NCBI GenBank assembly: GCA_009778325.1
Contig: WRJZ01000039.1
Coordinates: forward strand, 1 to 56,189
DNA: 56,189 nt
Direction: 5' to 3'
Source of the DNA: Candidatus Endomicrobium neocapritermitis
GTDB taxonomy: Bacteria > Elusimicrobiota > Endomicrobiia > Endomicrobiales > Endomicrobiaceae
In this document: positions 1 through 56,189 of the stretch, piece by piece
Position numbering within the stretch: the stretch's first letter is position 1
How the letters are laid out: each line of letters starts with the position of its first letter
Translations under genes and position numbers: made by a program
Notes under the pieces: generated by a model
The model's input: only the letters and a program-made list of their open reading frames with translations
The model's database searches: none
What the model was told of the DNA's origin: nothing

Positions 1-358
1 GGGGGAATAAATAAAATAGACGTAAGCCAGCTGGACAGAGGAAGAATAAGCGTAGAATTAGGCAAAGGTGAAATGAAAGGGAGCGAAACCGATGTCAAGG
101 GGACGTAGTAGTTGACAGGGAAATTATTATGTCAATTGCTACGTCCCCTTGACAGAATTTATAATAGCATGGACAAAAGATGGAACGGCGGCAAGTTTGA
201 TTATTAATAATTATTTTCATGCCGTAATAGATTTTAAAAATAAAAACGCTTTTTGCAGAACGGCATTCCCGGGTAGAAACCCGAAATCAGATTGGTCTCA
301 GGATGGACATGACTGGAACGAAGAAGAATATAAAAAAATTATGTCGCGAGGAACGTAA
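1..358 (+). pseudogene. Unrecognised gene, 3' part, split by a palindromic element
   Basis: The window opens inside a reading frame that runs from base 1 to a TAG at 106-108 (about 35 residues, ending KGSETDVKGT). Its last codons lie in a palindromic element (93-154). Coding-like sequence resumes at once in another frame: from about 155 to the TAA at 356-358 it reads EFIIAWTKDG then FHAVIDFKNK and SDWSQDGHDW. The two frames differ by an amount that a net 61-bp insertion would cause, so I infer one ancestral gene broken by the element. There is no start codon or ribosome-binding site of its own for the second half; the only in-frame start, a TTG at 149, lies in the palindrome. I do not recognise the protein family. 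Confidence 0.4.
93..154. repeat. Palindromic hairpin element, copy A
   Basis: The arms GTCAAGGGGACGTAG and CTACGTCCCCTTGAC are perfect inverted copies. The stem continues inward through two positions that would be G-U pairs in RNA, giving about 24 paired bases around a 12-base loop. T at 93 and A at 154 extend the pairing by one base pair. Related copies lie at 1419-1486, 1888-1952 and 4071-4135. Confidence 0.85.
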
Positions 359-374
359 GGAGAACTACTATACA

Positions 375-1481
375 ATGGACAATATTAAAGTTACCGCAAT
401 TAGGATAAGCCAGCCAATATGGTCTACGGGGTTTAACGACGCTTCATGGCTGTTTCCAAAAATAGAAAGAAAAATGAAAATCGCAATATTTGGCTTTAGC
501 GTTCAAGAGGAAAATCCTTTGAGGCAAGCCGGAGAAAGTAAAGAGGACGATATAGGCAGAACGTCAAGGTCAGCCCCGTTGTACATTATGGAGAGATTGT
601 TTGTAGAAACCGACATAGAGCCTGTTAATTTTGTTCTTTTGCTTGGCAATAAAGGTCCGGTTATAAGCGCTGTAAGAAACGAAGGAAAAGAGTTAACAAA
701 AAATCTTGAAAACAAATATGAATACATTCTTACGGGAACTATAGAAAGAAATTGTTTAAATTTAAATACAACTGTTAAGATATTTCTTTACGAACAAAAA
801 AGCGGCGAGGAAAATATACTCATAGAATACAATTCTGACAAAAGCGTTGAAGAAGCAGCTTTTAATGCGGCGACTCTGGCAATAGATAAACTAATTGAAA
901 TATTACATTGCAATAAATCCGCAGATTTGGCTAATTATTACGCAAGGCCTAAACTTTCTACAGCGCCGTATTATTTAAGCGGGTTGGGGCAGTTGTTGAC
1001 GCAGACATTGATTCAAAATCAACTTGTCTCAAATGATATTTGGGGTGAAGAGAATATGCTTAATTGGTATATGAAGTTGTCAGATGACGATTCAAATAAT
1101 AATTGCGCTAAATTGATGTATTTGAAAGGCATTATTGCTTCTATTGATTACGGAGGTAATGCATATGACGCTCATATAGGAAATTTAAAAGAGTATGTTG
1201 ATATCTTTAAAAATATTAACTTAGACGATTTAATAGTAAAGCTTTCTCCTATTTTTTTTAAGAAATTAAACGATATAGATTTGTTTAATGAAATATGCGG
1301 TATTTTAAAAAATAAAGGAAGTATTGAGTATGTTGATTGGCTAAATAGAGTTAGTCAAGAAGAGTCTAAAAAGACAGATTCTGCCGGCAGTAGCGGTAAA
1401 AACATTGGCTTGGACATATTGTGTCAAGGGGACGTAGTAGTTGACAGGAAAATTATTATGTCAATTGCTACGTCCCTTTGA
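375..1481 (+). CDS. Hypothetical protein, probably truncated by a repeat insertion
   Basis: This is a 368-residue protein of no family I recognise. I chose ATG 375 because AAGGAG lies at 357-362, about 12 bases upstream; an in-frame ATG at 303 overlaps the preceding coding remnant. The N-terminal half has alternating hydrophobic strands and helices (MKIAIFGFSV, EYILTGTIERN, ATLAIDKLIEIL), loosely like the alpha/beta fold of TolB- or CsgG-type periplasmic domains, but this is only an impression. No signal peptide is evident. The last about 20 residues (CQGDVVVDRKIIMSIATSL) are encoded entirely by palindromic element copy B, whose TGA ends the frame. The natural C-terminus probably continues in another frame to 1653. 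Confidence 0.55.
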   Translation: MDNIKVTAIRISQPIWSTGFNDASWLFPKIERKMKIAIFGFSVQEENPLRQAGESKEDDIGRTSRSAPLYIMERLFVETDIEPVNFVLLLGNKGPVISAVRNEGKELTKNLENKYEYILTGTIERNCLNLNTTVKIFLYEQKSGEENILIEYNSDKSVEEAAFNAATLAIDKLIEILHCNKSADLANYYARPKLSTAPYYLSGLGQLLTQTLIQNQLVSNDIWGEENMLNWYMKLSDDDSNNNCAKLMYLKGIIASIDYGGNAYDAHIGNLKEYVDIFKNINLDDLIVKLSPIFFKKLNDIDLFNEICGILKNKGSIEYVDWLNRVSQEESKKTDSAGSSGKNIGLDILCQGDVVVDRKIIMSIATSL

Positions 1482-1486
1482 CACAA
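1419..1486. repeat. Palindromic hairpin element, copy B
   Basis: The core 1423-1482 is nearly identical to copy A: the same GTCAAGGGGACGTAG left arm, the same loop region, and CTACGTCCCTTTGAC as the right arm. Flanking TTGT and ACAA extend the stem by four base pairs. The element lies inside an otherwise continuous coding region and supplies its stop codon. Confidence 0.85.
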
Positions 1487-1653
1487 TTTTTGTTAAAACT
1501 GAAGGAGATATACATAAGATATTCAACGAGATAAAAAATTCTGTATCACGATATATAAACGAGTTAGGACATATAGATATTATGTCTTGCGAAGGACATT
1601 ACAATGTTCTTGCAAAATATAAACCTGTATATATGAATTCGAGAAGCAGTTAA
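1484..1653 (+). pseudogene. Displaced C-terminal segment of the preceding gene
   Basis: Directly after copy B a coding-like frame reads TIFVKTEGDIHKIFNEIKNS, then SRYINELGHI and MSCEGHYNVL, ending at TAA 1651-1653. It has no ribosome-binding site, and its only in-frame starts fall inside the palindrome. Relative to the upstream gene it is shifted by one base, as a net 61-bp insertion would produce. I read it as the original C-terminus of the gene at 375, cut off by the element. Confidence 0.45.
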
Positions 1654-1885
1654 TTAATCTTTTAATTAGTTTAGGTAAATAATGCCAAAGATTACCATGA
1701 CATTGACGATATTAGCGTATATGACTCTTGTTACTGCCGTAAAAAAAGTTTTTATCAGCAAATACGCGGAACTTCTCTAATCTTTCCACATTTCACTATT
1801 TTTTCACAAATACACAACTAAAAATAACATATAATATAAATACATTTTATAAATTTATACAAAAATTGCTATGTTACCGCGCCAG
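1654..1885. other. Intergenic region with a possible promoter and a tiny ORF
   Basis: A 32-codon ORF at 1682-1780 encodes one hydrophobic stretch (MTLTILAYMTLVTAV) but has only a weak ribosome-binding site, so I give it little weight. A TATAAT hexamer at 1830-1835 in very AT-rich DNA could serve the gene at 2022. No well-placed -35 box is visible (TTCACA at 1803 is too far). If used, it would give a leader of about 180 bases containing hairpin copy C. Confidence 0.3.
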
Positions 1886-1981
1886 CGTGACGTAGTAGTT
1901 GGCAGGAAAAGTTTGAGATATTTTTATGCCAGTTGCTACGTCCTCTTTGACAAAGCCAAGCATTTGGACAGTTTGGTTTTT
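1880..1981 (+). repeat. Hairpin element copy C followed by a terminator-like hairpin
   Basis: GACGTAGTAGTTGGCA and TGCCAGTTGCTACGTC are the diverged arms of the palindromic family, with a longer loop. Immediately downstream, CCAAGC (1956-1961) and GTTTGG (1971-1976) can form a second hairpin followed by TTTTT, which looks like an intrinsic terminator. Both lie 40-130 bases upstream of the start codon at 2022, where they could act as an attenuator or as the terminator of upstream transcription. Confidence 0.6.
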
Positions 1982-2021
1982 GCAATAGCCGGAAAATAGA
2001 AAACTTTCAAAGGAGAAACTC

Positions 2022-2642
2022 GTGAAAAAATTAGTATTAGCCGCGCTTGCAGTTGCATTAATGGCAGGTTCTGTTTTTTCGGAAGGCAGAGAAATGAAGA
2101 TTAAGCTTGGGTTGGAAACAATGGGTGCCGCAGGTTTTAATTATGACGGCAACAGGGGCATTGATATTGATTCAGATATTGGTCTCGGAATGGCGCTGGA
2201 GTTTTTATTTCCGGTTTCTAATATTGTAAAAATCGGTCCCGCAATCGGATACTCGTTTGCAAGGTATCTTAAATTAAGCGACTCAATGCAAGCAGTCACT
2301 AATATTAATAAGCAATCTCTTAGTTTTGTTCCTATTTATGCAACAATTGAAGTTAATCCTATTAAATCCGCTGCGGAAGTATTCTTGAAAGGCAATATAG
2401 GCGTTAATTACGGGACAGTAAGTGTAGAAGGGACAATACCTGCATTTGGACCATTCCCTGCCTACCCTTATAAAACTTCAGATTATCATCTTGGTTTTTA
2501 TTATGGCCTCGGAGCGGGTTACAACTTTCCGTTCGGTCTTTTTCTGGATGCTCTATACAGTTGGAATATAATGTATGAAGTCGGCGGTTCTATAACCTAC
2601 AGCAAACTTACTATAAGCGCGGGCTACAGATTCGGCATTTAA
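2022..2642 (+). CDS. Putative outer-membrane beta-barrel protein
   Basis: This 206-residue protein has a clear Sec signal peptide (MKKLVLAALAVALMAGSVFS, cleavage near residue 20). Alternating strands follow, rich in Tyr, Gly and Phe, with turns such as GAGYNFPFG, and the last strand is ISAGYRFGI. This pattern and size fit a small 8-stranded OmpW/OmpX-like barrel, though no specific family signature is visible. The start is GTG at 2022 with AAAGGAG at 2009-2015. It follows a terminator-like hairpin and is not tightly linked to its neighbours. The function is unknown; a structural or small-solute role in the outer membrane is inference. Confidence 0.7.
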   Translation: MKKLVLAALAVALMAGSVFSEGREMKIKLGLETMGAAGFNYDGNRGIDIDSDIGLGMALEFLFPVSNIVKIGPAIGYSFARYLKLSDSMQAVTNINKQSLSFVPIYATIEVNPIKSAAEVFLKGNIGVNYGTVSVEGTIPAFGPFPAYPYKTSDYHLGFYYGLGAGYNFPFGLFLDALYSWNIMYEVGGSITYSKLTISAGYRFGI

Positions 2643-2788
2643 TGCGGTACTGCATGGAAAACGGAAATTAACGATGAATTAAGTAAAGTCGGAAAGTTTG
2701 TTATATATGAATATTGTAAAAATATTGCCATTACCTTTGATTACCCTGAGCACACTTTAAGAGGATTTTTATGGTTCGTAAAATTTTA
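2643..2788 (+). pseudogene. Coding-like remnant in the readthrough frame of the barrel gene
   Basis: In the frame that continues past the barrel gene's stop at 2640-2642, codons stay open to a TAG at about 2788. The frame reads TEINDELSKVGKFVIYEYCK then NIAITFDYPEHTLRGF. The composition looks protein-like, but there is no start codon with a ribosome-binding site, and its 3' end overlaps the next gene. It may be the tail of a lost gene; chance cannot be excluded over so short a stretch. Confidence 0.25.
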
Positions 2789-4045
2789 GTTTTATTATTC
2801 TTTTTTGCCATGTCTTGTAATGCGTATGCCGATATTGATTATATAAATATTAAAAAAATTACAAAAGACAAAGAACTGATTTCTTATTTTGAATATTTAA
2901 AAAAGAACCTGCCTTATTACGACCATTGGACAATGGGTTGGAATTATGACATTCCTAAAGAAGAAATTATATTGAAATTAAAATATATTTACAAAAAATT
3001 TTCCGAATCGGATAAAAACGAAGAATTATTTTTGCTTTTGGGGGATATCGCTCATTATCTTTATAATCTTGACGCAGGAGATGAAAACGACAATTATAAC
3101 AAAATTACCGTTGATAATTACGATAAAGCGATAAAAATGACTCCGCAAGATTACAGAGGTTTTTGGTTTTTAGGAAAACACTGCTCTCAAATTCCGGGTG
3201 AATATCTGATAAAGGGAATTGATAACTTTAGAATTGCGGAAAATCTTAATAAAGATAAAAAACCGGCCAAATTTTGGATAGATTATGCATATAATGCAAT
3301 TCTTGTTGCTATGCCTTCTCATTATTTTTATTCTTATGATAAAGCAAAAAATATTTCAAAAAATGTGAAAGAACCGTATGAGAGAGACAAAATAATAATT
3401 TCTTTAGACAAGGATAAAGAATACGATAACACGGATATCTGGCGAGTAAACAGAATGAACGGTAATACTTTTTTTACTTCAAGGCCGCTAGGCATGCGAT
3501 TTATTTTGTCAGAGGAAGAAGGAGATGCATACGGGCTTCAAATATTTGACTACCGGAACAACAGCGGAGCTTTTTTAATTCATCCTGCGAGAATAAAAAA
3601 TAAAGACGGCAAAGAAATCGGATATACGATTTTAGTTCTTGCAAAAGCCGTTGACGATAAAATAAACTTGCAGGATTTCACAGATAATGATTCATCAATT
3701 TCTAAAGCAAAAAATAAAAAGAAAATACATTTTTCCGAAAAATATGACAAAATTATATCATATGAGATAATTGATAAAGACCAATACGGCGATATAGGAG
3801 GAGCGCATTTATATTTTATAACTGTTGAAAGAGAATATCCCCAATATGCCGGATTAATTTTAGAAATTCCCAACATCCCTGATATGAACGGTGAAACAAC
3901 TTCATATTTTCGTTTAAAACCGCAATCCGACAGATTCACGGGGAAAATTATATACACAATAATACTTGACACCTGTGAAGATATACACGATGAATCATTA
4001 ACCGTATTCAAGGATTTTTTTGAAAACAAACTGGTTATTGAATAA
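2771..4045 (+). CDS. Hypothetical secreted protein
   Basis: The 424-residue protein starts with a signal peptide (MVRKILVLLFFFAMSCNAYA, likely cleavage AYA-D near residue 20), so it is probably periplasmic. Residues about 80-175 are helical, with a motif (NYDKAIKMTPQDYRGFWFLG) resembling a tetratricopeptide repeat. The C-terminal 200 residues are mixed alpha/beta and Lys-rich. I recognise no catalytic motif. AAGAGGA lies just upstream of ATG 2771. It stands alone between the barrel gene and the SPFH gene. Confidence 0.6.
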   Translation: MVRKILVLLFFFAMSCNAYADIDYINIKKITKDKELISYFEYLKKNLPYYDHWTMGWNYDIPKEEIILKLKYIYKKFSESDKNEELFLLLGDIAHYLYNLDAGDENDNYNKITVDNYDKAIKMTPQDYRGFWFLGKHCSQIPGEYLIKGIDNFRIAENLNKDKKPAKFWIDYAYNAILVAMPSHYFYSYDKAKNISKNVKEPYERDKIIISLDKDKEYDNTDIWRVNRMNGNTFFTSRPLGMRFILSEEEGDAYGLQIFDYRNNSGAFLIHPARIKNKDGKEIGYTILVLAKAVDDKINLQDFTDNDSSISKAKNKKKIHFSEKYDKIISYEIIDKDQYGDIGGAHLYFITVEREYPQYAGLILEIPNIPDMNGETTSYFRLKPQSDRFTGKIIYTIILDTCEDIHDESLTVFKDFFENKLVIE

Positions 4046-4070
4046 TTAAAGTTCGAAATTTACAGGATTG

Positions 4071-4135
4071 GTCAAGGGGACGTGATGTTGGCTGCAACTC
4101 AAATTATTTTTGGTCAACGCTCCCGTCTTTTTGAC
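4071..4135. repeat. Palindromic hairpin element, diverged copy D
   Basis: It begins with the same GTCAAGGGGACGTGATGTTG-type left arm and ends CCCGTCTTTTTGAC. The pairing is imperfect in the middle. It lies in the gap between 4045 and the gene at 4234 and is the most degenerate of the four copies. I see none further along the window. Confidence 0.6.
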
Positions 4136-4233
4136 CATGACTTCATGTTAAACATCAATATGCGCGAGTGCGTGTTTTGCCAGATAAATATGATAAAATA
4201 CAAACTAGTTGAAAATAAGAACGGAGGTGTATT

Positions 4234-5262
4234 ATGTTTGGCTTAAAATTTGTGAAGTTTGAACCCGGTTTGTACATATTTCGTTACAAAAAAGGGAAAA
4301 TAATTGCACAGGGAGAGTGTTTGTCTTTTTGGTATTATGCGCCCTCAAACTCTTTTGTAGCCATTCCCATCGGCAGCAGCGATTCGCCTTTTATGTTCAG
4401 AGAAACGACAGCGGATTTTCAGGAAATTACGATTCAGGGACAGATGACTTACCGTATAACCGAGCCTGAAAAAACCGCAAAAATGCTTAACTATTCCATC
4501 AACAGTTCTAATTTACGTTATATATCGGACGACCCTCAAAAACTTTCGGAACGTCTTATAAGCACGGTACTAGTGGCAACAAAAACAGCCGTAAAAACGC
4601 TTACCCTCAAAGAAGCCGTTACTTCATCGGACACGATAGCTCAAAAAATATATAAAGCCGTGGCAGCGGACAATATGGTAAAAGTTTTGGGAATCGAAAT
4701 ATTAAGCGTCGCAATAACCGCAATACGTCCGAATCCCGAAACGGCAAAAGCGCTTGAAGCTGAAACCCGCGAACAGATTCTGCGCGAATCCGACGAGGCC
4801 ATATTTATACGCAGAAATTTCGCGGTTGAACAGGAACGTAAAATCAAAGAAAGCGAACTGAACACCGAAATAGCCGTTGAAACCAAAAACCGCGAAATAC
4901 AGGAAAAAAAGATGGAGTCGGAAAAACTTGTTATGCACAAACGCATCGAGATGGAAGAAACGCATATGCAGTTTCAGATTTCACAGGAGGAAAAAAACAA
5001 ATCTCTTGTAACTTTGAAAGTGCAGAATGAAAAAATGCAGTCTGACGCTAAAGCATACGCTGTCTCCGCTCTTATGAAAGCTTATACGCAGCTTGATCCA
5101 GAGGTACTTAAGGCTTTTGCGAATTCGCAAATGGATGCCGGAAGGCTTATAGCGACGGCATTCCAGGGAATATCCGAAAAAGCCGGAAAAATCGGCAATT
5201 TAAATATTACGCCGGATCTTCTAAGCGAAATAGTAAACTTAAAAAATAAAAACGCAAAGTAA
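4234..5262 (+). CDS. SPFH/Band 7 domain protein
   Basis: The 342-residue protein matches the SPFH (stomatin/prohibitin/flotillin/HflK-C) layout: a beta-rich domain (residues about 15-180, with TIQGQMTYRITEP and VLGIEILSVAITAIRPNPE), then a long charged coiled coil (about 180-270), then a helical tail rich in Ala and Gln. There is no N-terminal membrane segment or signal peptide, so membrane association, if any, would be peripheral. ACGGAGG precedes ATG 4234. Only 10 bases separate it from the NAD-kinase-like gene, so the two are surely co-transcribed. SPFH proteins scaffold membrane microdomains or protease complexes; the specific role here is unknown. Confidence 0.85.
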   Translation: MFGLKFVKFEPGLYIFRYKKGKIIAQGECLSFWYYAPSNSFVAIPIGSSDSPFMFRETTADFQEITIQGQMTYRITEPEKTAKMLNYSINSSNLRYISDDPQKLSERLISTVLVATKTAVKTLTLKEAVTSSDTIAQKIYKAVAADNMVKVLGIEILSVAITAIRPNPETAKALEAETREQILRESDEAIFIRRNFAVEQERKIKESELNTEIAVETKNREIQEKKMESEKLVMHKRIEMEETHMQFQISQEEKNKSLVTLKVQNEKMQSDAKAYAVSALMKAYTQLDPEVLKAFANSQMDAGRLIATAFQGISEKAGKIGNLNITPDLLSEIVNLKNKNAK

Positions 5263-5272
5263 CGGCGGATTT

Positions 5273-6412
5273 ATGGCAAAAAAATACGAAAACCGCATCG
5301 TTATTGTCACGCGGGAAACGCGCCTTCAAAAAGTTTTGACGGCGCAAAATACTGTTTCCCAGGCAAAATTTTATATAAGCAATCTGGGCGGAGATTTTAA
5401 CGATTATAAGGAAGAGCACGACCGATATGACATTTCTATAAAAAATGTCAGAAACGAGCTTGAAAGTCTCGCTAATATACAGGTGATTGACCGGCAGTAT
5501 CTTACAAACTTTATTTTTGATAAAAATGACGTTGTTGTTGCGGTCGGACAGGACGGACTCGTCGCAAATACCATAAAGTATCTTGACGAACAGCCCGTCA
5601 TCGGCATAAATCCGGACTCTTCCAGATGGGACGGAATACTTCTGCCTTTTAAACCTGAAAACGTCCGCATTATTGTCGAGGAGACGATAAAAGGAAAACG
5701 TAAAACAGAATCCGTCAGCATGGCAAAAGCGCGTGTTCAAAACGGTCAGGAGCTTTATGCCGTTAACGATTTTTTTATAGGCCAGCGCACGCATACTTCC
5801 GCGCGTTACGTCTTGAAATACAACGGAATCAAAGAACCACAATCTTCAAGCGGAATAATAGTTTCAACAGGGCTCGGCTCAACCGGATGGATGAAAAGCG
5901 TAATCTCAGGAGCTAAAAGAATATCTTCTTCCGTTATAGGAAGTCCTTACGGTTCATCGCAGGAAAACGACGCTCTTGCGGCGGATTATGCCGAGACGCC
6001 CGAAATGACAGCGTCGATGAAAAAATTAACGGACACTGTTAAAAAAAGCGAAGATCTAAACATCATGCAAGCGCCGGCGCAGCGGCAAAAACAATCGTTT
6101 CAGGCATTTAATGAGAAGGCGGCCGTAAAAAAGAAAAAAGAGTACGGTATATCCGAACTGCACGGAGTCATAGGAAAGTGGGCAAGCAGAGACCTTGTCT
6201 TTGCCGTCAGGGAACCGTTTCCTAGCAAGACTACAGGAACAACGCTGGTTTTCGGTAAAATTGCCGAAAATGAAATTCTGAAAATCGAATCCCTGATGGG
6301 AGAAAACGGAGTAATTTTCAGCGACGGCATTGAAAACGATTTTATAGCGTTTAATTCGGGCACTGAAGCCGTTATTTCTTTAGCTGAAAAAAAAGGCAGA
6401 ATTGTTATTTAG
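5273..6412 (+). CDS. Divergent NAD kinase-like protein partnered with the SPFH gene
   Basis: The 379-residue protein shows the NAD-kinase/diacylglycerol-kinase fold signatures in altered form. VGQDGLVANT (about residue 88) stands where GGDGT is expected. INPDSSRWDG and NDFFIGQRTH follow, and STGLGSTGW (about 199) stands where the family has STPTGSTAY. An insertion of about 85 hydrophilic residues follows (ending near KKKKEYG), after which the C-terminal beta lobe resumes (DLVFAVREPFPS). The first Gly of GGDG is Val and the second is Gln, so ordinary NADK activity is uncertain. Ribosome-binding bases AACGGCGG lie just upstream. A terminator hairpin at 6519-6552 probably ends this two-gene unit. 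Confidence 0.7.
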   Translation: MAKKYENRIVIVTRETRLQKVLTAQNTVSQAKFYISNLGGDFNDYKEEHDRYDISIKNVRNELESLANIQVIDRQYLTNFIFDKNDVVVAVGQDGLVANTIKYLDEQPVIGINPDSSRWDGILLPFKPENVRIIVEETIKGKRKTESVSMAKARVQNGQELYAVNDFFIGQRTHTSARYVLKYNGIKEPQSSSGIIVSTGLGSTGWMKSVISGAKRISSSVIGSPYGSSQENDALAADYAETPEMTASMKKLTDTVKKSEDLNIMQAPAQRQKQSFQAFNEKAAVKKKKEYGISELHGVIGKWASRDLVFAVREPFPSKTTGTTLVFGKIAENEILKIESLMGENGVIFSDGIENDFIAFNSGTEAVISLAEKKGRIVI

Positions 6413-6518
6413 TTTAAAAAAACCTATCGAAATCGAGGGATTTAACGCAGCGCAGCGACTGACAGAAGAAGTAAAATGAAAAAATATTTAACAATTCTAT
6501 TATCAATAATTTTTCTTC

Positions 6519-6552
6519 AAAGCCAAGCATTTGAACTGCTTGGTTTTTCTTT
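6519..6552 (+). terminator. Intrinsic terminator after the SPFH/NAD-kinase-like pair
   Basis: CCAAGCA (6523-6529) pairs with TGCTTGG (6537-6543), extended by A-T pairs, and is followed by TTTTTCTTTTTTT. The sequence closely resembles the hairpin at 1956-1981. The rest of the gap (6413-6749) holds a 44-codon ORF that overlaps this hairpin, which I do not trust, and the hcp promoter. Confidence 0.75.
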
Positions 6553-6650
6553 TTTTGCCATGTCAGGCAGCAATACAAACAAACCGCTAACTGGATTTTT
6601 TAGAAATTAAAAAATACTTTCCAATCAATTCCTAAGTCTCTATGACACCA

Positions 6651-6700
6651 CGTTGCAATTGCAACGGACATATGTTTTTTGTTCTGCTATATTGCTGATA
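6651..6700 (+). promoter_or_regulatory. Candidate hcp promoter with a CRP/FNR-type site
   Basis: CGTTGCAATTGCAACG (6651-6666) is a perfect 16-bp palindrome. TGCTATATT at 6685-6693 reads as an extended -10 box, placing transcription start near 6700. The palindrome centre (6658.5) would then sit near -41.5, the position of class II activator sites for CRP/FNR-family regulators. No good -35 hexamer is present, which fits an activator-dependent promoter. HcpR-type regulators of this family are known to control hcp in other anaerobes; applying that here is inference. Confidence 0.5.
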
Positions 6701-6749
6701 TAAAAAAACTGCAACCATGCATGGTAAAGTTAAACGGAGGAATTAAATT

Positions 6750-8285
6750 ATGTCAATGTTTTGTTTTCAGTGCGAGCAGACGGCTCAGGGGCAAGGATGC
6801 ACAATGCAGCAGGGAGTATGCGGTAAAAAAGCGGAAACGGCAAATACGCAGGACGAGCTTACAAGCGCTCTTATTAAACTGGCAAATTCAGGCAATAAAA
6901 GCGAAGAGATTACCAATCTTTTAATTGACGGCTTATTTACAACCATTACAAATGTAAATTTTGATACGCCTTCAATAAAAAAACTTGCTGAAAAAGCCGA
7001 AAGCCTTGCGGGAGGTAAAGCCGATTTCAATATTTTGTCGGTATGGAACGGCAATGAAGATATAAGAAGTTTAAAATCTTTATTATTGTTTGGCTTAAAA
7101 GGAGTCGCGGCATACGCGCATCACGCCAAAACGCTCGGCTACAGCGATAAAGACGTAAACGATTTCTTTTATACCGCATTGCAGGCATTATCAAAAGATT
7201 TAAACGCGGACGCGCTTATACCGCTGGTTTTAAAAACAGGCGAAATCAACTTAAAATGTATGGAACTGCTTGACAGGGCAAATACGACAAAATACGGCAA
7301 TCCCGAACCTGTAAAAGTATCAACAACAATAAAAAAAGGCCCCTTTATCGTTATTTCCGGGCATGACTTGCATGACCTTGAACTTTTGTTGGAGCAAACC
7401 AAAGGAAAAGGCATAAATATTTATACCCACAGCGAAATGCTTCCTCTTCATGCATATCCGAAATTTAAAGAATATTCTCATTTAAAAGGCAATTTCGGAA
7501 CGGCCTGGCAGAACCAGCAAAAAGAATTTGATAATATTCCGGCTCCTGTTTTATTTACAACCAACTGCATAATGCCGGTTAAAGACAGCTATAAAGACAG
7601 AGTATTTACAACGTCGGTCGTTCAATATCCCGATATGGTTCATATCGGCGCAAATAAAGATTTTTCGCCGGTAATAAAAAAAGCGCTTGAATTGGGCGGC
7701 TATAAAGAAGATAAAAAGATGCCGGGAATTAACGGCGGCGAAATATTAACGACAGGTTTTGGGCATAACGCTGTTCTGTCTGTCGCGGATAAAGTTGTCG
7801 CTGCTGTTAAAAACGGCGGTTTAAAACATATTTTTCTGATAGGCGGCTGCGACGGAGCAAAACCGGGCAGGAATTACTATACGGACTTTGTAAAACAAAC
7901 GCCTAAAGATACGTTAATATTAACGCTTGCCTGCGGCAAATACAGGTTTAATGATTTGGATTTAGGCGACATAGGCGGCATTCCGAGAATTCTTGATATG
8001 GGACAATGCAACGACGCATACAGCGCCATAAAAGTAGCGGTAGAATTATCAAAGGTATTTAATGTATCGGTTAACGAACTGCCTTTATCGCTGGTTCTTT
8101 CATGGTATGAACAAAAAGCAGTCGCGATTTTATTAACGCTTCTGCATTTGGGCATACAAAAAATTAAGATAGGCCCAAGCCTTCCGGCTTTTATATCGCC
8201 TAATGTATTAAATGTTTTGGTCGATAAATTTAAAATTAAACCTATTTCTACGCCGGAGGCTGATTTAAAAGAAATACTCGGATAG
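6750..8285 (+). CDS. hcp: Hydroxylamine reductase (hybrid-cluster protein)
   Basis: The 511-residue protein is a class III-size hybrid-cluster (prismane) protein. The N-terminal Cys set C5-x2-C8-x8-C17-x6-C24 (MFCFQCEQTA then GVCG) ligates the cubane cluster. Further Cys residues in TTNCIMP, GGCDGAKPGR and TLACGKYRFN fit the hybrid Fe-S-O cluster sites. The cytoplasmic enzyme reduces hydroxylamine or, in current views, nitric oxide, protecting anaerobes from nitrosative stress. ATG 6750 is preceded by CGGAGGAA. The gene is monocistronic, between an activator-type promoter and a strong terminator (8318-8358). Confidence 0.95.
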   Translation: MSMFCFQCEQTAQGQGCTMQQGVCGKKAETANTQDELTSALIKLANSGNKSEEITNLLIDGLFTTITNVNFDTPSIKKLAEKAESLAGGKADFNILSVWNGNEDIRSLKSLLLFGLKGVAAYAHHAKTLGYSDKDVNDFFYTALQALSKDLNADALIPLVLKTGEINLKCMELLDRANTTKYGNPEPVKVSTTIKKGPFIVISGHDLHDLELLLEQTKGKGINIYTHSEMLPLHAYPKFKEYSHLKGNFGTAWQNQQKEFDNIPAPVLFTTNCIMPVKDSYKDRVFTTSVVQYPDMVHIGANKDFSPVIKKALELGGYKEDKKMPGINGGEILTTGFGHNAVLSVADKVVAAVKNGGLKHIFLIGGCDGAKPGRNYYTDFVKQTPKDTLILTLACGKYRFNDLDLGDIGGIPRILDMGQCNDAYSAIKVAVELSKVFNVSVNELPLSLVLSWYEQKAVAILLTLLHLGIQKIKIGPSLPAFISPNVLNVLVDKFKIKPISTPEADLKEILG

Positions 8286-8317
8286 CTATTTAATACTGCA
8301 GCGAAAGAACTTTTTTA

Positions 8318-8358
8318 AAAAGCCGGTTAAAATGCAAGTTAACCGGCTTTTCTTTTTA
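8318..8358 (+). terminator. Strong intrinsic terminator of hcp
   Basis: AAAAGCCGGTTAA (8318-8330) pairs perfectly with TTAACCGGCTTTT (8339-8351) around an 8-base loop and is followed by CTTTTT. Confidence 0.9.
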
Positions 8359-8360
8359 TA

Positions 8361-8506
8361 TGGGTTTCTCTAAAAACCTTCTTTTTCTCAACGCCTGTCA
8401 TTGCGAGCCCTGAAAGGGCGCGGCAATCCAGCGTCGTGAAAGTCTAGATTGCCACGTCACTTCGCTCCTCGCAATGACAGACTTATGAGGTTTTTAGAGA
8501 AACCCA
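8361..8506. repeat. 146-bp repeat with terminal inverted repeats (complete copy)
   Basis: The outer ends are perfect inverted copies of TGGGTTTCTCTAAAAACCT (8361-8379 and 8488-8506). Inside, CTGTCATTGCGAG (from 8395) is inverted at 8468-8480, with smaller dyads such as CCCTGAAAGGG. The inner part resembles the TCATTGCGAG / CTCGCAATGA repeat class seen in many bacterial genomes. A near-identical copy lacking the left outer arm lies at 51905-52028, and a diverged inner-only copy at 36731-36833. The structure is MITE-like; no flanking target duplication is obvious. Confidence 0.8.
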
Positions 8507-8550
8507 TATATAAATCTGTTTTATGAAAATTCAAAAAAGGGACAGATTTT

Positions 8551-8608
8551 TCAATATATTTTGACATTATCCGGCATTTTTTGTAAAATTTCTTTTAAAA
8601 TATATTGA
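8551..8608 (+). promoter_or_regulatory. psd promoter bracketed by an inverted repeat
   Basis: TTGACA (8561-8566), a 17-base spacer and TAAAAT (8584-8589) form a near-consensus sigma-70 promoter, with a start near 8596. TCAATATATTTT (8551-8562) and AAAATATATTGA (8597-8608) are perfect 12-base inverted copies flanking the promoter, one over the -35 region and one just past the start. They could be paired operator half-sites or a leader hairpin arm. Confidence 0.7.
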
Positions 8609-8620
8609 AAAGGAATGCTC

Positions 8621-9238
8621 ATGTCTATTGTGAAAGAAGGCTATCCGTTTATTTTTATCCCGCTTGTGATCGGCTTGTTTCTGGTTGTTATAGGCTCCGG
8701 TAAAATTTTATTCGCAACGGGAATTTTATGTATTTTGGCGGCTTTGTTTTGCTGTTATTTTTTCAGAGATCCGGCCGTCGAAATTACGCAGGGCGAAGGT
8801 TTAATCCTTTCTCCGTGCAACGGAACCGTTCTTGAAGTAAGCGAAAATGAAAAAGAAAAAGTAGTCAGAGTGTTTTTATCGGTTTTAGACGTGCATTTGC
8901 AGCGGTCGCCAATAGACGGAAAAGTTACGAATGTCGAATACAAACCCGGAAAATTTTTGAAAGCTATGGAGCCGGAAGCTCATATAGTCAACGAACAAAA
9001 TATAATAACCATTGAAAATGACAACGGCACATATTTGGTTAAACAGGTTGCGGGAATTCTCGCAAGAAGATGCGTTGCGTGGGTAAAAGCCGGAGACGTT
9101 TTAAAAACCGGAGATAAAATCGGCGTTATAAAATTCAGCTCGCAGGTTGATCTTCATATGCCGAAAAATGTTGATATAAAAGTTAAAAAAGACGATAAAG
9201 TTGTTTCCGGCGTGACAGTTTTTGCTACAATAAAATAG
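8621..9238 (+). CDS. psd: Phosphatidylserine decarboxylase (short type)
   Basis: The 205-residue product belongs to the short phosphatidylserine decarboxylase class. It has two N-terminal membrane helices (about residues 10-50) and conserved motifs LSPCNGTVLEV, VFLSVLDVHLQRSP and RRCVAWVKAGD. Near the C-terminus, IKFSSQVDLHMP is where self-cleavage makes the pyruvoyl cofactor; SS replaces the usual GS. It makes phosphatidylethanolamine at the inner membrane. I prefer ATG 8621 over the in-frame ATG 8615 because AAAAGGA (8608-8614) is then correctly spaced. pssA, which makes its substrate, follows after an inverted-repeat element. Confidence 0.9.
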   Translation: MSIVKEGYPFIFIPLVIGLFLVVIGSGKILFATGILCILAALFCCYFFRDPAVEITQGEGLILSPCNGTVLEVSENEKEKVVRVFLSVLDVHLQRSPIDGKVTNVEYKPGKFLKAMEPEAHIVNEQNIITIENDNGTYLVKQVAGILARRCVAWVKAGDVLKTGDKIGVIKFSSQVDLHMPKNVDIKVKKDDKVVSGVTVFATIK

Positions 9239-9355
9239 AGTGAAAAGTGGAGAGTGAAGATAAAGTGTTTTCGCTACGCGAAAACCTATTAATTAGATTT
9301 CGGTTTTGCCGAAATTCAATATCTCCACTCTTCACTTTCCACTCTCCACTCTGTC
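9239..9355. repeat. Word-arm element, type II core (psd-pssA gap)
   Basis: The left arm is built of 7-base words (AGTGAAA, AGTGGAG, AGTGAAG); the right arm is their inverted counterpart (CTCCACTCTTCACTTTCC...). The core has hairpin TTTTCGCTACGCGAAAA, the linker CCTATTAATTAG, and hairpin TTTCGGTTTTGCCGAAA. Related cores lie at 15013-15146, 18376-18503 and 42063-42184. Confidence 0.75.
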
Positions 9356-9375
9356 TTTTGAAAAAGGAACTCCAA

Positions 9376-10164
9376 ATGAGAGACTTAAAGAAGGGAATTT
9401 ATATTCTTCCGAGTTTATTTACATGCGGCAACATGGCTTGCGGTATTGTCTCCATGATATTTTCAATAAGAGGATATTTCACGTGGGCTGCATGGATGCT
9501 TATACTTGCGATTGTCTTCGATATGCTTGACGGAAGAGTCGCAAGAATGACAAAGACTACAAGCGAATTCGGCATTCAGCTGGATTCTTTAAGCGATTTG
9601 ATTTCATTCGGCGTAGCTCCCGCAATAATGATGTACCAGCTTGTTTTAAACACTATGGGAAAACTCGGGATAGCAATCGCGGTATTATTTGTACTGTGCA
9701 GCGCGTTGAGGCTTGCGAAATTCAACGTACAGGCCAAACAGGGAGTTGTGCACAATTTTTTTATGGGGCTTCCGACTCCCGCTTCTGCCGGCCTTCTAAT
9801 ATCATTTGTTTTGAGCTATGAGCTTCTTTTGGCGGAGCCGGGGCAGGCTTTAAGCTTTAAAACAATACCGATACTTATGAAATCAATGCCGGTATTTTTT
9901 AAAAGTATGCCTATAGTAATGGTTATTTTATCATTGTTAATGGTGTCGAATATACCGTATTCTTCGTTTAAAAAGTTCAATTTTTCAAAGCCTAAAGTTT
10001 TCCAGATTTTGGTTTTGATTATATTGCTGATATTTTTAATCGTCGTATTTCCGCAAAACGTAATATTCATACTTTTTTCATTATACGCTCTTTCGGGCAT
10101 TGTAATGTACATCGGAAGATACTGGAAAATTTTAAAAAGATTAGGGCGCGTTAACAAATCCTAA
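9376..10164 (+). CDS. pssA: CDP-diacylglycerol-serine O-phosphatidyltransferase
   Basis: The 262-residue integral membrane protein carries the CDP-alcohol phosphatidyltransferase signature D-G-x2-A-R-x8-G-x3-D-x3-D (DGRVARMTKTTSEFGIQLDS, about residues 51-70, then LSD). It also has 6-8 hydrophobic helices. It joins CDP-diacylglycerol and serine to phosphatidylserine, the substrate of the psd product just upstream. I chose ATG 9376 (MRDLKKGIY) because AAAAAGGA lies at 9361-9368; the longer frame upstream only translates the repeat element. The central helical region contains a local duplication (KSMPVFFKSMPIVM). Confidence 0.93.
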   Translation: MRDLKKGIYILPSLFTCGNMACGIVSMIFSIRGYFTWAAWMLILAIVFDMLDGRVARMTKTTSEFGIQLDSLSDLISFGVAPAIMMYQLVLNTMGKLGIAIAVLFVLCSALRLAKFNVQAKQGVVHNFFMGLPTPASAGLLISFVLSYELLLAEPGQALSFKTIPILMKSMPVFFKSMPIVMVILSLLMVSNIPYSSFKKFNFSKPKVFQILVLIILLIFLIVVFPQNVIFILFSLYALSGIVMYIGRYWKILKRLGRVNKS

Positions 10165-10221
10165 GCAAAAAAACGGAATAAAAATGTATAAAAACTTCAT
10201 TATAACCTTATCAAAATCAAA

Positions 10222-10257
10222 TATGCGACTTAGTCGTTAATTATTTATTTGTATAAT
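10222..10257 (+). promoter_or_regulatory. Candidate leuA promoter and small dyad
   Basis: TATAAT at 10252-10257 is a consensus -10 box 35 bases upstream of the leuA start codon. No clear -35 box is present. GCGACTTAGTCGT (about 10226-10238) is a short dyad where a -35 box should be and could be an operator. No leucine-rich leader peptide is visible in this gap. Confidence 0.45.
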
Positions 10258-10291
10258 AAAATACCAAAAAAATAATTAAAAGGATTTAATC

Positions 10292-11863
10292 ATGGAAAAA
10301 AAAGATAAAGTTTTATTTTTTGATACAACATTAAGGGACGGAGAACAGTCTCCGGGCGCAAGCATGAATCTGAAAGAAAAACTGCTTGTCGCAAACCAAT
10401 TGGCGGCTTTAGGAGTAGATATTATTGAGGCCGGATTTCCTATTTCAAGCCCGGGCGATTTTGAGGCGGTTAAAACGATTGCGAAGCAAATAAAAGGACC
10501 TGTTGTCGCGGGTCTTTGCAGGTCTTCGGAAAAAGATATAAAAGTCTGCTGGGATGCCGTAAAATACTCAAAAAAACCCAGAATACATATATTCTTGGCC
10601 ACTTCCGATCTGCATATTGAAAAAAAACTCCAAAAAACAAGAGCGCAGGTTTTGGAGATGGCAATAAAAGCCGTTAAATACGGAAAAAGCCTTTGCCAGG
10701 ACGTAGAGTTTTCCGCGGAAGACGCGGGGCGGTCCGATATGGATTATTTGTGCAAAGTTGTTGAAGCGGCGATAGACGCGGGCGCAAAAACCGTTAATAT
10801 TCCTGATACCGTAGGCTACACAATGCCCGGCGAATTCGGAGCGAAAATTGCGGAAATAAAAAGAAGAGTCCCGAATATAAATAAGGCTGTTATAAGCGTT
10901 CACTGCCATAATGATTTGGGATTGGCGGTAGCAAACTCGTTGTCTGCAATTGAAAACGGCGCAAGACAGGTTGAATGCACCATAAACGGAATCGGCGAAA
11001 GAGCAGGAAACGCGTCGCTTGAAGAAATTGTAATGGCTTTGACCGTAAGACCTAGGTATTATAATGTCGGCCATTCCATAAATACGAAAGAAATATATAA
11101 AGCAAGCAAACTTGTTTCAAACCTGACGGGAATTGCCGTGCAGGTAAATAAAGCGGTTGTCGGCGCAAATGCTTTTGCCCACGAAGCGGGAATTCATCAG
11201 GACGGCGTGTTAAAAGACAGGGAAACTTATGAAATAATGAATCCTAAAGACGTAGGTATCCCTGAAAATTCGCTTGTTTTGGGAAAACATTCGGGCAGGC
11301 ACGCGTTTTTTAAAAGAATTAAAGATTTGGGTTATAAACTCGATAATGAGACGCTCGAGCAGCTTTTTGAAAAATTCAAAATTTTAGCCGACAAAAAGAA
11401 AGTTATTTTTGACGATGACATAATCGCTCTTATTGACGAGGATTCTGCTTCGGGACAGGAAATGTTCTCGCTGGAATACGTCAGCGCCACATCCGGAACC
11501 GGCACAATACCTACGGCGACGGTAAGAATAAATAAAAACGAAAAACCGGAAAATCCCGGAAGCAAATCTTCAAAATCCGTCAGCGTGCAGGAAGCCGCAT
11601 GCGGAACCGGTCCGGTTGACGCCGCGTACAAAGCCATAGATAAAATTACCGGAATGGATATGAAGCTTTCCGAATACTCTCTCAGGGCTGTTTCTTCCGG
11701 AGAAGACGCGCTTGGGGAAGTAAATATTAAAGCCGTTTATAGCGGCATGATTTATTCCGGCAAAGGCGCTTCAACGGATATTATTGAAGCCAGCGTAAAA
11801 GCATATATGCAGGCAATAAATAAAGCAAAAGCGTATAACAGCAAAAAAAATAAAAAGGGATGA
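10292..11863 (+). CDS. leuA: 2-isopropylmalate synthase
   Basis: The 523-residue enzyme condenses acetyl-CoA with 2-oxoisovalerate, the first committed step of leucine synthesis. The DRE-TIM barrel motifs are present: [12 protein letters not shown] (about residues 10-21), metal-binding HCHNDLG (about 204-210) and [13 protein letters not shown]. The linker and C-terminal leucine-binding regulatory domain (from about residue 385; [21 protein letters not shown]) are complete, so feedback inhibition is expected. Length and motifs fit LeuA rather than homocitrate or citramalate synthase. AAAAGGA precedes ATG 10292. An outer-membrane protein gene separates it from leuC. Confidence 0.93.
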
Positions 11864-11960
11864 ATAGACGCGTGGATGCATAGATGCATGGCAACGGCAA
11901 AGACAAAACTACCATAGCTGCTCTACGCATCCGTGCATCCATATGCTTCTGAGCTTCTAA
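11864..11960. repeat. Word-arm element, type I core (leuA-OMP gap)
   Basis: The left arm repeats an 8-base word (GACGCGTG, GATGCATA, GATGCATG). The right arm contains ACGCATCCGTGCATCCAT, its inverted form. The core reads AACGGCAAAGACAAAA followed by CTACCATAGCTGCTC. The core is almost identical at 20354-20461. The right end adds GCTTCTGAGCTTCT, a fragment of the word used at 19219-19345. Confidence 0.75.
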
Positions 11961-11974
11961 AAAAAGAGGGGATA

Positions 11975-13744
11975 ATGACAAAAATTAAAAAAGTACTTTC
12001 CGTTGCTTTAGGATTTTTATTTTTTTGCTCGGCATCTTTGTTCGCGGCGGTAAAAGACGACCCTATTATGATAAAAGGCATAAGGCCGATGGGTATGGGA
12101 GGAGCTTTTACGGCTGTTGCCGATGATGAAAACGCTTTTTTCTATAATCCGGCCGGCATTGCCCAAAGGACAGGTTCACTGCTTCAGATATTTAATTTCA
12201 ACGCTGCGGTAAACCAAAATACCGTTGATTTAGTCAGCGATTTAAGCGATGTTTTAAGCAATCTTAACTCGGACGGAGACGACTCCCAAAAAGTAGATGA
12301 CTTGATAACAATAAAAGATTCATTATCAAATAGAGATATTGATTTTAACGTTTCTGTTTTTAATCCGGCTTTTATTTCAAGTCCGATTTCCGCGGGAGGC
12401 AAAGGCAATACCGTAAGTTTCGGTTTAGGTTTTTTTAACAATATAAACGTGGGGATTAGAGCCGGCATGATAGTTCCGAGGTTTGGGCTTGATATCCTGA
12501 GATTAGCCGTTGAGAACGTTTCCGACGAAAGAGAATACGTCAGCGCTATACCTGACGGTTTGTTAGAGATGGCCGATATTCTTCAGCCGGGAACAACTCC
12601 CGCACAGGTCAGGGACGCTATACAGGCAGGAGACAGCTGGGCAACCATATCAAGTAATTACCTGACAGCGAATTTTACAAACCTGATTGATAATATAAGC
12701 AATATAGCTACTAATCCGGCATTTATCGGAGACGGTGATAAATACGCGCAGATAGTAGAGCAGCTTCATAATTTCGTAAACGGCTTAAGCGGATACGCCG
12801 GCGCTCACGATTCATATTGGAGCATGGATGACACAAGCCTTAAAGCGACTGTAAACGCTTACGCCACGGCAACATTGGACGCTCCGTTTGCGTATAAAAT
12901 CAAATCGCTCGAAGCTTTGAATATGCCGGGAGAGCTTTCTTTAGGCATGAATTTAAAATACATCCAAAGGGCAAAATTCACGCAAACCGTCAGAATAGGC
13001 AATTCGGAAATAGCGGAGTTATTAAACGGAAGCTCGATTGAAGACGTTATAGATATGAAAGCCGGCGCTTCTTCAGGGCAGGGTTACGGGCTTGATTTGG
13101 GAGCCATGTATTCTCTTACGCCGCGGTGGCATTTCGGTTTGCAGGTTTCCGACGTATTTACAAGAATAAATTATGACACGGGCCATTCTTTTAGTAAGAG
13201 GTTGTATCCGGACAGCGCTTTTGAGCATGAAGCTTACATTGCCACACAATTCAGCGTAGGAGCGTCTCATATTCCGCAGTCGATTTTAGGATGGAATACA
13301 AAAAACAGATTATTGCTTGCCGCCGACATAAGAGATATTTTCGGAAGCTATCAAAATTCTTTTAAAAATAAACTTCACGTCGGCGCCGAATACAGATTAG
13401 GCTGCCTCGCTCTAAGAACAGGTTTAAACAAACTGCGTCCCGCGGCAGGCGTGGGTCTTGAATTTAATTCGTTCCAACTGTCTTACGCTTATTACGGCGA
13501 AGAATCTTATCTTGCGAAAATGCTCGGAGAGCCTGATAAAACGGTTTATTATCATGAATTCCTGCTTGCCTTTAAAGTAGGCCACAATAAAGGAAGAAAA
13601 GTTTCTCAAGACAAAGAAACATCAAAAAAAGAGAATAAAATAACTTCCGCGGATGAAAACACAGTCCCTCCGGAGGAAAATCAGGCAATGCCGGCAGGCG
13701 AAAGCGAAAAAGCTTCGGAAGAAAATAATAATAACGGAGAATAA
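11975..13744 (+). CDS. Outer-membrane beta-barrel protein, PorV/FadL-like
   Basis: The 589-residue protein has a signal peptide (cleavage near residue 25, LFAAVKDD). The motif [20 protein letters not shown] then YNPAG follows, typical of the PorV / UPF0164 / TraF-like branch of FadL-type 14-strand barrels. Long loops and amphipathic strands follow, and the last about 50 residues form a charged hydrophilic tail ([20 protein letters not shown]). I chose ATG 11975 because GAGGGGAT precedes it and the signal peptide starts there. It lies between leuA and leuC, only 5 bases before leuC, so it is probably co-expressed with the leucine genes. Transport or assembly function is unproven. Confidence 0.75.
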
Positions 13745-13749
13745 AAATA

Positions 13750-15012
13750 ATGGGAAGCACAATTACGGAAAAAATACTTGCCGCTCACTGCGGAAAAAAA
13801 GTCGTAGAACCGGGCGAATTCATTGAGCCTAAAATTGACATAGCTTTATCAAACGACGTAACGGCTCCGCTCGCCATAAAAGAGTTTAGAAAAGCCGGCG
13901 TTAAAAAAGTTTTTGATAAAAATAAAATAGCTTTGGTAATGGACCACTTTACGCCTAACAAAGATATTTTAAGCGCCGAGCACGTAAAATTCGTAAGAGA
14001 GTTCGCAAAAGAACAAAAAATCAAACACTATTACGAAGGCGGAAACGTCGGCGTTGAACATGCTTTGCTTCCGGAAAAAGGGATAGTTGTTCCTGGAGAC
14101 GTTGTAATCGGCGCGGATTCCCATACATGCACATACGGAGCTTTAGGAGCTTTTTCAACGGGAGTCGGATCAACGGACATAGCGGCGGCAATGGCAACGG
14201 GAAAAGTTTGGTTTAAAGTTCCTCAATCAATAAAGTTTATTTTAAACGGCAAACTCAATAAATGGGTAAGCGGAAAGGACATTATCCTTTATATAATAGG
14301 TCTCATAGGAGTCGACGGAGCGCTTTATCAGTCCATGGAATTTACCGGAGAAACATGCAAAAAACTCACAATGGCGGACAGGTTTACCATATCCAATATG
14401 GCGATTGAAGCCGGCGGAAAAAGCGGAATATTTACTCCCGATGAAATTACGGAAAAATATATCGCATCAAGAGCGCAGAGAAAATATAAATTTTATACCG
14501 GCGACAAGGATGCGAGATATCATAAAACATTAGAAATAGACTGCGGTAAAATTTATCCGCAGGTTTCTTTGCCGTTTTTGCCTTCTAATACAAAAGCAGC
14601 CAAAGACGTCAAAAGAACTTATATAGATCAGGTTGTAATCGGTTCATGCACTAACGGCCGCATAGAAGATTTAAGAGTCGCTGCGGCAATAATCAAAAAG
14701 GGGAAAAAAGTAAACCCTAACGTAAGAACTTTGATAATTCCGGCAACGCCCGAAGTTTATTCGCAGGCTTTAGCCGAAGGATTATTGAAAACATTTATGG
14801 ACGCCGGCGCGATAGTTTCAGCCCCGACATGCGGGCCTTGCCTCGGCGGACATATGGGAATTTTAGCCGCAGGCGAAAGATGCGTTTCAACTACAAACAG
14901 AAACTTTGTCGGCAGAATGGGACACACGAAATCCGAAGTAATATTGGCCAACCCTGCCGTAGCAGCTGCAAGCGCGATAAAAGGATATATAGCAACGCCG
15001 GATGAAATATAA
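13750..15012 (+). CDS. leuC: 3-isopropylmalate dehydratase large subunit
   Basis: The 420-residue aconitase-family subunit isomerises 2- to 3-isopropylmalate with LeuD. Cluster ligands are visible in VIGSCTNGR (about residue 300) and [10 protein letters not shown] (about 359-362), and the substrate loop in [16 protein letters not shown] (about 120). The length fits the shorter bacterial/archaeal HacA-like class rather than the E. coli type of about 465 residues. The start ATG is 5 bases after the preceding barrel gene. Confidence 0.93.
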
Positions 15013-15146
15013 AAGACAGAGTGAGGAGTGGAGAGTAAAAAGTGGAGATATTGAATTTCGGCGAAGCCGAAATTTAATTAACAAGTTTTCGCAAAGCGAA
15101 AACACATTATCTTCACTCTCCACTCTTCAATCTTCACTCTATAGTT
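15013..15146. repeat. Word-arm element, type II core (leuC-leuD gap)
   Basis: Arms are built from AGTGAGG / AGTGGAG / AGTAAAA / AGTGGAG words and the inverse TTCACTCTCCACTCTTCAAT. The core is hairpin TTTCGGCGAAGCCGAAA, linker TTAATTAACAAG, and hairpin TTTTCGCAAAGCGAAAA. It is the reverse orientation of the element at 9239-9355. Confidence 0.75.
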
Positions 15147-15163
15147 AAAAAGGGAGCAAATAA

Positions 15164-15658
15164 ATGAGCGATATAATTTTGAAAGGAACAGTTCACAAGT
15201 ACGGTTCAAACGTAAATACGGACGAAATAATACCGGCAAGATATTTAAACACTACGGATCCTGAAATACTTGCGAAGTATTGCATGGAAGATATAGATAA
15301 AGATTTCGTCAAAAGAGTAAAGAAAGGCGACATCATTGTTGCCGAAAATAATTTCGGATGCGGTTCTTCAAGAGAGCATGCGCCTATAGCTATTAAAGCC
15401 GCGGGCGTTTCGGCTGTTATAGCAAATTCTTTTGCAAGAATATTCTTCAGAAACGCAATTAATATCGGTCTTCCTATTTTGGAGTCTCCCGAAGCGGTTA
15501 AAGCAATTAAAAACGGAGATACGATAGAAATTAACCTTAACAAAGGCATAATAAAAAACTTAACAAAAAAAGAAGAGTATAAAGCCCAGCCGTTCCCGGA
15601 GTTTATGCAAAAAATAATTAAAGCCGGCGGGCTTTTGGGATATATAAAAAACAATTAA
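15164..15658 (+). CDS. leuD: 3-isopropylmalate dehydratase small subunit
   Basis: The 164-residue protein is the swivelling small subunit that completes the LeuCD isomerase. Conserved motifs are [11 protein letters not shown] (about residues 18-28) and [12 protein letters not shown] (about 62-73), whose Ser-Arg contact the substrate, then [22 protein letters not shown] precedes ATG 15164. Confidence 0.93.
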
Positions 15659-15735
15659 CAATTAATAATGAATAAATAATAATTAATGGCAAAGACAAAA
15701 CTACAATTACGAATGAAAGGCAAAGAATTTTTTAA
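15655..15735. repeat. Word-arm element, type I core (leuD-leuB gap)
   Basis: AATTAACAATTAATAATGAA forms an AT-rich word arm, followed by the core ATGGCAAAGACAAAACTAC and an ATTACGAATGAAAGGCAAAG tail. The inverted arm is short or degraded here. Confidence 0.5.
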
Positions 15736-15753
15736 TTATAAGGGGAAAATATC

Positions 15754-16815
15754 ATGTCAAAAATGTACAAAATTGCGCAGCTTCCCGGAGACGGAACAGG
15801 GCCTGAAGTGCTTAGAGAAGGAGTAAAAGCCGTTGAGGCCGCCGCTAAGAAAAACAATTTCAAAATCGAATGGACTCCGTATGATTTAGGCGGGGAAAGA
15901 TATATGAAAACCGGAGAGATTCTCCCGGACAGCGTTGTTTCCGAATTTAAGCAGATGGACGCTATGTTCTTAGGCGCTATCGGACATCCTGACGTAAAAC
16001 CCGGGATTTTGGAAAAAGGCATTCTTTTAAGGCTCCGTTTTGAGCTTGACCAATATATTAATCTGCGTCCAGTAAAACTTTATCCTAATGTCGAAACGCC
16101 TTTAAAAGATAAAGGCCCGGAACATATTGATATGGTCATAGTGCGCGAAAACACCGAAGGATTATACGTCGGCGCGGGCGGATTTTTGAGAAAAGATACG
16201 CCTAATGAAGTTGCCGTGCAGGAATCGATAAACACGAGGTTCGGCGTTGAAAGATGCATAAAATATTCTTTTGAGCTTACAAAAAAGAGAAATAAAAACA
16301 ATAAACTTACGCTTTGCGGAAAAACAAATGTTCTGACTTTCGCTTCCGATTTATGGCAGAGAGCTTTTAACGATGTCTCAAAATCTTACGGGGAAGTTAC
16401 TACGGATTATGTTAATGTCGACGCCGCGTGCATGTGGCTTATAAAAAACCCTGAATGGTTTGACGTTATAGTTACGGATAATCTTTTCGGAGACATTATA
16501 ACCGACCTTGCGGCTATGATTCAGGGCGGCATGGGCGTTGCGGCAGGCGGAAATATTAATCCGAAAGGCGTTTCAATGTTCGAACCGATGGGCGGTTCCG
16601 CTCCTAAGTACACCGGTAAAAATATCATTAATCCTTTGGCCGCGATAAACGCTGGAGCAATGATGCTGGAAACGCTCGGCGAAACGCAGGCTGCAAAAGA
16701 TATTGAAAATGCCGTCATTAAAGCGCTTGAATCGGGAAAAATAAAGAGTATGTCCGCGGGAAAAATGGGGCTTTCGACAACAGAAACGGGCGATTTGATA
16801 GCAAGCCTTATATAA
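15754..16815 (+). CDS. leuB: 3-isopropylmalate dehydrogenase
   Basis: The 353-residue protein is an isocitrate/isopropylmalate dehydrogenase family enzyme that oxidatively decarboxylates 3-isopropylmalate with NAD+. Visible motifs are LPGDGTGPEVLREG (about residues 9-22), the substrate Arg segment LRLRFELDQYINLRPVKLY (about 92-110), RENTEGLY, and the metal-binding NLFGDIITDLAAMIQGGMGV (about 247-266). GSAPKYTGKNIINPLA closes the nucleotide site. Its place after leuCD argues for LeuB rather than isocitrate or tartrate dehydrogenase. Confidence 0.9.
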   Translation: MSKMYKIAQLPGDGTGPEVLREGVKAVEAAAKKNNFKIEWTPYDLGGERYMKTGEILPDSVVSEFKQMDAMFLGAIGHPDVKPGILEKGILLRLRFELDQYINLRPVKLYPNVETPLKDKGPEHIDMVIVRENTEGLYVGAGGFLRKDTPNEVAVQESINTRFGVERCIKYSFELTKKRNKNNKLTLCGKTNVLTFASDLWQRAFNDVSKSYGEVTTDYVNVDAACMWLIKNPEWFDVIVTDNLFGDIITDLAAMIQGGMGVAAGGNINPKGVSMFEPMGGSAPKYTGKNIINPLAAINAGAMMLETLGETQAAKDIENAVIKALESGKIKSMSAGKMGLSTTETGDLIASLI

Positions 16816-16818
16816 TGA

Positions 16819-17298
16819 ATGAATTTACGGCAATTTAGCGTAATTATTATAACTTTATTTTTATTTACGCCGGCAGTCCCGGCGGCAAACAAATTGTATT
16901 TGGATTTTACTCTGCTGTCAAAACATATAGGCGTTACGGAAGAAGTTAACGAAATAAATCCCGGTATAGGATTATCTTATTTTACCAGCGAAAAATGCGA
17001 ACTCCGCGGCGGCGGTTACTACAACTCTTACAAAAGACCGACTTTTTACCTGACCGCAAATTATATTCCGTTCAGCGCAGACTGGAAAGATTTCAACTTT
17101 AATTTCGGAATTGCCGGGGGAGTTGCCACGGGCTATAAAGACGGCGAGATTTTGATTTTCGGCGCCAGCCCGATATTTTACGGAATTATTCCCGTGATTG
17201 CGCCTAATCTCGGGATTTTGTTTAAGCCGGCAAGAACACGTATTGTATTTTTATTGCTCGGAAATGCTTTGGCCTTGCAAATTTCATATTTGATATAA
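16819..17298 (+). CDS. Small putative outer-membrane beta-barrel protein
   Basis: This 159-residue protein has a signal peptide (residues 1 to about 22, ending VPAA). It then shows a strand pattern with HIGVTEEVNEINPGIGLSYF and GGYYNSYKRPTFYL. The NE-x-NPGIGL-x-Y ... GYYNS motif recurs in small hypothetical barrels of Gram-negative bacteria, some likened to PagP-type enzymes. I cannot confirm catalytic residues. It starts 3 bases after leuB, so it is translated from the same message. Confidence 0.6.
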   Translation: MNLRQFSVIIITLFLFTPAVPAANKLYLDFTLLSKHIGVTEEVNEINPGIGLSYFTSEKCELRGGGYYNSYKRPTFYLTANYIPFSADWKDFNFNFGIAGGVATGYKDGEILIFGASPIFYGIIPVIAPNLGILFKPARTRIVFLLLGNALALQISYLI

Positions 17299-17354
17299 TA
17301 TAGCCATAAAATAAATTACCGCGTTTTGCGCGGAAATAAGGAGCTGTCAGGAAA

Positions 17355-18374
17355 ATGAAACGTTATAAAGTTGCTGTAGCAGGCGCCACGGGCGCGGTCG
17401 GGAATGAAATGATAAAAATGCTTGAAAGCAGAAAATTTCCTGTTGAAAGCATAAAATTTTTGGCTTCGGAGCGTTCCGTAGGCAAAAGACTTACCTTTAA
17501 CGGAAAAGAAATAGCGGTTGAACTTTTAACAAAAGACGGCGGAAAAGGAATGGATATTGCTATTTTCAGCGCCGGCGCCGCCGTTTCAAAAGAATTCTCG
17601 CCTTCTTTTGCCGCTGACGGCTGCTTTGTCGTGGATAACTCAAGCGCGTTTAGGATGGAAAAAGAAATACCGTTAGTTGTGCCTGAAGTAAACGCTCATG
17701 AATTAAAAAAAGATAAAAAAATTATAGCAAATCCGAATTGCTCCACAATACAGATGGTCGTTGCGTTAAAACCTCTTCATGACGCCGTGAAAGTAAAAAG
17801 AGTAATAGTTTCAACGTACCAGTCAGTTTCCGGAGCAGGACAAAAAGGGATGGACGAACTTACCGCGCAGGCAAAAGCATGGGCGGAAGGCAAAGAAATT
17901 CCCGCGGCAAGCAAATTCCAGTACCAGATAGCGTTTAACCTTATCCCGCAGATAGACGTATTTACGGAAAACGGATATACTAAAGAAGAAATGAAGATGA
18001 CAAATGAAACAAAGAAAATTATGTGCGATGATTCAATAGAAGTAAGCGCTACATGCGTAAGGGTTCCGGTTTTCCGCTCGCATTCCGAAAACGTATGGAT
18101 TGAAACGGAAAAACCTTTGAGCGTCGCGCATGCAAAAGAACTGCTTTCAAAAGCCGACGGAATACAGCTTTTAGACGAGCCGGAAAGCAAAAAATATCCC
18201 ATGCCTTTATTTGCCGAAGGAATGCAGACAACTTATGTCGGCAGAATCCGCCAGGATATTTCGACTAAAACCAACGGACTTACTTTTTGGGTTGTTTCGG
18301 ACAATTTATTGAAAGGCGCGGCGTTAAACGCCGTTCAAATCGCCGAAGCGCTTATAAAAAACGGAATTGTATAA
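17355..18374 (+). CDS. asd: Aspartate-semialdehyde dehydrogenase
   Basis: The 339-residue enzyme reduces aspartyl phosphate to aspartate semialdehyde, feeding lysine, diaminopimelate, threonine and methionine synthesis. Its N-terminal Rossmann motif is AVAGATGAVGNEM. The catalytic Cys is in NPNCSTIQM (about residue 129). The substrate and catalytic His/Arg region is RVPVFRSHSENVWIE. AAGGAGCTG precedes ATG 17355. It may be the last gene of the leucine cluster, although 56 bases separate it from the small barrel gene. Confidence 0.94.
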   Translation: MKRYKVAVAGATGAVGNEMIKMLESRKFPVESIKFLASERSVGKRLTFNGKEIAVELLTKDGGKGMDIAIFSAGAAVSKEFSPSFAADGCFVVDNSSAFRMEKEIPLVVPEVNAHELKKDKKIIANPNCSTIQMVVALKPLHDAVKVKRVIVSTYQSVSGAGQKGMDELTAQAKAWAEGKEIPAASKFQYQIAFNLIPQIDVFTENGYTKEEMKMTNETKKIMCDDSIEVSATCVRVPVFRSHSENVWIETEKPLSVAHAKELLSKADGIQLLDEPESKKYPMPLFAEGMQTTYVGRIRQDISTKTNGLTFWVVSDNLLKGAALNAVQIAEALIKNGIV

Positions 18375-18375
18375 A

Positions 18376-18503
18376 AAAGTGTGGAGTTTGAAGTTTGGAG
18401 TGTGGAGTTATTGTGTTTCGGCTTTGCCGAAACCTATTTAAAAGTTTTTGCTTTGCAAAAACACATTAACTCCACTCTTCACACTCCACACTCCAAACTG
18501 CAG
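18376..18503. repeat. Word-arm element, type II core (asd-ydjC gap)
   Basis: The left arm uses words GTGTGGA, GTTTGAA, GTTTGGA, GTGTGGA, GTT. The right arm is CTCCACTCTTCACACTCCAC and onward. The core has hairpin TTTCGGCTTTGCCGAAA, linker CCTATTTAAAAG, and hairpin TTTTTGCTTTGCAAAAA. Confidence 0.75.
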
Positions 18504-18519
18504 TTAAAGGGAGAAACAA

Positions 18520-19218
18520 ATGGAAGCATTAAAGAAAATTATTGTTAATGCCGACGATTTTGGTTACAGAAAAGACATAAATAAAGGCATAATTTTTGCC
18601 CATAAAAACGGTATCGTAAAAAATACTTCTGTAATGACGGAAAGAGACGCTTTTGAAGACGCCGTTTCTCTTGCAAAGGAAAATCCATGTTTAAAAAACG
18701 GACTTCACATAGATTTGGATACTCTTGTCGATATAAACAGAGATGTTATAGGTATCGCGTCTGTTTCCAGTTTTAAAGTTGCAAAACCGGACAAACAGCA
18801 AATTCTGGACTCAATAAATATACAGCTTGATAAATTTTTAAATTCCGGATTAAAGCTGTCCCATTTGGACGGACATCATCATGCGCACATGCATCCGGAA
18901 ATTTTTCCTTTGGTAGCCCAAAAAGCAAAAGAGCTGAACGTGCCGGTAAGATTTTTTGAATGGTTTTATGATGATTTTAATCTTGCGCAGCAAATGAAAC
19001 AAATTTTACTTGATTTAAACGTTAAATTCTGCCCTCATTTTATAAACGGCTGGTATTGGGGTAATGTTGATGAAGATTTCCAGCTTGCGGAACTTATGAC
19101 GCATCCAGGTTTTAACGAAATGTGGAGAGAGTTTGAGACTGCCAAATGCTGCGACCCTGTGTTGAAGTCTTATCTTAACGAAAAAAACATTGAATTAATT
19201 TCTTTTGAAGACATTTAA
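18520..19218 (+). CDS. YdjC/ChbG-family carbohydrate deacetylase
   Basis: The 232-residue protein has the YdjC metal-site motifs NADDFGYRKDINKGI (about residues 10-24), HIDLD (about 63) and HLDGHHHAHMHP (about 112-123). The family removes acetyl groups from N-acetylated oligosaccharides such as chitobiose; the substrate here is unknown. AAAGGGAG precedes ATG 18520. It is a little shorter than typical ChbG (about 250). The neighbours give no sugar-catabolic context. Confidence 0.85.
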   Translation: MEALKKIIVNADDFGYRKDINKGIIFAHKNGIVKNTSVMTERDAFEDAVSLAKENPCLKNGLHIDLDTLVDINRDVIGIASVSSFKVAKPDKQQILDSINIQLDKFLNSGLKLSHLDGHHHAHMHPEIFPLVAQKAKELNVPVRFFEWFYDDFNLAQQMKQILLDLNVKFCPHFINGWYWGNVDEDFQLAELMTHPGFNEMWREFETAKCCDPVLKSYLNEKNIELISFEDI

Positions 19219-19345
19219 GTCAGAAGCTCGGAAGCTTGGCAGCTCAGAAGCTCAGCAACGGCAAGAGCGACAGCAGTCCGTATGTTTTGCCTTTATTTTT
19301 TGCCGTTGCCGAGCTTCTGAGCTGCCGAACTTCTGAACTTCTGCC
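19219..19345. repeat. Word-arm element, type I-like core (ydjC-19362 gap)
   Basis: The left arm repeats AGAAGCTC / GGAAGCTT / GGCAGCTC / AGAAGCTC. The right arm is the inverse (GAGCTTCTGAGCTGCCGAAC and onward). The centre contains CAACGGCAAGAGCGACAGC and, inverted, TTTGCCGTTGCCGAGC. The whole can form one long imperfect hairpin. Confidence 0.75.
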
Positions 19346-19361
19346 AAAAAAGGAGTATATC

Positions 19362-19619
19362 ATGGCTTCAGTAGCTGACAAAATAGCAAAATATGCGGCT
19401 ATGGCGGCAGGTTTTGCGATGCCGTATGTGGAAGAATTTATAGACGTAAAAAAGCAAACCGCAATATTGACAAAGGAAATTGACGCTTTAAAAGAAGAAA
19501 ATTCTCAGCTCCGCAGCGAGAATGAATCCTTAAAGCAGAAGATTGTGCTGTCGGCTGTCATAGCCGCAGCTTCATTTGCCGCATTCATCGCGGTTCTTCT
19601 TGTACTTATCATCAGATGA
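19362..19619 (+). CDS. Small coiled-coil protein with C-terminal membrane anchor
   Basis: This 85-residue protein is of unknown function. Residues about 30-60 form a heptad-like coiled coil (AILTKEIDALKEENSQLRSE), and residues about 60-84 form one hydrophobic membrane segment (VLSAVIAAASFAAFIAVLLV). A strong AAAAAAGGAG precedes ATG 19362. Its stop overlaps the truA start (ATGA), so the two are translationally coupled. It could be a tail-anchored scaffold, but that is inference. Confidence 0.65.
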   Translation: MASVADKIAKYAAMAAGFAMPYVEEFIDVKKQTAILTKEIDALKEENSQLRSENESLKQKIVLSAVIAAASFAAFIAVLLVLIIR

Positions 19620-20353
19620 CAAATTTTAAATGCGCCGTTGAATATGACGGAACTTTGTTTAACGGATGGTCCAAACAGCCCGGACAAAGAACGATACAGG
19701 AAGAAATAGAAAAAGCTCTTAATAACATTTTAAATTCCGAAACAAATATTACATGCGCCGGAAGAACCGATAAAGGCGTGCATGCCTTAGGACAAGTAAT
19801 AAATTTTGAAACTGAGCGCGAAATATCTCCCGAAAAGTTAATTGTCAGGCTAAATTCGCTCCTTCCGGATGATATAGCGATAAAATCCTCTGCAAAAACT
19901 TCCGAAAGTTTCAGCGCAAGAAAATCGGCAAAATACAAAACGTACATATACCGCATATTTAATCATCCCGTAAGATCTCCGCTTTATAGAACCAGAGCAT
20001 GGTATATCTCTAAACCTTTAAACATGGAAAAAATGAAAAAAGCCGCGTCTTTTTTAAAAGGAAAACGCGACTTTTCCGTTTTTGATTCCTATAACAGCGT
20101 TTTTGACTATAAAATTGTTGATTTAAAAGATGTTAAAGTCGTAAAAAAAGATAAATTTATCGATATGTATATTACCGGCGACAGATTTTTGTATAAAATG
20201 ATCCGCAAAATTGCCGGCGAGCTTGTCAGAATAGGCAGAGGGGAACAAACCTTTGAAAACTTTAAAGATTCAATTATTAATAAAAACAAAGAGCAATTAG
20301 GTAAACCGGCTCCTTCCTGCGGGCTTTACCTTGCGAAAATTATATACAAGTAA
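19616..20353 (+). CDS. truA: tRNA pseudouridine(38-40) synthase TruA
   Basis: The 245-residue enzyme converts U38-U40 of the tRNA anticodon arm to pseudouridine. The catalytic Asp is in AGRTDKGVHALGQV (about residues 49-62). Other family motifs are FKCAVEYDGTLFNGW at the N-terminus, FSARKSAKYKTYIYRI, and RFLYKMIRKIAGELVRIG near the C-terminus. It overlaps the upstream coiled-coil gene by 4 bases. Confidence 0.94.
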   Translation: MTNFKCAVEYDGTLFNGWSKQPGQRTIQEEIEKALNNILNSETNITCAGRTDKGVHALGQVINFETEREISPEKLIVRLNSLLPDDIAIKSSAKTSESFSARKSAKYKTYIYRIFNHPVRSPLYRTRAWYISKPLNMEKMKKAASFLKGKRDFSVFDSYNSVFDYKIVDLKDVKVVKKDKFIDMYITGDRFLYKMIRKIAGELVRIGRGEQTFENFKDSIINKNKEQLGKPAPSCGLYLAKIIYK

Positions 20354-20461
20354 AAGATGCATAGACGCATGGAGGCATAGATGCATGGCATGGTAACGGC
20401 AAAGACAAAACGACCATAGCTGCTCTACGCATCCGCGCATCCATTCTTCTGAGCTTCTGAT
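20354..20461. repeat. Word-arm element, type I core (truA-WYL gap)
   Basis: Words AGATGCAT / AGACGCAT / GGAGGCAT / AGATGCAT build the left arm, inverted as ACGCATCCGCGCATCCAT. The core AACGGCAAAGACAAAACGAC plus CATAGCTGCTC is almost the same as at 11864-11960. It ends with TTCTGAGCTTCTGA. Confidence 0.75.
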
Positions 20462-20474
20462 AAGGGAGTAATTT

Positions 20475-21380
20475 TTGAAAATTAACCGCCTTTTTGAAAT
20501 TGTGTATATGCTTTTGAGCAAAAAATCAATTACAGCCCGTGAGCTGTCAGAACATTTTGAGGTTTCAACCCGGACAATTTACCGCGATTTGGACATACTT
20601 ACAACAGCAGGCATCCCTGTTTATGCAAACAAAGGCAAAAGCGGCGGTATAATGCTTACCGACAATTTTGTTCTTAATAAATCGCTTCTTTCAAAAAGTG
20701 AACAAAACGACATACTTTTTGCTCTTGAGAGTATGAAAGCCGCAAAATATCCCGACGTCGGCAGCGTGCTTTCAAAACTAAATTCATTTTTTAATAAACA
20801 ATCCGAAAATTGGATACAAATTGATTTTTCTTCATGGGGAAATTTTGACAGGGAAAAATTCATATCTCTAAAAAACGCCATTTTAAATAAAAAAACAGTA
20901 AAAATTGAGTATTACAACACTTACGGGGAAAAGAACTGCCGCGAAATTGAGCCTTTACAGCTTTGGTTTAAAGAAAAATCATGGTATCTTAAAGCATTTT
21001 GCAGATACAAAAATGATTTGCGCCTTTTTAAAATAACGCGTATAAAAAATCTTTCCGTAACGGAAAAAACTTTTAAAAGAGAAATTAAAAACGATCCTTT
21101 TACCGGCGTGTTCGCCGCAAAACAGCCGTCGGAAAAATATGTAAAAGTTATCATGAAAATAGACGGGGCGCAGGCATACCGCGTTTATGACGAATTCGAC
21201 AAAAAACATATTAAAAAAAATAAAGACGGCAGTTTTACCGTTTCGATGTTTTTTCCGGCGGACGAATGGATGTACGGATATATAATGTCATTCGGACAGT
21301 TTTGCGAAGTAATCAAACCGAAATATCTAAGAGAAATCATTAAAAACCGCTTAAAAAACGCTTTAAACAAATATCTTTAA
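20475..21380 (+). CDS. YafY-like transcriptional regulator with WYL domain
   Basis: The 301-residue protein has an N-terminal DeoR-type helix-turn-helix (residues about 5-60: ITARELSEHFEVSTRTIYRD). A WYL ligand-sensing domain follows (about 140-210), with EIEPLQLWFKEKSWYLKAFC in place of the usual PxxLxxxxxxWYL. A C-terminal winged region completes it. Translation starts at TTG 20475 with AAGGGAG at 20462-20468. Homologues respond to nucleic acid or nucleotide ligands, often in stress and repair contexts. Its position before two DNA glycosylase genes and a GyrI-like gene suggests it controls that set. Confidence 0.85.
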   Translation: MKINRLFEIVYMLLSKKSITARELSEHFEVSTRTIYRDLDILTTAGIPVYANKGKSGGIMLTDNFVLNKSLLSKSEQNDILFALESMKAAKYPDVGSVLSKLNSFFNKQSENWIQIDFSSWGNFDREKFISLKNAILNKKTVKIEYYNTYGEKNCREIEPLQLWFKEKSWYLKAFCRYKNDLRLFKITRIKNLSVTEKTFKREIKNDPFTGVFAAKQPSEKYVKVIMKIDGAQAYRVYDEFDKKHIKKNKDGSFTVSMFFPADEWMYGYIMSFGQFCEVIKPKYLREIIKNRLKNALNKYL

Positions 21381-21382
21381 TA

Positions 21383-21415
21383 TGACATACAGCTGTCACT
21401 GCGTGTTTGTATAAT
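21383..21415 (+). promoter_or_regulatory. Candidate operator/promoter of the zinc-ribbon operon
   Basis: TGACA (21383-21387) and TGTCA (21394-21398) form an inverted pair with 6 bases between. TATAAT follows at 21410-21415, about 33 bases before the start at 21448. The dyad overlaps the expected -35 region, as a regulator site would. The WYL regulator encoded just upstream is the obvious candidate to bind it. Confidence 0.45.
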
Positions 21416-21447
21416 TTTCCTATAAAAACCAGCCAAAGGAGGAATGA

Positions 21448-21843
21448 ATGATTATGAACAATACGCAAATCTGTCAAAACTGCGGTATGACTATTGATGA
21501 ACCTGCAAAATGCGGCACTAATGCCGACGGCAGCAAGAATGACAAATATTGCTGTTACTGTTTTGTAAACGGCGAGTTGGACAATACGCCTGTCTGCCAA
21601 AGCTGCGGGATGCCTATGGATGAGGATGCAAAGTTCGGTACCAATGCTGACAACGGCAAAAATGGCGATTATTGCTGTTACTGCTGGAAAGACGGAAAGT
21701 TTACAGCCGACATAACCTTAGACGAAGCCATTGAGAGAAATATCCCGTTTGTCATAAAAGCAGGCGCGGCAAAAACCGATGATGAAGCGCGGGCAATGTT
21801 AAAAGGGTTTATGCCTAAGTTAAAACGCTGGGCAATAAAATGA
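21448..21843 (+). CDS. Protein with two putative zinc-ribbon domains
   Basis: The 131-residue protein contains an internal duplication. CQNCGMTIDEPAKCGTNADG (about residues 8-27) and CQSCGMPMDEDAKFGTNADN (about 50-69) each precede a YCCYC knuckle, giving two four-to-five-Cys zinc-binding units. This matches the 'putative zinc ribbon' domain often found next to AraC- or GyrI-type genes. The C-terminal 40 residues are helical. AAAGGAGG is centred about 9 bases upstream of ATG 21448. It overlaps the next gene by 4 bases. The function is unknown. Confidence 0.8.
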   Translation: MIMNNTQICQNCGMTIDEPAKCGTNADGSKNDKYCCYCFVNGELDNTPVCQSCGMPMDEDAKFGTNADNGKNGDYCCYCWKDGKFTADITLDEAIERNIPFVIKAGAAKTDDEARAMLKGFMPKLKRWAIK

Positions 21844-22505
21844 AAGCCGGGATAAACAGTGAAACAGTTAAAGAATACGGATTAAATGCAGGAGCAAGCG
21901 TAGTCGGTATAGCAGCTTCCAAAGATTTCGGTTTAGCGCAAGACGGTTTTAGACCTTGCGATAATTTAGAAGGATGTCTCTCAGTGATCGTTTTTGGGGC
22001 ACCGTTTCCGCAAGAAGCCTTAACCATGAATGCGGTTGAATACACTGAAATTCGTAATGCAATGTTAACAAAAATGACAGGCATAGCAAAAGAAGTAGAA
22101 AAACTAATAAAGGCTGACGGATATAAAGCAAAAGCTATAAGCGCTTCAGGCGGTAAATATATAGAGGGCAAGCATTATGGCCATATATCGCTCAAACATG
22201 CGGCTGAATTGGCAGGCCTTGGCATCATTGGCAGGAATTATTTACTTACTAACAATAAATACGGAAATCTTCTTTGGTTCAGCGCTGTTCTTACCGATGC
22301 AGAGCTTGTTCCGGATAAAAAAGCGCAATACAAAATTTGCGATAACTGTAACAAATGCGTAAAAACATGCCCTTCTGGAGCATTGGATAATTCCGTCTTA
22401 TTTAAGAACAAAGAATGTTCCAAATTTTATAAAATTGTGAATAGAAAACTGGAAATACAGTGTTTTTTATGCCGCAAAGTATGCCCATACCGTTTTGGTA
22501 AATAG
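21840..22505 (+). CDS. QueG-like iron-sulfur protein
   Basis: The 221-residue protein resembles the epoxyqueuosine-reductase-like Fe-S family. It has an N-terminal domain (GASVVGIAASKDFG) and the middle motif HISLKHAAELAGLGIIGRN. Two [4Fe-4S] sets follow: CDNCNKCVKTCPSGAL (about residues 167-182), then C195 with CFLCRKVCPY (about 205-214). It is much shorter than true QueG (about 350-380 residues) and lacks its C-terminal repeat region, so tRNA modification is unlikely. A reductase or electron-transfer role is inference. It overlaps the zinc-ribbon gene (ATGA). Confidence 0.75.
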   Translation: MKAGINSETVKEYGLNAGASVVGIAASKDFGLAQDGFRPCDNLEGCLSVIVFGAPFPQEALTMNAVEYTEIRNAMLTKMTGIAKEVEKLIKADGYKAKAISASGGKYIEGKHYGHISLKHAAELAGLGIIGRNYLLTNNKYGNLLWFSAVLTDAELVPDKKAQYKICDNCNKCVKTCPSGALDNSVLFKNKECSKFYKIVNRKLEIQCFLCRKVCPYRFGK

Positions 22506-22514
22506 AGAGGATTT

Positions 22515-23111
22515 ATGAAGAAAAAAATCAGATGCCCTTGGTGCGGAGATATCCCCATATATATGGACTACCACGACAACGAATGGGGACGGCCTGTACA
22601 CAATGATCGCAAGCTGTTTGAAATGCTGCTTCTGGAAAGCATGCAGGCAGGGCTTTCATGGATAACCGTACTTAAAAAAAGAGAGGCGTACAGGAAAGCT
22701 TTTGACGGGTTTAACCCTAAAAAGATAGCCCTTTACGGCTATGCAAAAAAACAGAAACTCATGGCTAATGATGGGATAATCAGAAATCGCTTAAAAATTA
22801 ATGCGGCTGTGAATAATGCAAAGCTATTTCTGAAAATCGTGAAAGAGCATAGAAGTTTTGATAAGTTCATCTGGAAATATGTGGATTACAAGCCCATTAC
22901 AAACCGCGCCGAAAAAATCGGGGATATTCCCGCAACAACTCCGCTCTCGGATAAAATAAGCAGGGATTTGAAAAAAATGGGGTTTAAATTCGTCGGCTCG
23001 ACTATAATTTATGCGTTCATGCAGGCTATAGGCATGGTTAATGACCATATTACGAAGTGTTTTGTTTATAAGGAAATATTGAAGAAGCGGAAAAAAGGAG
23101 ACGGCAAATGA
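22515..23111 (+). CDS. tag: DNA-3-methyladenine glycosylase I
   Basis: The 198-residue base-excision enzyme removes 3-methyladenine from alkylated DNA. Family hallmarks are RCPWCGDIPIYMDYHDNEWG (about residues 5-24, with the zinc Cys residues), the catalytic-pocket LLLESMQAGLSWITVLKKRE (about 42-61) and the C-terminal MVNDHITKCF with the other zinc ligands. AGAGGATTT precedes ATG 22515. It overlaps the GyrI-like gene by 4 bases. Confidence 0.95.
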   Translation: MKKKIRCPWCGDIPIYMDYHDNEWGRPVHNDRKLFEMLLLESMQAGLSWITVLKKREAYRKAFDGFNPKKIALYGYAKKQKLMANDGIIRNRLKINAAVNNAKLFLKIVKEHRSFDKFIWKYVDYKPITNRAEKIGDIPATTPLSDKISRDLKKMGFKFVGSTIIYAFMQAIGMVNDHITKCFVYKEILKKRKKGDGK

Positions 23112-23551
23112 ATTATGAAATTGTACATCTGCGGGAAAAAATAACATCTGGTATAAGAATAAGGACAAGCAACTCAGACCCTGAAATGACAAAAAATATC
23201 GGCGCATTATGGGGAAAATTTTTTGAAGGCGGAGTTTTTGCTTCAATCGCGTGTAAAACTGGAAAAGGAATCTACGGTATTTATACGAACTATGACTCTG
23301 ACGTAAACGGAAAGTATGACGCTGTAGTAAGCTGTGAAACCGAATATTGCAATAACTTGCCCGAAGGCGTTTCAGAGCAGAAAATTCCCGAAGGCAAATA
23401 TGCGAAGTTTACCGTAAAAGGAGACCCTAAAACAGCTGTATCAGCCGCATGGGGAGAAATCTGGAAAGTTGATTTAGATAGAAAGTATTCATGCGATTTT
23501 GAAGAGTATATGGAAAACGGAGAAATAAATATCTATATAGCTTTAAAATGA
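23108..23551 (+). CDS. GyrI-like effector-binding domain protein
   Basis: The 147-residue protein has the stand-alone GyrI/AraC effector-binding fold pattern. It opens with a strand-rich start (YEIVHLREKITSGIRIRTSN), then GIYTNYDSDVNGKYDAVVSC, IPEGKYAKFTVKGD and a C-terminal WGEIWKVDLDRKYSCDFEEY. Such proteins bind amphipathic small molecules and often follow YafY/AraC regulators. It is translationally coupled to tag (ATGA), 19 bases before the Fpg-like gene. The ligand is unknown. Confidence 0.8.
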   Translation: MNYEIVHLREKITSGIRIRTSNSDPEMTKNIGALWGKFFEGGVFASIACKTGKGIYGIYTNYDSDVNGKYDAVVSCETEYCNNLPEGVSEQKIPEGKYAKFTVKGDPKTAVSAAWGEIWKVDLDRKYSCDFEEYMENGEINIYIALK

Positions 23552-23570
23552 TGAAACCGGAGAGTAAATT

Positions 23571-24404
23571 ATGCTTGAAATTCCCGAAAGCAATGTAATT
23601 GCAAAACAGCTTGATAAAACAATAAAAGGAAAAACAATTAAAGCGGCAAAAGCAAACTCTTCTCCGCATAAGTTTACTTTTTACTTCGGAGAACCTCAAA
23701 AATACGCTTCGCTTTTAAAAGACAGAACAATCGAATATGCCAAAGCTTACGGCGGAATAATAGAACTTACCGCTGGAAATGTGAAAATTTACTTTCAGGA
23801 CGGCGTAAACGCAAGATATATCGAGAAAGACGGCAAAATTCCTGAAAAAAACCAGCTTTTTATACGGTTTGACGATATGTCCGCGCTTGTATGCACCGTA
23901 CAAATGTACGGAATGATCGGCGTTTTTAAAGACGGTGAAAACGACGGCAATAAATATTATAAAACCGCCAAAGAATCGGTTCCTGTTCTTTCAAAAGCTT
24001 TCAATAAACCTTATTTTTTATCTATTTTTAATAAAGCCGACAAAAAGCTTTCTTCAAAAGCATTTCTAGCCACGCAGCAAAGAATTCCCGGATTGGGAAA
24101 CGGAGTATTGCAGGACATTCTTTTTAATGCCTCAATACATCCTAAAACAAAACTGGAAAAACTCAAAAACCCGGATATAACGTCTATGTTCGATTCGCTA
24201 AAAAATACTTTGAATAATATGACTGCAAACGGCGGAAGGGATACGGAAAAAAACCTTTTCGGAAATAAAGGCGGTTATTGCGCTTTTCTGAGTAAAAACA
24301 CCGTAAATACTCCGTGCAAAAAGTGCGGCACGCTTATAAAAAAAGAAGCATACTTAGGCGGAAGCATTTACTTCTGCCCGAAATGTCAAAAAGAAGCAAA
24401 GTAA
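23571..24404 (+). CDS. Fpg/Nei-family DNA glycosylase-like protein lacking the N-terminal proline
   Basis: The 277-residue protein has the Fpg/Nei architecture: an N-terminal beta-sandwich, a helix-two-turn-helix (QQRIPGLGNGVLQDILFNA, about residues 166-184), and a C-terminal zinc finger (CKKCGTLIKK then CPKC). It starts MLEIPES, not MPELPE. The catalytic Pro-2 is Leu, while Glu-3 is kept. This matches a Clostridium/Bacteroides-type subfamily usually annotated as endonuclease VIII-like, whose activity is uncertain. GGAGAG precedes ATG 23571. It ends the repair/stress cluster. Confidence 0.8.
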   Translation: MLEIPESNVIAKQLDKTIKGKTIKAAKANSSPHKFTFYFGEPQKYASLLKDRTIEYAKAYGGIIELTAGNVKIYFQDGVNARYIEKDGKIPEKNQLFIRFDDMSALVCTVQMYGMIGVFKDGENDGNKYYKTAKESVPVLSKAFNKPYFLSIFNKADKKLSSKAFLATQQRIPGLGNGVLQDILFNASIHPKTKLEKLKNPDITSMFDSLKNTLNNMTANGGRDTEKNLFGNKGGYCAFLSKNTVNTPCKKCGTLIKKEAYLGGSIYFCPKCQKEAK

Positions 24405-24515
24405 AATCCGTTGCAGGAAATAGCAATGAAGATTTACAAACAAAGAGGTATTTTATAAAATGACGTTTCAATAATTTTTTAAAGACAATTTTACACATAT
24501 TACGAAGGGGGAATT

Positions 24516-26519
24516 ATGAAAGTTTTTAAAATTGCTTTTGCAGCGGCGTTTATTTTAGCAGCTCTTGGCGCGTGCGCGTCAAGCAATAAACAAGTGCCTA
24601 ACAGCATAATATACGAAGCAAGCAGTGACAACGCTTTGCAGAATGTGCTCGCGTTAGCGCAAAAACATAATGACACGATGATATTTGTTCCTCCGGCGCC
24701 GTTTAAGCTATATGATCCAGGGACCGATAAATGGGTTGATTACGAAAAATACGGCGAATTCCAAAATGAAGGTACTGCAAATTATAAATATGTCGTGAAG
24801 GATTCCGACAGGTTAAAAGCCGCTAGCGGCGAAGGAATTTATCCTAATTCTCAAAGCATTTTTAATAATCCTGAATTTCAAAAAGCGCGTAACGCGAAAA
24901 AACTTGAAGGCAGCCACTGGGATTTTATAAATACAGATGATTTTCAGTTAAACTTTTTTAAATGGGCCGCGACAAACGAAGATCCGGGGGTAAAACTTTA
25001 TTTTACGGCCCTGGCGCTCGATCGGGCAGGAAATTACGCGCAAGCCGTGAAAGCTTATTATGCGGTTTTAGTTTTCTTCCCGAAATCGGTAGGCTGGACG
25101 CAATGGAAAACTCCGTGGTATATCGGCCCCGTGTGCATATCAAGAATAAGATTTTTGACGGCCCGTTATCCCAAAGAAGTAGGCGTTCGTCTTACAGGCG
25201 CGAAAATATTTATAGAAAACGGATTTGACAACGATATAAAAAATGATGTTTTTACAATAAGCCCCGGGCGTCTTGTTCCGGCAACAGCGAAAGATTTTGA
25301 ACAAAAAACTATAGATCTTTCTAAGATTGGAGTTAAAAAGACTATCGGCAGCGGTAAAGTAAAAATAGTTCAATATAAAAATAATCACTATCAGCTTTTA
25401 GTAAACGGCAAGCCTTTTGTCGTAAAAGGTATGACCTACGCGCCAAACAAAATAGGGCTTTCTCCCGTGGACGGAACGCTTAACAACACCAGGGACTGGT
25501 CGTGGGACGACTTCAATAAAAACGGCCGCATAGACGGGCCGTTTGACTCGTGGGTTGACGCAAACCGCAATGAAAAACAGGACAGCAATGAGCCTGTCGC
25601 AGGAGATTACGCGCTTCTTCAGGCTATGGGCGTAAATACTATCAGGATTTTTCATCACGGCGGGCTAAATCACGATGTGCTTAAAGAAGGATATGAAAAA
25701 TACGGATTTATGTATATGATGACGGATTTTCTCGGCATGTATGCGGTAGGTTCCGGCGCGAGCTGGGAGGAGGGTACCGATTATACAAATCCAGTACATT
25801 TGAAAAACATGCTTGAAAGCGTCAGGCAAATGGTTGAAGAATATAAAAACGAACCTTATATTTTAATGTGGGTTTTGGGGAATGAAAACAATTTTGGCGG
25901 CGCGGCAAACGCGGACAAACATCCAAAAGCTTTTTATAAATTCGTAAATGATGCGGCAAAGCTTATAAAACAGCTCGACCCGCAAAAAAGACCTGTCGCC
26001 ATAAGCAACGGAGATACCGTATTTTTAGATATTTGCGCCAAATACGCTCCTGATATAGATATATTCGGATTCAATTCTTACAGAGGCGAGCAAGGATTCG
26101 GCAACGTTTGGCAGGACATATCAATTGTTTACGGCAAACCGGCTCTTTTAACAGAATACGGTTGTCCCGCGTATGCGGCGGGCTGGACTACGGCAAGAAT
26201 AGAACAGGCTAATGCTTCTTATCACAAAGGCAATTGGACGGATATAGCAAATAATCTAGGCGGAGTTGAAGTCGAAGAAGGCGGCTGGGGAAATTCGCTC
26301 GGCGGTGCGATATTTGAGTGGATTGACGAATGGTGGAAAGCGGAGGATGCCGATCCTTATGAACACGATACGCATCCTCAAATGCAGGGCGCTTATCTTG
26401 ACGGCGGCGGTTATGAAGAGTGGTACGGCATAACTTCCCAAGGCGACGGAAAAGACAGTCCTTTTAAGAGACAGCTGCGTAAAGCTTATTTTATGTATAA
26501 GGAAATCTGGAATAAATAA
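24516..26519 (+). CDS. Lipoprotein glycoside hydrolase, GH2/GH-A-like TIM barrel
   Basis: The 667-residue protein has a lipoprotein signal ending in LGAC (Cys about residue 19), so it is probably membrane-anchored in the periplasm or at the surface. Residues about 30-270 are mainly helical and unassigned. From about 290 a GH-A clan barrel follows. WVLGNENN (acid/base Glu about 456) and LLTEYGCPAY (nucleophile Glu about 547) are in the expected order for GH2-type enzymes. A segment near 335-360 holds two DxNxNG-type calcium loops (DFNKNGRID and DANRNEKQD). AAGGGGG precedes ATG 24516. The substrate is unknown. It is flanked by non-sugar genes. Confidence 0.75.
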   Translation: MKVFKIAFAAAFILAALGACASSNKQVPNSIIYEASSDNALQNVLALAQKHNDTMIFVPPAPFKLYDPGTDKWVDYEKYGEFQNEGTANYKYVVKDSDRLKAASGEGIYPNSQSIFNNPEFQKARNAKKLEGSHWDFINTDDFQLNFFKWAATNEDPGVKLYFTALALDRAGNYAQAVKAYYAVLVFFPKSVGWTQWKTPWYIGPVCISRIRFLTARYPKEVGVRLTGAKIFIENGFDNDIKNDVFTISPGRLVPATAKDFEQKTIDLSKIGVKKTIGSGKVKIVQYKNNHYQLLVNGKPFVVKGMTYAPNKIGLSPVDGTLNNTRDWSWDDFNKNGRIDGPFDSWVDANRNEKQDSNEPVAGDYALLQAMGVNTIRIFHHGGLNHDVLKEGYEKYGFMYMMTDFLGMYAVGSGASWEEGTDYTNPVHLKNMLESVRQMVEEYKNEPYILMWVLGNENNFGGAANADKHPKAFYKFVNDAAKLIKQLDPQKRPVAISNGDTVFLDICAKYAPDIDIFGFNSYRGEQGFGNVWQDISIVYGKPALLTEYGCPAYAAGWTTARIEQANASYHKGNWTDIANNLGGVEVEEGGWGNSLGGAIFEWIDEWWKAEDADPYEHDTHPQMQGAYLDGGGYEEWYGITSQGDGKDSPFKRQLRKAYFMYKEIWNK

Positions 26520-26570
26520 TAAAAAGCAAAAAATGTTATTTTTTTAATGGGCAAGCAATTGTTGTTTATG

Positions 26571-26599
26571 TTGTCGAGTATTCCTAAAATTGATATAAT
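26571..26599 (+). promoter_or_regulatory. miaB promoter, probably giving a leaderless mRNA
   Basis: TTGTCG (26571-26576), 17 bases, then TATAAT (26594-26599). Expected transcription start is about 26605-26607, and the miaB ATG begins at 26606. No ribosome-binding sequence lies upstream of that ATG. Confidence 0.65.
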
Positions 26600-26605
26600 T
26601 TTTGA

Positions 26606-27904
26606 ATGAATTATTTTATAGAGACCATCGGCTGCCAGATGAACATCTGTGATTCCGATATGATTTCAGAAACGCTTTTGTCATACGGCGCAGCAAGGGT
26701 AAATTCTTTAGCTGACGCGGACATTGTCGTACTAAACACCTGTTCCGTACGCGCGCAGGCAGAACAAAAAGCTTTTTCGTTTCTCGGGCGCGCCGAAGAT
26801 TTAAAAAAAGAAAAGAATTCCAAACTTAAAATAGTTGTAATAGGCTGTATGGCTGAAAGGCTGGGAATTAAAATAAAAAAACGTTTTAACACGGTTGATT
26901 TAATTGTCGGCGCAAAAGATATAGATAATGCAGCGAAACTTATATTAAAACTGCAGGGTGAAGATAAAAACAGCATATCCGTTAACTCCGCTCTTAAAAC
27001 TCCAAACTCCAAACTCAAATCTGACATTGTCAGATTTGTAACAATAATGCGCGGATGCGATAATTACTGTTCCTACTGCGTAGTGCCTTTTGTGAGAGGA
27101 CAAGAAGCAAGTCTTCCGGCTGAACAAATTTACAATGAATGCAAAGACATATCAGAAAACGGCGCAAAAGAAATAATGCTGCTGGGGCAAAATGTAAACT
27201 CTTATCAGTTTGAAGATACAAATTTTGCCGCTTTGATAAAAAAAGTAGCGTCAATAGATTCAATAAAAAGAATAAGATTTATGACAAACCATCCCAAAGA
27301 TTTAAATGATGATTTGATAAATATTATGGTGTCCGAACAGAAAGTATGCGCCCATATACATCTTCCGCTGCAGTCGGCTTCAAATAATATTTTAAAAGCC
27401 ATGAACAGAAAATATACATACGAACATTATCTAGGGCTGGTTGAAAAACTCAGAAGCAAGATTGCCGATATAAATATAACGACTGATATTATTGTCGGGT
27501 TTCCAGGCGAAACCGAAGAAGATTTTCAGGCTTCTTTAAAAGCCGTCAAAGATATCCGTTTTGGCGGGCTTTATGTTTTCCGTTATTCACCGAGACCGCA
27601 GACAAAAGCCGCTGAAATGAAAGATAATATTCCGCTCGAAGAAAAGAAAAGGCGCCATGCGGTAATACTTGAAGAATCAAATAAAATATCAATTGAAATA
27701 GTGGCTCAAAGCGTCGGAACGGTTCAGGAAGTATTAACCGAAAAATATGAAAACGGAGTGCTGGAAGCAAGAACAAGAAGCGGAAGAAAAGTTTTCGTTA
27801 AAGGCGGCAAAGAGCATCTCGGGAAAAATATTAATGTTTTGATAAAAGAAGCAAAAATAAACTCATTATTCGGCGATATCATTAATGAAAAAACAAATAA
27901 ATAA
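26606..27904 (+). CDS. miaB: tRNA-2-methylthio-N6-dimethylallyladenosine synthase
   Basis: The 432-residue radical-SAM methylthiotransferase modifies i6A37 of tRNA. N-terminal cluster Cys residues are in ETIGCQMN, LNTCSVRAQAE and VIGCMAERL. The radical-SAM triad is in GCDNYCSYCVVPFVRG (about residues 150-165), and a C-terminal TRAM domain is present. Its substrate nucleoside is made by MiaA, encoded at the end of the same gene run. At about residues 129-139 the sequence ALKTPNSKLKS is encoded by AACTCCAAACTCCAAACTCA, which looks like an arm of the genome's word repeats. The next gene starts 20 bases before this one ends. Confidence 0.95.
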   Translation: MNYFIETIGCQMNICDSDMISETLLSYGAARVNSLADADIVVLNTCSVRAQAEQKAFSFLGRAEDLKKEKNSKLKIVVIGCMAERLGIKIKKRFNTVDLIVGAKDIDNAAKLILKLQGEDKNSISVNSALKTPNSKLKSDIVRFVTIMRGCDNYCSYCVVPFVRGQEASLPAEQIYNECKDISENGAKEIMLLGQNVNSYQFEDTNFAALIKKVASIDSIKRIRFMTNHPKDLNDDLINIMVSEQKVCAHIHLPLQSASNNILKAMNRKYTYEHYLGLVEKLRSKIADINITTDIIVGFPGETEEDFQASLKAVKDIRFGGLYVFRYSPRPQTKAAEMKDNIPLEEKKRRHAVILEESNKISIEIVAQSVGTVQEVLTEKYENGVLEARTRSGRKVFVKGGKEHLGKNINVLIKEAKINSLFGDIINEKTNK

Positions 27905-28475
27905 ACTAAGATTATCCATTTTAATCGCGGCCCTGTTTGCGGTTACGGGCGGATTCATTTACACGCTCAAATATATCGGCATTTTTGACGGCATGCCCTA
28001 TAAGGAAGAAGTTGAAAACGCTTCTGCTTTATTGTACGGAATGGATCCTCTTCTCATTGAAGCCGTAATGAAAAGAGAATCTAATCTCAATCCTAATGCC
28101 GTTTCAAGCAAAGGAGCCGTCGGTCTTATGCAGATAATGCCAGCAACTGCCCGGGAAATAGCATACGTATTAGAAATTCAGGATTACAGCGACGATATGC
28201 TTAAAGATCCTCAGATAAATATATTGTTCGGGGCATATTATCTGACAAGGCTTTTGGCTTATTATAACAGCAATCTGATTCTTACTCTTGCCGCATATAA
28301 CGCCGGAATGGGAAACGTTGATAAATGGATTGAAAAAGATCCTAAAGTAGCTAAAAAAATATCCGGAATTCCTTTTAGAGAAACGCAAAGACACGTAAGG
28401 TCAATTATAATAACTTATAATTTTTATAAAGGAGCAGAACAATTAAAACGTCTTCTGAGAATAAAGAGAAATTAA
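27885..28475 (+). CDS. Lytic transglycosylase, SLT domain
   Basis: The 196-residue protein has an N-terminal membrane/signal segment (LRLSILIAALFAVTGGFIYT, residues about 9-28). A Slt70-like catalytic domain follows: the catalytic Glu in VMKRESNLNPNAVSSKGAVG (about residue 64), then LMQIMPATA, and AAYNAGMGNVDKW near residue 145. It cleaves peptidoglycan to 1,6-anhydro products in the periplasm. It overlaps miaB by 20 bases and probably mutS by 34. Confidence 0.9.
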   Translation: MKKQINKLRLSILIAALFAVTGGFIYTLKYIGIFDGMPYKEEVENASALLYGMDPLLIEAVMKRESNLNPNAVSSKGAVGLMQIMPATAREIAYVLEIQDYSDDMLKDPQINILFGAYYLTRLLAYYNSNLILTLAAYNAGMGNVDKWIEKDPKVAKKISGIPFRETQRHVRSIIITYNFYKGAEQLKRLLRIKRN

Positions 28476-31018
28476 CTCCCTTAATGCAGCAGTATTGGGA
28501 GATAAAAGCCAAATATTCGGGAATGATACTATTTTTCCGTCTGGGAGATTTTTATGAAATGTTCGGCGATGACTCGGTAAAAGCGGCTCCGGCAATGGAT
28601 GTAGTTTTAACGCAGCGCGCCGGCACGCCTATGTGCGGAGTTCCTTATCATTCCGTAAATACTTATATAAGAAAGCTGATAAGCAAAGGCTTTAAAGTAG
28701 CGCTGTGCGAGCAGCTTGAAGAATCCGGAGTCGGCAAAGGAATAGTAAAAAGAGGCGTAACCCGCATAATAACGCCCGGCACGGTTCTTGAAGACACTCT
28801 CCTTGAATCAAAAGAAAATAATTACCTTATGTCGGTTTATTTTGACGAAAATACTTTATCGGGCGCTTTTGCGGCCGCGGATATATCCACCGGGGAGTTC
28901 TTTACTTCGGAATGTACGCCAAAATCGCTCGAGGCCGAAATATCAAAATATAATCCCGGCGAAATCGTAATATCTTCAAAAAATCTTTTAAACCCGCATA
29001 TTGCGGCGCATATCGAAAAGCTTAAAGTTCCGGTATCCGACGTTGACGAAAATTTTTTTGATTTTTCGGCAGGGGCAGAAAGAATACAAAAATTCTTAGG
29101 CAAGAATGCGGTTAAAGCTTTCGGATTAAATAAAAAAGAAATTGTTTCCGTATGTGGAGCTGTTTTGAATTATATTAATGAAACACAGCCCCAGGCTTCC
29201 GGAATTTTTTCCGCAATAAATTACATAAGAAACACGGATTATATGTATCTTGACGGCGTAGCAATAAGAAATCTTGAGCTTCTTTATTCTATGTCTACGG
29301 GCAAAACTGAAAATTCGCTTTTATCCGTAATGGATTCCACAAAAACGCCGATGGGCGCAAGGGCAATAAGGCAGTGGCTCATAAAGCCTCTTGTTGATAT
29401 AGCAAAAATTGAAGAAAGGCAGAAAAACGTAAACTTTTTCATCGAAGAAGGAATTATCCGCAAAGATATAAGAGAAAAACTCAGGTGCGTATCGGACATA
29501 GAAAGAATAACTGCGCGCATATCTTCGGCTTCGGCAAATCCTAGGGATATATCTTCGCTTAAAGAATCTTTATCGGTTATAAATGAAATAGCCGCCGTAT
29601 TGAAGGATAATGAAAGCTTAAACTCTCTCAAACCTAATAATGAAGAAATAATCAAAAAAATATCCGTCACAATAGCGGACGAACCGCCGATTTCTCTAAA
29701 AGACGGCAATGTCATAAAAAATGGAGTCAGCGGCGAACTTGACGAACTTCGTAAACTTTCAACCGACGCCAAAACGTATATATCAAATCTTGAAGCCTCA
29801 GAGCGCAAAGCCAGCGGCATAAATAATTTAAAAATAGGATACACTTCGGTTTTCGGATACTATATAGAAATTTCAAAAGCAAACATACCTTTAGCGCCGA
29901 AACATTACATAAGAAAGCAGACGCTTACAAACTGCGAAAGATACATAACCGAAGAGTTAAAAACGCTTGAAGCAAAAATACTTTCGGCGCAGGAAAAAAC
30001 ATTAAGGCTCGAAAGTGAACTTTTTAATATTTTAAGACAAGAGCTTTCCGATTTTACCGTAGATATTTTTAAAGTTTCGCAAACTGTCGCCGAAATCGAC
30101 ATTTTTTGCGGATTTGCGCAAAATGCTTTGGATTATAACTATGTATGCCCTAAAATAAACAGCGGGCTTGACCTGCATATTCTGGAAGGACGCCATCCTG
30201 TTGTCGAAAGAATTTTGAAATCAGGAGAATTTGTAGCCAATGACGCGGATTTTAAATGCGACAGCTCAAGGATTATGATTTTAACCGGTCCCAACATGTC
30301 CGGTAAATCCACATATTTAAGGCAAAATGCTTTGATTGCGGTTATGGCGCAGACCGGATCGTTTGTTCCGGCTGCGGCGGCTGAGATAGGCGTTATTGAC
30401 AGAATTTTTACCAGAATCGGCGCGGGCGACAATCTTGCCGGGGGCGAGTCAACTTTTATGGTTGAAATGACCGAAACCGCGAATATTTTGAACCAATATA
30501 CCGACAGAAGCCTTATAATTTTGGATGAAGTCGGAAGAGGAACGTCAACTTATGACGGAATGTCTATTGCCTGGGCGATTATAGAATATTTTGCCGATGA
30601 AAACCGCGCGGCAAATGCCGGCGCGAAAGTATTGTTCGCGACGCATTATTTTGAACTCACCGAACTGTCTGAAAAGCTTAAAGGAACGGTAAATTTCAGC
30701 GTTGACGTTAAAGAGTGGAACGGAGACGTAGTTTTTCTTCACAAGATAAAGGAAGGCAGCGCCGACAGATCTTACGGAATACACGTGGCAAAAATAGCAG
30801 GAATTCCTCATAAAGTTATTGAAAGGGCAAACGCCGTTCTAAGGGAGCTGGAAAAGAATCAGGTTGAACCCGCTAAATTAAAAGAAAATCCGCAAACAGA
30901 GTTTTTCTGTACAACTGAGCCTCAAATTTTGATAGAATTAAGCAAGTTGGAAATTGAAAATATCAGTCCAATGGAAGCATTTAAAATTCTTAGCGAATGG
31001 AAAGAGAAATACAAGTAA
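28442..31018 (+). CDS. mutS: DNA mismatch repair protein MutS
   Basis: The product is an ATPase that binds mismatches. Motifs are the mismatch-binding FFRLGDFYEMFGDD, Walker A GPNMSGKSTYLRQN (about residue 615), and DEVGRGTSTYDGMSIAWAI. I place the start at ATT 28442 rather than ATG 28484. AAAGGAG (28428-28434) lies 7 bases before the ATT, and the added residues (KTSSENKEKLTPL) match the usual MutS N-terminus (TPMMQQYL-type); ATG 28484 lacks a Shine-Dalgarno. This gives 858 residues; from ATG 28484 it is 844. mutL lies downstream after a PilZ gene. Confidence 0.93.
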   Translation: MKTSSENKEKLTPLMQQYWEIKAKYSGMILFFRLGDFYEMFGDDSVKAAPAMDVVLTQRAGTPMCGVPYHSVNTYIRKLISKGFKVALCEQLEESGVGKGIVKRGVTRIITPGTVLEDTLLESKENNYLMSVYFDENTLSGAFAAADISTGEFFTSECTPKSLEAEISKYNPGEIVISSKNLLNPHIAAHIEKLKVPVSDVDENFFDFSAGAERIQKFLGKNAVKAFGLNKKEIVSVCGAVLNYINETQPQASGIFSAINYIRNTDYMYLDGVAIRNLELLYSMSTGKTENSLLSVMDSTKTPMGARAIRQWLIKPLVDIAKIEERQKNVNFFIEEGIIRKDIREKLRCVSDIERITARISSASANPRDISSLKESLSVINEIAAVLKDNESLNSLKPNNEEIIKKISVTIADEPPISLKDGNVIKNGVSGELDELRKLSTDAKTYISNLEASERKASGINNLKIGYTSVFGYYIEISKANIPLAPKHYIRKQTLTNCERYITEELKTLEAKILSAQEKTLRLESELFNILRQELSDFTVDIFKVSQTVAEIDIFCGFAQNALDYNYVCPKINSGLDLHILEGRHPVVERILKSGEFVANDADFKCDSSRIMILTGPNMSGKSTYLRQNALIAVMAQTGSFVPAAAAEIGVIDRIFTRIGAGDNLAGGESTFMVEMTETANILNQYTDRSLIILDEVGRGTSTYDGMSIAWAIIEYFADENRAANAGAKVLFATHYFELTELSEKLKGTVNFSVDVKEWNGDVVFLHKIKEGSADRSYGIHVAKIAGIPHKVIERANAVLRELEKNQVEPAKLKENPQTEFFCTTEPQILIELSKLEIENISPMEAFKILSEWKEKYK

Positions 31019-31110
31019 CGGCAGAAGTTTAGAAGTTTGGAAGCTTAGCAAAGACAAAAGCAGTTGCTAAACTTCTAAGCTCTCCAAGCCCTCTAAACTT
31101 CACTGGAGAA
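31019..31110. repeat. Word-arm element, type I-like core (mutS-pilZ gap)
   Basis: Words AGAAGTTT / AGAAGTTT / GGAAGCTT form the left arm. The right arm is AAACTTCTAAGCTCTCCAAG and onward. The short centre GCAAAGACAAAAGCAGTTGC retains the CAAAGACAAAA motif. Confidence 0.75.
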
Positions 31111-31114
31111 AACC

Positions 31115-31534
31115 ATGGTTGAAAAAAGAAAAAACCGAAGAATGCCTATTATCAAACAGTTCGGCGAACCTGTAATGATGCATATTGACGGAAAGTCGGT
31201 TCCGGGAGTTATTCTTGATTTATCGGCTGACGGGGTTTCAATAATCAGTTACGCGCATATTCCCATCGGCACCGATGTATGCATTACGATAGACCTGCCT
31301 TCTCTTAAAACAAAACCGATGAACGGAAAAGTCGTATGGGCTATGCCCAAAGGCGATATGTGGCGCATGGGAATCCATATAGGAACAATGGATACTCTCG
31401 ACGCGAAACTTATCAACAGAATGGCAATAGATTTTAATGACTGCGAAAATAAGATAATGCTGGGAGTTCCCGACGTTTGTTTTAAAAAGTGCTCTTATTA
31501 TCAAATCTGCGAGAAACCGCAGAAAATAAAGTAA
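31115..31534 (+). CDS. PilZ domain protein
   Basis: The 139-residue protein begins EKRKNRRMPI, giving the RxxxR-type start of PilZ. It continues with VILDLSADGVSIIS (the D/N-x-S-x-x-G motif) and GKVVWAMPKGDMWRMGIHIG. These are the residues by which PilZ domains bind cyclic-di-GMP, though the first motif is RKNRR rather than a perfect RxxxR. A four-Cys-rich C-terminus (CENK, CFKKCSYYQICEK) might bind metal. TGGAGAAAA precedes ATG 31115. It sits between mutS and mutL; a role in repair is not implied. Confidence 0.75.
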   Translation: MVEKRKNRRMPIIKQFGEPVMMHIDGKSVPGVILDLSADGVSIISYAHIPIGTDVCITIDLPSLKTKPMNGKVVWAMPKGDMWRMGIHIGTMDTLDAKLINRMAIDFNDCENKIMLGVPDVCFKKCSYYQICEKPQKIK

Positions 31535-31642
31535 CTGCAAAGGCAGAAGTTGGGAAGCTTAGAAGTTTGGAAGTTTGGCAACAACAAAGGCAAAACGACC
31601 ATAGCTCCTCTAAACCTCTAAGCTCTCTAAACTTCTACTCAT
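31535..31642. repeat. Word-arm element, type I core (pilZ-mutL gap)
   Basis: Words AGAAGTTG / GGAAGCTT / AGAAGTTT / GGAAGTTT make the left arm, inverted as CTAAACCTCTAAGCTCTCTA and onward. The core CAAAGGCAAAACGACCATAG plus CTCCTC matches those at 11864 and 20354. Confidence 0.75.
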
Positions 31643-31648
31643 CTAAAT

Positions 31649-33466
31649 ATGATAAACATATTATCTCAAGAAACCATCAATAAAATTGCGGCGGGCGAAG
31701 TAGTTGAGCGCCCGCTTAACGTTGTAAAAGAGCTTGTTGAAAATTCTTTGGATGCCTGCGCGTCTTCAATAACCGTGGAAATAATGCAGGCGGGCAAAAA
31801 ACTTATAAGAGTTTCCGACAATGGTTTCGGCATGGATAAAAAAGACCTTGAGCTTGCGGTTTTAAGGCATGCCACAAGTAAAATAGAAGATTTTAACGAT
31901 TTATCGCATATCAACTCGCTCGGATTCAGAGGCGAGGCGCTTTCCTCAATATCAGCCGTTTCCGAGTTTGAAATGAAAACAAGGAAAAGATGGGAAACTT
32001 CAGGCTGGAAACTTGCTTCGGAAGGCGGCAAAAACATAAAAATTTCTCCCTGTGCAGGAGCTGAAGGCACTATTACCGAAGTTAAAAACCTGTTTTTCAA
32101 TACTCCCGCAAGGCATAAGTTCTTAAAAAGCGATTCTACCGAAAAATCAAGAATAATCAGCTCTCTTGAAGAGACCGCCCTTGCAAACAGCGACGCGGCA
32201 TTTAAACTTATCTCTGAAAACAAAAAGGTTTTTTTCTGCACTCAAACCGAAAAAAAGGTTGAGAGAATATCAGACATATTGGGCAAAGAGTTTGCTTCTG
32301 TTCTTAAAAATATAAAAATCAGCCATCCTAAAGCCTCTTTTGACATATATTTTACAGGGCGCGATGATTCACAGTCAAACAGAAATTATCAGTATCTGTT
32401 TGTAAATTCAAGGCCGGTAAATATCCCTAAATTTCTTATGCATTCGATTTATCAGGCTTACAGGGAATCTATTCCTCATGATAAGCATCCGGGGATTTTA
32501 ATTTACATTACAATAGAACCGTCAGATATTGACGTCAATATTCATCCGACAAAAAGGGAAATAAAGTTTGCCAATGAAGGCGAAATTTACGATATAATTT
32601 TTAAGGCATTAAAAAATGCTTTAACAACTCATTCTCACCCGTCATTGACAAACGACAATTACAAATTACGAATTACGAATTACGAATCAACGGCAAAAGA
32701 AAAGCCCGTCATTCCCGAGATTTGTAATCGGGAATCCATGTCTGTTTCTCAAAAAACTTCCGCTCCTATATACGTAAAAGAACCAAAACCTCATCATCAT
32801 TCGCCTAAAAACTATAATATAAATCAATATGCCAGTGTTTTCGGCAAACAAGATCAGCAAGCCGATACAATCCAGTCTTTGCCGTCTATATCCGACAGCA
32901 ATATTAAAGTTTTAGGACAGGTTTTCGACACTTATATAATCGTTCAAAAAGACGGCGAACTTTATATTTTTGACCAGCATGCCGCGGCCGAGCGTATAAG
33001 ATATGAACTTTATCTTGACCAATCCGGAAAGCACGCGTTAAAGCTTCAGCAAATGCTTATGCCCGAAAATTTTGAACTCAGCTCCAGCCTTGCCGAGATT
33101 TTAAAGGCAAATATTTCATTATTTAACGATTTGGGAATAACGGTCGAAGAATTCGGCGGAAACACTTTCAGAATAACGGCTTACCCTGCGCTTTTGGGAA
33201 ATATCTCAATTGAACATATAATAAAATCCATAATAGAAGATTTGGAATTTGAAAAAAACGCAGAAATCGAGAAAAAAAGAGATAAAATTATCCGTTCAGC
33301 CTGCAGGGCAAGCATAAAAGCAGGAGATACCATATCCGATATTGAAGCAAAAAAACTTGTTAATGACCTTTTTAAATGCACTCACCCTTTTACATGCCCG
33401 CACGGCAGGCCGACAGCATATAAAATTTCTTTAAATGAGCTTGAAAAGTTTTTTAAAAGAAAGTAA
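31649..33466 (+). CDS. mutL: DNA mismatch repair protein MutL
   Basis: The 605-residue protein has an N-terminal GHKL ATPase (ELVENSLDA, DNGFGMDKKD, GFRGEALSS; residues 1 to about 330). The C-terminal dimerisation/nuclease domain (from about 420) has DQHAAAERIRYE, which fits the DQHA(x)2E(x)4E endonuclease motif, plus ACRASIKAG and CPHGRP. It should therefore be a nicking MutL, as in bacteria without MutH. The linker (about 331-365) is encoded by two repeat sequences inserted in frame (32636-32742). No Shine-Dalgarno stands before ATG 31649; the word-arm element ends there. Confidence 0.94.
   Translation: MINILSQETINKIAAGEVVERPLNVVKELVENSLDACASSITVEIMQAGKKLIRVSDNGFGMDKKDLELAVLRHATSKIEDFNDLSHINSLGFRGEALSSISAVSEFEMKTRKRWETSGWKLASEGGKNIKISPCAGAEGTITEVKNLFFNTPARHKFLKSDSTEKSRIISSLEETALANSDAAFKLISENKKVFFCTQTEKKVERISDILGKEFASVLKNIKISHPKASFDIYFTGRDDSQSNRNYQYLFVNSRPVNIPKFLMHSIYQAYRESIPHDKHPGILIYITIEPSDIDVNIHPTKREIKFANEGEIYDIIFKALKNALTTHSHPSLTNDNYKLRITNYESTAKEKPVIPEICNRESMSVSQKTSAPIYVKEPKPHHHSPKNYNINQYASVFGKQDQQADTIQSLPSISDSNIKVLGQVFDTYIIVQKDGELYIFDQHAAAERIRYELYLDQSGKHALKLQQMLMPENFELSSSLAEILKANISLFNDLGITVEEFGGNTFRITAYPALLGNISIEHIIKSIIEDLEFEKNAEIEKKRDKIIRSACRASIKAGDTISDIEAKKLVNDLFKCTHPFTCPHGRPTAYKISLNELEKFFKRK
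32636..32742. repeat. Two repeat elements inserted in frame inside mutL
   Basis: First comes a word array (AATTACAA, ATTACGAA and so on, about 32656-32690) plus the CAACGGCAAAAG core, encoding NYKLRITNYESTAKEK. Directly after it, CGTCATTCCCGA and TCGGGAATCCATG form a dyad of the GTCATTCCCG/CGGGAATCC repeat class, encoding PVIPEICNRESM. Both stay open in the mutL frame and lie in the flexible linker. Confidence 0.75.
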
Positions 33467-33520
33467 AAACGGCAATTACAAATTACTAATTACGAATTAC
33501 TAATCAACGGCAAGCAGCTA
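33467..33520. repeat. Word-array element between mutL and miaA
   Basis: AACGGCAATTACAAATTACT continues as period-8 ATTAC words and ends CAACGGCAAGCAGC. The same word is used inside mutL, inside miaA, at the end of miaA and at 38284-38340. Confidence 0.75.
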
Positions 33521-33530
33521 AAAATATATC

Positions 33531-34421
33531 ATGAAAAAAATAATTGTTATTTCAGGCCCTACGGCAAGCGGCAAAACAAAAAAAGCCGTTGAACTATGCA
33601 AAAAAGAAAACGGCGAGATAATTTCGTGCGATTCAAGGCAGGTTTATAAATATTTAGATATAGGAACGAATAAAAACGGCAATTACGAATTACTAATTAC
33701 AAATTACGAATCAAAGGCAAAGCATTCCAGAGTCATTGAAGGAATAAATCAATATCTTACCGATATTATTACTCCGGATAGAACATATAGCGCGGCGGAT
33801 TTTGTAAAAGATGCAGACGATATAATAGAAGAAATAATTAACAATGAAAAAGTTCCGGTTATTGCCGGAGGAACCGGACTTTACATAAAGGCTTTGCTTT
33901 ACGGGCTTGATGAAATGCCTCCTGCGGATGAAAGCTTACGGAAAGAGCTGAAAACAAAAACTGCCGAAGAGCAATATGAACAGCTTTTAAAGCTTGACCC
34001 GGAATCAGCGCAAAAAAACAAAAAAAATCCTCAAAGACTGCTCAGGGCATTGGAAGTTAATCTGCTTTCGGGAAAAACTATGGCAGAACATTTTAAACCT
34101 AAAAGCCCGAGATATGACTTTACGCATTACAGCTTATCCGTTGAAAATAAAATCTTATATGAAAGAATAAACAGCCGTTGTAAAGATATGATAAACAGAG
34201 GAATGATAGAAGAAACACAGAAAGTATTGGATATGGGTTATGCCAAAAATTGCCCGGGATTAAGCGGAATAGGTTACAGACATATAGTGCAGTATTTAAA
34301 CAATGAAATTTCAAAAGAAACTATGCTTGAAGAGTTCTGTAAAGATACAAGGCATTACGCCAAACGCCAAAATACATGGTTCAAATCACAGCCGGATATA
34401 ACGGCAATTACAAATTACTAA
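33531..34421 (+). CDS. miaA: tRNA dimethylallyltransferase
   Basis: The 296-residue enzyme adds dimethylallyl to A37 of tRNA, making the substrate of MiaB. The P-loop is GPTASGKTKK (about residues 8-17); DSRQVYKYLDIGT and GGTGLYIKALLYG follow. At about residues 50-66 it has an unusual stretch NGNYELLITNYESKAKH, encoded by the ATTAC word repeat, where the family has a short loop before the H-x-I-D-I-x-P-type motif (YLTDIITPD). The last residues AITNY are also encoded by the repeat. It is the last plus-strand gene before a convergent minus-strand operon. Confidence 0.93.
   Translation: MKKIIVISGPTASGKTKKAVELCKKENGEIISCDSRQVYKYLDIGTNKNGNYELLITNYESKAKHSRVIEGINQYLTDIITPDRTYSAADFVKDADDIIEEIINNEKVPVIAGGTGLYIKALLYGLDEMPPADESLRKELKTKTAEEQYEQLLKLDPESAQKNKKNPQRLLRALEVNLLSGKTMAEHFKPKSPRYDFTHYSLSVENKILYERINSRCKDMINRGMIEETQKVLDMGYAKNCPGLSGIGYRHIVQYLNNEISKETMLEEFCKDTRHYAKRQNTWFKSQPDITAITNY
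33676..33724. repeat. Word-array repeat inserted in frame inside miaA
   Basis: AACGGCAATTACGAATTACT and the following ATTAC words, ending GAATCAAAGGCAAAGCA, closely match the intergenic copies at 33467-33520 and 38284-38340. The frame remains open. Confidence 0.75.
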
Positions 34422-34436
34422 TTACGAATTACAAAT
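34401..34436. repeat. Word-array repeat spanning the miaA stop codon
   Basis: AACGGCAATTACAAATTACT then AATTACGAATTACAAAT covers the last codons of miaA and its TAA. With 38284-38340 (opposite orientation) it brackets much of the exporter operon. Confidence 0.7.
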
Positions 34437-34453
34437 AAAAATCCATTTTCTCT

Positions 34454-35566
34454 TTATAACTTTGAGTTAAATTTCTTAACTCCGAAAATCAGCAGCACGG
34501 TTCCTATTAAACCTAGGGCAAAGCAGTTTTTTATCAGCACAACCCAGTCTCCGCCTTTTAATACAATGTTTCTCAATGTTTCCAGCAGATAATAAAGCGG
34601 GTTAATATAAGCAATCCATCTTGCGTAAACGGGGATATTTTCCACTGGGAAAATCAATCCCGAAAGCAAAAGGGCGGGGAATAAAAAAATAAGGCTTCCC
34701 ATCATGGCCTGCTGCTGGGTTTTGGCAAGCGTAGATATAAAAATTGCTACAGAGCAGGAAGACACTATAAATATCGAACACACAAAAAGCAGCTTTAAAA
34801 TCCCGCCTTTTACGGTAATTCCAAAAAGTATATAGCTTGCAAAAATCATCACAAGCGCGACTATAAAGCCAAGCAAAGAGTATGTAAGAGTTTTGCCTAA
34901 AAGAATTTCCCAAACGGTAACCGGCGAAGAAATAAGCTTTTCAAAAGTTCCGCTTTCTTTCTCTTTTGACAAAGATATTCCCGTAAGCATTACCGTAAAA
35001 ATACATAAAATAAACCCCAGCAAAGCCGGTATCATAAAAAACGCGGACTCAAGAGACGGATTATAAAGTATTTGAACTTTTAAATCTATCGGCGTGGCTA
35101 AACCGACCGCGGTATTACTTAATTCCTGCGAAACAGTCTGGGAAACTATATTTTTAACATAATTTTCTATTTGTACGGCTCTTTGCGGATTTACCGCGTC
35201 TATTAAAAGCTGGATTTGGGCAGACCCTCTTTCAATCTCTTTAAGCAGCCCCTGAGACTGCATTACCAAAACGGCTTCAGCCTTCCTTTCCGATAAAATT
35301 TTAGAATAATCAATTCTTTCGGCAGTTTTAGCGGAAACAAACCATCCGGACTCCAAAAGCCTTGTCTCGATTTTTTGAGCCAAAACATCGCGCTGGGAAT
35401 ATATGCAGCTTATCGAAATATTTTTTACTTCGCTTGTCAGCGCAAAACCGAAAAGAGCCATCTGAATTATAGGGGCAAAAAAGATCATGCCGAACATTTT
35501 TTTGTCCCTCAAAGTCTGGGCGATTTCTTTTTTAAAAAAAGCTTTAATTATCGAAAACCTCGGCAT
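34454..35566 (-). CDS. ABC-2 type permease of the exporter
   Basis: The 370-residue ABC-2 transporter permease has an N-terminal helix (MIFFAPIIQMALFGFALTSE), a periplasmic domain of about 140 residues, then five membrane helices with LSKEKESGTFEKLISSPVTV between them. It matches the YbhS/YbhR/YhhJ type. It is the last gene of the minus-strand operon, 34 bases after the other permease. Two such permeases presumably heterodimerise. Confidence 0.9.
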   Translation of the reverse strand: MPRFSIIKAFFKKEIAQTLRDKKMFGMIFFAPIIQMALFGFALTSEVKNISISCIYSQRDVLAQKIETRLLESGWFVSAKTAERIDYSKILSERKAEAVLVMQSQGLLKEIERGSAQIQLLIDAVNPQRAVQIENYVKNIVSQTVSQELSNTAVGLATPIDLKVQILYNPSLESAFFMIPALLGFILCIFTVMLTGISLSKEKESGTFEKLISSPVTVWEILLGKTLTYSLLGFIVALVMIFASYILFGITVKGGILKLLFVCSIFIVSSCSVAIFISTLAKTQQQAMMGSLIFLFPALLLSGLIFPVENIPVYARWIAYINPLYYLLETLRNIVLKGGDWVVLIKNCFALGLIGTVLLIFGVKKFNSKL

Positions 35567-35600
35567 ATACGTTTTCCTTTCCGTTCTTTTTACTCTATTG

Positions 35601-36704
35601 TTAAGGCTCTATATCCGTTTTAAATTTTTTAGACGCCAAAATTACTATGAAAACGCAAAAACCGCTTAATGCAAAAAACGGAATCGTTAAATCCGCAAAT
35701 CCGGCGCTTCTTAAGAAAGTTCCACGGCAAATTTCCATAAACCATCTTTGAGGCAAAACAGCCGTAAGTATCCTGAAAAATAAAGGCATATTTTCTATGG
35801 GGAAAATAAAACCCGACAAAAGCATGGACGGCAAAAGTCCGACAGGCATGGAAATCAGCATAGCAAGCTGCTGCTGTTTTGCGATTACCGAAATAAAAAT
35901 CCCAAGCCCGAGGCACGCCGTTATAAACACGCAGCAAGATACAAAAAAGAAAACAAAACTTCCCGTAAAAGGAACTGCAAAAACAATTTGCGCCGCTGTA
36001 AAAACAACGACGGTCGCAATTAAGCTCATAACCATATAAGGCAAAATCTTGCCGAGTATTATCTCCGCAGGGCTTATTCCCGTAGATAAAAGCAACTCCA
36101 TAGAGCCTCTCTCCCATTCTTTCGCTATGGTAAGCGACGAAAGCAAAATAGAAATAAGCCCTATGATTACCACTATAAGCCCCGGAATTATAAAATATTT
36201 GCTGTTTAATTCTCCGTTATAAATGAAACGAGTTTTTATTTTATACATTTGCTTTCCGTCGTAAGCATTTGATATTATCGACGGAATATAACTTAAAACA
36301 AGACCTGCCTTTGAATTATCGGACCCGTCAAGCAGTATTTGAATTTGCGCTCGTCTGCCGTTTTGCGGATATGAAATAAACTTTCCGAAATCTTTATCTA
36401 TATTTATAAACACCGCCGTTTCATTTCTTTCAAAATATTTTATCGGGTCTTCTCCGGAAACATAACTCGGCTTAAATAAATCCCCGGCGAAAAGTTTCTG
36501 AACAAAAGCCCGCGACTGCGCCGAACGGCTGTTATCTTTAACAAAAACCGGGATTTTATCGTAATTTAACTCTATGATAAACCCGAAAAAAATAATAAGA
36601 AACAAAGGCAGCCCGAAACCCGCCGTGAGAGTGAATTTATCTCTCATTATATGCCTGTATTCTTTTAACGCTATTGCTTTGATTTTTTTTAAAGTTTCTT
36701 TCAT
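35601..36704 (-). CDS. ABC-2 type permease of the exporter
   Basis: The 367-residue permease is a paralogue of its downstream neighbour, with the same layout: helix FTLTAGFGLPLFLIIFFGFI, a periplasmic domain, then five helices with LTIAKEWERGSMELLLSTGI. I start it at the ATG read from 36704 (MKETLKKIKA) because AAAAAGGC lies upstream. A longer frame to 36737 only translates the flanking TCATTGCGAG repeat. Confidence 0.9.
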   Translation of the reverse strand: MKETLKKIKAIALKEYRHIMRDKFTLTAGFGLPLFLIIFFGFIIELNYDKIPVFVKDNSRSAQSRAFVQKLFAGDLFKPSYVSGEDPIKYFERNETAVFINIDKDFGKFISYPQNGRRAQIQILLDGSDNSKAGLVLSYIPSIISNAYDGKQMYKIKTRFIYNGELNSKYFIIPGLIVVIIGLISILLSSLTIAKEWERGSMELLLSTGISPAEIILGKILPYMVMSLIATVVVFTAAQIVFAVPFTGSFVFFFVSCCVFITACLGLGIFISVIAKQQQLAMLISMPVGLLPSMLLSGFIFPIENMPLFFRILTAVLPQRWFMEICRGTFLRSAGFADLTIPFFALSGFCVFIVILASKKFKTDIEP

Positions 36705-36730
36705 TTTTGCCTTTTTGCCGTAGCCGTATG

Positions 36731-36833
36731 CTGTCATTGCGAGTCCTGAAAGGACGAAGCAATCCAGAAAGCTAAAGGAAACGACAATTTTATTGCCTAG
36801 ATTGCTTCATCGCTTCACTCTTCGCAATGACAG
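36731..36833. repeat. TCATTGCGAG-class inverted repeat (inner-only, diverged copy)
   Basis: CTGTCATTGCGAG at 36731 is inverted near 36821-36833 (TTCGCAATGACAG). It contains GTCCTGAAAGGAC and CAATCCAG/CTAGATTG dyads. It is related to 8395-8480 and 51916-52002 but lacks the outer TGGGTTTCTC arms. It lies between the second ATPase gene and the permease gene. Confidence 0.75.
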
Positions 36834-36840
36834 CTGATAC

Positions 36841-37566
36841 TTATTTCTTATCCAAAAAATTTATAAAAGCCTGCTCCAAATCAGAAGCATTACTTGCAGC
36901 TTTCAAATTTTGAGGGTTGTCCAAAGCTATTATTCTTCCGCTTTGCATCAACGCTATGCGTCCGCAGTACTCGGCTTCGTCCATATAATGCGTTGTGACA
37001 AAAATCGTTTTGCCATCTGAAGACAGTTTTGAAATTAATTCCCAAAAAAGCTTTCTTGAAACGGGTGAAATACCGGCAGTAGGCTCATCCAAAAACACTA
37101 TTTCCGGGTTATGTAAAATAGACGCCGCAAGCGAAATTATCTGTTTAGATCCGCCGGACATATTTTTAACTATCTCGTCAGGATTTTCCTTAAAATTTAC
37201 GTATTCAAAAACTTCATGCATTCTTTTAAGGGTTTCTTTTTCGCTCATCATATACAGAGCGCCGGAAAAAACAATATTTTCTTTAATAGTCAAATCCGGA
37301 TATAAAGTAAACTTTTGCGACATATAACCTATACGGGGTTTTAATTCTTTTGTGTTTTTGGACACGTCTTTACCGTCAATAAACATCTTTCCGCCTGAAA
37401 TATTTACCAGTCCGCACAAAGCCCTTATGGTAGTTGTTTTGCCTGCGCCGTTTGCTCCCAAAAATCCGAAAATTTCACCTTTCTCAACCGAAAAGGTTAT
37501 ATTGTCCACGGCAATAAATTCGCCGAATTTTACGGTAAGATTTTGTATATCTAAAACTTTTGTCAT
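36841..37566 (-). CDS. ABC transporter ATP-binding protein (second of a pair)
   Basis: The 241-residue ATPase has Walker A GANGAGKTTT (about residues 36-45), signature NMSGGSKQI (about 136), Walker B EIVFLDEPTAG and the H-loop His in TTHYMDEAEYCGR. It overlaps the upstream ATPase gene by 4 bases. In E. coli YbhF and RbbA two such domains are fused in one chain; here they are separate. Confidence 0.92.
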   Translation of the reverse strand: MTKVLDIQNLTVKFGEFIAVDNITFSVEKGEIFGFLGANGAGKTTTIRALCGLVNISGGKMFIDGKDVSKNTKELKPRIGYMSQKFTLYPDLTIKENIVFSGALYMMSEKETLKRMHEVFEYVNFKENPDEIVKNMSGGSKQIISLAASILHNPEIVFLDEPTAGISPVSRKLFWELISKLSSDGKTIFVTTHYMDEAEYCGRIALMQSGRIIALDNPQNLKAASNASDLEQAFINFLDKK

Positions 37567-38282
37567 ACAAGGAAAACTTCCTCTATTTTTTTGACATTAA
37601 ACTGTTTCTTTACGTTGTCGGGTGAATCCGAAGCAATCACTTTGCCTTCATTTAATATATGCACTTTATTACATTTCTCGGCTTCGTCCATATAAGAAGT
37701 GGAACATATCACCGTCATCTCATTTGAAATCCCGTATATCAAATTCCAAAGGTCGCGCCTGCTTAAAGGGTCAACGCCTATTGTAGGCTCATCAAGCAAA
37801 AGCAAATCAGGATTGTTTAACAAAACGCATATCACGCCGAGTTTTTTATACATTCCTCCCGATAAATTGCCGGCTTTTCTGTCCGCAAACTGCGATAAAC
37901 CGACCATTTCCAAAAGTTTTGTCGATTTTTCTTTAAAATCTTTCTTTGTCATATTGTAAATATTCGAAAAAAACTCCAAATGCTCCATACAAGACAAATC
38001 CGCGTACAAACTCTGCTCCTGCGGCAAATATGCAATGCGTTTGCGTATCAAATTATCAGGTATTTGTTTGTCGCTTTCAAAATACCCTATATTGCCGCTG
38101 TCAGCCTTTAAAAGCCCTGCCATCACCCTTATTAAAGTAGTTTTGCCCGCCCCGTCAGGACCTATAATCCCGTGAATTTTACCTGCCTCAAAATTCAAGC
38201 TTATTTCGGAAAGCGCCTGAGTCGCAAGCATTTTTTTACTGATTTTAGTTAATGATAATGAAATTAGGTTGTTGTTAGCCAT
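37563..38282 (-). CDS. ABC transporter ATP-binding protein (first of a pair)
   Basis: The 239-residue ATPase has Walker A GPDGAGKTTLIRV (about residues 37-49), signature NLSGGMYKK, Walker B LLLLDEPTIGVDPLSR, and a Ser in place of His at the H-loop (CSTSYMDEAEKC). The missing H-loop His suggests that this nucleotide site is degenerate, as in asymmetric ABC pairs such as YbhF. The ATPase pair is translationally coupled. Confidence 0.92.
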   Translation of the reverse strand: MANNNLISLSLTKISKKMLATQALSEISLNFEAGKIHGIIGPDGAGKTTLIRVMAGLLKADSGNIGYFESDKQIPDNLIRKRIAYLPQEQSLYADLSCMEHLEFFSNIYNMTKKDFKEKSTKLLEMVGLSQFADRKAGNLSGGMYKKLGVICVLLNNPDLLLLDEPTIGVDPLSRRDLWNLIYGISNEMTVICSTSYMDEAEKCNKVHILNEGKVIASDSPDNVKKQFNVKKIEEVFLV

Positions 38283-38283
38283 T

Positions 38284-38340
38284 GTTTTTGTCTTTGCCGT
38301 TGATTCGTAATTGGTAATTAGTAATTCGTAATTGCCGTTA
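38284..38340. repeat. Word-array element between HlyD and ATPase genes
   Basis: Read on the minus strand it is AACGGCAATTACGAATTACT, further ATTAC words, then GAATCAACGGCAAAGACAAA. It therefore contains the full type I core motif AACGGCAAAGACAAAA next to the array. The arm begins at the HlyD stop codon. Confidence 0.75.
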
Positions 38341-39057
38341 AATCTCTACTTCCAAAGTCATTCCGGACTTCAACAGCCCGTCAGGATTATCAAATCTGAT
38401 TTTCACCTGAAAAACCAAATTATCTCTTTCTTTTTCCGTTAAAACGTTTTTCGGGGTAAATTCGGCCTTATCGTTTATAAAAATTATTGTGCCTTCAAAT
38501 TCTTTATCTTTAAGCTCCGGCAAAAACGCTTTAACTTTCATTCCGATTTTCAGATTTATCATTTTCCTGTAAGGAACATAAATATTAAGGTTTACCTGGC
38601 TGTCGTCTATTATATTCACAATTTTAGACCCTGTGATTACAAGTTCGCCGTTTTCGTGGTAATTGTAAATAACTTTGGCGTCTATGGGGGAAACAATCTT
38701 TGTCCATGACAATTTAAGGTTTGCTTCATCATATTGATACTTTAAATTGTCATAAGTTTCTTCGCTTATAATTTTGTTTGAAAGAAGTTTTTTGCCTCTT
38801 TCAAAGTTGCTTTTCGCAAAATTATAATCAAGCGTAAGATCGGGGCTGTATATTTCAGCTATTAAACTGCCGGCTTTTACCGAATCTCCTTCCTGCACGT
38901 GATACTGTTTTATCGTCCCGAAAACTCTTGAAGACACATTTGTTTCAATCGCTTCCACTATTCCGTTATAACGGAAGTTTTTAGACGCCGAAAGATAAAA
39001 ATATAAAAACAATAAAACTGCCGCTGATAAAACAATTGCGATTATTCTCTTTTTCAT
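38338..39057 (-). CDS. HlyD-family membrane-fusion protein
   Basis: The 239-residue periplasmic adaptor has an N-terminal membrane anchor (IIAIVLSAAVLLFLYFYLSA). A split biotinyl-lipoyl domain follows (EAIETNVSSRVFGTIKQYHV then EGDSVKAG), then a short coiled coil (about residues 78-110) and a beta-barrel (KAFLPELKDKEFEGTIIFIN). It links inner-membrane permeases to the TolC-like channel encoded just upstream, which it overlaps by 4 bases. It resembles YbhG/YhiI. Confidence 0.9.
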   Translation of the reverse strand: MKKRIIAIVLSAAVLLFLYFYLSASKNFRYNGIVEAIETNVSSRVFGTIKQYHVQEGDSVKAGSLIAEIYSPDLTLDYNFAKSNFERGKKLLSNKIISEETYDNLKYQYDEANLKLSWTKIVSPIDAKVIYNYHENGELVITGSKIVNIIDDSQVNLNIYVPYRKMINLKIGMKVKAFLPELKDKEFEGTIIFINDKAEFTPKNVLTEKERDNLVFQVKIRFDNPDGLLKSGMTLEVEI

Positions 39058-40358
39058 TTTCTTAATGCCTCCAAAATTGTAAGTTCGGTAAGAAGTCCCG
39101 CGTAAAAATCGGTTTCGTTGGACTGGGCTTCCAAAACTTTTAAATTCATAAATTGAACGTCTAAATATCTGGAATTGCCGGATATAAAAGATGTATAGGT
39201 CATTTCAGCCGCCGTTTTACTTTGGGCTATAATGGTTTTATTTAAATCTATCTGGATATGCAAAATTTTAACCTTTTCTTTTGACCTGTTAAAAAGTCTT
39301 TTTAAATCGTCGTAAAGTCCATGTCTTTGATTCTCCACTGACATTGCCGTGAATTTGCTTTGTTTTGAAAGTTTTGTATTTCTGCCAAACTGGTAAACAG
39401 GCATATAAAAATCAGCTCCGGCAGTATTTTGCCAAACGGGTTTAAGGTTCGGGCCGTCAGGATAATCATACATTGAAGACGCAAAAATGTTTACTCGCGG
39501 AAAATTCATATTTGCATACGACTTTGATATAAACTCATAATATTGTTCAAGCATATCCAAAGACAGAAGCTGCGGATTTCTATCGTCAAAAACCGAATCA
39601 ATATTTTCAGAGAATATTTTGAGCAAAGTTTCAGGGGAGTCAAGAGAGTTTAAATCAATATCATAATTTTTAATTATGTTATTGGACAGCGAGTTTAAAT
39701 TGTCAGCCGTTTCTATAAGCAAAATTCTTGCGGAATTTTTTTGCCTTGTTTTTATCAAAACCTCATTGTCCGACATAATTTCGTCAAGCTTGCTTTTTGA
39801 ACCAAGCCGGGCTCCCTTTTTTATATCGTTATTCTGGGAAATTGAAAGATCAAGTTGCTCGTCAATAAATTTTAAGTTTGCCGCTGCGGTTATAAGGTTA
39901 AAGTAGGCGATTCTTGTTTCCATAAGCGTTTTTTTCTTTTCATAATCATAAGCGGCTTTTTTCGAATCGGCTAATTTTCTAGCGGCTTCAGAATTATTTT
40001 TTTGAACGTTCCCGTCAAACAAATTCCAGCGCAAAGCAAGCCCGGCTGAATAATTCCAATTATCGCCGAGCTTTTTACTTAACTCTCCTATTACCGGAAG
40101 GCTTATATCAAGTTCCGGAACGGCTGTAAGATAATATGCCTGCCCTTCCAATGATAAAACCGGCAGCAAATTGGTTTTAGAAGCTTCTGCAGCTGCTTCT
40201 GCCGCGTTAAATTCATTTTTTGCAGCCATAACCGCCGGTGAAGTTTCAAGAGCCCGGCTTTCACACTCGGCAAGCGTTATTCTCTGCGCTCCCAAAACGT
40301 TTGCAAAAGGGTATAAACATATCAAACAAACAAAAAATGCCCGAAACATTTTAATCAT
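39054..40358 (-). CDS. TolC-family outer-membrane channel
   Basis: The 434-residue protein has a signal peptide (MIKMFRAFFVCLICLYPFAN) and two TolC/OEP repeats of long helices, for example ALETSPAVMAAKNEFNAAEA and MLEQYYEFISKSYANMNFPR. A typical LRWNLFDGNVQKNNSEAARK segment is also present. I start at the ATG read from 40358 because AAAGGA lies 8 bases upstream; a longer frame to 40394 has no ribosome-binding site. It is the first gene of the minus-strand exporter operon, diverging from murJ. Confidence 0.9.
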   Translation of the reverse strand: MIKMFRAFFVCLICLYPFANVLGAQRITLAECESRALETSPAVMAAKNEFNAAEAAAEASKTNLLPVLSLEGQAYYLTAVPELDISLPVIGELSKKLGDNWNYSAGLALRWNLFDGNVQKNNSEAARKLADSKKAAYDYEKKKTLMETRIAYFNLITAAANLKFIDEQLDLSISQNNDIKKGARLGSKSKLDEIMSDNEVLIKTRQKNSARILLIETADNLNSLSNNIIKNYDIDLNSLDSPETLLKIFSENIDSVFDDRNPQLLSLDMLEQYYEFISKSYANMNFPRVNIFASSMYDYPDGPNLKPVWQNTAGADFYMPVYQFGRNTKLSKQSKFTAMSVENQRHGLYDDLKRLFNRSKEKVKILHIQIDLNKTIIAQSKTAAEMTYTSFISGNSRYLDVQFMNLKVLEAQSNETDFYAGLLTELTILEALRK

Positions 40359-40510
40359 CTTTATATTCCTTTGTTGTAACTCCGTTGAAAACATGCCAAT
40401 GGAACGGAATTCACAGTTTTATTATTCTATCAGCTAAAATTATACGTTTGTATAACTTATTTATCAACTATCAACTTATAAGACAAAATTTGATAGAATT
40501 ATCAATATAT

Positions 40511-42082
40511 ATGGAAAACCATACTTTAACCAAAAACGCAGGTAAAACCGCATCCGGCACATTTTTATCAAGAATTCTCGGATATGTCCGCGATATGTTA
40601 GTTGCGAATTTATTCGGCGCAGGTATGTTTGCCGACGCTTTTTACGCGGCATTCCGCATACCTAACCTTTTTAGAAGACTTTTCGGAGAAGGAGCTTTTT
40701 CCGCTGCTTTTATTCCGGTTTTCAGCGAATACCTGCATACAAAAGATAAAAGCGAAACACAGAAATTTTTAAACGCCGTTTTTACCTCTCTTTTTGTAAT
40801 TCTTACCATAATATCAATTCTGGGAATGTTTTGTGCGCCTGTCCTTGCAAAATTAATCGCTTGGGGATTTACCAGCGACCCTGAAAAAATGCAGTTGACA
40901 ATAGAACTTACAAGGCTGATGTTTCCTTTTATAATGTTTATATGCCTTGCCGCATTGTTGATGGGAATTCTAAACACGCTGCATATATTTTTCCTTCCTG
41001 CATTTGCTCCGTCAGCGCTGAGTATGTCTGAAATTTTCTATATGCTTGCAATTGCCCCGATGCTTGGCGGGGGAAACCAGATAAAAGGTCTTGCCATAAG
41101 CGTAATAGCCGGCGGAGCATTACATTTTACTATACAGTATCCGAAACTTAAGTCTTTGGGATGGTATTTAAAGCTGAAATTTACAATTGATAATGAACCG
41201 TTCTACAAGCATCCCGGAATTAAACGTATCTGGATTTTGATGATTCCGGCTATGATAGGTTTGTCCGTTGAGCAGATAAACAGTTTTATAGACACTATAT
41301 GCGCTTCTTTTCTTGAAAGCGGCTCTATTACGGCTCTATATTATTCCAACAGGCTTATGCAAATGCCTTTGGCCATTTTCGGACTTGCTTTTGCTACGGT
41401 ATCTCTGCCGGCTTTGTCAAAAGCTTATGCTCTAAAAGATATGTCAACGTATAAAGATTCTTTAAATCATTCAATACGGTTTGCAGTTTTTGCTTTGCTG
41501 CCTGCGGCTGCCGGGCTTATGGCAATAGGGCTGCCTTCTGTCCGGCTTTTGTTTGAACACGGGAAATTCGACTATGCAGCGTCCGTTATGACAAACAGCG
41601 CTTTGTTTTATTATTCTTTGGGGCTTCCGGCTTATGCCATGTCTAAAATTTTCGCAAATGCTTTCTATGCTTTTCAGGATACTAAAACACCGGTAAAAAC
41701 TGCCGCTTTGGCAATGATATTGCATGTTATATTGTGTATAATTTTAATGTTTCCTATGGGCGTAGGCGGGCTTGCTCTGGCAACGGCAGTTGCTTCATAT
41801 TTTAATATGGTTCTTCTTATATTTTATTTAAGAAAACGCATAGGAAAGATAGGGCTGAAAAAAATACTGCTTTCAGGGTTAAAATCTTTCACTGCAGCTC
41901 TTGCAACCGGAATATCGGCATGGCATGCCGTCAAAATTTCGGCTAACCTATTCATATCCGTTCCTTTTGCGATTTTTGTCGGGACAGCTATATTTGCTAT
42001 AATAGTTAAACTATTAAAATCAGAAGAAGTTGATGTATTTTTACAAATGTTCAAAAAACGGCAATTAAAAATTAATAAATAA
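40511..42082 (+). CDS. murJ: Lipid II flippase MurJ
   Basis: The 523-residue MOP-superfamily protein with about 14 membrane helices translocates lipid II for peptidoglycan synthesis. The N-terminal family motif GKTASGTFLSRILGYVRDML and FFADAF-like GMFADAFYAAFRIPNLFRRL are clear. I chose ATG 40511 (MENHTLTK). No Shine-Dalgarno precedes it. TAGAAT at 40494-40499 would start transcription only about 5 bases upstream, so this too may be near-leaderless (weaker case than miaB; no good -35). The C-terminal QLKINK is encoded by the arm of a word-arm repeat. Confidence 0.93.
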   Translation: MENHTLTKNAGKTASGTFLSRILGYVRDMLVANLFGAGMFADAFYAAFRIPNLFRRLFGEGAFSAAFIPVFSEYLHTKDKSETQKFLNAVFTSLFVILTIISILGMFCAPVLAKLIAWGFTSDPEKMQLTIELTRLMFPFIMFICLAALLMGILNTLHIFFLPAFAPSALSMSEIFYMLAIAPMLGGGNQIKGLAISVIAGGALHFTIQYPKLKSLGWYLKLKFTIDNEPFYKHPGIKRIWILMIPAMIGLSVEQINSFIDTICASFLESGSITALYYSNRLMQMPLAIFGLAFATVSLPALSKAYALKDMSTYKDSLNHSIRFAVFALLPAAAGLMAIGLPSVRLLFEHGKFDYAASVMTNSALFYYSLGLPAYAMSKIFANAFYAFQDTKTPVKTAALAMILHVILCIILMFPMGVGGLALATAVASYFNMVLLIFYLRKRIGKIGLKKILLSGLKSFTAALATGISAWHAVKISANLFISVPFAIFVGTAIFAIIVKLLKSEEVDVFLQMFKKRQLKINK

Positions 42083-42184
42083 TAATGAACAATGCCGGAG
42101 TTTCGCGAAAGCGAAACCTATTAATAAGTTTTCGCATTGCGAAAACACAATAATTATTAATTATTATTTGTTAATTGTTCATTT
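42063..42184. repeat. Word-arm element, type II core (murJ-DUF4230 gap)
   Basis: AATTAAAAATTAATAAATAA plus TAATGAACAATG form the left arm; ATTAATTATTATTTGTTAAT plus TGTTCAT form the right. The core is hairpin TTTCGCGAAAGCGAAA, linker CCTATTAATAAG, and hairpin TTTTCGCATTGCGAAAA. The arm overlaps the murJ stop. Confidence 0.75.
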
Positions 42185-42200
42185 ATCATAGGGGGGAAGC

Positions 42201-42812
42201 ATGTATCTCAAATATTTCGTAATTCTTATTGTTCTTGTTTCGGCAGCGTTATTCGGAGGATTTATCGGCTATAAATTAAACTCCAACGCGGTTTCAAAAG
42301 AAACAACTATAAATGTTAAATCCACGGTAAAAGAAATTTTACCGGCTGCCGAATATACAAGCCTTGTTTATCATTACACTTCCGTAATAACCCATTCGGA
42401 AGCCGCGAAGCTGTTCAATTTTGATCTTCCTCTGACTGAAAAAAAAGCAATATACACAATAGACGGAAGTATAAAACTGGGATTTAACAGCGCGGATATA
42501 GTTGTTGATATTTCTTATAACAATATAGTATTGAAGATGCCCAGAATTAAAATACTGTCGCATGAAATATATCCGGAAACATTCAGTCTGTATGATGAAA
42601 AAACAAGTTTATTTAACAGATATACTCTGAAAGACGCAAATGCCATCCAGCTGGCGAACAAAAGCGAGATGGAGTTAAAAGTCAGGCAGAACCGCGGATT
42701 ATATCTGCAGGCGATGAAGTTTGCCGAAGATAATTTAAGGCAAATGCTTGAAAATCTTCCGGGTATAAAAGGCAAATATACGTTAATATTCGACTGGCAA
42801 GGCGCGAAATAA
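42201..42812 (+). CDS. DUF4230 family protein
   Basis: The 203-residue protein has one N-terminal membrane helix (YFVILIVLVSAALFGGFIGY, residues 4-23), then a mixed domain with the DUF4230 pattern: AAEYTSLVYHYTSVI, KKAIYTIDGSIKLGFNSADI and VLKMPRIKILSHEI. The bulk faces the periplasm. The function of the family is unknown. The start is preceded by GGGGGGAAGC. Confidence 0.75.
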   Translation: MYLKYFVILIVLVSAALFGGFIGYKLNSNAVSKETTINVKSTVKEILPAAEYTSLVYHYTSVITHSEAAKLFNFDLPLTEKKAIYTIDGSIKLGFNSADIVVDISYNNIVLKMPRIKILSHEIYPETFSLYDEKTSLFNRYTLKDANAIQLANKSEMELKVRQNRGLYLQAMKFAEDNLRQMLENLPGIKGKYTLIFDWQGAK

Positions 42813-43146
42813 ACTTTCGCCGTTGGATCCTCCGAGCCGCAATCTACGTTCGTGACTCGTGCTCCTTAGTCGTGTGATGTTTGAACTTTCTAATGATAAA
42901 TCCGTGATAATTTTATATAATTATATACAGTTTTGTTTATATCTGAAACGCGAGGCAAAAATGTACAGTATTCATCTACGATCACAAGCTCCATGCAGCG
43001 CAATTTCCAACGACGCTTTACCGCGTCGAAACACAGTGAATATAAACAGCACATAAAACACTCTTTATTTTCTAGCCTTAAATCTAACAGTCCAGAAATA
43101 AGAAAATCTGAGACTTAAAATAATAATTTAAAATTTGAGAGGCATT
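42813..43146. other. Gap before the autotransporter gene
   Basis: About 330 bases. The first 75 are relatively GC-rich (GGATCCTCCGAGCCGCAATC); the rest is AT-rich. Open frames of 60-65 codons here have no convincing start or composition. I see no clear terminator or promoter, although TTGATA-like and TATAAT-like fragments occur by composition. Confidence 0.4.
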
Positions 43147-45162
43147 ATGAAAAAATCATTATCATTGTTGGTTGCGGTATTATTTTGCGTAAGTTCGGCG
43201 TTTGCGGGTGAAACCATTGTTTTTGACGGCAGTGACACAACCATGTTGCAAACCGTTAACGCGATTTCCAATTCTTTGGCTCCGCTCGGCAGCAGCAGCG
43301 GTAAAAGCAGCAGTATTTCAGACAACAGTATTACGCTTAGCAGCGGCAGTGTAGGAGGTGTTTTCGGCGCGATAAATATCAATGATACGCAAGCAGTTGC
43401 CAACAATAGCGTCTTTGTCACCGGCGGCAGCACCGGTTCCAGTGTTTACGGCGGTTATAGTTCCAGCGGCACAATCACGGGCAATACCGTCAATATCAGC
43501 GGCGGTTCGATGACCGGCGGCGCCTATGGCGGTTTTACCAATTTATCCGGCGGAAATATTACGGACAATACCGTAAATATCACCGGCGGATCGGTAGCCG
43601 GCGACGTCGTCGGCGGCAGTTCCCGTTGGGGATCAGGCAATGCTACGGGCAATACTGTAAACATCAGCGGCGGTTCGACTGGCAATCAGGTCTTCGGCGG
43701 CTGGTCTCAGAACGGCAACGTCACGGGCAATACCGTTAACATCAGCGGCGGCTCGATTGGGTGGCACGTTACCGGCGGGTATATCTCTTCCGCAGGCTCG
43801 GCCACATACAATACCGTGACCATCAGCGGTTCTCCGACCATCACCGGTAACGTCAACGGCGGTAATGGCAGCGGCACTGGCGACGTTTTCACCGGCAACA
43901 CTCTCAACGTATGGAATTACAGCGGCTCGTCTGTATGGAGCGTACAAAACTTCGAATTCTACAACTTCATTTTGCCCGCAGGGGCGGCAAACGGCTATGG
44001 TCCCTATTTTACCGCAACGGACGTAAACTTTACCGGGCCGGCAGTCAATTCCAAAGTTACCGGCGTAAACTTCATGGGAGGCGGCGCGGCACCGCAGGCA
44101 GGGGATAGCTTCATTCTGCTGACCAGCAATCTTACCGGCACCATTGCCAATAACGGCGAGACTGTTTCCGGCTGGAAAGGCGCTGCCCTGATCTATGACA
44201 GCATTCAGGTAAACCAAACGGGTACAGGCGCAGGCCAATCCCTGACAGCAACCATCTTGAGCGCCCCTTATGCCAAACCTCAAGCAAAAATTTTATCCGA
44301 AGGCGCTGCGGCAGGCGCGATTCTTGCGGCCCAAGGCGCGGGTCTTACGGCCGGCGATTTGTTGTCCAATCTGCAGGAAGATAAAACGGAAGCAGTAGCT
44401 GCTTTTTTCGGAGGAAACTTAAAATATGATACGGGCTCTTCGGTTGAAATGAACGCTATAGGCATAGCTGCAGGCATAGCAAAAAAGTTTAATTCGGCAA
44501 GCGCGGGCGTTTTTATAGAATACGCAAGCGGAAGTTTTGATACGGAATATAACGGTTTAAAAGGTGACGGCAGCGCAAGCGCAGTAGGTATCGGCATTAT
44601 GACGAAAAAAGACGTAAACGAAAGCATGTATATTGAAAGTTTAATAAGAGCGGGGCAGCTCTCAAATGATTATAAAAACAAACTTCAGAATTTTTTCGGG
44701 ACGACAGCGGATTATGATTATGATTCAACGTATATCGGTTTAGGTTTAGGCATCGGTCAAATTTTTAAATTAAGTGAAAAAATAAGCCTCGACTATTCCT
44801 GGAAATACGCGCTTACAAGCGTTGGAAAAAGCGAAACGGATTTATCGACGGGTGAAAAATATAAAATGGATTCCTTTGTTTCCAGCCGCGTAAAAGCAGG
44901 AGCAAAAAGCGAATATAAAATAAACGAAACGATAAAACCGTATTTGGAATTAGCATATGATTATGAACTAAGCGGAGACATAAACGCGAAAGTGGATGGG
45001 TGCGAAATAGAAGCGCCGAGCTTGAAAGGCGGCACTTTTATAGGGGGCTTGGGAGCAAGCGCGAAAGTTATGGAAAGATTGACGCTTGATTTAGGCGTAA
45101 ATGTCCTTTCCGGTGTAAGAAGCGGCGTAACCGGCGGCTTGCAGGCGAAGCTTCAGTTTTAG
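43147..45162 (+). CDS. Autotransporter-like repeat protein
   Basis: The 671-residue protein has a signal peptide (MKKSLSLLVAVLFCVSSAFA). A Gly/Ser/Thr/Asn-rich passenger (about residues 20-375) carries at least four copies of a 24-28-residue unit (T-G/D-NTVNI-S/T-GGS ... GG), likely a beta-helix. From about residue 380 a barrel domain follows (AAAGAILAAQGAGLTAGDLL, then strands ending GGLQAKLQF), with a terminal Phe as in outer-membrane proteins. The passenger is visibly richer in GC and uses GGC/ACC codons; the barrel returns to the local AT-rich style. The start has GAGAGG upstream. It probably displays the passenger on the cell surface. Confidence 0.8.
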   Translation: MKKSLSLLVAVLFCVSSAFAGETIVFDGSDTTMLQTVNAISNSLAPLGSSSGKSSSISDNSITLSSGSVGGVFGAININDTQAVANNSVFVTGGSTGSSVYGGYSSSGTITGNTVNISGGSMTGGAYGGFTNLSGGNITDNTVNITGGSVAGDVVGGSSRWGSGNATGNTVNISGGSTGNQVFGGWSQNGNVTGNTVNISGGSIGWHVTGGYISSAGSATYNTVTISGSPTITGNVNGGNGSGTGDVFTGNTLNVWNYSGSSVWSVQNFEFYNFILPAGAANGYGPYFTATDVNFTGPAVNSKVTGVNFMGGGAAPQAGDSFILLTSNLTGTIANNGETVSGWKGAALIYDSIQVNQTGTGAGQSLTATILSAPYAKPQAKILSEGAAAGAILAAQGAGLTAGDLLSNLQEDKTEAVAAFFGGNLKYDTGSSVEMNAIGIAAGIAKKFNSASAGVFIEYASGSFDTEYNGLKGDGSASAVGIGIMTKKDVNESMYIESLIRAGQLSNDYKNKLQNFFGTTADYDYDSTYIGLGLGIGQIFKLSEKISLDYSWKYALTSVGKSETDLSTGEKYKMDSFVSSRVKAGAKSEYKINETIKPYLELAYDYELSGDINAKVDGCEIEAPSLKGGTFIGGLGASAKVMERLTLDLGVNVLSGVRSGVTGGLQAKLQF

Positions 45163-45178
45163 CCCGCTTTGCATAACA

Positions 45179-45215
45179 ATACGCCCTGCCGCTTAACTCA
45201 AGCGACAGGGCGTAT
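45179..45215 (+). terminator. Hairpin after the autotransporter gene
   Basis: ATACGCCCTG pairs with CAGGGCGTAT, with an inner GCTT/AGCG-type extension. The T-run is weak (CATTATAAT), so it may act more as an mRNA-end hairpin than a classic terminator. Confidence 0.65.
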
Positions 45216-45237
45216 CATTATAATAGTCGTTTAAGAT

Positions 45238-45300
45238 GTGCCGAGGGCAGGACTTGAACCCACACGCCGACTAATTTTGTAGTTAGAGGGACCACAATAC
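45238..45300 (-). pseudogene. tRNA-Leu 3' fragment
   Basis: On the minus strand the sequence reads GTGTGGGTTCAAGTCCTGCC then CTCGGCAC, the T arm and 3' acceptor strand of a leucine tRNA. CTAACTACAAAATTAG resembles a decayed anticodon arm. The 5' acceptor GCCGAGG and the D arm are missing, and no CCA is encoded. It is thus a partial or degenerate tRNA, of a kind often left beside integration sites. Confidence 0.55.
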
Positions 45301-45363
45301 ACAATTATTGTATATAGTCAAGTTAAATCTGCAATTGAAAGATTTGAGTATGGAAATTTTGAA

Positions 45364-45858
45364 ATGAAAATTTTTATCAGGCTGTTTTTTTTATTTTATT
45401 TTGTTGTATTTACAGCTGGTGAATGCTTTGGAAACGCATTGCCGTCATATTGGGCGGATTTGTCAATCGATACTGCCGGCGCGTTTATTGATTCATTTTT
45501 AAATTTGATTGCTGCCCATCCTTTTATATCGGCAGGATTTATATTGTCGCTTGTACTGCTGGCAGCAGTGCACAAGTTTTATAAAAATAAATTGGCGGAA
45601 ATAAGATGGCATGAAAAATATAAAAATGCAGCCACAATATATAAACTGCCTTTTGACAATAAAACATATTTATATTTTCGGCTTTTAAAATTGCTCCGTA
45701 TTGTTTTGGCAACAGCGGTCATTGCATGTTTTTATGTTCTTGTCATTCCTTTTTATCATAACTTGTCGCAAGAATTGCACGCTAAAAAAACTAAAAGAGA
45801 CAAGATTGATTATAACGCGAAAACAGCTCAAGATGCTTACAAAAATACTTTTAAATAA
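45364..45858 (+). CDS. Hypothetical membrane protein
   Basis: The 164-residue protein has three hydrophobic segments: an N-terminal signal-like one (FIRLFFLFYFVVFTAGE, residues 4-20), about 54-72 (FISAGFILSLVLLAAV) and about 110-132 (LLRIVLATAVIACFYVLVIP). A Lys-rich tail follows. I recognise no family. Its ribosome-binding site is weak. uvrC begins 9 bases after its stop, which suggests joint transcription. Confidence 0.6.
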   Translation: MKIFIRLFFLFYFVVFTAGECFGNALPSYWADLSIDTAGAFIDSFLNLIAAHPFISAGFILSLVLLAAVHKFYKNKLAEIRWHEKYKNAATIYKLPFDNKTYLYFRLLKLLRIVLATAVIACFYVLVIPFYHNLSQELHAKKTKRDKIDYNAKTAQDAYKNTFK

Positions 45859-45867
45859 AAAAATAAA

Positions 45868-47160
45868 ATGCCGATAAGCAAAAACGAAAAACTATCGCAG
45901 ATACCAAAACTTCCGGGCGTATATATTATGCGCGACGGCATCGGAAATATAGTATATATAGGCAAGGCGATAAGCCTTAAAGACAGGATTTCGTCTTATT
46001 TTCATGCGGACAGCGATTCAAAAGCGGCTGCGATAATAGCGGCCATGCGTAAAATAGAGTATATTTTGTGCGCGTCGGAAAATGAAGCTTTGATAGTTGA
46101 AAGGCAGCTTATAAATAAAGTTAAGCCATATTTCAACGCTATGTGGAAAGACGACAAATCTTATCCGTACATAAAGCTGACCGTCAATGAAGATTTCCCA
46201 AGGCTTTTGATAACAAGAAAAAAACTGAAAGACGGCGCTTTATATTTCGGGCCGTATCCGCAGGCCTATTACATAAAAAAACTTGTGCGCTGGCTTACAA
46301 AGCTCTTTAAAATGCGTCCGTGTAAACTTGAATTTTCACAAAAAAAGCTTCCGCAGGAAAAAAAAGTAAAATCCTGCATGTACTTTCATACCGAAATGTG
46401 TCACGGACCGTGTTTGGAAAAAATATCTTCGGCTCAGTATAAAGAAAAAATAAAAGACGTTGAGCTCTTTTTAAACGGTAAATTTAAAAAACTGGAAGAC
46501 GAATGGGAAAGCCAGATGTATTCTTTGAGCGCTGAAATGGAGTTTGAACAGGCAAAGGAAACGCGGGACAGGCTATTCGCAATACGCTCAATGGGCGAAA
46601 GAGTAATGATTACGGAAATTACGCAGGAAGATATAGAAAAATCCGTTGAAAGATCCGACAGCATTAATGATTTAAAGCAGGTTTTGGGCATGAAGCATAT
46701 GCCGGCGGTAATCGAAGGTTTTGACAACTCCAACATTCAGGGCACAAACGCCGTGTCTTCAATGGTAAGATTTGTTAACGGGCTGCCTGACAAAAAAAAT
46801 TACAGAAGGTTTAAAGTTAAAACGGTTACCGGGGCTGACGATTTTGCCACGATGCGCGAAGTGGTATTTCGCAGGTATTCAAGCTTAATAAGAAAAAACG
46901 AAAAGATGCCGGATTTGGTTTTGATTGACGGAGGAAAAGGGCAGCTTGGCGCGGCTATGAACGCTTTGGAAGAGCTGCAGCTGAAACTTCCGATAGCAGC
47001 TCTTGCGGAAAAAAATGAAGAAATTTATTTGCCGCAAAAAGATAAACCGCTTATTTTAAGCAGACATTCGCCGGCATTAAGGCTTTTGCAGTCCGTACGG
47101 GACGAAGCGCACAGATTTGCCGTGAATTATCACAGAAAGCTGAGAGAAAAAATCGTATGA
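45868..47160 (+). CDS. uvrC: UvrC-type excinuclease subunit without the C-terminal HhH domain
   Basis: The 430-residue protein has the GIY-YIG nuclease (PGVYIMRDGIGNIVYIGKAI, residues 16-35) and a Cys-rich patch (SCMYFHTEMCHGPCLE). The UVR motif (LSAEMEFEQAKETRDRLFAI) and the RNase H-like nuclease follow, with Asp in GFDNSN (about 288), Asp in LVLIDGGKGQ (about 352) and His in VRDEAHRFAV (about 415). It then ends at HRKLREKIV, exactly where full-length UvrC (about 600 residues) continues into the (HhH)2 DNA-binding domain. The next gene overlaps the stop by 4 bases, so no lost C-terminus follows in frame. Confidence 0.9.
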   Translation: MPISKNEKLSQIPKLPGVYIMRDGIGNIVYIGKAISLKDRISSYFHADSDSKAAAIIAAMRKIEYILCASENEALIVERQLINKVKPYFNAMWKDDKSYPYIKLTVNEDFPRLLITRKKLKDGALYFGPYPQAYYIKKLVRWLTKLFKMRPCKLEFSQKKLPQEKKVKSCMYFHTEMCHGPCLEKISSAQYKEKIKDVELFLNGKFKKLEDEWESQMYSLSAEMEFEQAKETRDRLFAIRSMGERVMITEITQEDIEKSVERSDSINDLKQVLGMKHMPAVIEGFDNSNIQGTNAVSSMVRFVNGLPDKKNYRRFKVKTVTGADDFATMREVVFRRYSSLIRKNEKMPDLVLIDGGKGQLGAAMNALEELQLKLPIAALAEKNEEIYLPQKDKPLILSRHSPALRLLQSVRDEAHRFAVNYHRKLREKIV

Positions 47161-49310
47161 GCATTTTAGGAATTTTATTTTTTACGGCGTCTATAATTAC
47201 GGCCGCATCGGCATTTTTGATTTTAAACAAAAACTCAAAATCCGACACAAACGCCTATTTCGCGCTTTTATGCCTGGCAGCCACTCTGTGGCTGTTTGGT
47301 TTCGGGAATATGTTTATAAGTCAAAATGAACATGGCGCGCTAATGTGGAGTAAAATCGGTTTTGCGGGCTTAGCTTTTATTCCGGTATTTTTTTTAAGAT
47401 TCGTTTATGCTTTTACAAAAAAGATTATTAACGTAAAAACATTTATTATTTTTTACGTTTTATCCGCAGCGGCGGTTATTTTAAACTGTACGACTCCGCT
47501 TTTCTATTCCGATATAACCCTGCGCTTTTTCGGATATTATCCCAAAGCGGGATTTTTATATATTCTTCTTCCCGTGCAGCTTGTATTTTTTATGCGCCTT
47601 GCCTCAAAAAATCTGAAATCATATTTAAGAAGACCTGATTTAACCGCGTACCGCCATAAACAGGCAAAAAGCATTAGCAGTTCCGTATTTATTCTTTATG
47701 TGCTTTTTATAGATCATCTGCTCACTTTTATTGCTTTGCCGATATACCCGTTCGGCGAAATATGCATGGCTGTTTTTATATCTGTCGTAGTGATAAGTTT
47801 AAAAAGATATGAGGCTTCAGACATAAAAATCATTCTCAGCCGCGCTTTCATAATGGCGGTTCTGGCGGCGGTAATATTGTCATTTTCATATTTTGTCTGG
47901 AAATACAGCGGCTCGTGGATTATTTCTTCGGCGCTGACTTTCGTTCTTTCATTTATTGGAACTTATTTGTACAGGGCTGCCATTGATAAAGCCGAAGATT
48001 TGTTTTTAGCCGAGCAAAAAAAATACAGCAATACGCTTATTCAGGCCGCAAGCAGTATGGCGAGAGAACATAATTTAAAAAGGCTTCTAAAACTTATGGC
48101 CATTATAGTAATGCATGAGCTGAAAGTTAAAAATTTTGCCGTTTTTCTTGAAAACAAAGATAAAAAAACTCTTGAGTGCCATTACATAAGGCCTTCGGTG
48201 CCGAGCGAAATAATATCTTCTTACTCGTATATGCATCCGTTTATAATGTTTATAAGAAATAAAAAACGGCCTTTTACGGCTGCCGACCTGCCTTTATACA
48301 TAATAAACTCGGCGGAGCTTCCTTTTCGACCGGCTTTTGTAATTCCTTTTTTCTTTGATAACGGAACCAATGGTTTTATAACACTTTCCTCAAAAAAAGA
48401 CGATATGCCTTTTACATGGGAAGACATAAGAACTTTTGAAGCGCTTTCAAGGCAGGCTTCGCTTGCGATTGAAAGCTGCTTATTTTTTGACGAGTTTAAG
48501 AACACCCAGGAAAGAATCTTTGCCGCGGAAAAACTTGCATCCGTAGGAGGGCTTGCCGAAGGCGTGGCGCATCAGATAAACAACAGGCTTAATCAGTTTT
48601 CAATGATTTCCGGAGAATTAAAATATGAAATAGCAGATTTCATCAAAGCCAATGAAAAGCTGGTAAACGACAATAAAATTCTGAAAAAAACTATGATTTA
48701 CATCACCGAACTTTCGGATTCGCTTACCGAAAATATAAAACGCACCGACGCGGTAATAAAAGGAATTTTAAATTATTCCCGGGCCGAAAAACAGGGAACA
48801 TTATTTTCGCATTTTTCGCTCAAAGAAGCTTTCGGACTTTCTTTAGAGCTGCTAAACTTAAAACATAAATTGCACAAAGATTTTAAAATTGATTTTAATC
48901 TTCAAAATGACGATGATAAAATTTACGGCATACGCTCGCAGATTACGGAAGCAGTGTACAATATAATAGACAATGCCTATGAAGCTACAAAAGAAAAGTA
49001 TGACGATTTGTCCGAAGAAAGAAAAACCTACTACAAACCGCTCATAAAAGTAACACTTAAACATACCGATTTAAAGCATATTATTTCCATTGAAGACAAC
49101 GGATGCGGAATAAAAGATGAAAATATCAGCAAAATTTTCGCTCCTTTTTTTACGACAAAATCATCTTATAAGTCCGGCACCGGCATCGGCATGTATATTG
49201 TAAGAAGAATGATTGAAGAAAACCACAAAGGAAAGGTTTCTTTTGAAAGTAAGTGCGGATCCGGAACGAAGATTACATTTGAACTTCCCGTAAAGGCGGA
49301 TAATGCTTAA
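47157..49310 (+). CDS. Sensor histidine kinase with 7-8 membrane helices and GAF domain
   Basis: The 717-residue protein has about eight N-terminal membrane helices (residues 1-275, like the 7TM sensor of PrsK-type kinases). A GAF-like domain follows (about 300-445), then an H-box with phospho-acceptor His in EGVAHQINNRLNQF (about 470). An HATPase_c domain completes it: N-box NIIDNAYEAT, DNGCGIKDENISKIFAPFFT and GTGIGMYIVRRM. No response regulator is adjacent, so it is an orphan kinase here. It is coupled to uvrC (ATGA) and to the acetyltransferase (1-base overlap). Confidence 0.88.
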   Translation: MSILGILFFTASIITAASAFLILNKNSKSDTNAYFALLCLAATLWLFGFGNMFISQNEHGALMWSKIGFAGLAFIPVFFLRFVYAFTKKIINVKTFIIFYVLSAAAVILNCTTPLFYSDITLRFFGYYPKAGFLYILLPVQLVFFMRLASKNLKSYLRRPDLTAYRHKQAKSISSSVFILYVLFIDHLLTFIALPIYPFGEICMAVFISVVVISLKRYEASDIKIILSRAFIMAVLAAVILSFSYFVWKYSGSWIISSALTFVLSFIGTYLYRAAIDKAEDLFLAEQKKYSNTLIQAASSMAREHNLKRLLKLMAIIVMHELKVKNFAVFLENKDKKTLECHYIRPSVPSEIISSYSYMHPFIMFIRNKKRPFTAADLPLYIINSAELPFRPAFVIPFFFDNGTNGFITLSSKKDDMPFTWEDIRTFEALSRQASLAIESCLFFDEFKNTQERIFAAEKLASVGGLAEGVAHQINNRLNQFSMISGELKYEIADFIKANEKLVNDNKILKKTMIYITELSDSLTENIKRTDAVIKGILNYSRAEKQGTLFSHFSLKEAFGLSLELLNLKHKLHKDFKIDFNLQNDDDKIYGIRSQITEAVYNIIDNAYEATKEKYDDLSEERKTYYKPLIKVTLKHTDLKHIISIEDNGCGIKDENISKIFAPFFTTKSSYKSGTGIGMYIVRRMIEENHKGKVSFESKCGSGTKITFELPVKADNA

Positions 49311-49765
49311 TGAAAATATTAAAAGCGGAAATTGAAGATTTGCAGGAAATATATAGACTTCAGAAAGAAGCCTTCATAATCGAGGCAAAAATCCATAATA
49401 ATTATTCAATACAGCCGTTAACCCAAACATTCGAAGAAGTTAAAAAAGAGTTCGGCAACGCAATAGCGCTTAAAGCCGTGAATGAAGACGGTAAAATAGT
49501 AGGTTCAGTCAGGGGGATTACGGACAACAGCACTCTTTATATAGGCAAACTGATGGTACATCCGGATTTTCAAAACAGAGGTATCGGTAAAAAACTTCTT
49601 TCGTCAATTGAAGATATGTTTCCCGGTTTTAGATACGAATTGTTTACCAGCACAAAAAGCGATAAAAATCTTGCCATATATATAAAAAACGGATACAGGG
49701 AATTTAAAAGAGAGAGCAGTCCAGTAGGCGTAGATTTTGTTTATCTGTCAAAAAATGCCAAGTGA
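49310..49765 (+). CDS. GNAT-family N-acetyltransferase
   Basis: The 151-residue protein has the GNAT core: IYRLQKEAFIIEA at the N-terminus, strand ALKAVNEDGKIVGSVRG, and the acetyl-CoA motif LMVHPDFQNRGIGKKLLSSI (about residues 82-101). It ends with YIKNGYREFKRESS. The substrate cannot be told. Its start overlaps the last base of the kinase gene. Confidence 0.88.
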   Translation: MKILKAEIEDLQEIYRLQKEAFIIEAKIHNNYSIQPLTQTFEEVKKEFGNAIALKAVNEDGKIVGSVRGITDNSTLYIGKLMVHPDFQNRGIGKKLLSSIEDMFPGFRYELFTSTKSDKNLAIYIKNGYREFKRESSPVGVDFVYLSKNAK

Positions 49766-49772
49766 GGAATTT

Positions 49773-50135
49773 ATGCCAAAGTCAAAAAAATGCATTCCTG
49801 AAGAACTGTTGGAAAAAATGAAAAATTATCCGCCGTTTTACGTTAAAGTCTGGAAAGCATGCTTTGAAATACCTGCCGGAAAAACCATGACATACGGCGA
49901 ATTAGCAAAAAAAGTCGGCTCTCCAAAAGCGGCAAGGGCAGTCGGCGGAGCAATGCGCAATAATCCGTGGCCGCCGACAATCCCGTGCCACAGAGTTATA
50001 GGCTCTGACGGCAAAATGTGCGGCTATTCGGCGCGTGGCGGAACAAAACTCAAAGAAAAGATGCTTCAATATGAAAAAGAAACTGGAAAGGACGCTGAAA
50101 ACAAAGTAGTGCCAATAACAGCGAAAAAGAAATAA
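49773..50135 (+). CDS. ogt: Methylated-DNA-[protein]-cysteine S-methyltransferase, short form
   Basis: The 120-residue protein consists only of the C-terminal DNA-binding/active-site domain of O6-alkylguanine transferases: IPAGKTMTYGELAKKVGSPK (winged helix), RAVGGAMRNNP with the Arg finger, and the methyl-accepting Cys in IPCHRVIG (about residue 71). The usual N-terminal domain (about 60-80 residues) is absent. The active Cys is kept, unlike alkyltransferase-like (ATL) proteins. I chose ATG 49773 because GTGAGGA lies at 49762-49768. Confidence 0.85.
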   Translation: MPKSKKCIPEELLEKMKNYPPFYVKVWKACFEIPAGKTMTYGELAKKVGSPKAARAVGGAMRNNPWPPTIPCHRVIGSDGKMCGYSARGGTKLKEKMLQYEKETGKDAENKVVPITAKKK

Positions 50136-50136
50136 A

Positions 50137-50787
50137 GTGCTCAGATACATTTACGATACGGCACGCAGCGCGGAAATGAATATGGCAATAGATGAGCTCC
50201 TTTTTGACGAAATTCAAAAAGAACCGGTTTTAAGAATATATTTTTGGGATAAAGCTTATACTACAATAGGCTATTTTCAGAAAAATGACTGCACAGCCGT
50301 CAGAAGGATGACTGGAGGACTTTTGGTAAATCACAAAGATGATTTATCATACGGTTTTTGCGCAACCGCTGAAAAGTGGCCTTATATTTATAATCAACAA
50401 GACACATACAAACTCATACATACGGCAATAAAGAAAGCATTATCAAGCATCAATATAGAAAGCAGTTTTGCAGAGGTTAAACAAAGCGCGGACAAAAATA
50501 TGCTGTGTGTGCAGACCCTATACAGCGATGATTTGATGTACGATGGGAAAAAAATTGCAGGTTCTTGTATGAGAAGAAGGGGAAAAAAAATACTTGTGCA
50601 GGGTTCGCTTCATCTTGACTTGGAAGAAGGAAGCAAAGAAAAGTTTTCACGCTGCTTTTGCGAAAACATGGCAGAGCTGCTCAATACGGGTTTAAATGAT
50701 AAAAATATCAGCTCAGAGGAAATTTCAAAAGCGTCTTCTCTGGCAGAAACAAAGTATTTAACGCGGGAATGGAACTATAAATTTTAA
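50137..50787 (+). CDS. Lipoate/biotin protein ligase family protein
   Basis: The 216-residue protein has the LplA/LipM-type catalytic domain: NMAIDELLFDE at the N-terminus, RRMTGGLLVNHKDDLSYGFC (about residues 55-74) in place of the usual RRxTGGxAVxH motif, and the ligand Lys in YDGKKIAGSCMRRRGKKILV (about 128-147), then QGSLHLDL. It probably attaches or transfers lipoyl/octanoyl groups to carrier proteins. GTG 50137 is one base after the previous stop. Confidence 0.8.
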   Translation: MLRYIYDTARSAEMNMAIDELLFDEIQKEPVLRIYFWDKAYTTIGYFQKNDCTAVRRMTGGLLVNHKDDLSYGFCATAEKWPYIYNQQDTYKLIHTAIKKALSSINIESSFAEVKQSADKNMLCVQTLYSDDLMYDGKKIAGSCMRRRGKKILVQGSLHLDLEEGSKEKFSRCFCENMAELLNTGLNDKNISSEEISKASSLAETKYLTREWNYKF

Positions 50788-50798
50788 AGGTAAATATC

Positions 50799-51890
50799 AT
50801 GAAAAAAATTCTTTTAACAGCGCTATTTCTGATTATGAATACGGCATTATTTGCGAAAAGCAATGATATTTGGATTGCATTCGAGAATGAAGACGCGGAT
50901 TTAATCGGTTATAAAGACAAAAACGGAGTAATAAAAATCGAACCGAAATTTATTGTCGGAGCAGGCAAATTTGAAAATATTATGGCTGTTGTTGAAGAAA
51001 CATATGATAATAAATGGAATAGTTACTATCTTACAAAAACAGGAAAAACAGCCGGCAAAGACAGCCTGTATTATTTTGACAATAATCCTGACTGCGAAAG
51101 CGAAGGCTTTATTCGTTTCAGAGACCATAAAACCGATAAAGCCGGAATGCTTAATAAAGACGGGGATATAGTAATTCCGGCCGAATATAGCGACCTTACA
51201 AGAGTGAGAAACGGAATGATAATAGCGCTAAAAGACGCCGTAAAAAAGTATTCGGGAGAACATTATACTTGGACAGGCGGGCAGGAATTGCTTATTGATA
51301 CGTCAAACAACATTTTGATAGACAACTTTCCTTATGACGATAATTTAAATTTCTTTTCAATTAAAAAAACAAAAACTCCTCATTCAGACCCGATAAGAAA
51401 ATCATTTTTGGCAAGAGACGGTTATTACTGGTCATTTATCGATTTTAAAAAAGAGTTCAAAAACTGGCTGACAAATGATTTGCTTGTAAACCTGACAAGA
51501 AAAAAACTGCTTAACGCTTCACACAACACTATTGTTTGGGAGTACGGGACTTGGGATTCGACTGAATATCTGCGGGGTGAAAACAGCAGAGCGGAATTTA
51601 TAAATAATAATTTTGAAATTCTGAAAGCAGGGTTACTTGAAATATTAGATCCGAATTACGACTATTTTATTTCACGGGACAGTTTAAATACTCTTATTTA
51701 TGAAGCAGGATTTGAAAAGTATTTTAATAATTGCGGAGAATTTAAAGACTGGATTTATCCTGTAATGACGATTGTTATTTCTCATACAAATGGAAATGAC
51801 TTCACGCAAAACTTTTATGAATTTTTAAGAACCGATAAAGGATATAAATTGATATCTGCAGCAATTAGAAACGCGAATTTGCGGATTTAG
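50799..51890 (+). CDS. Secreted WG-repeat protein
   Basis: The 363-residue protein has a signal peptide (LLTALFLIMNTALFAKS, cleavage near residue 20) and two or three WG-type repeats: LIGYKDKNGVIKIEPKFIVG (about 35-54), a weaker TKTGKT unit and KAGMLNKDGDIVIPAEYSDL (about 114-133). The C-terminal 200 residues are unassigned. The function of WG repeats is not established. It starts 11 bases after the ligase gene, with AAAGGTAA upstream. Confidence 0.75.
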   Translation: MKKILLTALFLIMNTALFAKSNDIWIAFENEDADLIGYKDKNGVIKIEPKFIVGAGKFENIMAVVEETYDNKWNSYYLTKTGKTAGKDSLYYFDNNPDCESEGFIRFRDHKTDKAGMLNKDGDIVIPAEYSDLTRVRNGMIIALKDAVKKYSGEHYTWTGGQELLIDTSNNILIDNFPYDDNLNFFSIKKTKTPHSDPIRKSFLARDGYYWSFIDFKKEFKNWLTNDLLVNLTRKKLLNASHNTIVWEYGTWDSTEYLRGENSRAEFINNNFEILKAGLLEILDPNYDYFISRDSLNTLIYEAGFEKYFNNCGEFKDWIYPVMTIVISHTNGNDFTQNFYEFLRTDKGYKLISAAIRNANLRI

Positions 51891-51904
51891 CAATAGAACC
51901 CTCA

Positions 51905-52028
51905 TTTTCTCAACGCTTGTCATTGCGAGCCCTGAAAGGGCGCGGCAATCCAGCGTCGTGAAAGTCTAGATTGCCACGTCGCTTCGCTCCTCGCAATGAC
52001 AGACTTGTGAGGTTTTTAGAGAAACCCA
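51905..52028. repeat. TCATTGCGAG-class element, copy lacking the left outer arm
   Basis: It is nearly identical over about 120 bases to 8380-8506, including CCCTGAAAGGGCGCGGCAAT, AGTCTAGATTGCCACGTC and the right outer arm AGGTTTTTAGAGAAACCCA. The left outer arm is missing apart from a possible AACCCT remnant. It directly precedes the rlmN ribosome-binding site. Confidence 0.8.
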
Positions 52029-52040
52029 ATAGGAGAAGAG

Positions 52041-53072
52041 ATGAAAAAATACATTTTAGATTTAACCATACCGCAGTTCAGAACGGCAGCCAATCCCGTA
52101 ATTAAACAGGATTACAGGCTGAACCAGATTATTGAATGGATTTATGTCAAAAAAGCCGCTTCTTTTGACGAGTTTACTAATTTATCCAAAGAATTAAGGC
52201 AGCAGCTTGACGAAAGGTTCACGCTGCGTTTGCTTAAAATTATTAAAAAAGATACTTCTCTTATTGACGGAACCATAAGATACACATTCCAAACTGTTGA
52301 TAATAGATGCTTTTTTGCCGTTTTTCTTCCGGCAAAAGGCAAAAATTCCGTATGCATATCTTCCCAGATAGGCTGCCCTGTTATGTGCGAGTTTTGCTCG
52401 TCAGGTAAAGTTAAATTAGCCAGAAACTTGAGCAGGGGGGAGATTTTAGAACAAATTCTGCAGATCGAAAACGATACAAAAGAAAAAATAGGCGGCGTAT
52501 TATTTATGGGCATGGGTGAACCTATGCTTAACTTCAATAATGTTACACTTGCCCTGAAATCTTTGCTTTCAAATAAAGAATTCGGCATAGGAAAAAGACA
52601 TATAACCGTTTCAACGGTGGGTATTGTGCCGGCAATAGAAAAGCTTGCTGAAGAAAATTACGGAGTAAGGCTTGCAATTTCTCTTCATGCCATAGATGAT
52701 AAACAAAGAAAAATTCTGATTCCCAATAATCTTGGATTTACGGTTGACGAGATTTTGAAAGCAGGCAAATATTACCTGAAAAAAACTAATTCAAGGCTTA
52801 CCATAGAGTATATTTTGGTTAAAAACATAAATGATTCAACTGCTGACGCGCACAAACTTACAAGAATTTTAAGAACCCGCGATTTAATAAATCCGGACGT
52901 ACAGATAAATCTCATACCATACAATCCCGTGGAAAAAACATCTTTCCAAACACCCTCACAGGAAACAATCACAAAGTTTAAAAACATTTTAAAGGTCAAC
53001 GGCCTGACAACAAACATAAGACAGGCAAAAGGCGCGGATATTTCAGCTGCATGCGGACAGTTGGGGTATTAA
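52041..53072 (+). CDS. rlmN: 23S rRNA (adenine2503-C2)/tRNA methyltransferase RlmN
   Basis: The 343-residue radical-SAM enzyme methylates A2503 of 23S rRNA and A37 of some tRNAs. The cluster motif C-x3-C-x2-C is in GCPVMCEFCSSGK (about residues 111-123). GGVLFMGMGEPMLN binds SAM, and the methyl-carrying Cys is in ISAACGQL near the C-terminus. AGGAGAAGAG precedes ATG 52041. A bidirectional terminator follows at 53092-53115. Confidence 0.94.
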   Translation: MKKYILDLTIPQFRTAANPVIKQDYRLNQIIEWIYVKKAASFDEFTNLSKELRQQLDERFTLRLLKIIKKDTSLIDGTIRYTFQTVDNRCFFAVFLPAKGKNSVCISSQIGCPVMCEFCSSGKVKLARNLSRGEILEQILQIENDTKEKIGGVLFMGMGEPMLNFNNVTLALKSLLSNKEFGIGKRHITVSTVGIVPAIEKLAEENYGVRLAISLHAIDDKQRKILIPNNLGFTVDEILKAGKYYLKKTNSRLTIEYILVKNINDSTADAHKLTRILRTRDLINPDVQINLIPYNPVEKTSFQTPSQETITKFKNILKVNGLTTNIRQAKGADISAACGQLGY

Positions 53073-53091
53073 CACAGCAAAATAATAGAGA

Positions 53092-53115
53092 AAAAAGATT
53101 AAGAGCAATCTTTTT
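53092..53115. terminator. Bidirectional terminator between rlmN and the lipoprotein gene
   Basis: AAAAAGATT (53092-53100) and AATCTTTTT (53107-53115) form a hairpin with T-runs on both strands between two convergent genes. Confidence 0.75.
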
Positions 53116-53124
53116 GATTATTAA

Positions 53125-53523
53125 TTAGTAAGTAAGAGTTATTGTTCTTGAAGAAGAAAATACTCCTTGATAACCAGCCTGAACGCTTATTGTAGTACTT
53201 GTTAGATAGATAGCCTTATCGACATCAATTGCCATTCTATTAGCTACAAATTCAATAGCTTCAGATGGAACATTTTTAGTTCCCCATGAAATAGCGGGAT
53301 TATCAATTTCTTGTCCTCTTGAATTTGTAACAGTAGCTTCAAATAGTATCTTAGAATTGTAGTTTGCCCTCAAATAACTAAGGCTCAATGTATCTCCATC
53401 AGGCTCTTGCCTAATTTCCACCGTACCATTAAACCTATATGCATTATTGTCATCCGTATCACAAGCCGTAAAAAATACAAACGATATAGCAAAAAAAGTT
53501 AAAAATAACGCTGTTTTCTTCAT
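53125..53523 (-). CDS. Small lipoprotein of unknown function
   Basis: The 132-residue protein has a lipoprotein signal (residues 1-21, lipobox FTAC, lipidated Cys about 21). A beta-rich domain follows, with Ig-like character (YNSKILFEATVTNSRGQEID, ISVQAGYQGVFSSSRTITLT), reminiscent of BIG-type domains. I recognise no specific family. AGAGGATTT precedes the start on the minus strand. Confidence 0.7.
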   Translation of the reverse strand: MKKTALFLTFFAISFVFFTACDTDDNNAYRFNGTVEIRQEPDGDTLSLSYLRANYNSKILFEATVTNSRGQEIDNPAISWGTKNVPSEAIEFVANRMAIDVDKAIYLTSTTISVQAGYQGVFSSSRTITLTY

Positions 53524-53611
53524 AATTTCAAATCCTCTTATAATGTTTTTACTTAAAATATAGGCTTTATTCTACATTTTTTATTTATAAAAGTAAATTA
53601 AAATTAAGGGG

Positions 53612-53638
53612 AAAAAGGGGAAAGTTGTCCCCTTTTTT
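53612..53638. terminator. Terminator hairpin, usable on both strands
   Basis: AAAAAGGGGA (53612-53621) and TCCCCTTTTTT (53628-53638) form a stem with A/T-runs on either side. On the minus strand it would end transcripts coming from apt and tRNA-Arg. Confidence 0.7.
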
Positions 53639-53775
53639 CAATTGCCAAATGGAATATTTAATTTTTGGAAAAACAACAGCCATTTTTTAAATTTCCAGGG
53701 TATTTAGTATGCCTAAAATCAAAATAGAGCCTTTAAAAAAGAGACATTAAAATGATTTTTAAACAAAGGTGGGTA

Positions 53776-53801
53776 AAAGGAATACCCGCGGGTATTCCTT
53801 T
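53776..53801. repeat. Perfect 26-bp palindrome
   Basis: The half AAAGGAATACCCG is followed directly by its exact inverse, CGGGTATTCCTTT, with no spacer. It stands out as a GC-rich centre in very AT-rich DNA and has no T-run after it, so it is not a typical terminator. It may be a binding site or a cruciform-forming site. Confidence 0.8.
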
Positions 53802-54120
53802 GGTGAGGTATTTTAGGTTAGATAAATTTATTTTAAAAAATAAACTTTCCTTTATTAAAAGTTATAAAAAACACTGTGAGTGATATTTTACAACTGTTAA
53901 AGCAATCAAAAATGCAAATATAAATTACATATATTTATAAGCATTATTTTTAAAATATATGATAATTAACTTTAATGTTAATAACCGGCCAAACCCCTAT
54001 TGTACTTAACATAATATATCTTATCGGACTGTTAAAAGTGCAAAAACTTAAGATTTTTGACCAAAATTTAAAAAATTAATTTTTCGATTTTTTTGACTTT
54101 TTGAAAAAATAAGGTTTTTC

Positions 54121-54137
54121 TTGGCATGTTTTTTGCA
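54121..54137 (+). promoter_or_regulatory. Sigma-54-like promoter motif
   Basis: TTGGCATG, TTTT, TTGCA places GG and GC exactly 10 bases apart, as RpoN promoters require, with one mismatch to TTGGCACG. There is no plus-strand gene downstream before the minus-strand tRNA, so it may be chance or may drive an unseen RNA. Confidence 0.3.
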
Positions 54138-54388
54138 AATAAAAGGTATCTGATTTTTATGTTTTTTTATATTTTTGCGGTTTTTGTCATTTTTGGAAAT
54201 TTTTGTTTTAAGGTATTTTTTAAATTTTAAAAAGTTATCTTAAATATCACAAAAATCTGAATTTTTAGAAATTTAAGGCACTTTTTCCCCATTAATTTAT
54301 TAACAAAACTCATTATTTTTTGATTTTTGCCGTAAGAAGAATATAACTTTTAGGAAAAGATGATATGCGGAGAAGTATAAAACCAAAA

Positions 54389-54462
54389 CGACCCCGAGAG
54401 GAGTTGAACCTCCAACCTTATCCTTAGGACGGATCTGCTCTATCCAGTTGAGCTACAGGGCC
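54389..54462 (-). tRNA. tRNA-Arg (anticodon CCT)
   Basis: On the minus strand the 74-base cloverleaf has acceptor GGCCCTG/CGGGGTC, D arm GCTCAACTGGATAGAGC, anticodon loop GTCCTAA (anticodon at 54426-54428) and T arm GGAGGTTCAACTCCTC. No CCA is encoded. The outermost anticodon-stem pair is G-A, a mild oddity. Confidence 0.92.
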
Positions 54463-54485
54463 ATTCTATATCTATATTTGTTTAT

Positions 54486-55019
54486 TCAGCTGACTTTCAA
54501 AAGCGAAAAAATTTCCGCTGATTTATTCTCTATTTTATCTCTTCCTTTAAGAAAAGAAAGTTCCAAAACAAAAGCCGCGGCTATTATGTTTCCGCCGATT
54601 TTTTCCACAAGCTTTATCGCGGCATTGGTGGTGCCGCCCGTGGCAAGCAAATCGTCTATTATTAAAACTTTTTCCCCTTTCTTCACCGAGTCTTCATGAA
54701 TTTCAATTTCGGCAGTTCCGTATTCAAGCGCATAGCTTATCGCAACAGTTTTTGCGGGAAGTTTCCCTTTTTTTCTTATAGGGATAAAAGGAATATTCAT
54801 TTTTACGGCCAGAGGCATTCCGAAAATAAATCCCCTGGATTCAATTCCGGCGATTTTGTCAATTCCGGAATCTTTAAACTTATCGGATATCGCTGTGATT
54901 ATTTCATTAAAAAGCTCTATATTCTTTAAAACAGGAGTTATATCTTTGAATATAATGCCTTTTATCGGAAAATCCTGAATATCTCTTATTGCCGCTGAAA
55001 GTTTGTTTATATTCATCAA
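54486..55019 (-). CDS. apt: Adenine phosphoribosyltransferase
   Basis: The 177-residue purine-salvage enzyme converts adenine and PRPP to AMP. It shows IRDIQDFPIKGIIFKDITPV at the N-terminus, GIESRGFIFGMPLAVKM, and the PRPP motif VLIIDDLLATGGTTNAAIKL (about residues 117-136). Its start overlaps the sigma-factor stop by 4 bases, so the two are co-translated. tRNA-Arg lies 23 bases downstream. Confidence 0.95.
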   Translation of the reverse strand: MMNINKLSAAIRDIQDFPIKGIIFKDITPVLKNIELFNEIITAISDKFKDSGIDKIAGIESRGFIFGMPLAVKMNIPFIPIRKKGKLPAKTVAISYALEYGTAEIEIHEDSVKKGEKVLIIDDLLATGGTTNAAIKLVEKIGGNIIAAAFVLELSFLKGRDKIENKSAEIFSLLKVS

Positions 55020-55954
55020 TTTACCCTTCTGTCTACTATTTTTATGTCATTTTTTTTAGAAATTTTTCTTCCGTCTCTTTTGTTTACGCGGCTGTCGAGC
55101 ATAAGTTTTTTTGCTTCATCTTTATCTATATAGTTGTATCTTATAAAAATGCCTTTAAGCCTTTTTAACGCTTTTACTTCCAGCTGCCTCACGCGTTCTC
55201 TGGAAATTTTTAAAACTTTTCCGGATTCTTCCAAAGACATGGGTTTCATCCCGCCAATGCCGAAACGCATTCTTATTATCTCTCTTTCTCTCGGGGGAAG
55301 ATAATTTAAAGCCTGGCCTATGTCTGAATTCGTTCTTATTATTTCGGTAACAGATTCCGGAGACTTAACATCTTCGTCAATAATTATATCTTTAACAAAA
55401 ATATCCGAATCATCTCCTATAGGAGCTTCCAATGAACTTGTGCCGCTAAAAACAGAAGCCGCTTTCATAAGGTTGCTTGTCTGCTTTTTACTCAGTTTTA
55501 GCTTTTTAGAGACTTCGTCAATTGAAGGGTCGCGGTTAAGTTTTTCTCTTAATTTGCTCCAAGTTTTCATCCATGCATTAAGAGAATCCCATATATGTGA
55601 AGGTATCCTTATGGTTTTTGTCTGATTTTCTATAGCTTTGCGTATATACTGTTCAATCCAGTACACCGCATATGTTGAAAAAGCGACTTTTTTTGACGGA
55701 TCAAACTTTTCTACGGCTTTTATAAGCCCCATATTGCCTTCTTCCACAAGATCCATAAAATCTATGCCTTTTTTCATGAATCTTTTGGCAATCGGAATTA
55801 CAAGCCTGTAATTTTGCTCGACAAGTTTATCAAAAGAAGCTTTATCTTTTTTCTTGGATTTTTTCCACAATTCGTCTATTTCATGTTTTGATAAAAGTTT
55901 AATCTGCCTTATTGCGTCAAAATAAAGCTGTAACGGATCATACCTTGTAATCAT
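55016..55954 (-). CDS. RNA polymerase sigma-70 family factor (group 1/2)
   Basis: The 312-residue protein has region 1.2 (DPLQLYFDAIRQIKLLSKHE), region 2 (NYRLVIPIAKRFMKKGIDFM, then EEGNMGLIKAVEKFDPSKKV), 2.4 (YWIEQYIRKAIENQTKTIRI), region 3 and region 4.2 (LEESGKVLKISRERVRQLEV). It lacks region 1.1 and the large non-conserved insert, so it is short for a housekeeping RpoD. It may be an RpoS-like group 2 factor or a reduced primary one. I start it at the ATG read from 55954 because AAAGGA lies upstream; the longer frame reads into tRNA-Pro. Confidence 0.9.
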   Translation of the reverse strand: MITRYDPLQLYFDAIRQIKLLSKHEIDELWKKSKKKDKASFDKLVEQNYRLVIPIAKRFMKKGIDFMDLVEEGNMGLIKAVEKFDPSKKVAFSTYAVYWIEQYIRKAIENQTKTIRIPSHIWDSLNAWMKTWSKLREKLNRDPSIDEVSKKLKLSKKQTSNLMKAASVFSGTSSLEAPIGDDSDIFVKDIIIDEDVKSPESVTEIIRTNSDIGQALNYLPPREREIIRMRFGIGGMKPMSLEESGKVLKISRERVRQLEVKALKRLKGIFIRYNYIDKDEAKKLMLDSRVNKRDGRKISKKNDIKIVDRRVN

Positions 55955-55978
55955 TTGGTATCCTTTACTGTTATAATA

Positions 55979-56052
55979 TCGGGGCGACTGGATTTGAACC
56001 AGCGACCTCACGGTCCCGAACCGAGCGCTCTAGCCAGCTGAGCCACGCCCCG
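55979..56052 (-). tRNA. tRNA-Pro (anticodon CGG)
   Basis: On the minus strand the 74-base cloverleaf has acceptor CGGGGCG/CGCCCCG with discriminator A, D arm GGCTCAGCTGGCTAGAGC, anticodon loop TTCGGGA (anticodon at 56016-56018) and T arm GCTGGTTCAAATCCAGT. No CCA is encoded. It lies 24 bases upstream of the sigma-factor start. Confidence 0.93.
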
Positions 56053-56189
56053 ATTTAACGACAATGATGTGTCCCTGCGGGACATGATGTACACTTCGTG
56101 CATGATGTTTCCTGCGGAAATGATGTATATCCTTCGGATACATTAACGACAAGGACACATTACATCATGTTGCCGCAAAGCGGCAATAC
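56053..56189. repeat. Cluster of small hairpins joined by ATGATGT
   Basis: Four hairpins, GTCCCTGCGGGAC, TACACTTCGTGCA-type, TTTCCTGCGGAAA and TATCCTTCGGATA, are separated by ATGATGT. Then come an inverted outer arm (GGACACATTACATCATG) and another hairpin, TTGCCGCAAAGCGGCAA. The layout resembles the other word-arm elements (inverted arms around mini-hairpins). It runs off the window end. Confidence 0.65.

Follow-up and report, generated by a model that had tools for sequence, protein, structure and literature searches.

The window, meaning the whole stretch of 56,189 nucleotides analysed here, was taken from contig WRJZ01000039.1 of Candidatus Endomicrobium neocapritermitis. On its forward strand a miaB-like gene, a lytic transglycosylase gene and mutS follow one another with overlaps of 20 and 34 nt, and the three likely form one operon. 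The features of the region are as follows.

26606–27904, + strand: miaB-like gene, assigned from its translation, first gene of the likely miaB-SLT-mutS operon
27885–28475, + strand: lytic transglycosylase gene (SLT), overlapping the start of mutS by 34 nt
28427–28429, + strand: in-frame stop codon TAA, which bounds the possible mutS starts
28428–28434, + strand: putative Shine-Dalgarno sequence (SD) of mutS, AAAGGAG, duplex energy -7.2 kcal/mol; a GGAG-type core at spacer 7 is found in most relatives with an AUU, AUA or AUC (AUH) start
28442–28444, + strand: predicted mutS start codon ATT (AUU); ATT, ATA or ATC stands here in about 30 family genomes, 27 of them without an NTG alternative
28442–31018, + strand: mutS, 858 amino acids from the AUU, fMet-KTSSENKEKLTPLMQQY..., with the Pfam domain MutS_I and homology to E. 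coli MutS
28484–28486, + strand: ATG of the internal TPLM methionine, the start taken by a gene finder limited to ATG, GTG and TTG; the Met is invariant in 32 of 32 genomes and the SD is weak

The encoded protein is a homologue of E. coli MutS (phmmer E = 4e-189), containing the mismatch-recognition domain and showing full-length homology. A promoter-like sequence, TTGTCG-17-TATAAT with a TG before the -10 element, ends 6 bases 5' of the miaB ATG at 26606 (window 26571–26610), and the miaB-SLT-mutS mRNA may thus begin without a leader at miaB. Between mutS and a PilZ-like gene (window 31020–31105) the DNA contains an imperfect inverted repeat, agaagtttagaagtttggaagcttagcaa ... ttgctaaacttctaagctctcc.

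The mutS frame is shut by the TAA at 28427–28429, four codons before the ATT, and contains no ATG, GTG or TTG between this stop and ATG 28484. The codons from 28442 are ATT AAA ACG TCT TCT GAG AAT AAA GAG AAA TTA ACT CCC TTA, followed by ATG 28484. An earlier note on this DNA had placed the start at the ATT, with AAAGGAG 7 bases upstream and a 34-base overlap with the transglycosylase gene; the AAAGGAG was located at 28428–28434, separated from the ATT by the 7 nt spacer CAGAACA, and the overlap follows from the transglycosylase frame at 27885–28475. The same note had described ATG 28484 as lacking an SD; a weak one is present, with an energy of about -2.7 kcal/mol compared with -7.2 for ATT 28442. 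The 14 codons had also been described as a MutS-like N-terminus. This description applies to T-P-L-(M), which corresponds to HTPMMQQY in E. coli MutS, but not to KTSSENKEK, which is a variable linker. ATG 28484 encodes the internal methionine of TPLM-QQY, and the MutS_I match (140.9 bits) begins at the threonine of TPLM (28475), upstream of that ATG. The codon ACG 28448 was rejected as a start, having a spacer of 13 and no conservation, and a hairpin at the ribosome binding site was rejected because the fold was not unusual (z = -1.66).

Start codons were compared across termite-gut Endomicrobium and Endomicrobiellum genomes and their wider kin. A mutS match was obtained in 64 of 77 family genomes, and the 5' end could be read in 63 of these and in 7 further genomes of the same order. 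In 27 of the 63 no usable NTG precedes TPLM, while ATT, ATA or ATC lies behind a strong SD of -5.6 kcal/mol or lower, mostly at spacer 7; 26 of these were called by rule, and the other is G026, whose GGAG also stands at spacer 7. An ATG that immediately precedes TPLM in G004 has no SD. In three others (G051, G054, G104) the sole NTG codons are distant from TPLM on the upstream side, a single base behind the SD, or ahead of it. The mutS start is ambiguous in G017 and G052, and 31 of the 63 have ATG. The orthologue comparison proposed in the earlier note was thus positive, clearly in 27 genomes and in 30 in all, spread over 8 of 14 genera. An ATG precedes TPLM in all 7 genomes of the same order and in the class and phylum genomes examined.

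The T-P-L before the methionine is invariant in all 32 AUH genomes (the 30 together with the two ambiguous ones), as is the methionine itself, which is also kept in genomes with a separate mutS ATG further upstream. The codons vary freely, with ACT, ACG, ACA and ACC for threonine, CCC, CCT, CCA and CCG for proline, and TTA, CTG, TTG and CTT for leucine, and in most overlapping genomes T-P-L sits after the transglycosylase stop. Invariant residues with synonymous codon variation indicate constraint on the protein, so that translation must begin upstream of ATG 28484. The AUH codon with its SD is the only conserved start-like element upstream of TPLM, and on these comparisons mutS very probably starts at AUU 28442.

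On the MutS tree, which was a quick search, the AUH rows lie in one clade (SH-aLRT 99) except for G012, whose long branch makes its position unsure. Among 29 AUH rows the start is ATT in 21, ATA in 6 and ATC in 2, with at least 4 changes, all within these three codons. At least 8 changes between AUG and AUH are required, which means that there were several returns to AUG or repeated origins of AUH. With ATG in use in relatives such as G014, the AUH codon is not essential. In this single-contig relative (L007) the mutS ATG has no SD and no transglycosylase match was found upstream. The mutS frames of three genomes contain internal stops, with one TGA in G049 (L027), one TGA and two TAA in G052 (L031) and one TAA in G025 (L030), which suggests that mismatch repair is decaying in certain reduced genomes.

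The overlap with the transglycosylase gene offers a possible origin for this start. In the sister families (G060, G062) mutS begins within the transglycosylase gene at an ATGG, which the transglycosylase frame reads as the tryptophan of TY-x-W. In the AUH clade this tryptophan is replaced and the mutS start lies 7 codons further downstream; other family members have a shorter transglycosylase and a mutS with ATG. At the new position an ATG, GTG or TTG followed by A would create TGA in the transglycosylase frame in the 14 overlapping AUH genomes. In all 14 the ATT is followed by A, giving TTA (Leu) in the transglycosylase, and is preceded by a codon of the form xxA. TTA accounts for 24% of leucine codons in this genome, and the corresponding column holds different codons in the sister families.

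The reading that we favour, with a probability of roughly 0.85, is that mutS here and in most of its Endomicrobiaceae clade starts at AUU, AUA or AUC behind a strong SD 7 nt upstream. In this reading the start would have arisen from the overlap, and its weakness would cap MutS and should make it sensitive to IF3. The ancestral ATGG would have been lost in the AUH clade and the start moved 7 codons downstream, to a position where an NTG codon would terminate the overlapping gene and AUU, read there as leucine, would be workable. The strong SD would hold the start in place while the initiator fMet-tRNA mispairs at the third base. Such a weak start would limit MutS synthesis and keep the repair protein scarce, and should be IF3-sensitive.

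A start at AUU could also be a mere by-product of the overlap, forbidden from becoming NTG by the transglycosylase frame in 14 of 14 overlapping genomes and of no regulatory benefit. This alternative is a serious one, to which we give a little less than an even chance. It is opposed by genomes in which the constraint is absent: in G049, G053 and G054 the transglycosylase ends about 100 nt before the mutS start and ATT or ATC is kept, AUH and SD are kept where it ends 100–220 nt upstream, and AUH is kept in G033, G050, G103 and G108, in which no transglycosylase match was found in the stretch examined. G048 has ATAA at the mutS start, though an ATGA there would still stop the transglycosylase. 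The overlap is thus insufficient as the entire reason for AUH, and accounts for its origin better than for its persistence; since AUH is kept without it, the weak start seems to be tolerated or selected. The SDs of AUG-start relatives are also weaker (median -3.3 kcal/mol compared with -7.1 for AUH; p = 7e-11, kinship ignored), although part of this contrast follows from the AUH-calling rule, which itself required a strong SD. Weaker SDs at AUG starts fit selection for a moderate rate of mutS initiation.

A strong SD combined with an AUH start is a known design for low, IF3-sensitive initiation, and a non-NTG codon before a conserved N-terminus is the usual situation for infC, the gene of IF3. 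In the family, infC (which lies outside the 314-gene sample described below) has no NTG start either, showing GTC, ATA or GTA before the conserved RxNQ start. The infC of this genome (L122, G000:C22:26469–26678, minus strand) has no ATG, GTG or TTG before its conserved N-terminus GAGGGGGATGTCGTCGAAAAC... and probably starts at GTC. Since NTG is likewise absent from the start of infC here, IF3 control of mutS, and with it IF3 feedback, is plausible; weak third-position pairs are rejected by IF3 (PMC10158994). A stronger proposal is that a lineage-wide, IF3-controlled brake on MutS in Endomicrobiaceae would make mismatch repair limiting and couple it to the level of IF3, having arisen from the overlapping-gene trap and then been maintained by selection once the overlap had disappeared. 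We regard this as doubtful; if it were true, mutation rate would vary with the state of translation.

Initiation at ATG 28484 itself, by ribosomes reinitiating after the transglycosylase stop (28473–28475) 8 nt upstream, would give a MutS without TPL. The two sites are close and coupled genes are known to be translated by reinitiation (PMC2268962), but such a start would leave unexplained the invariance of T-P-L over freely varying codons in 32 genomes. The SD at this ATG is weak, its methionine is conserved as a residue even below an upstream ATG, and genomes with a distant transglycosylase, or with none found, still have the AUH codon and its SD, making this reading improbable. Still less probable is a -1 frameshift within the overlap that would fuse the transglycosylase to MutS and require no mutS start. 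In overlapping genomes no stop interrupts the mutS frame across the last part of the transglycosylase gene, but here it is stopped just four codons before the ATT, and genomes that lack the overlap show the same pattern. Inspection of the join by eye revealed no slippery heptamer, and a membrane-anchored MutS is implausible. An error at 28442–28444 concealing an ATG, which the earlier note had named as a possible objection and which a multi-contig assembly might allow, is refuted by the ATT in four other genomes of the same genus and in many others.

The specificity of the mutS start was examined in a genome sample of 400 kb plus the window (456 kb, 314 genes). Only in mutS is the first NTG, itself without a strong SD, preceded by an AUH codon that has one, and a wider screen of near-cognate codons again returned mutS alone. 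This restriction to mutS, and the recurrence of AUH with an SD at the same position in about 30 relatives, speak against a chance pattern. Lineage-wide permissive starts were rejected, as no second case occurred in these 314 genes. A special initiator tRNA was also rejected, all Met-type tRNAs having the anticodon CAT among the roughly three quarters of the tRNA matches that were inspected, those in the retrieved loci and in the window. G014 and G026 contain the 16S anti-SD, which was not found in the incomplete assembly of this genome.

To our knowledge few bacterial genes start with AUU, AUA or AUC, and these are mostly dosage-sensitive regulators. The infC gene starts at AUU in E. coli and AUA in S. 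aureus, and resembles mutS here in its non-NTG start, strong SD, third-position mismatch and expected IF3 sensitivity; infC, however, is autoregulated by IF3, while mutS, as a repair gene, would only be acted on passively. The statement in the earlier note that AUU starts are known mainly from infC was too narrow. AUU is also the start of E. coli pcnB (Binns and Masters 2002, as cited in PMC13009471), likewise a chromosomal gene that is translationally limited by its start, although the protein and phylum differ. In S. aureus, cvfC1 (AUU), ccpN (AUA) and citZ (AUA) have conserved non-canonical starts identified by ribosome profiling, and expression from AUU and AUA starts amounts to about 10% of that from AUG (PMC13009471). 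Like mutS, these combine conserved non-canonical starts with strong SDs; they differ in gene and phylum, in SDs that are reported to be extended, and in having been shown by ribosome profiling. Streptomyces sigR has a GTC start that is conserved throughout the genus and repressed by IF3, and its replacement by a canonical codon disturbs dosage (PMC5472188). It shares a conserved non-canonical start with mutS, while its codon is GTC, its product a stress sigma factor and its dosage effect experimentally shown. The mutS gene combines the features of a conserved AUH start, with no usable NTG, a strong SD (mostly at spacer 7) and a codon kept across species. The open-access literature searched contained no description of an AUU start for mutS.

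The kind of start is already known from infC, pcnB, sigR and ccpN, and it is the proposed origin within overlapping genes that makes the mutS case instructive. It would show how an overlap between genes can drive a start codon away from NTG. Gene finders restricted to ATG, GTG and TTG would clip the N-terminus of MutS in Endomicrobiaceae. A repair gene with an AUH start in about 30 species would tie the fidelity of initiation to the mutation rate.
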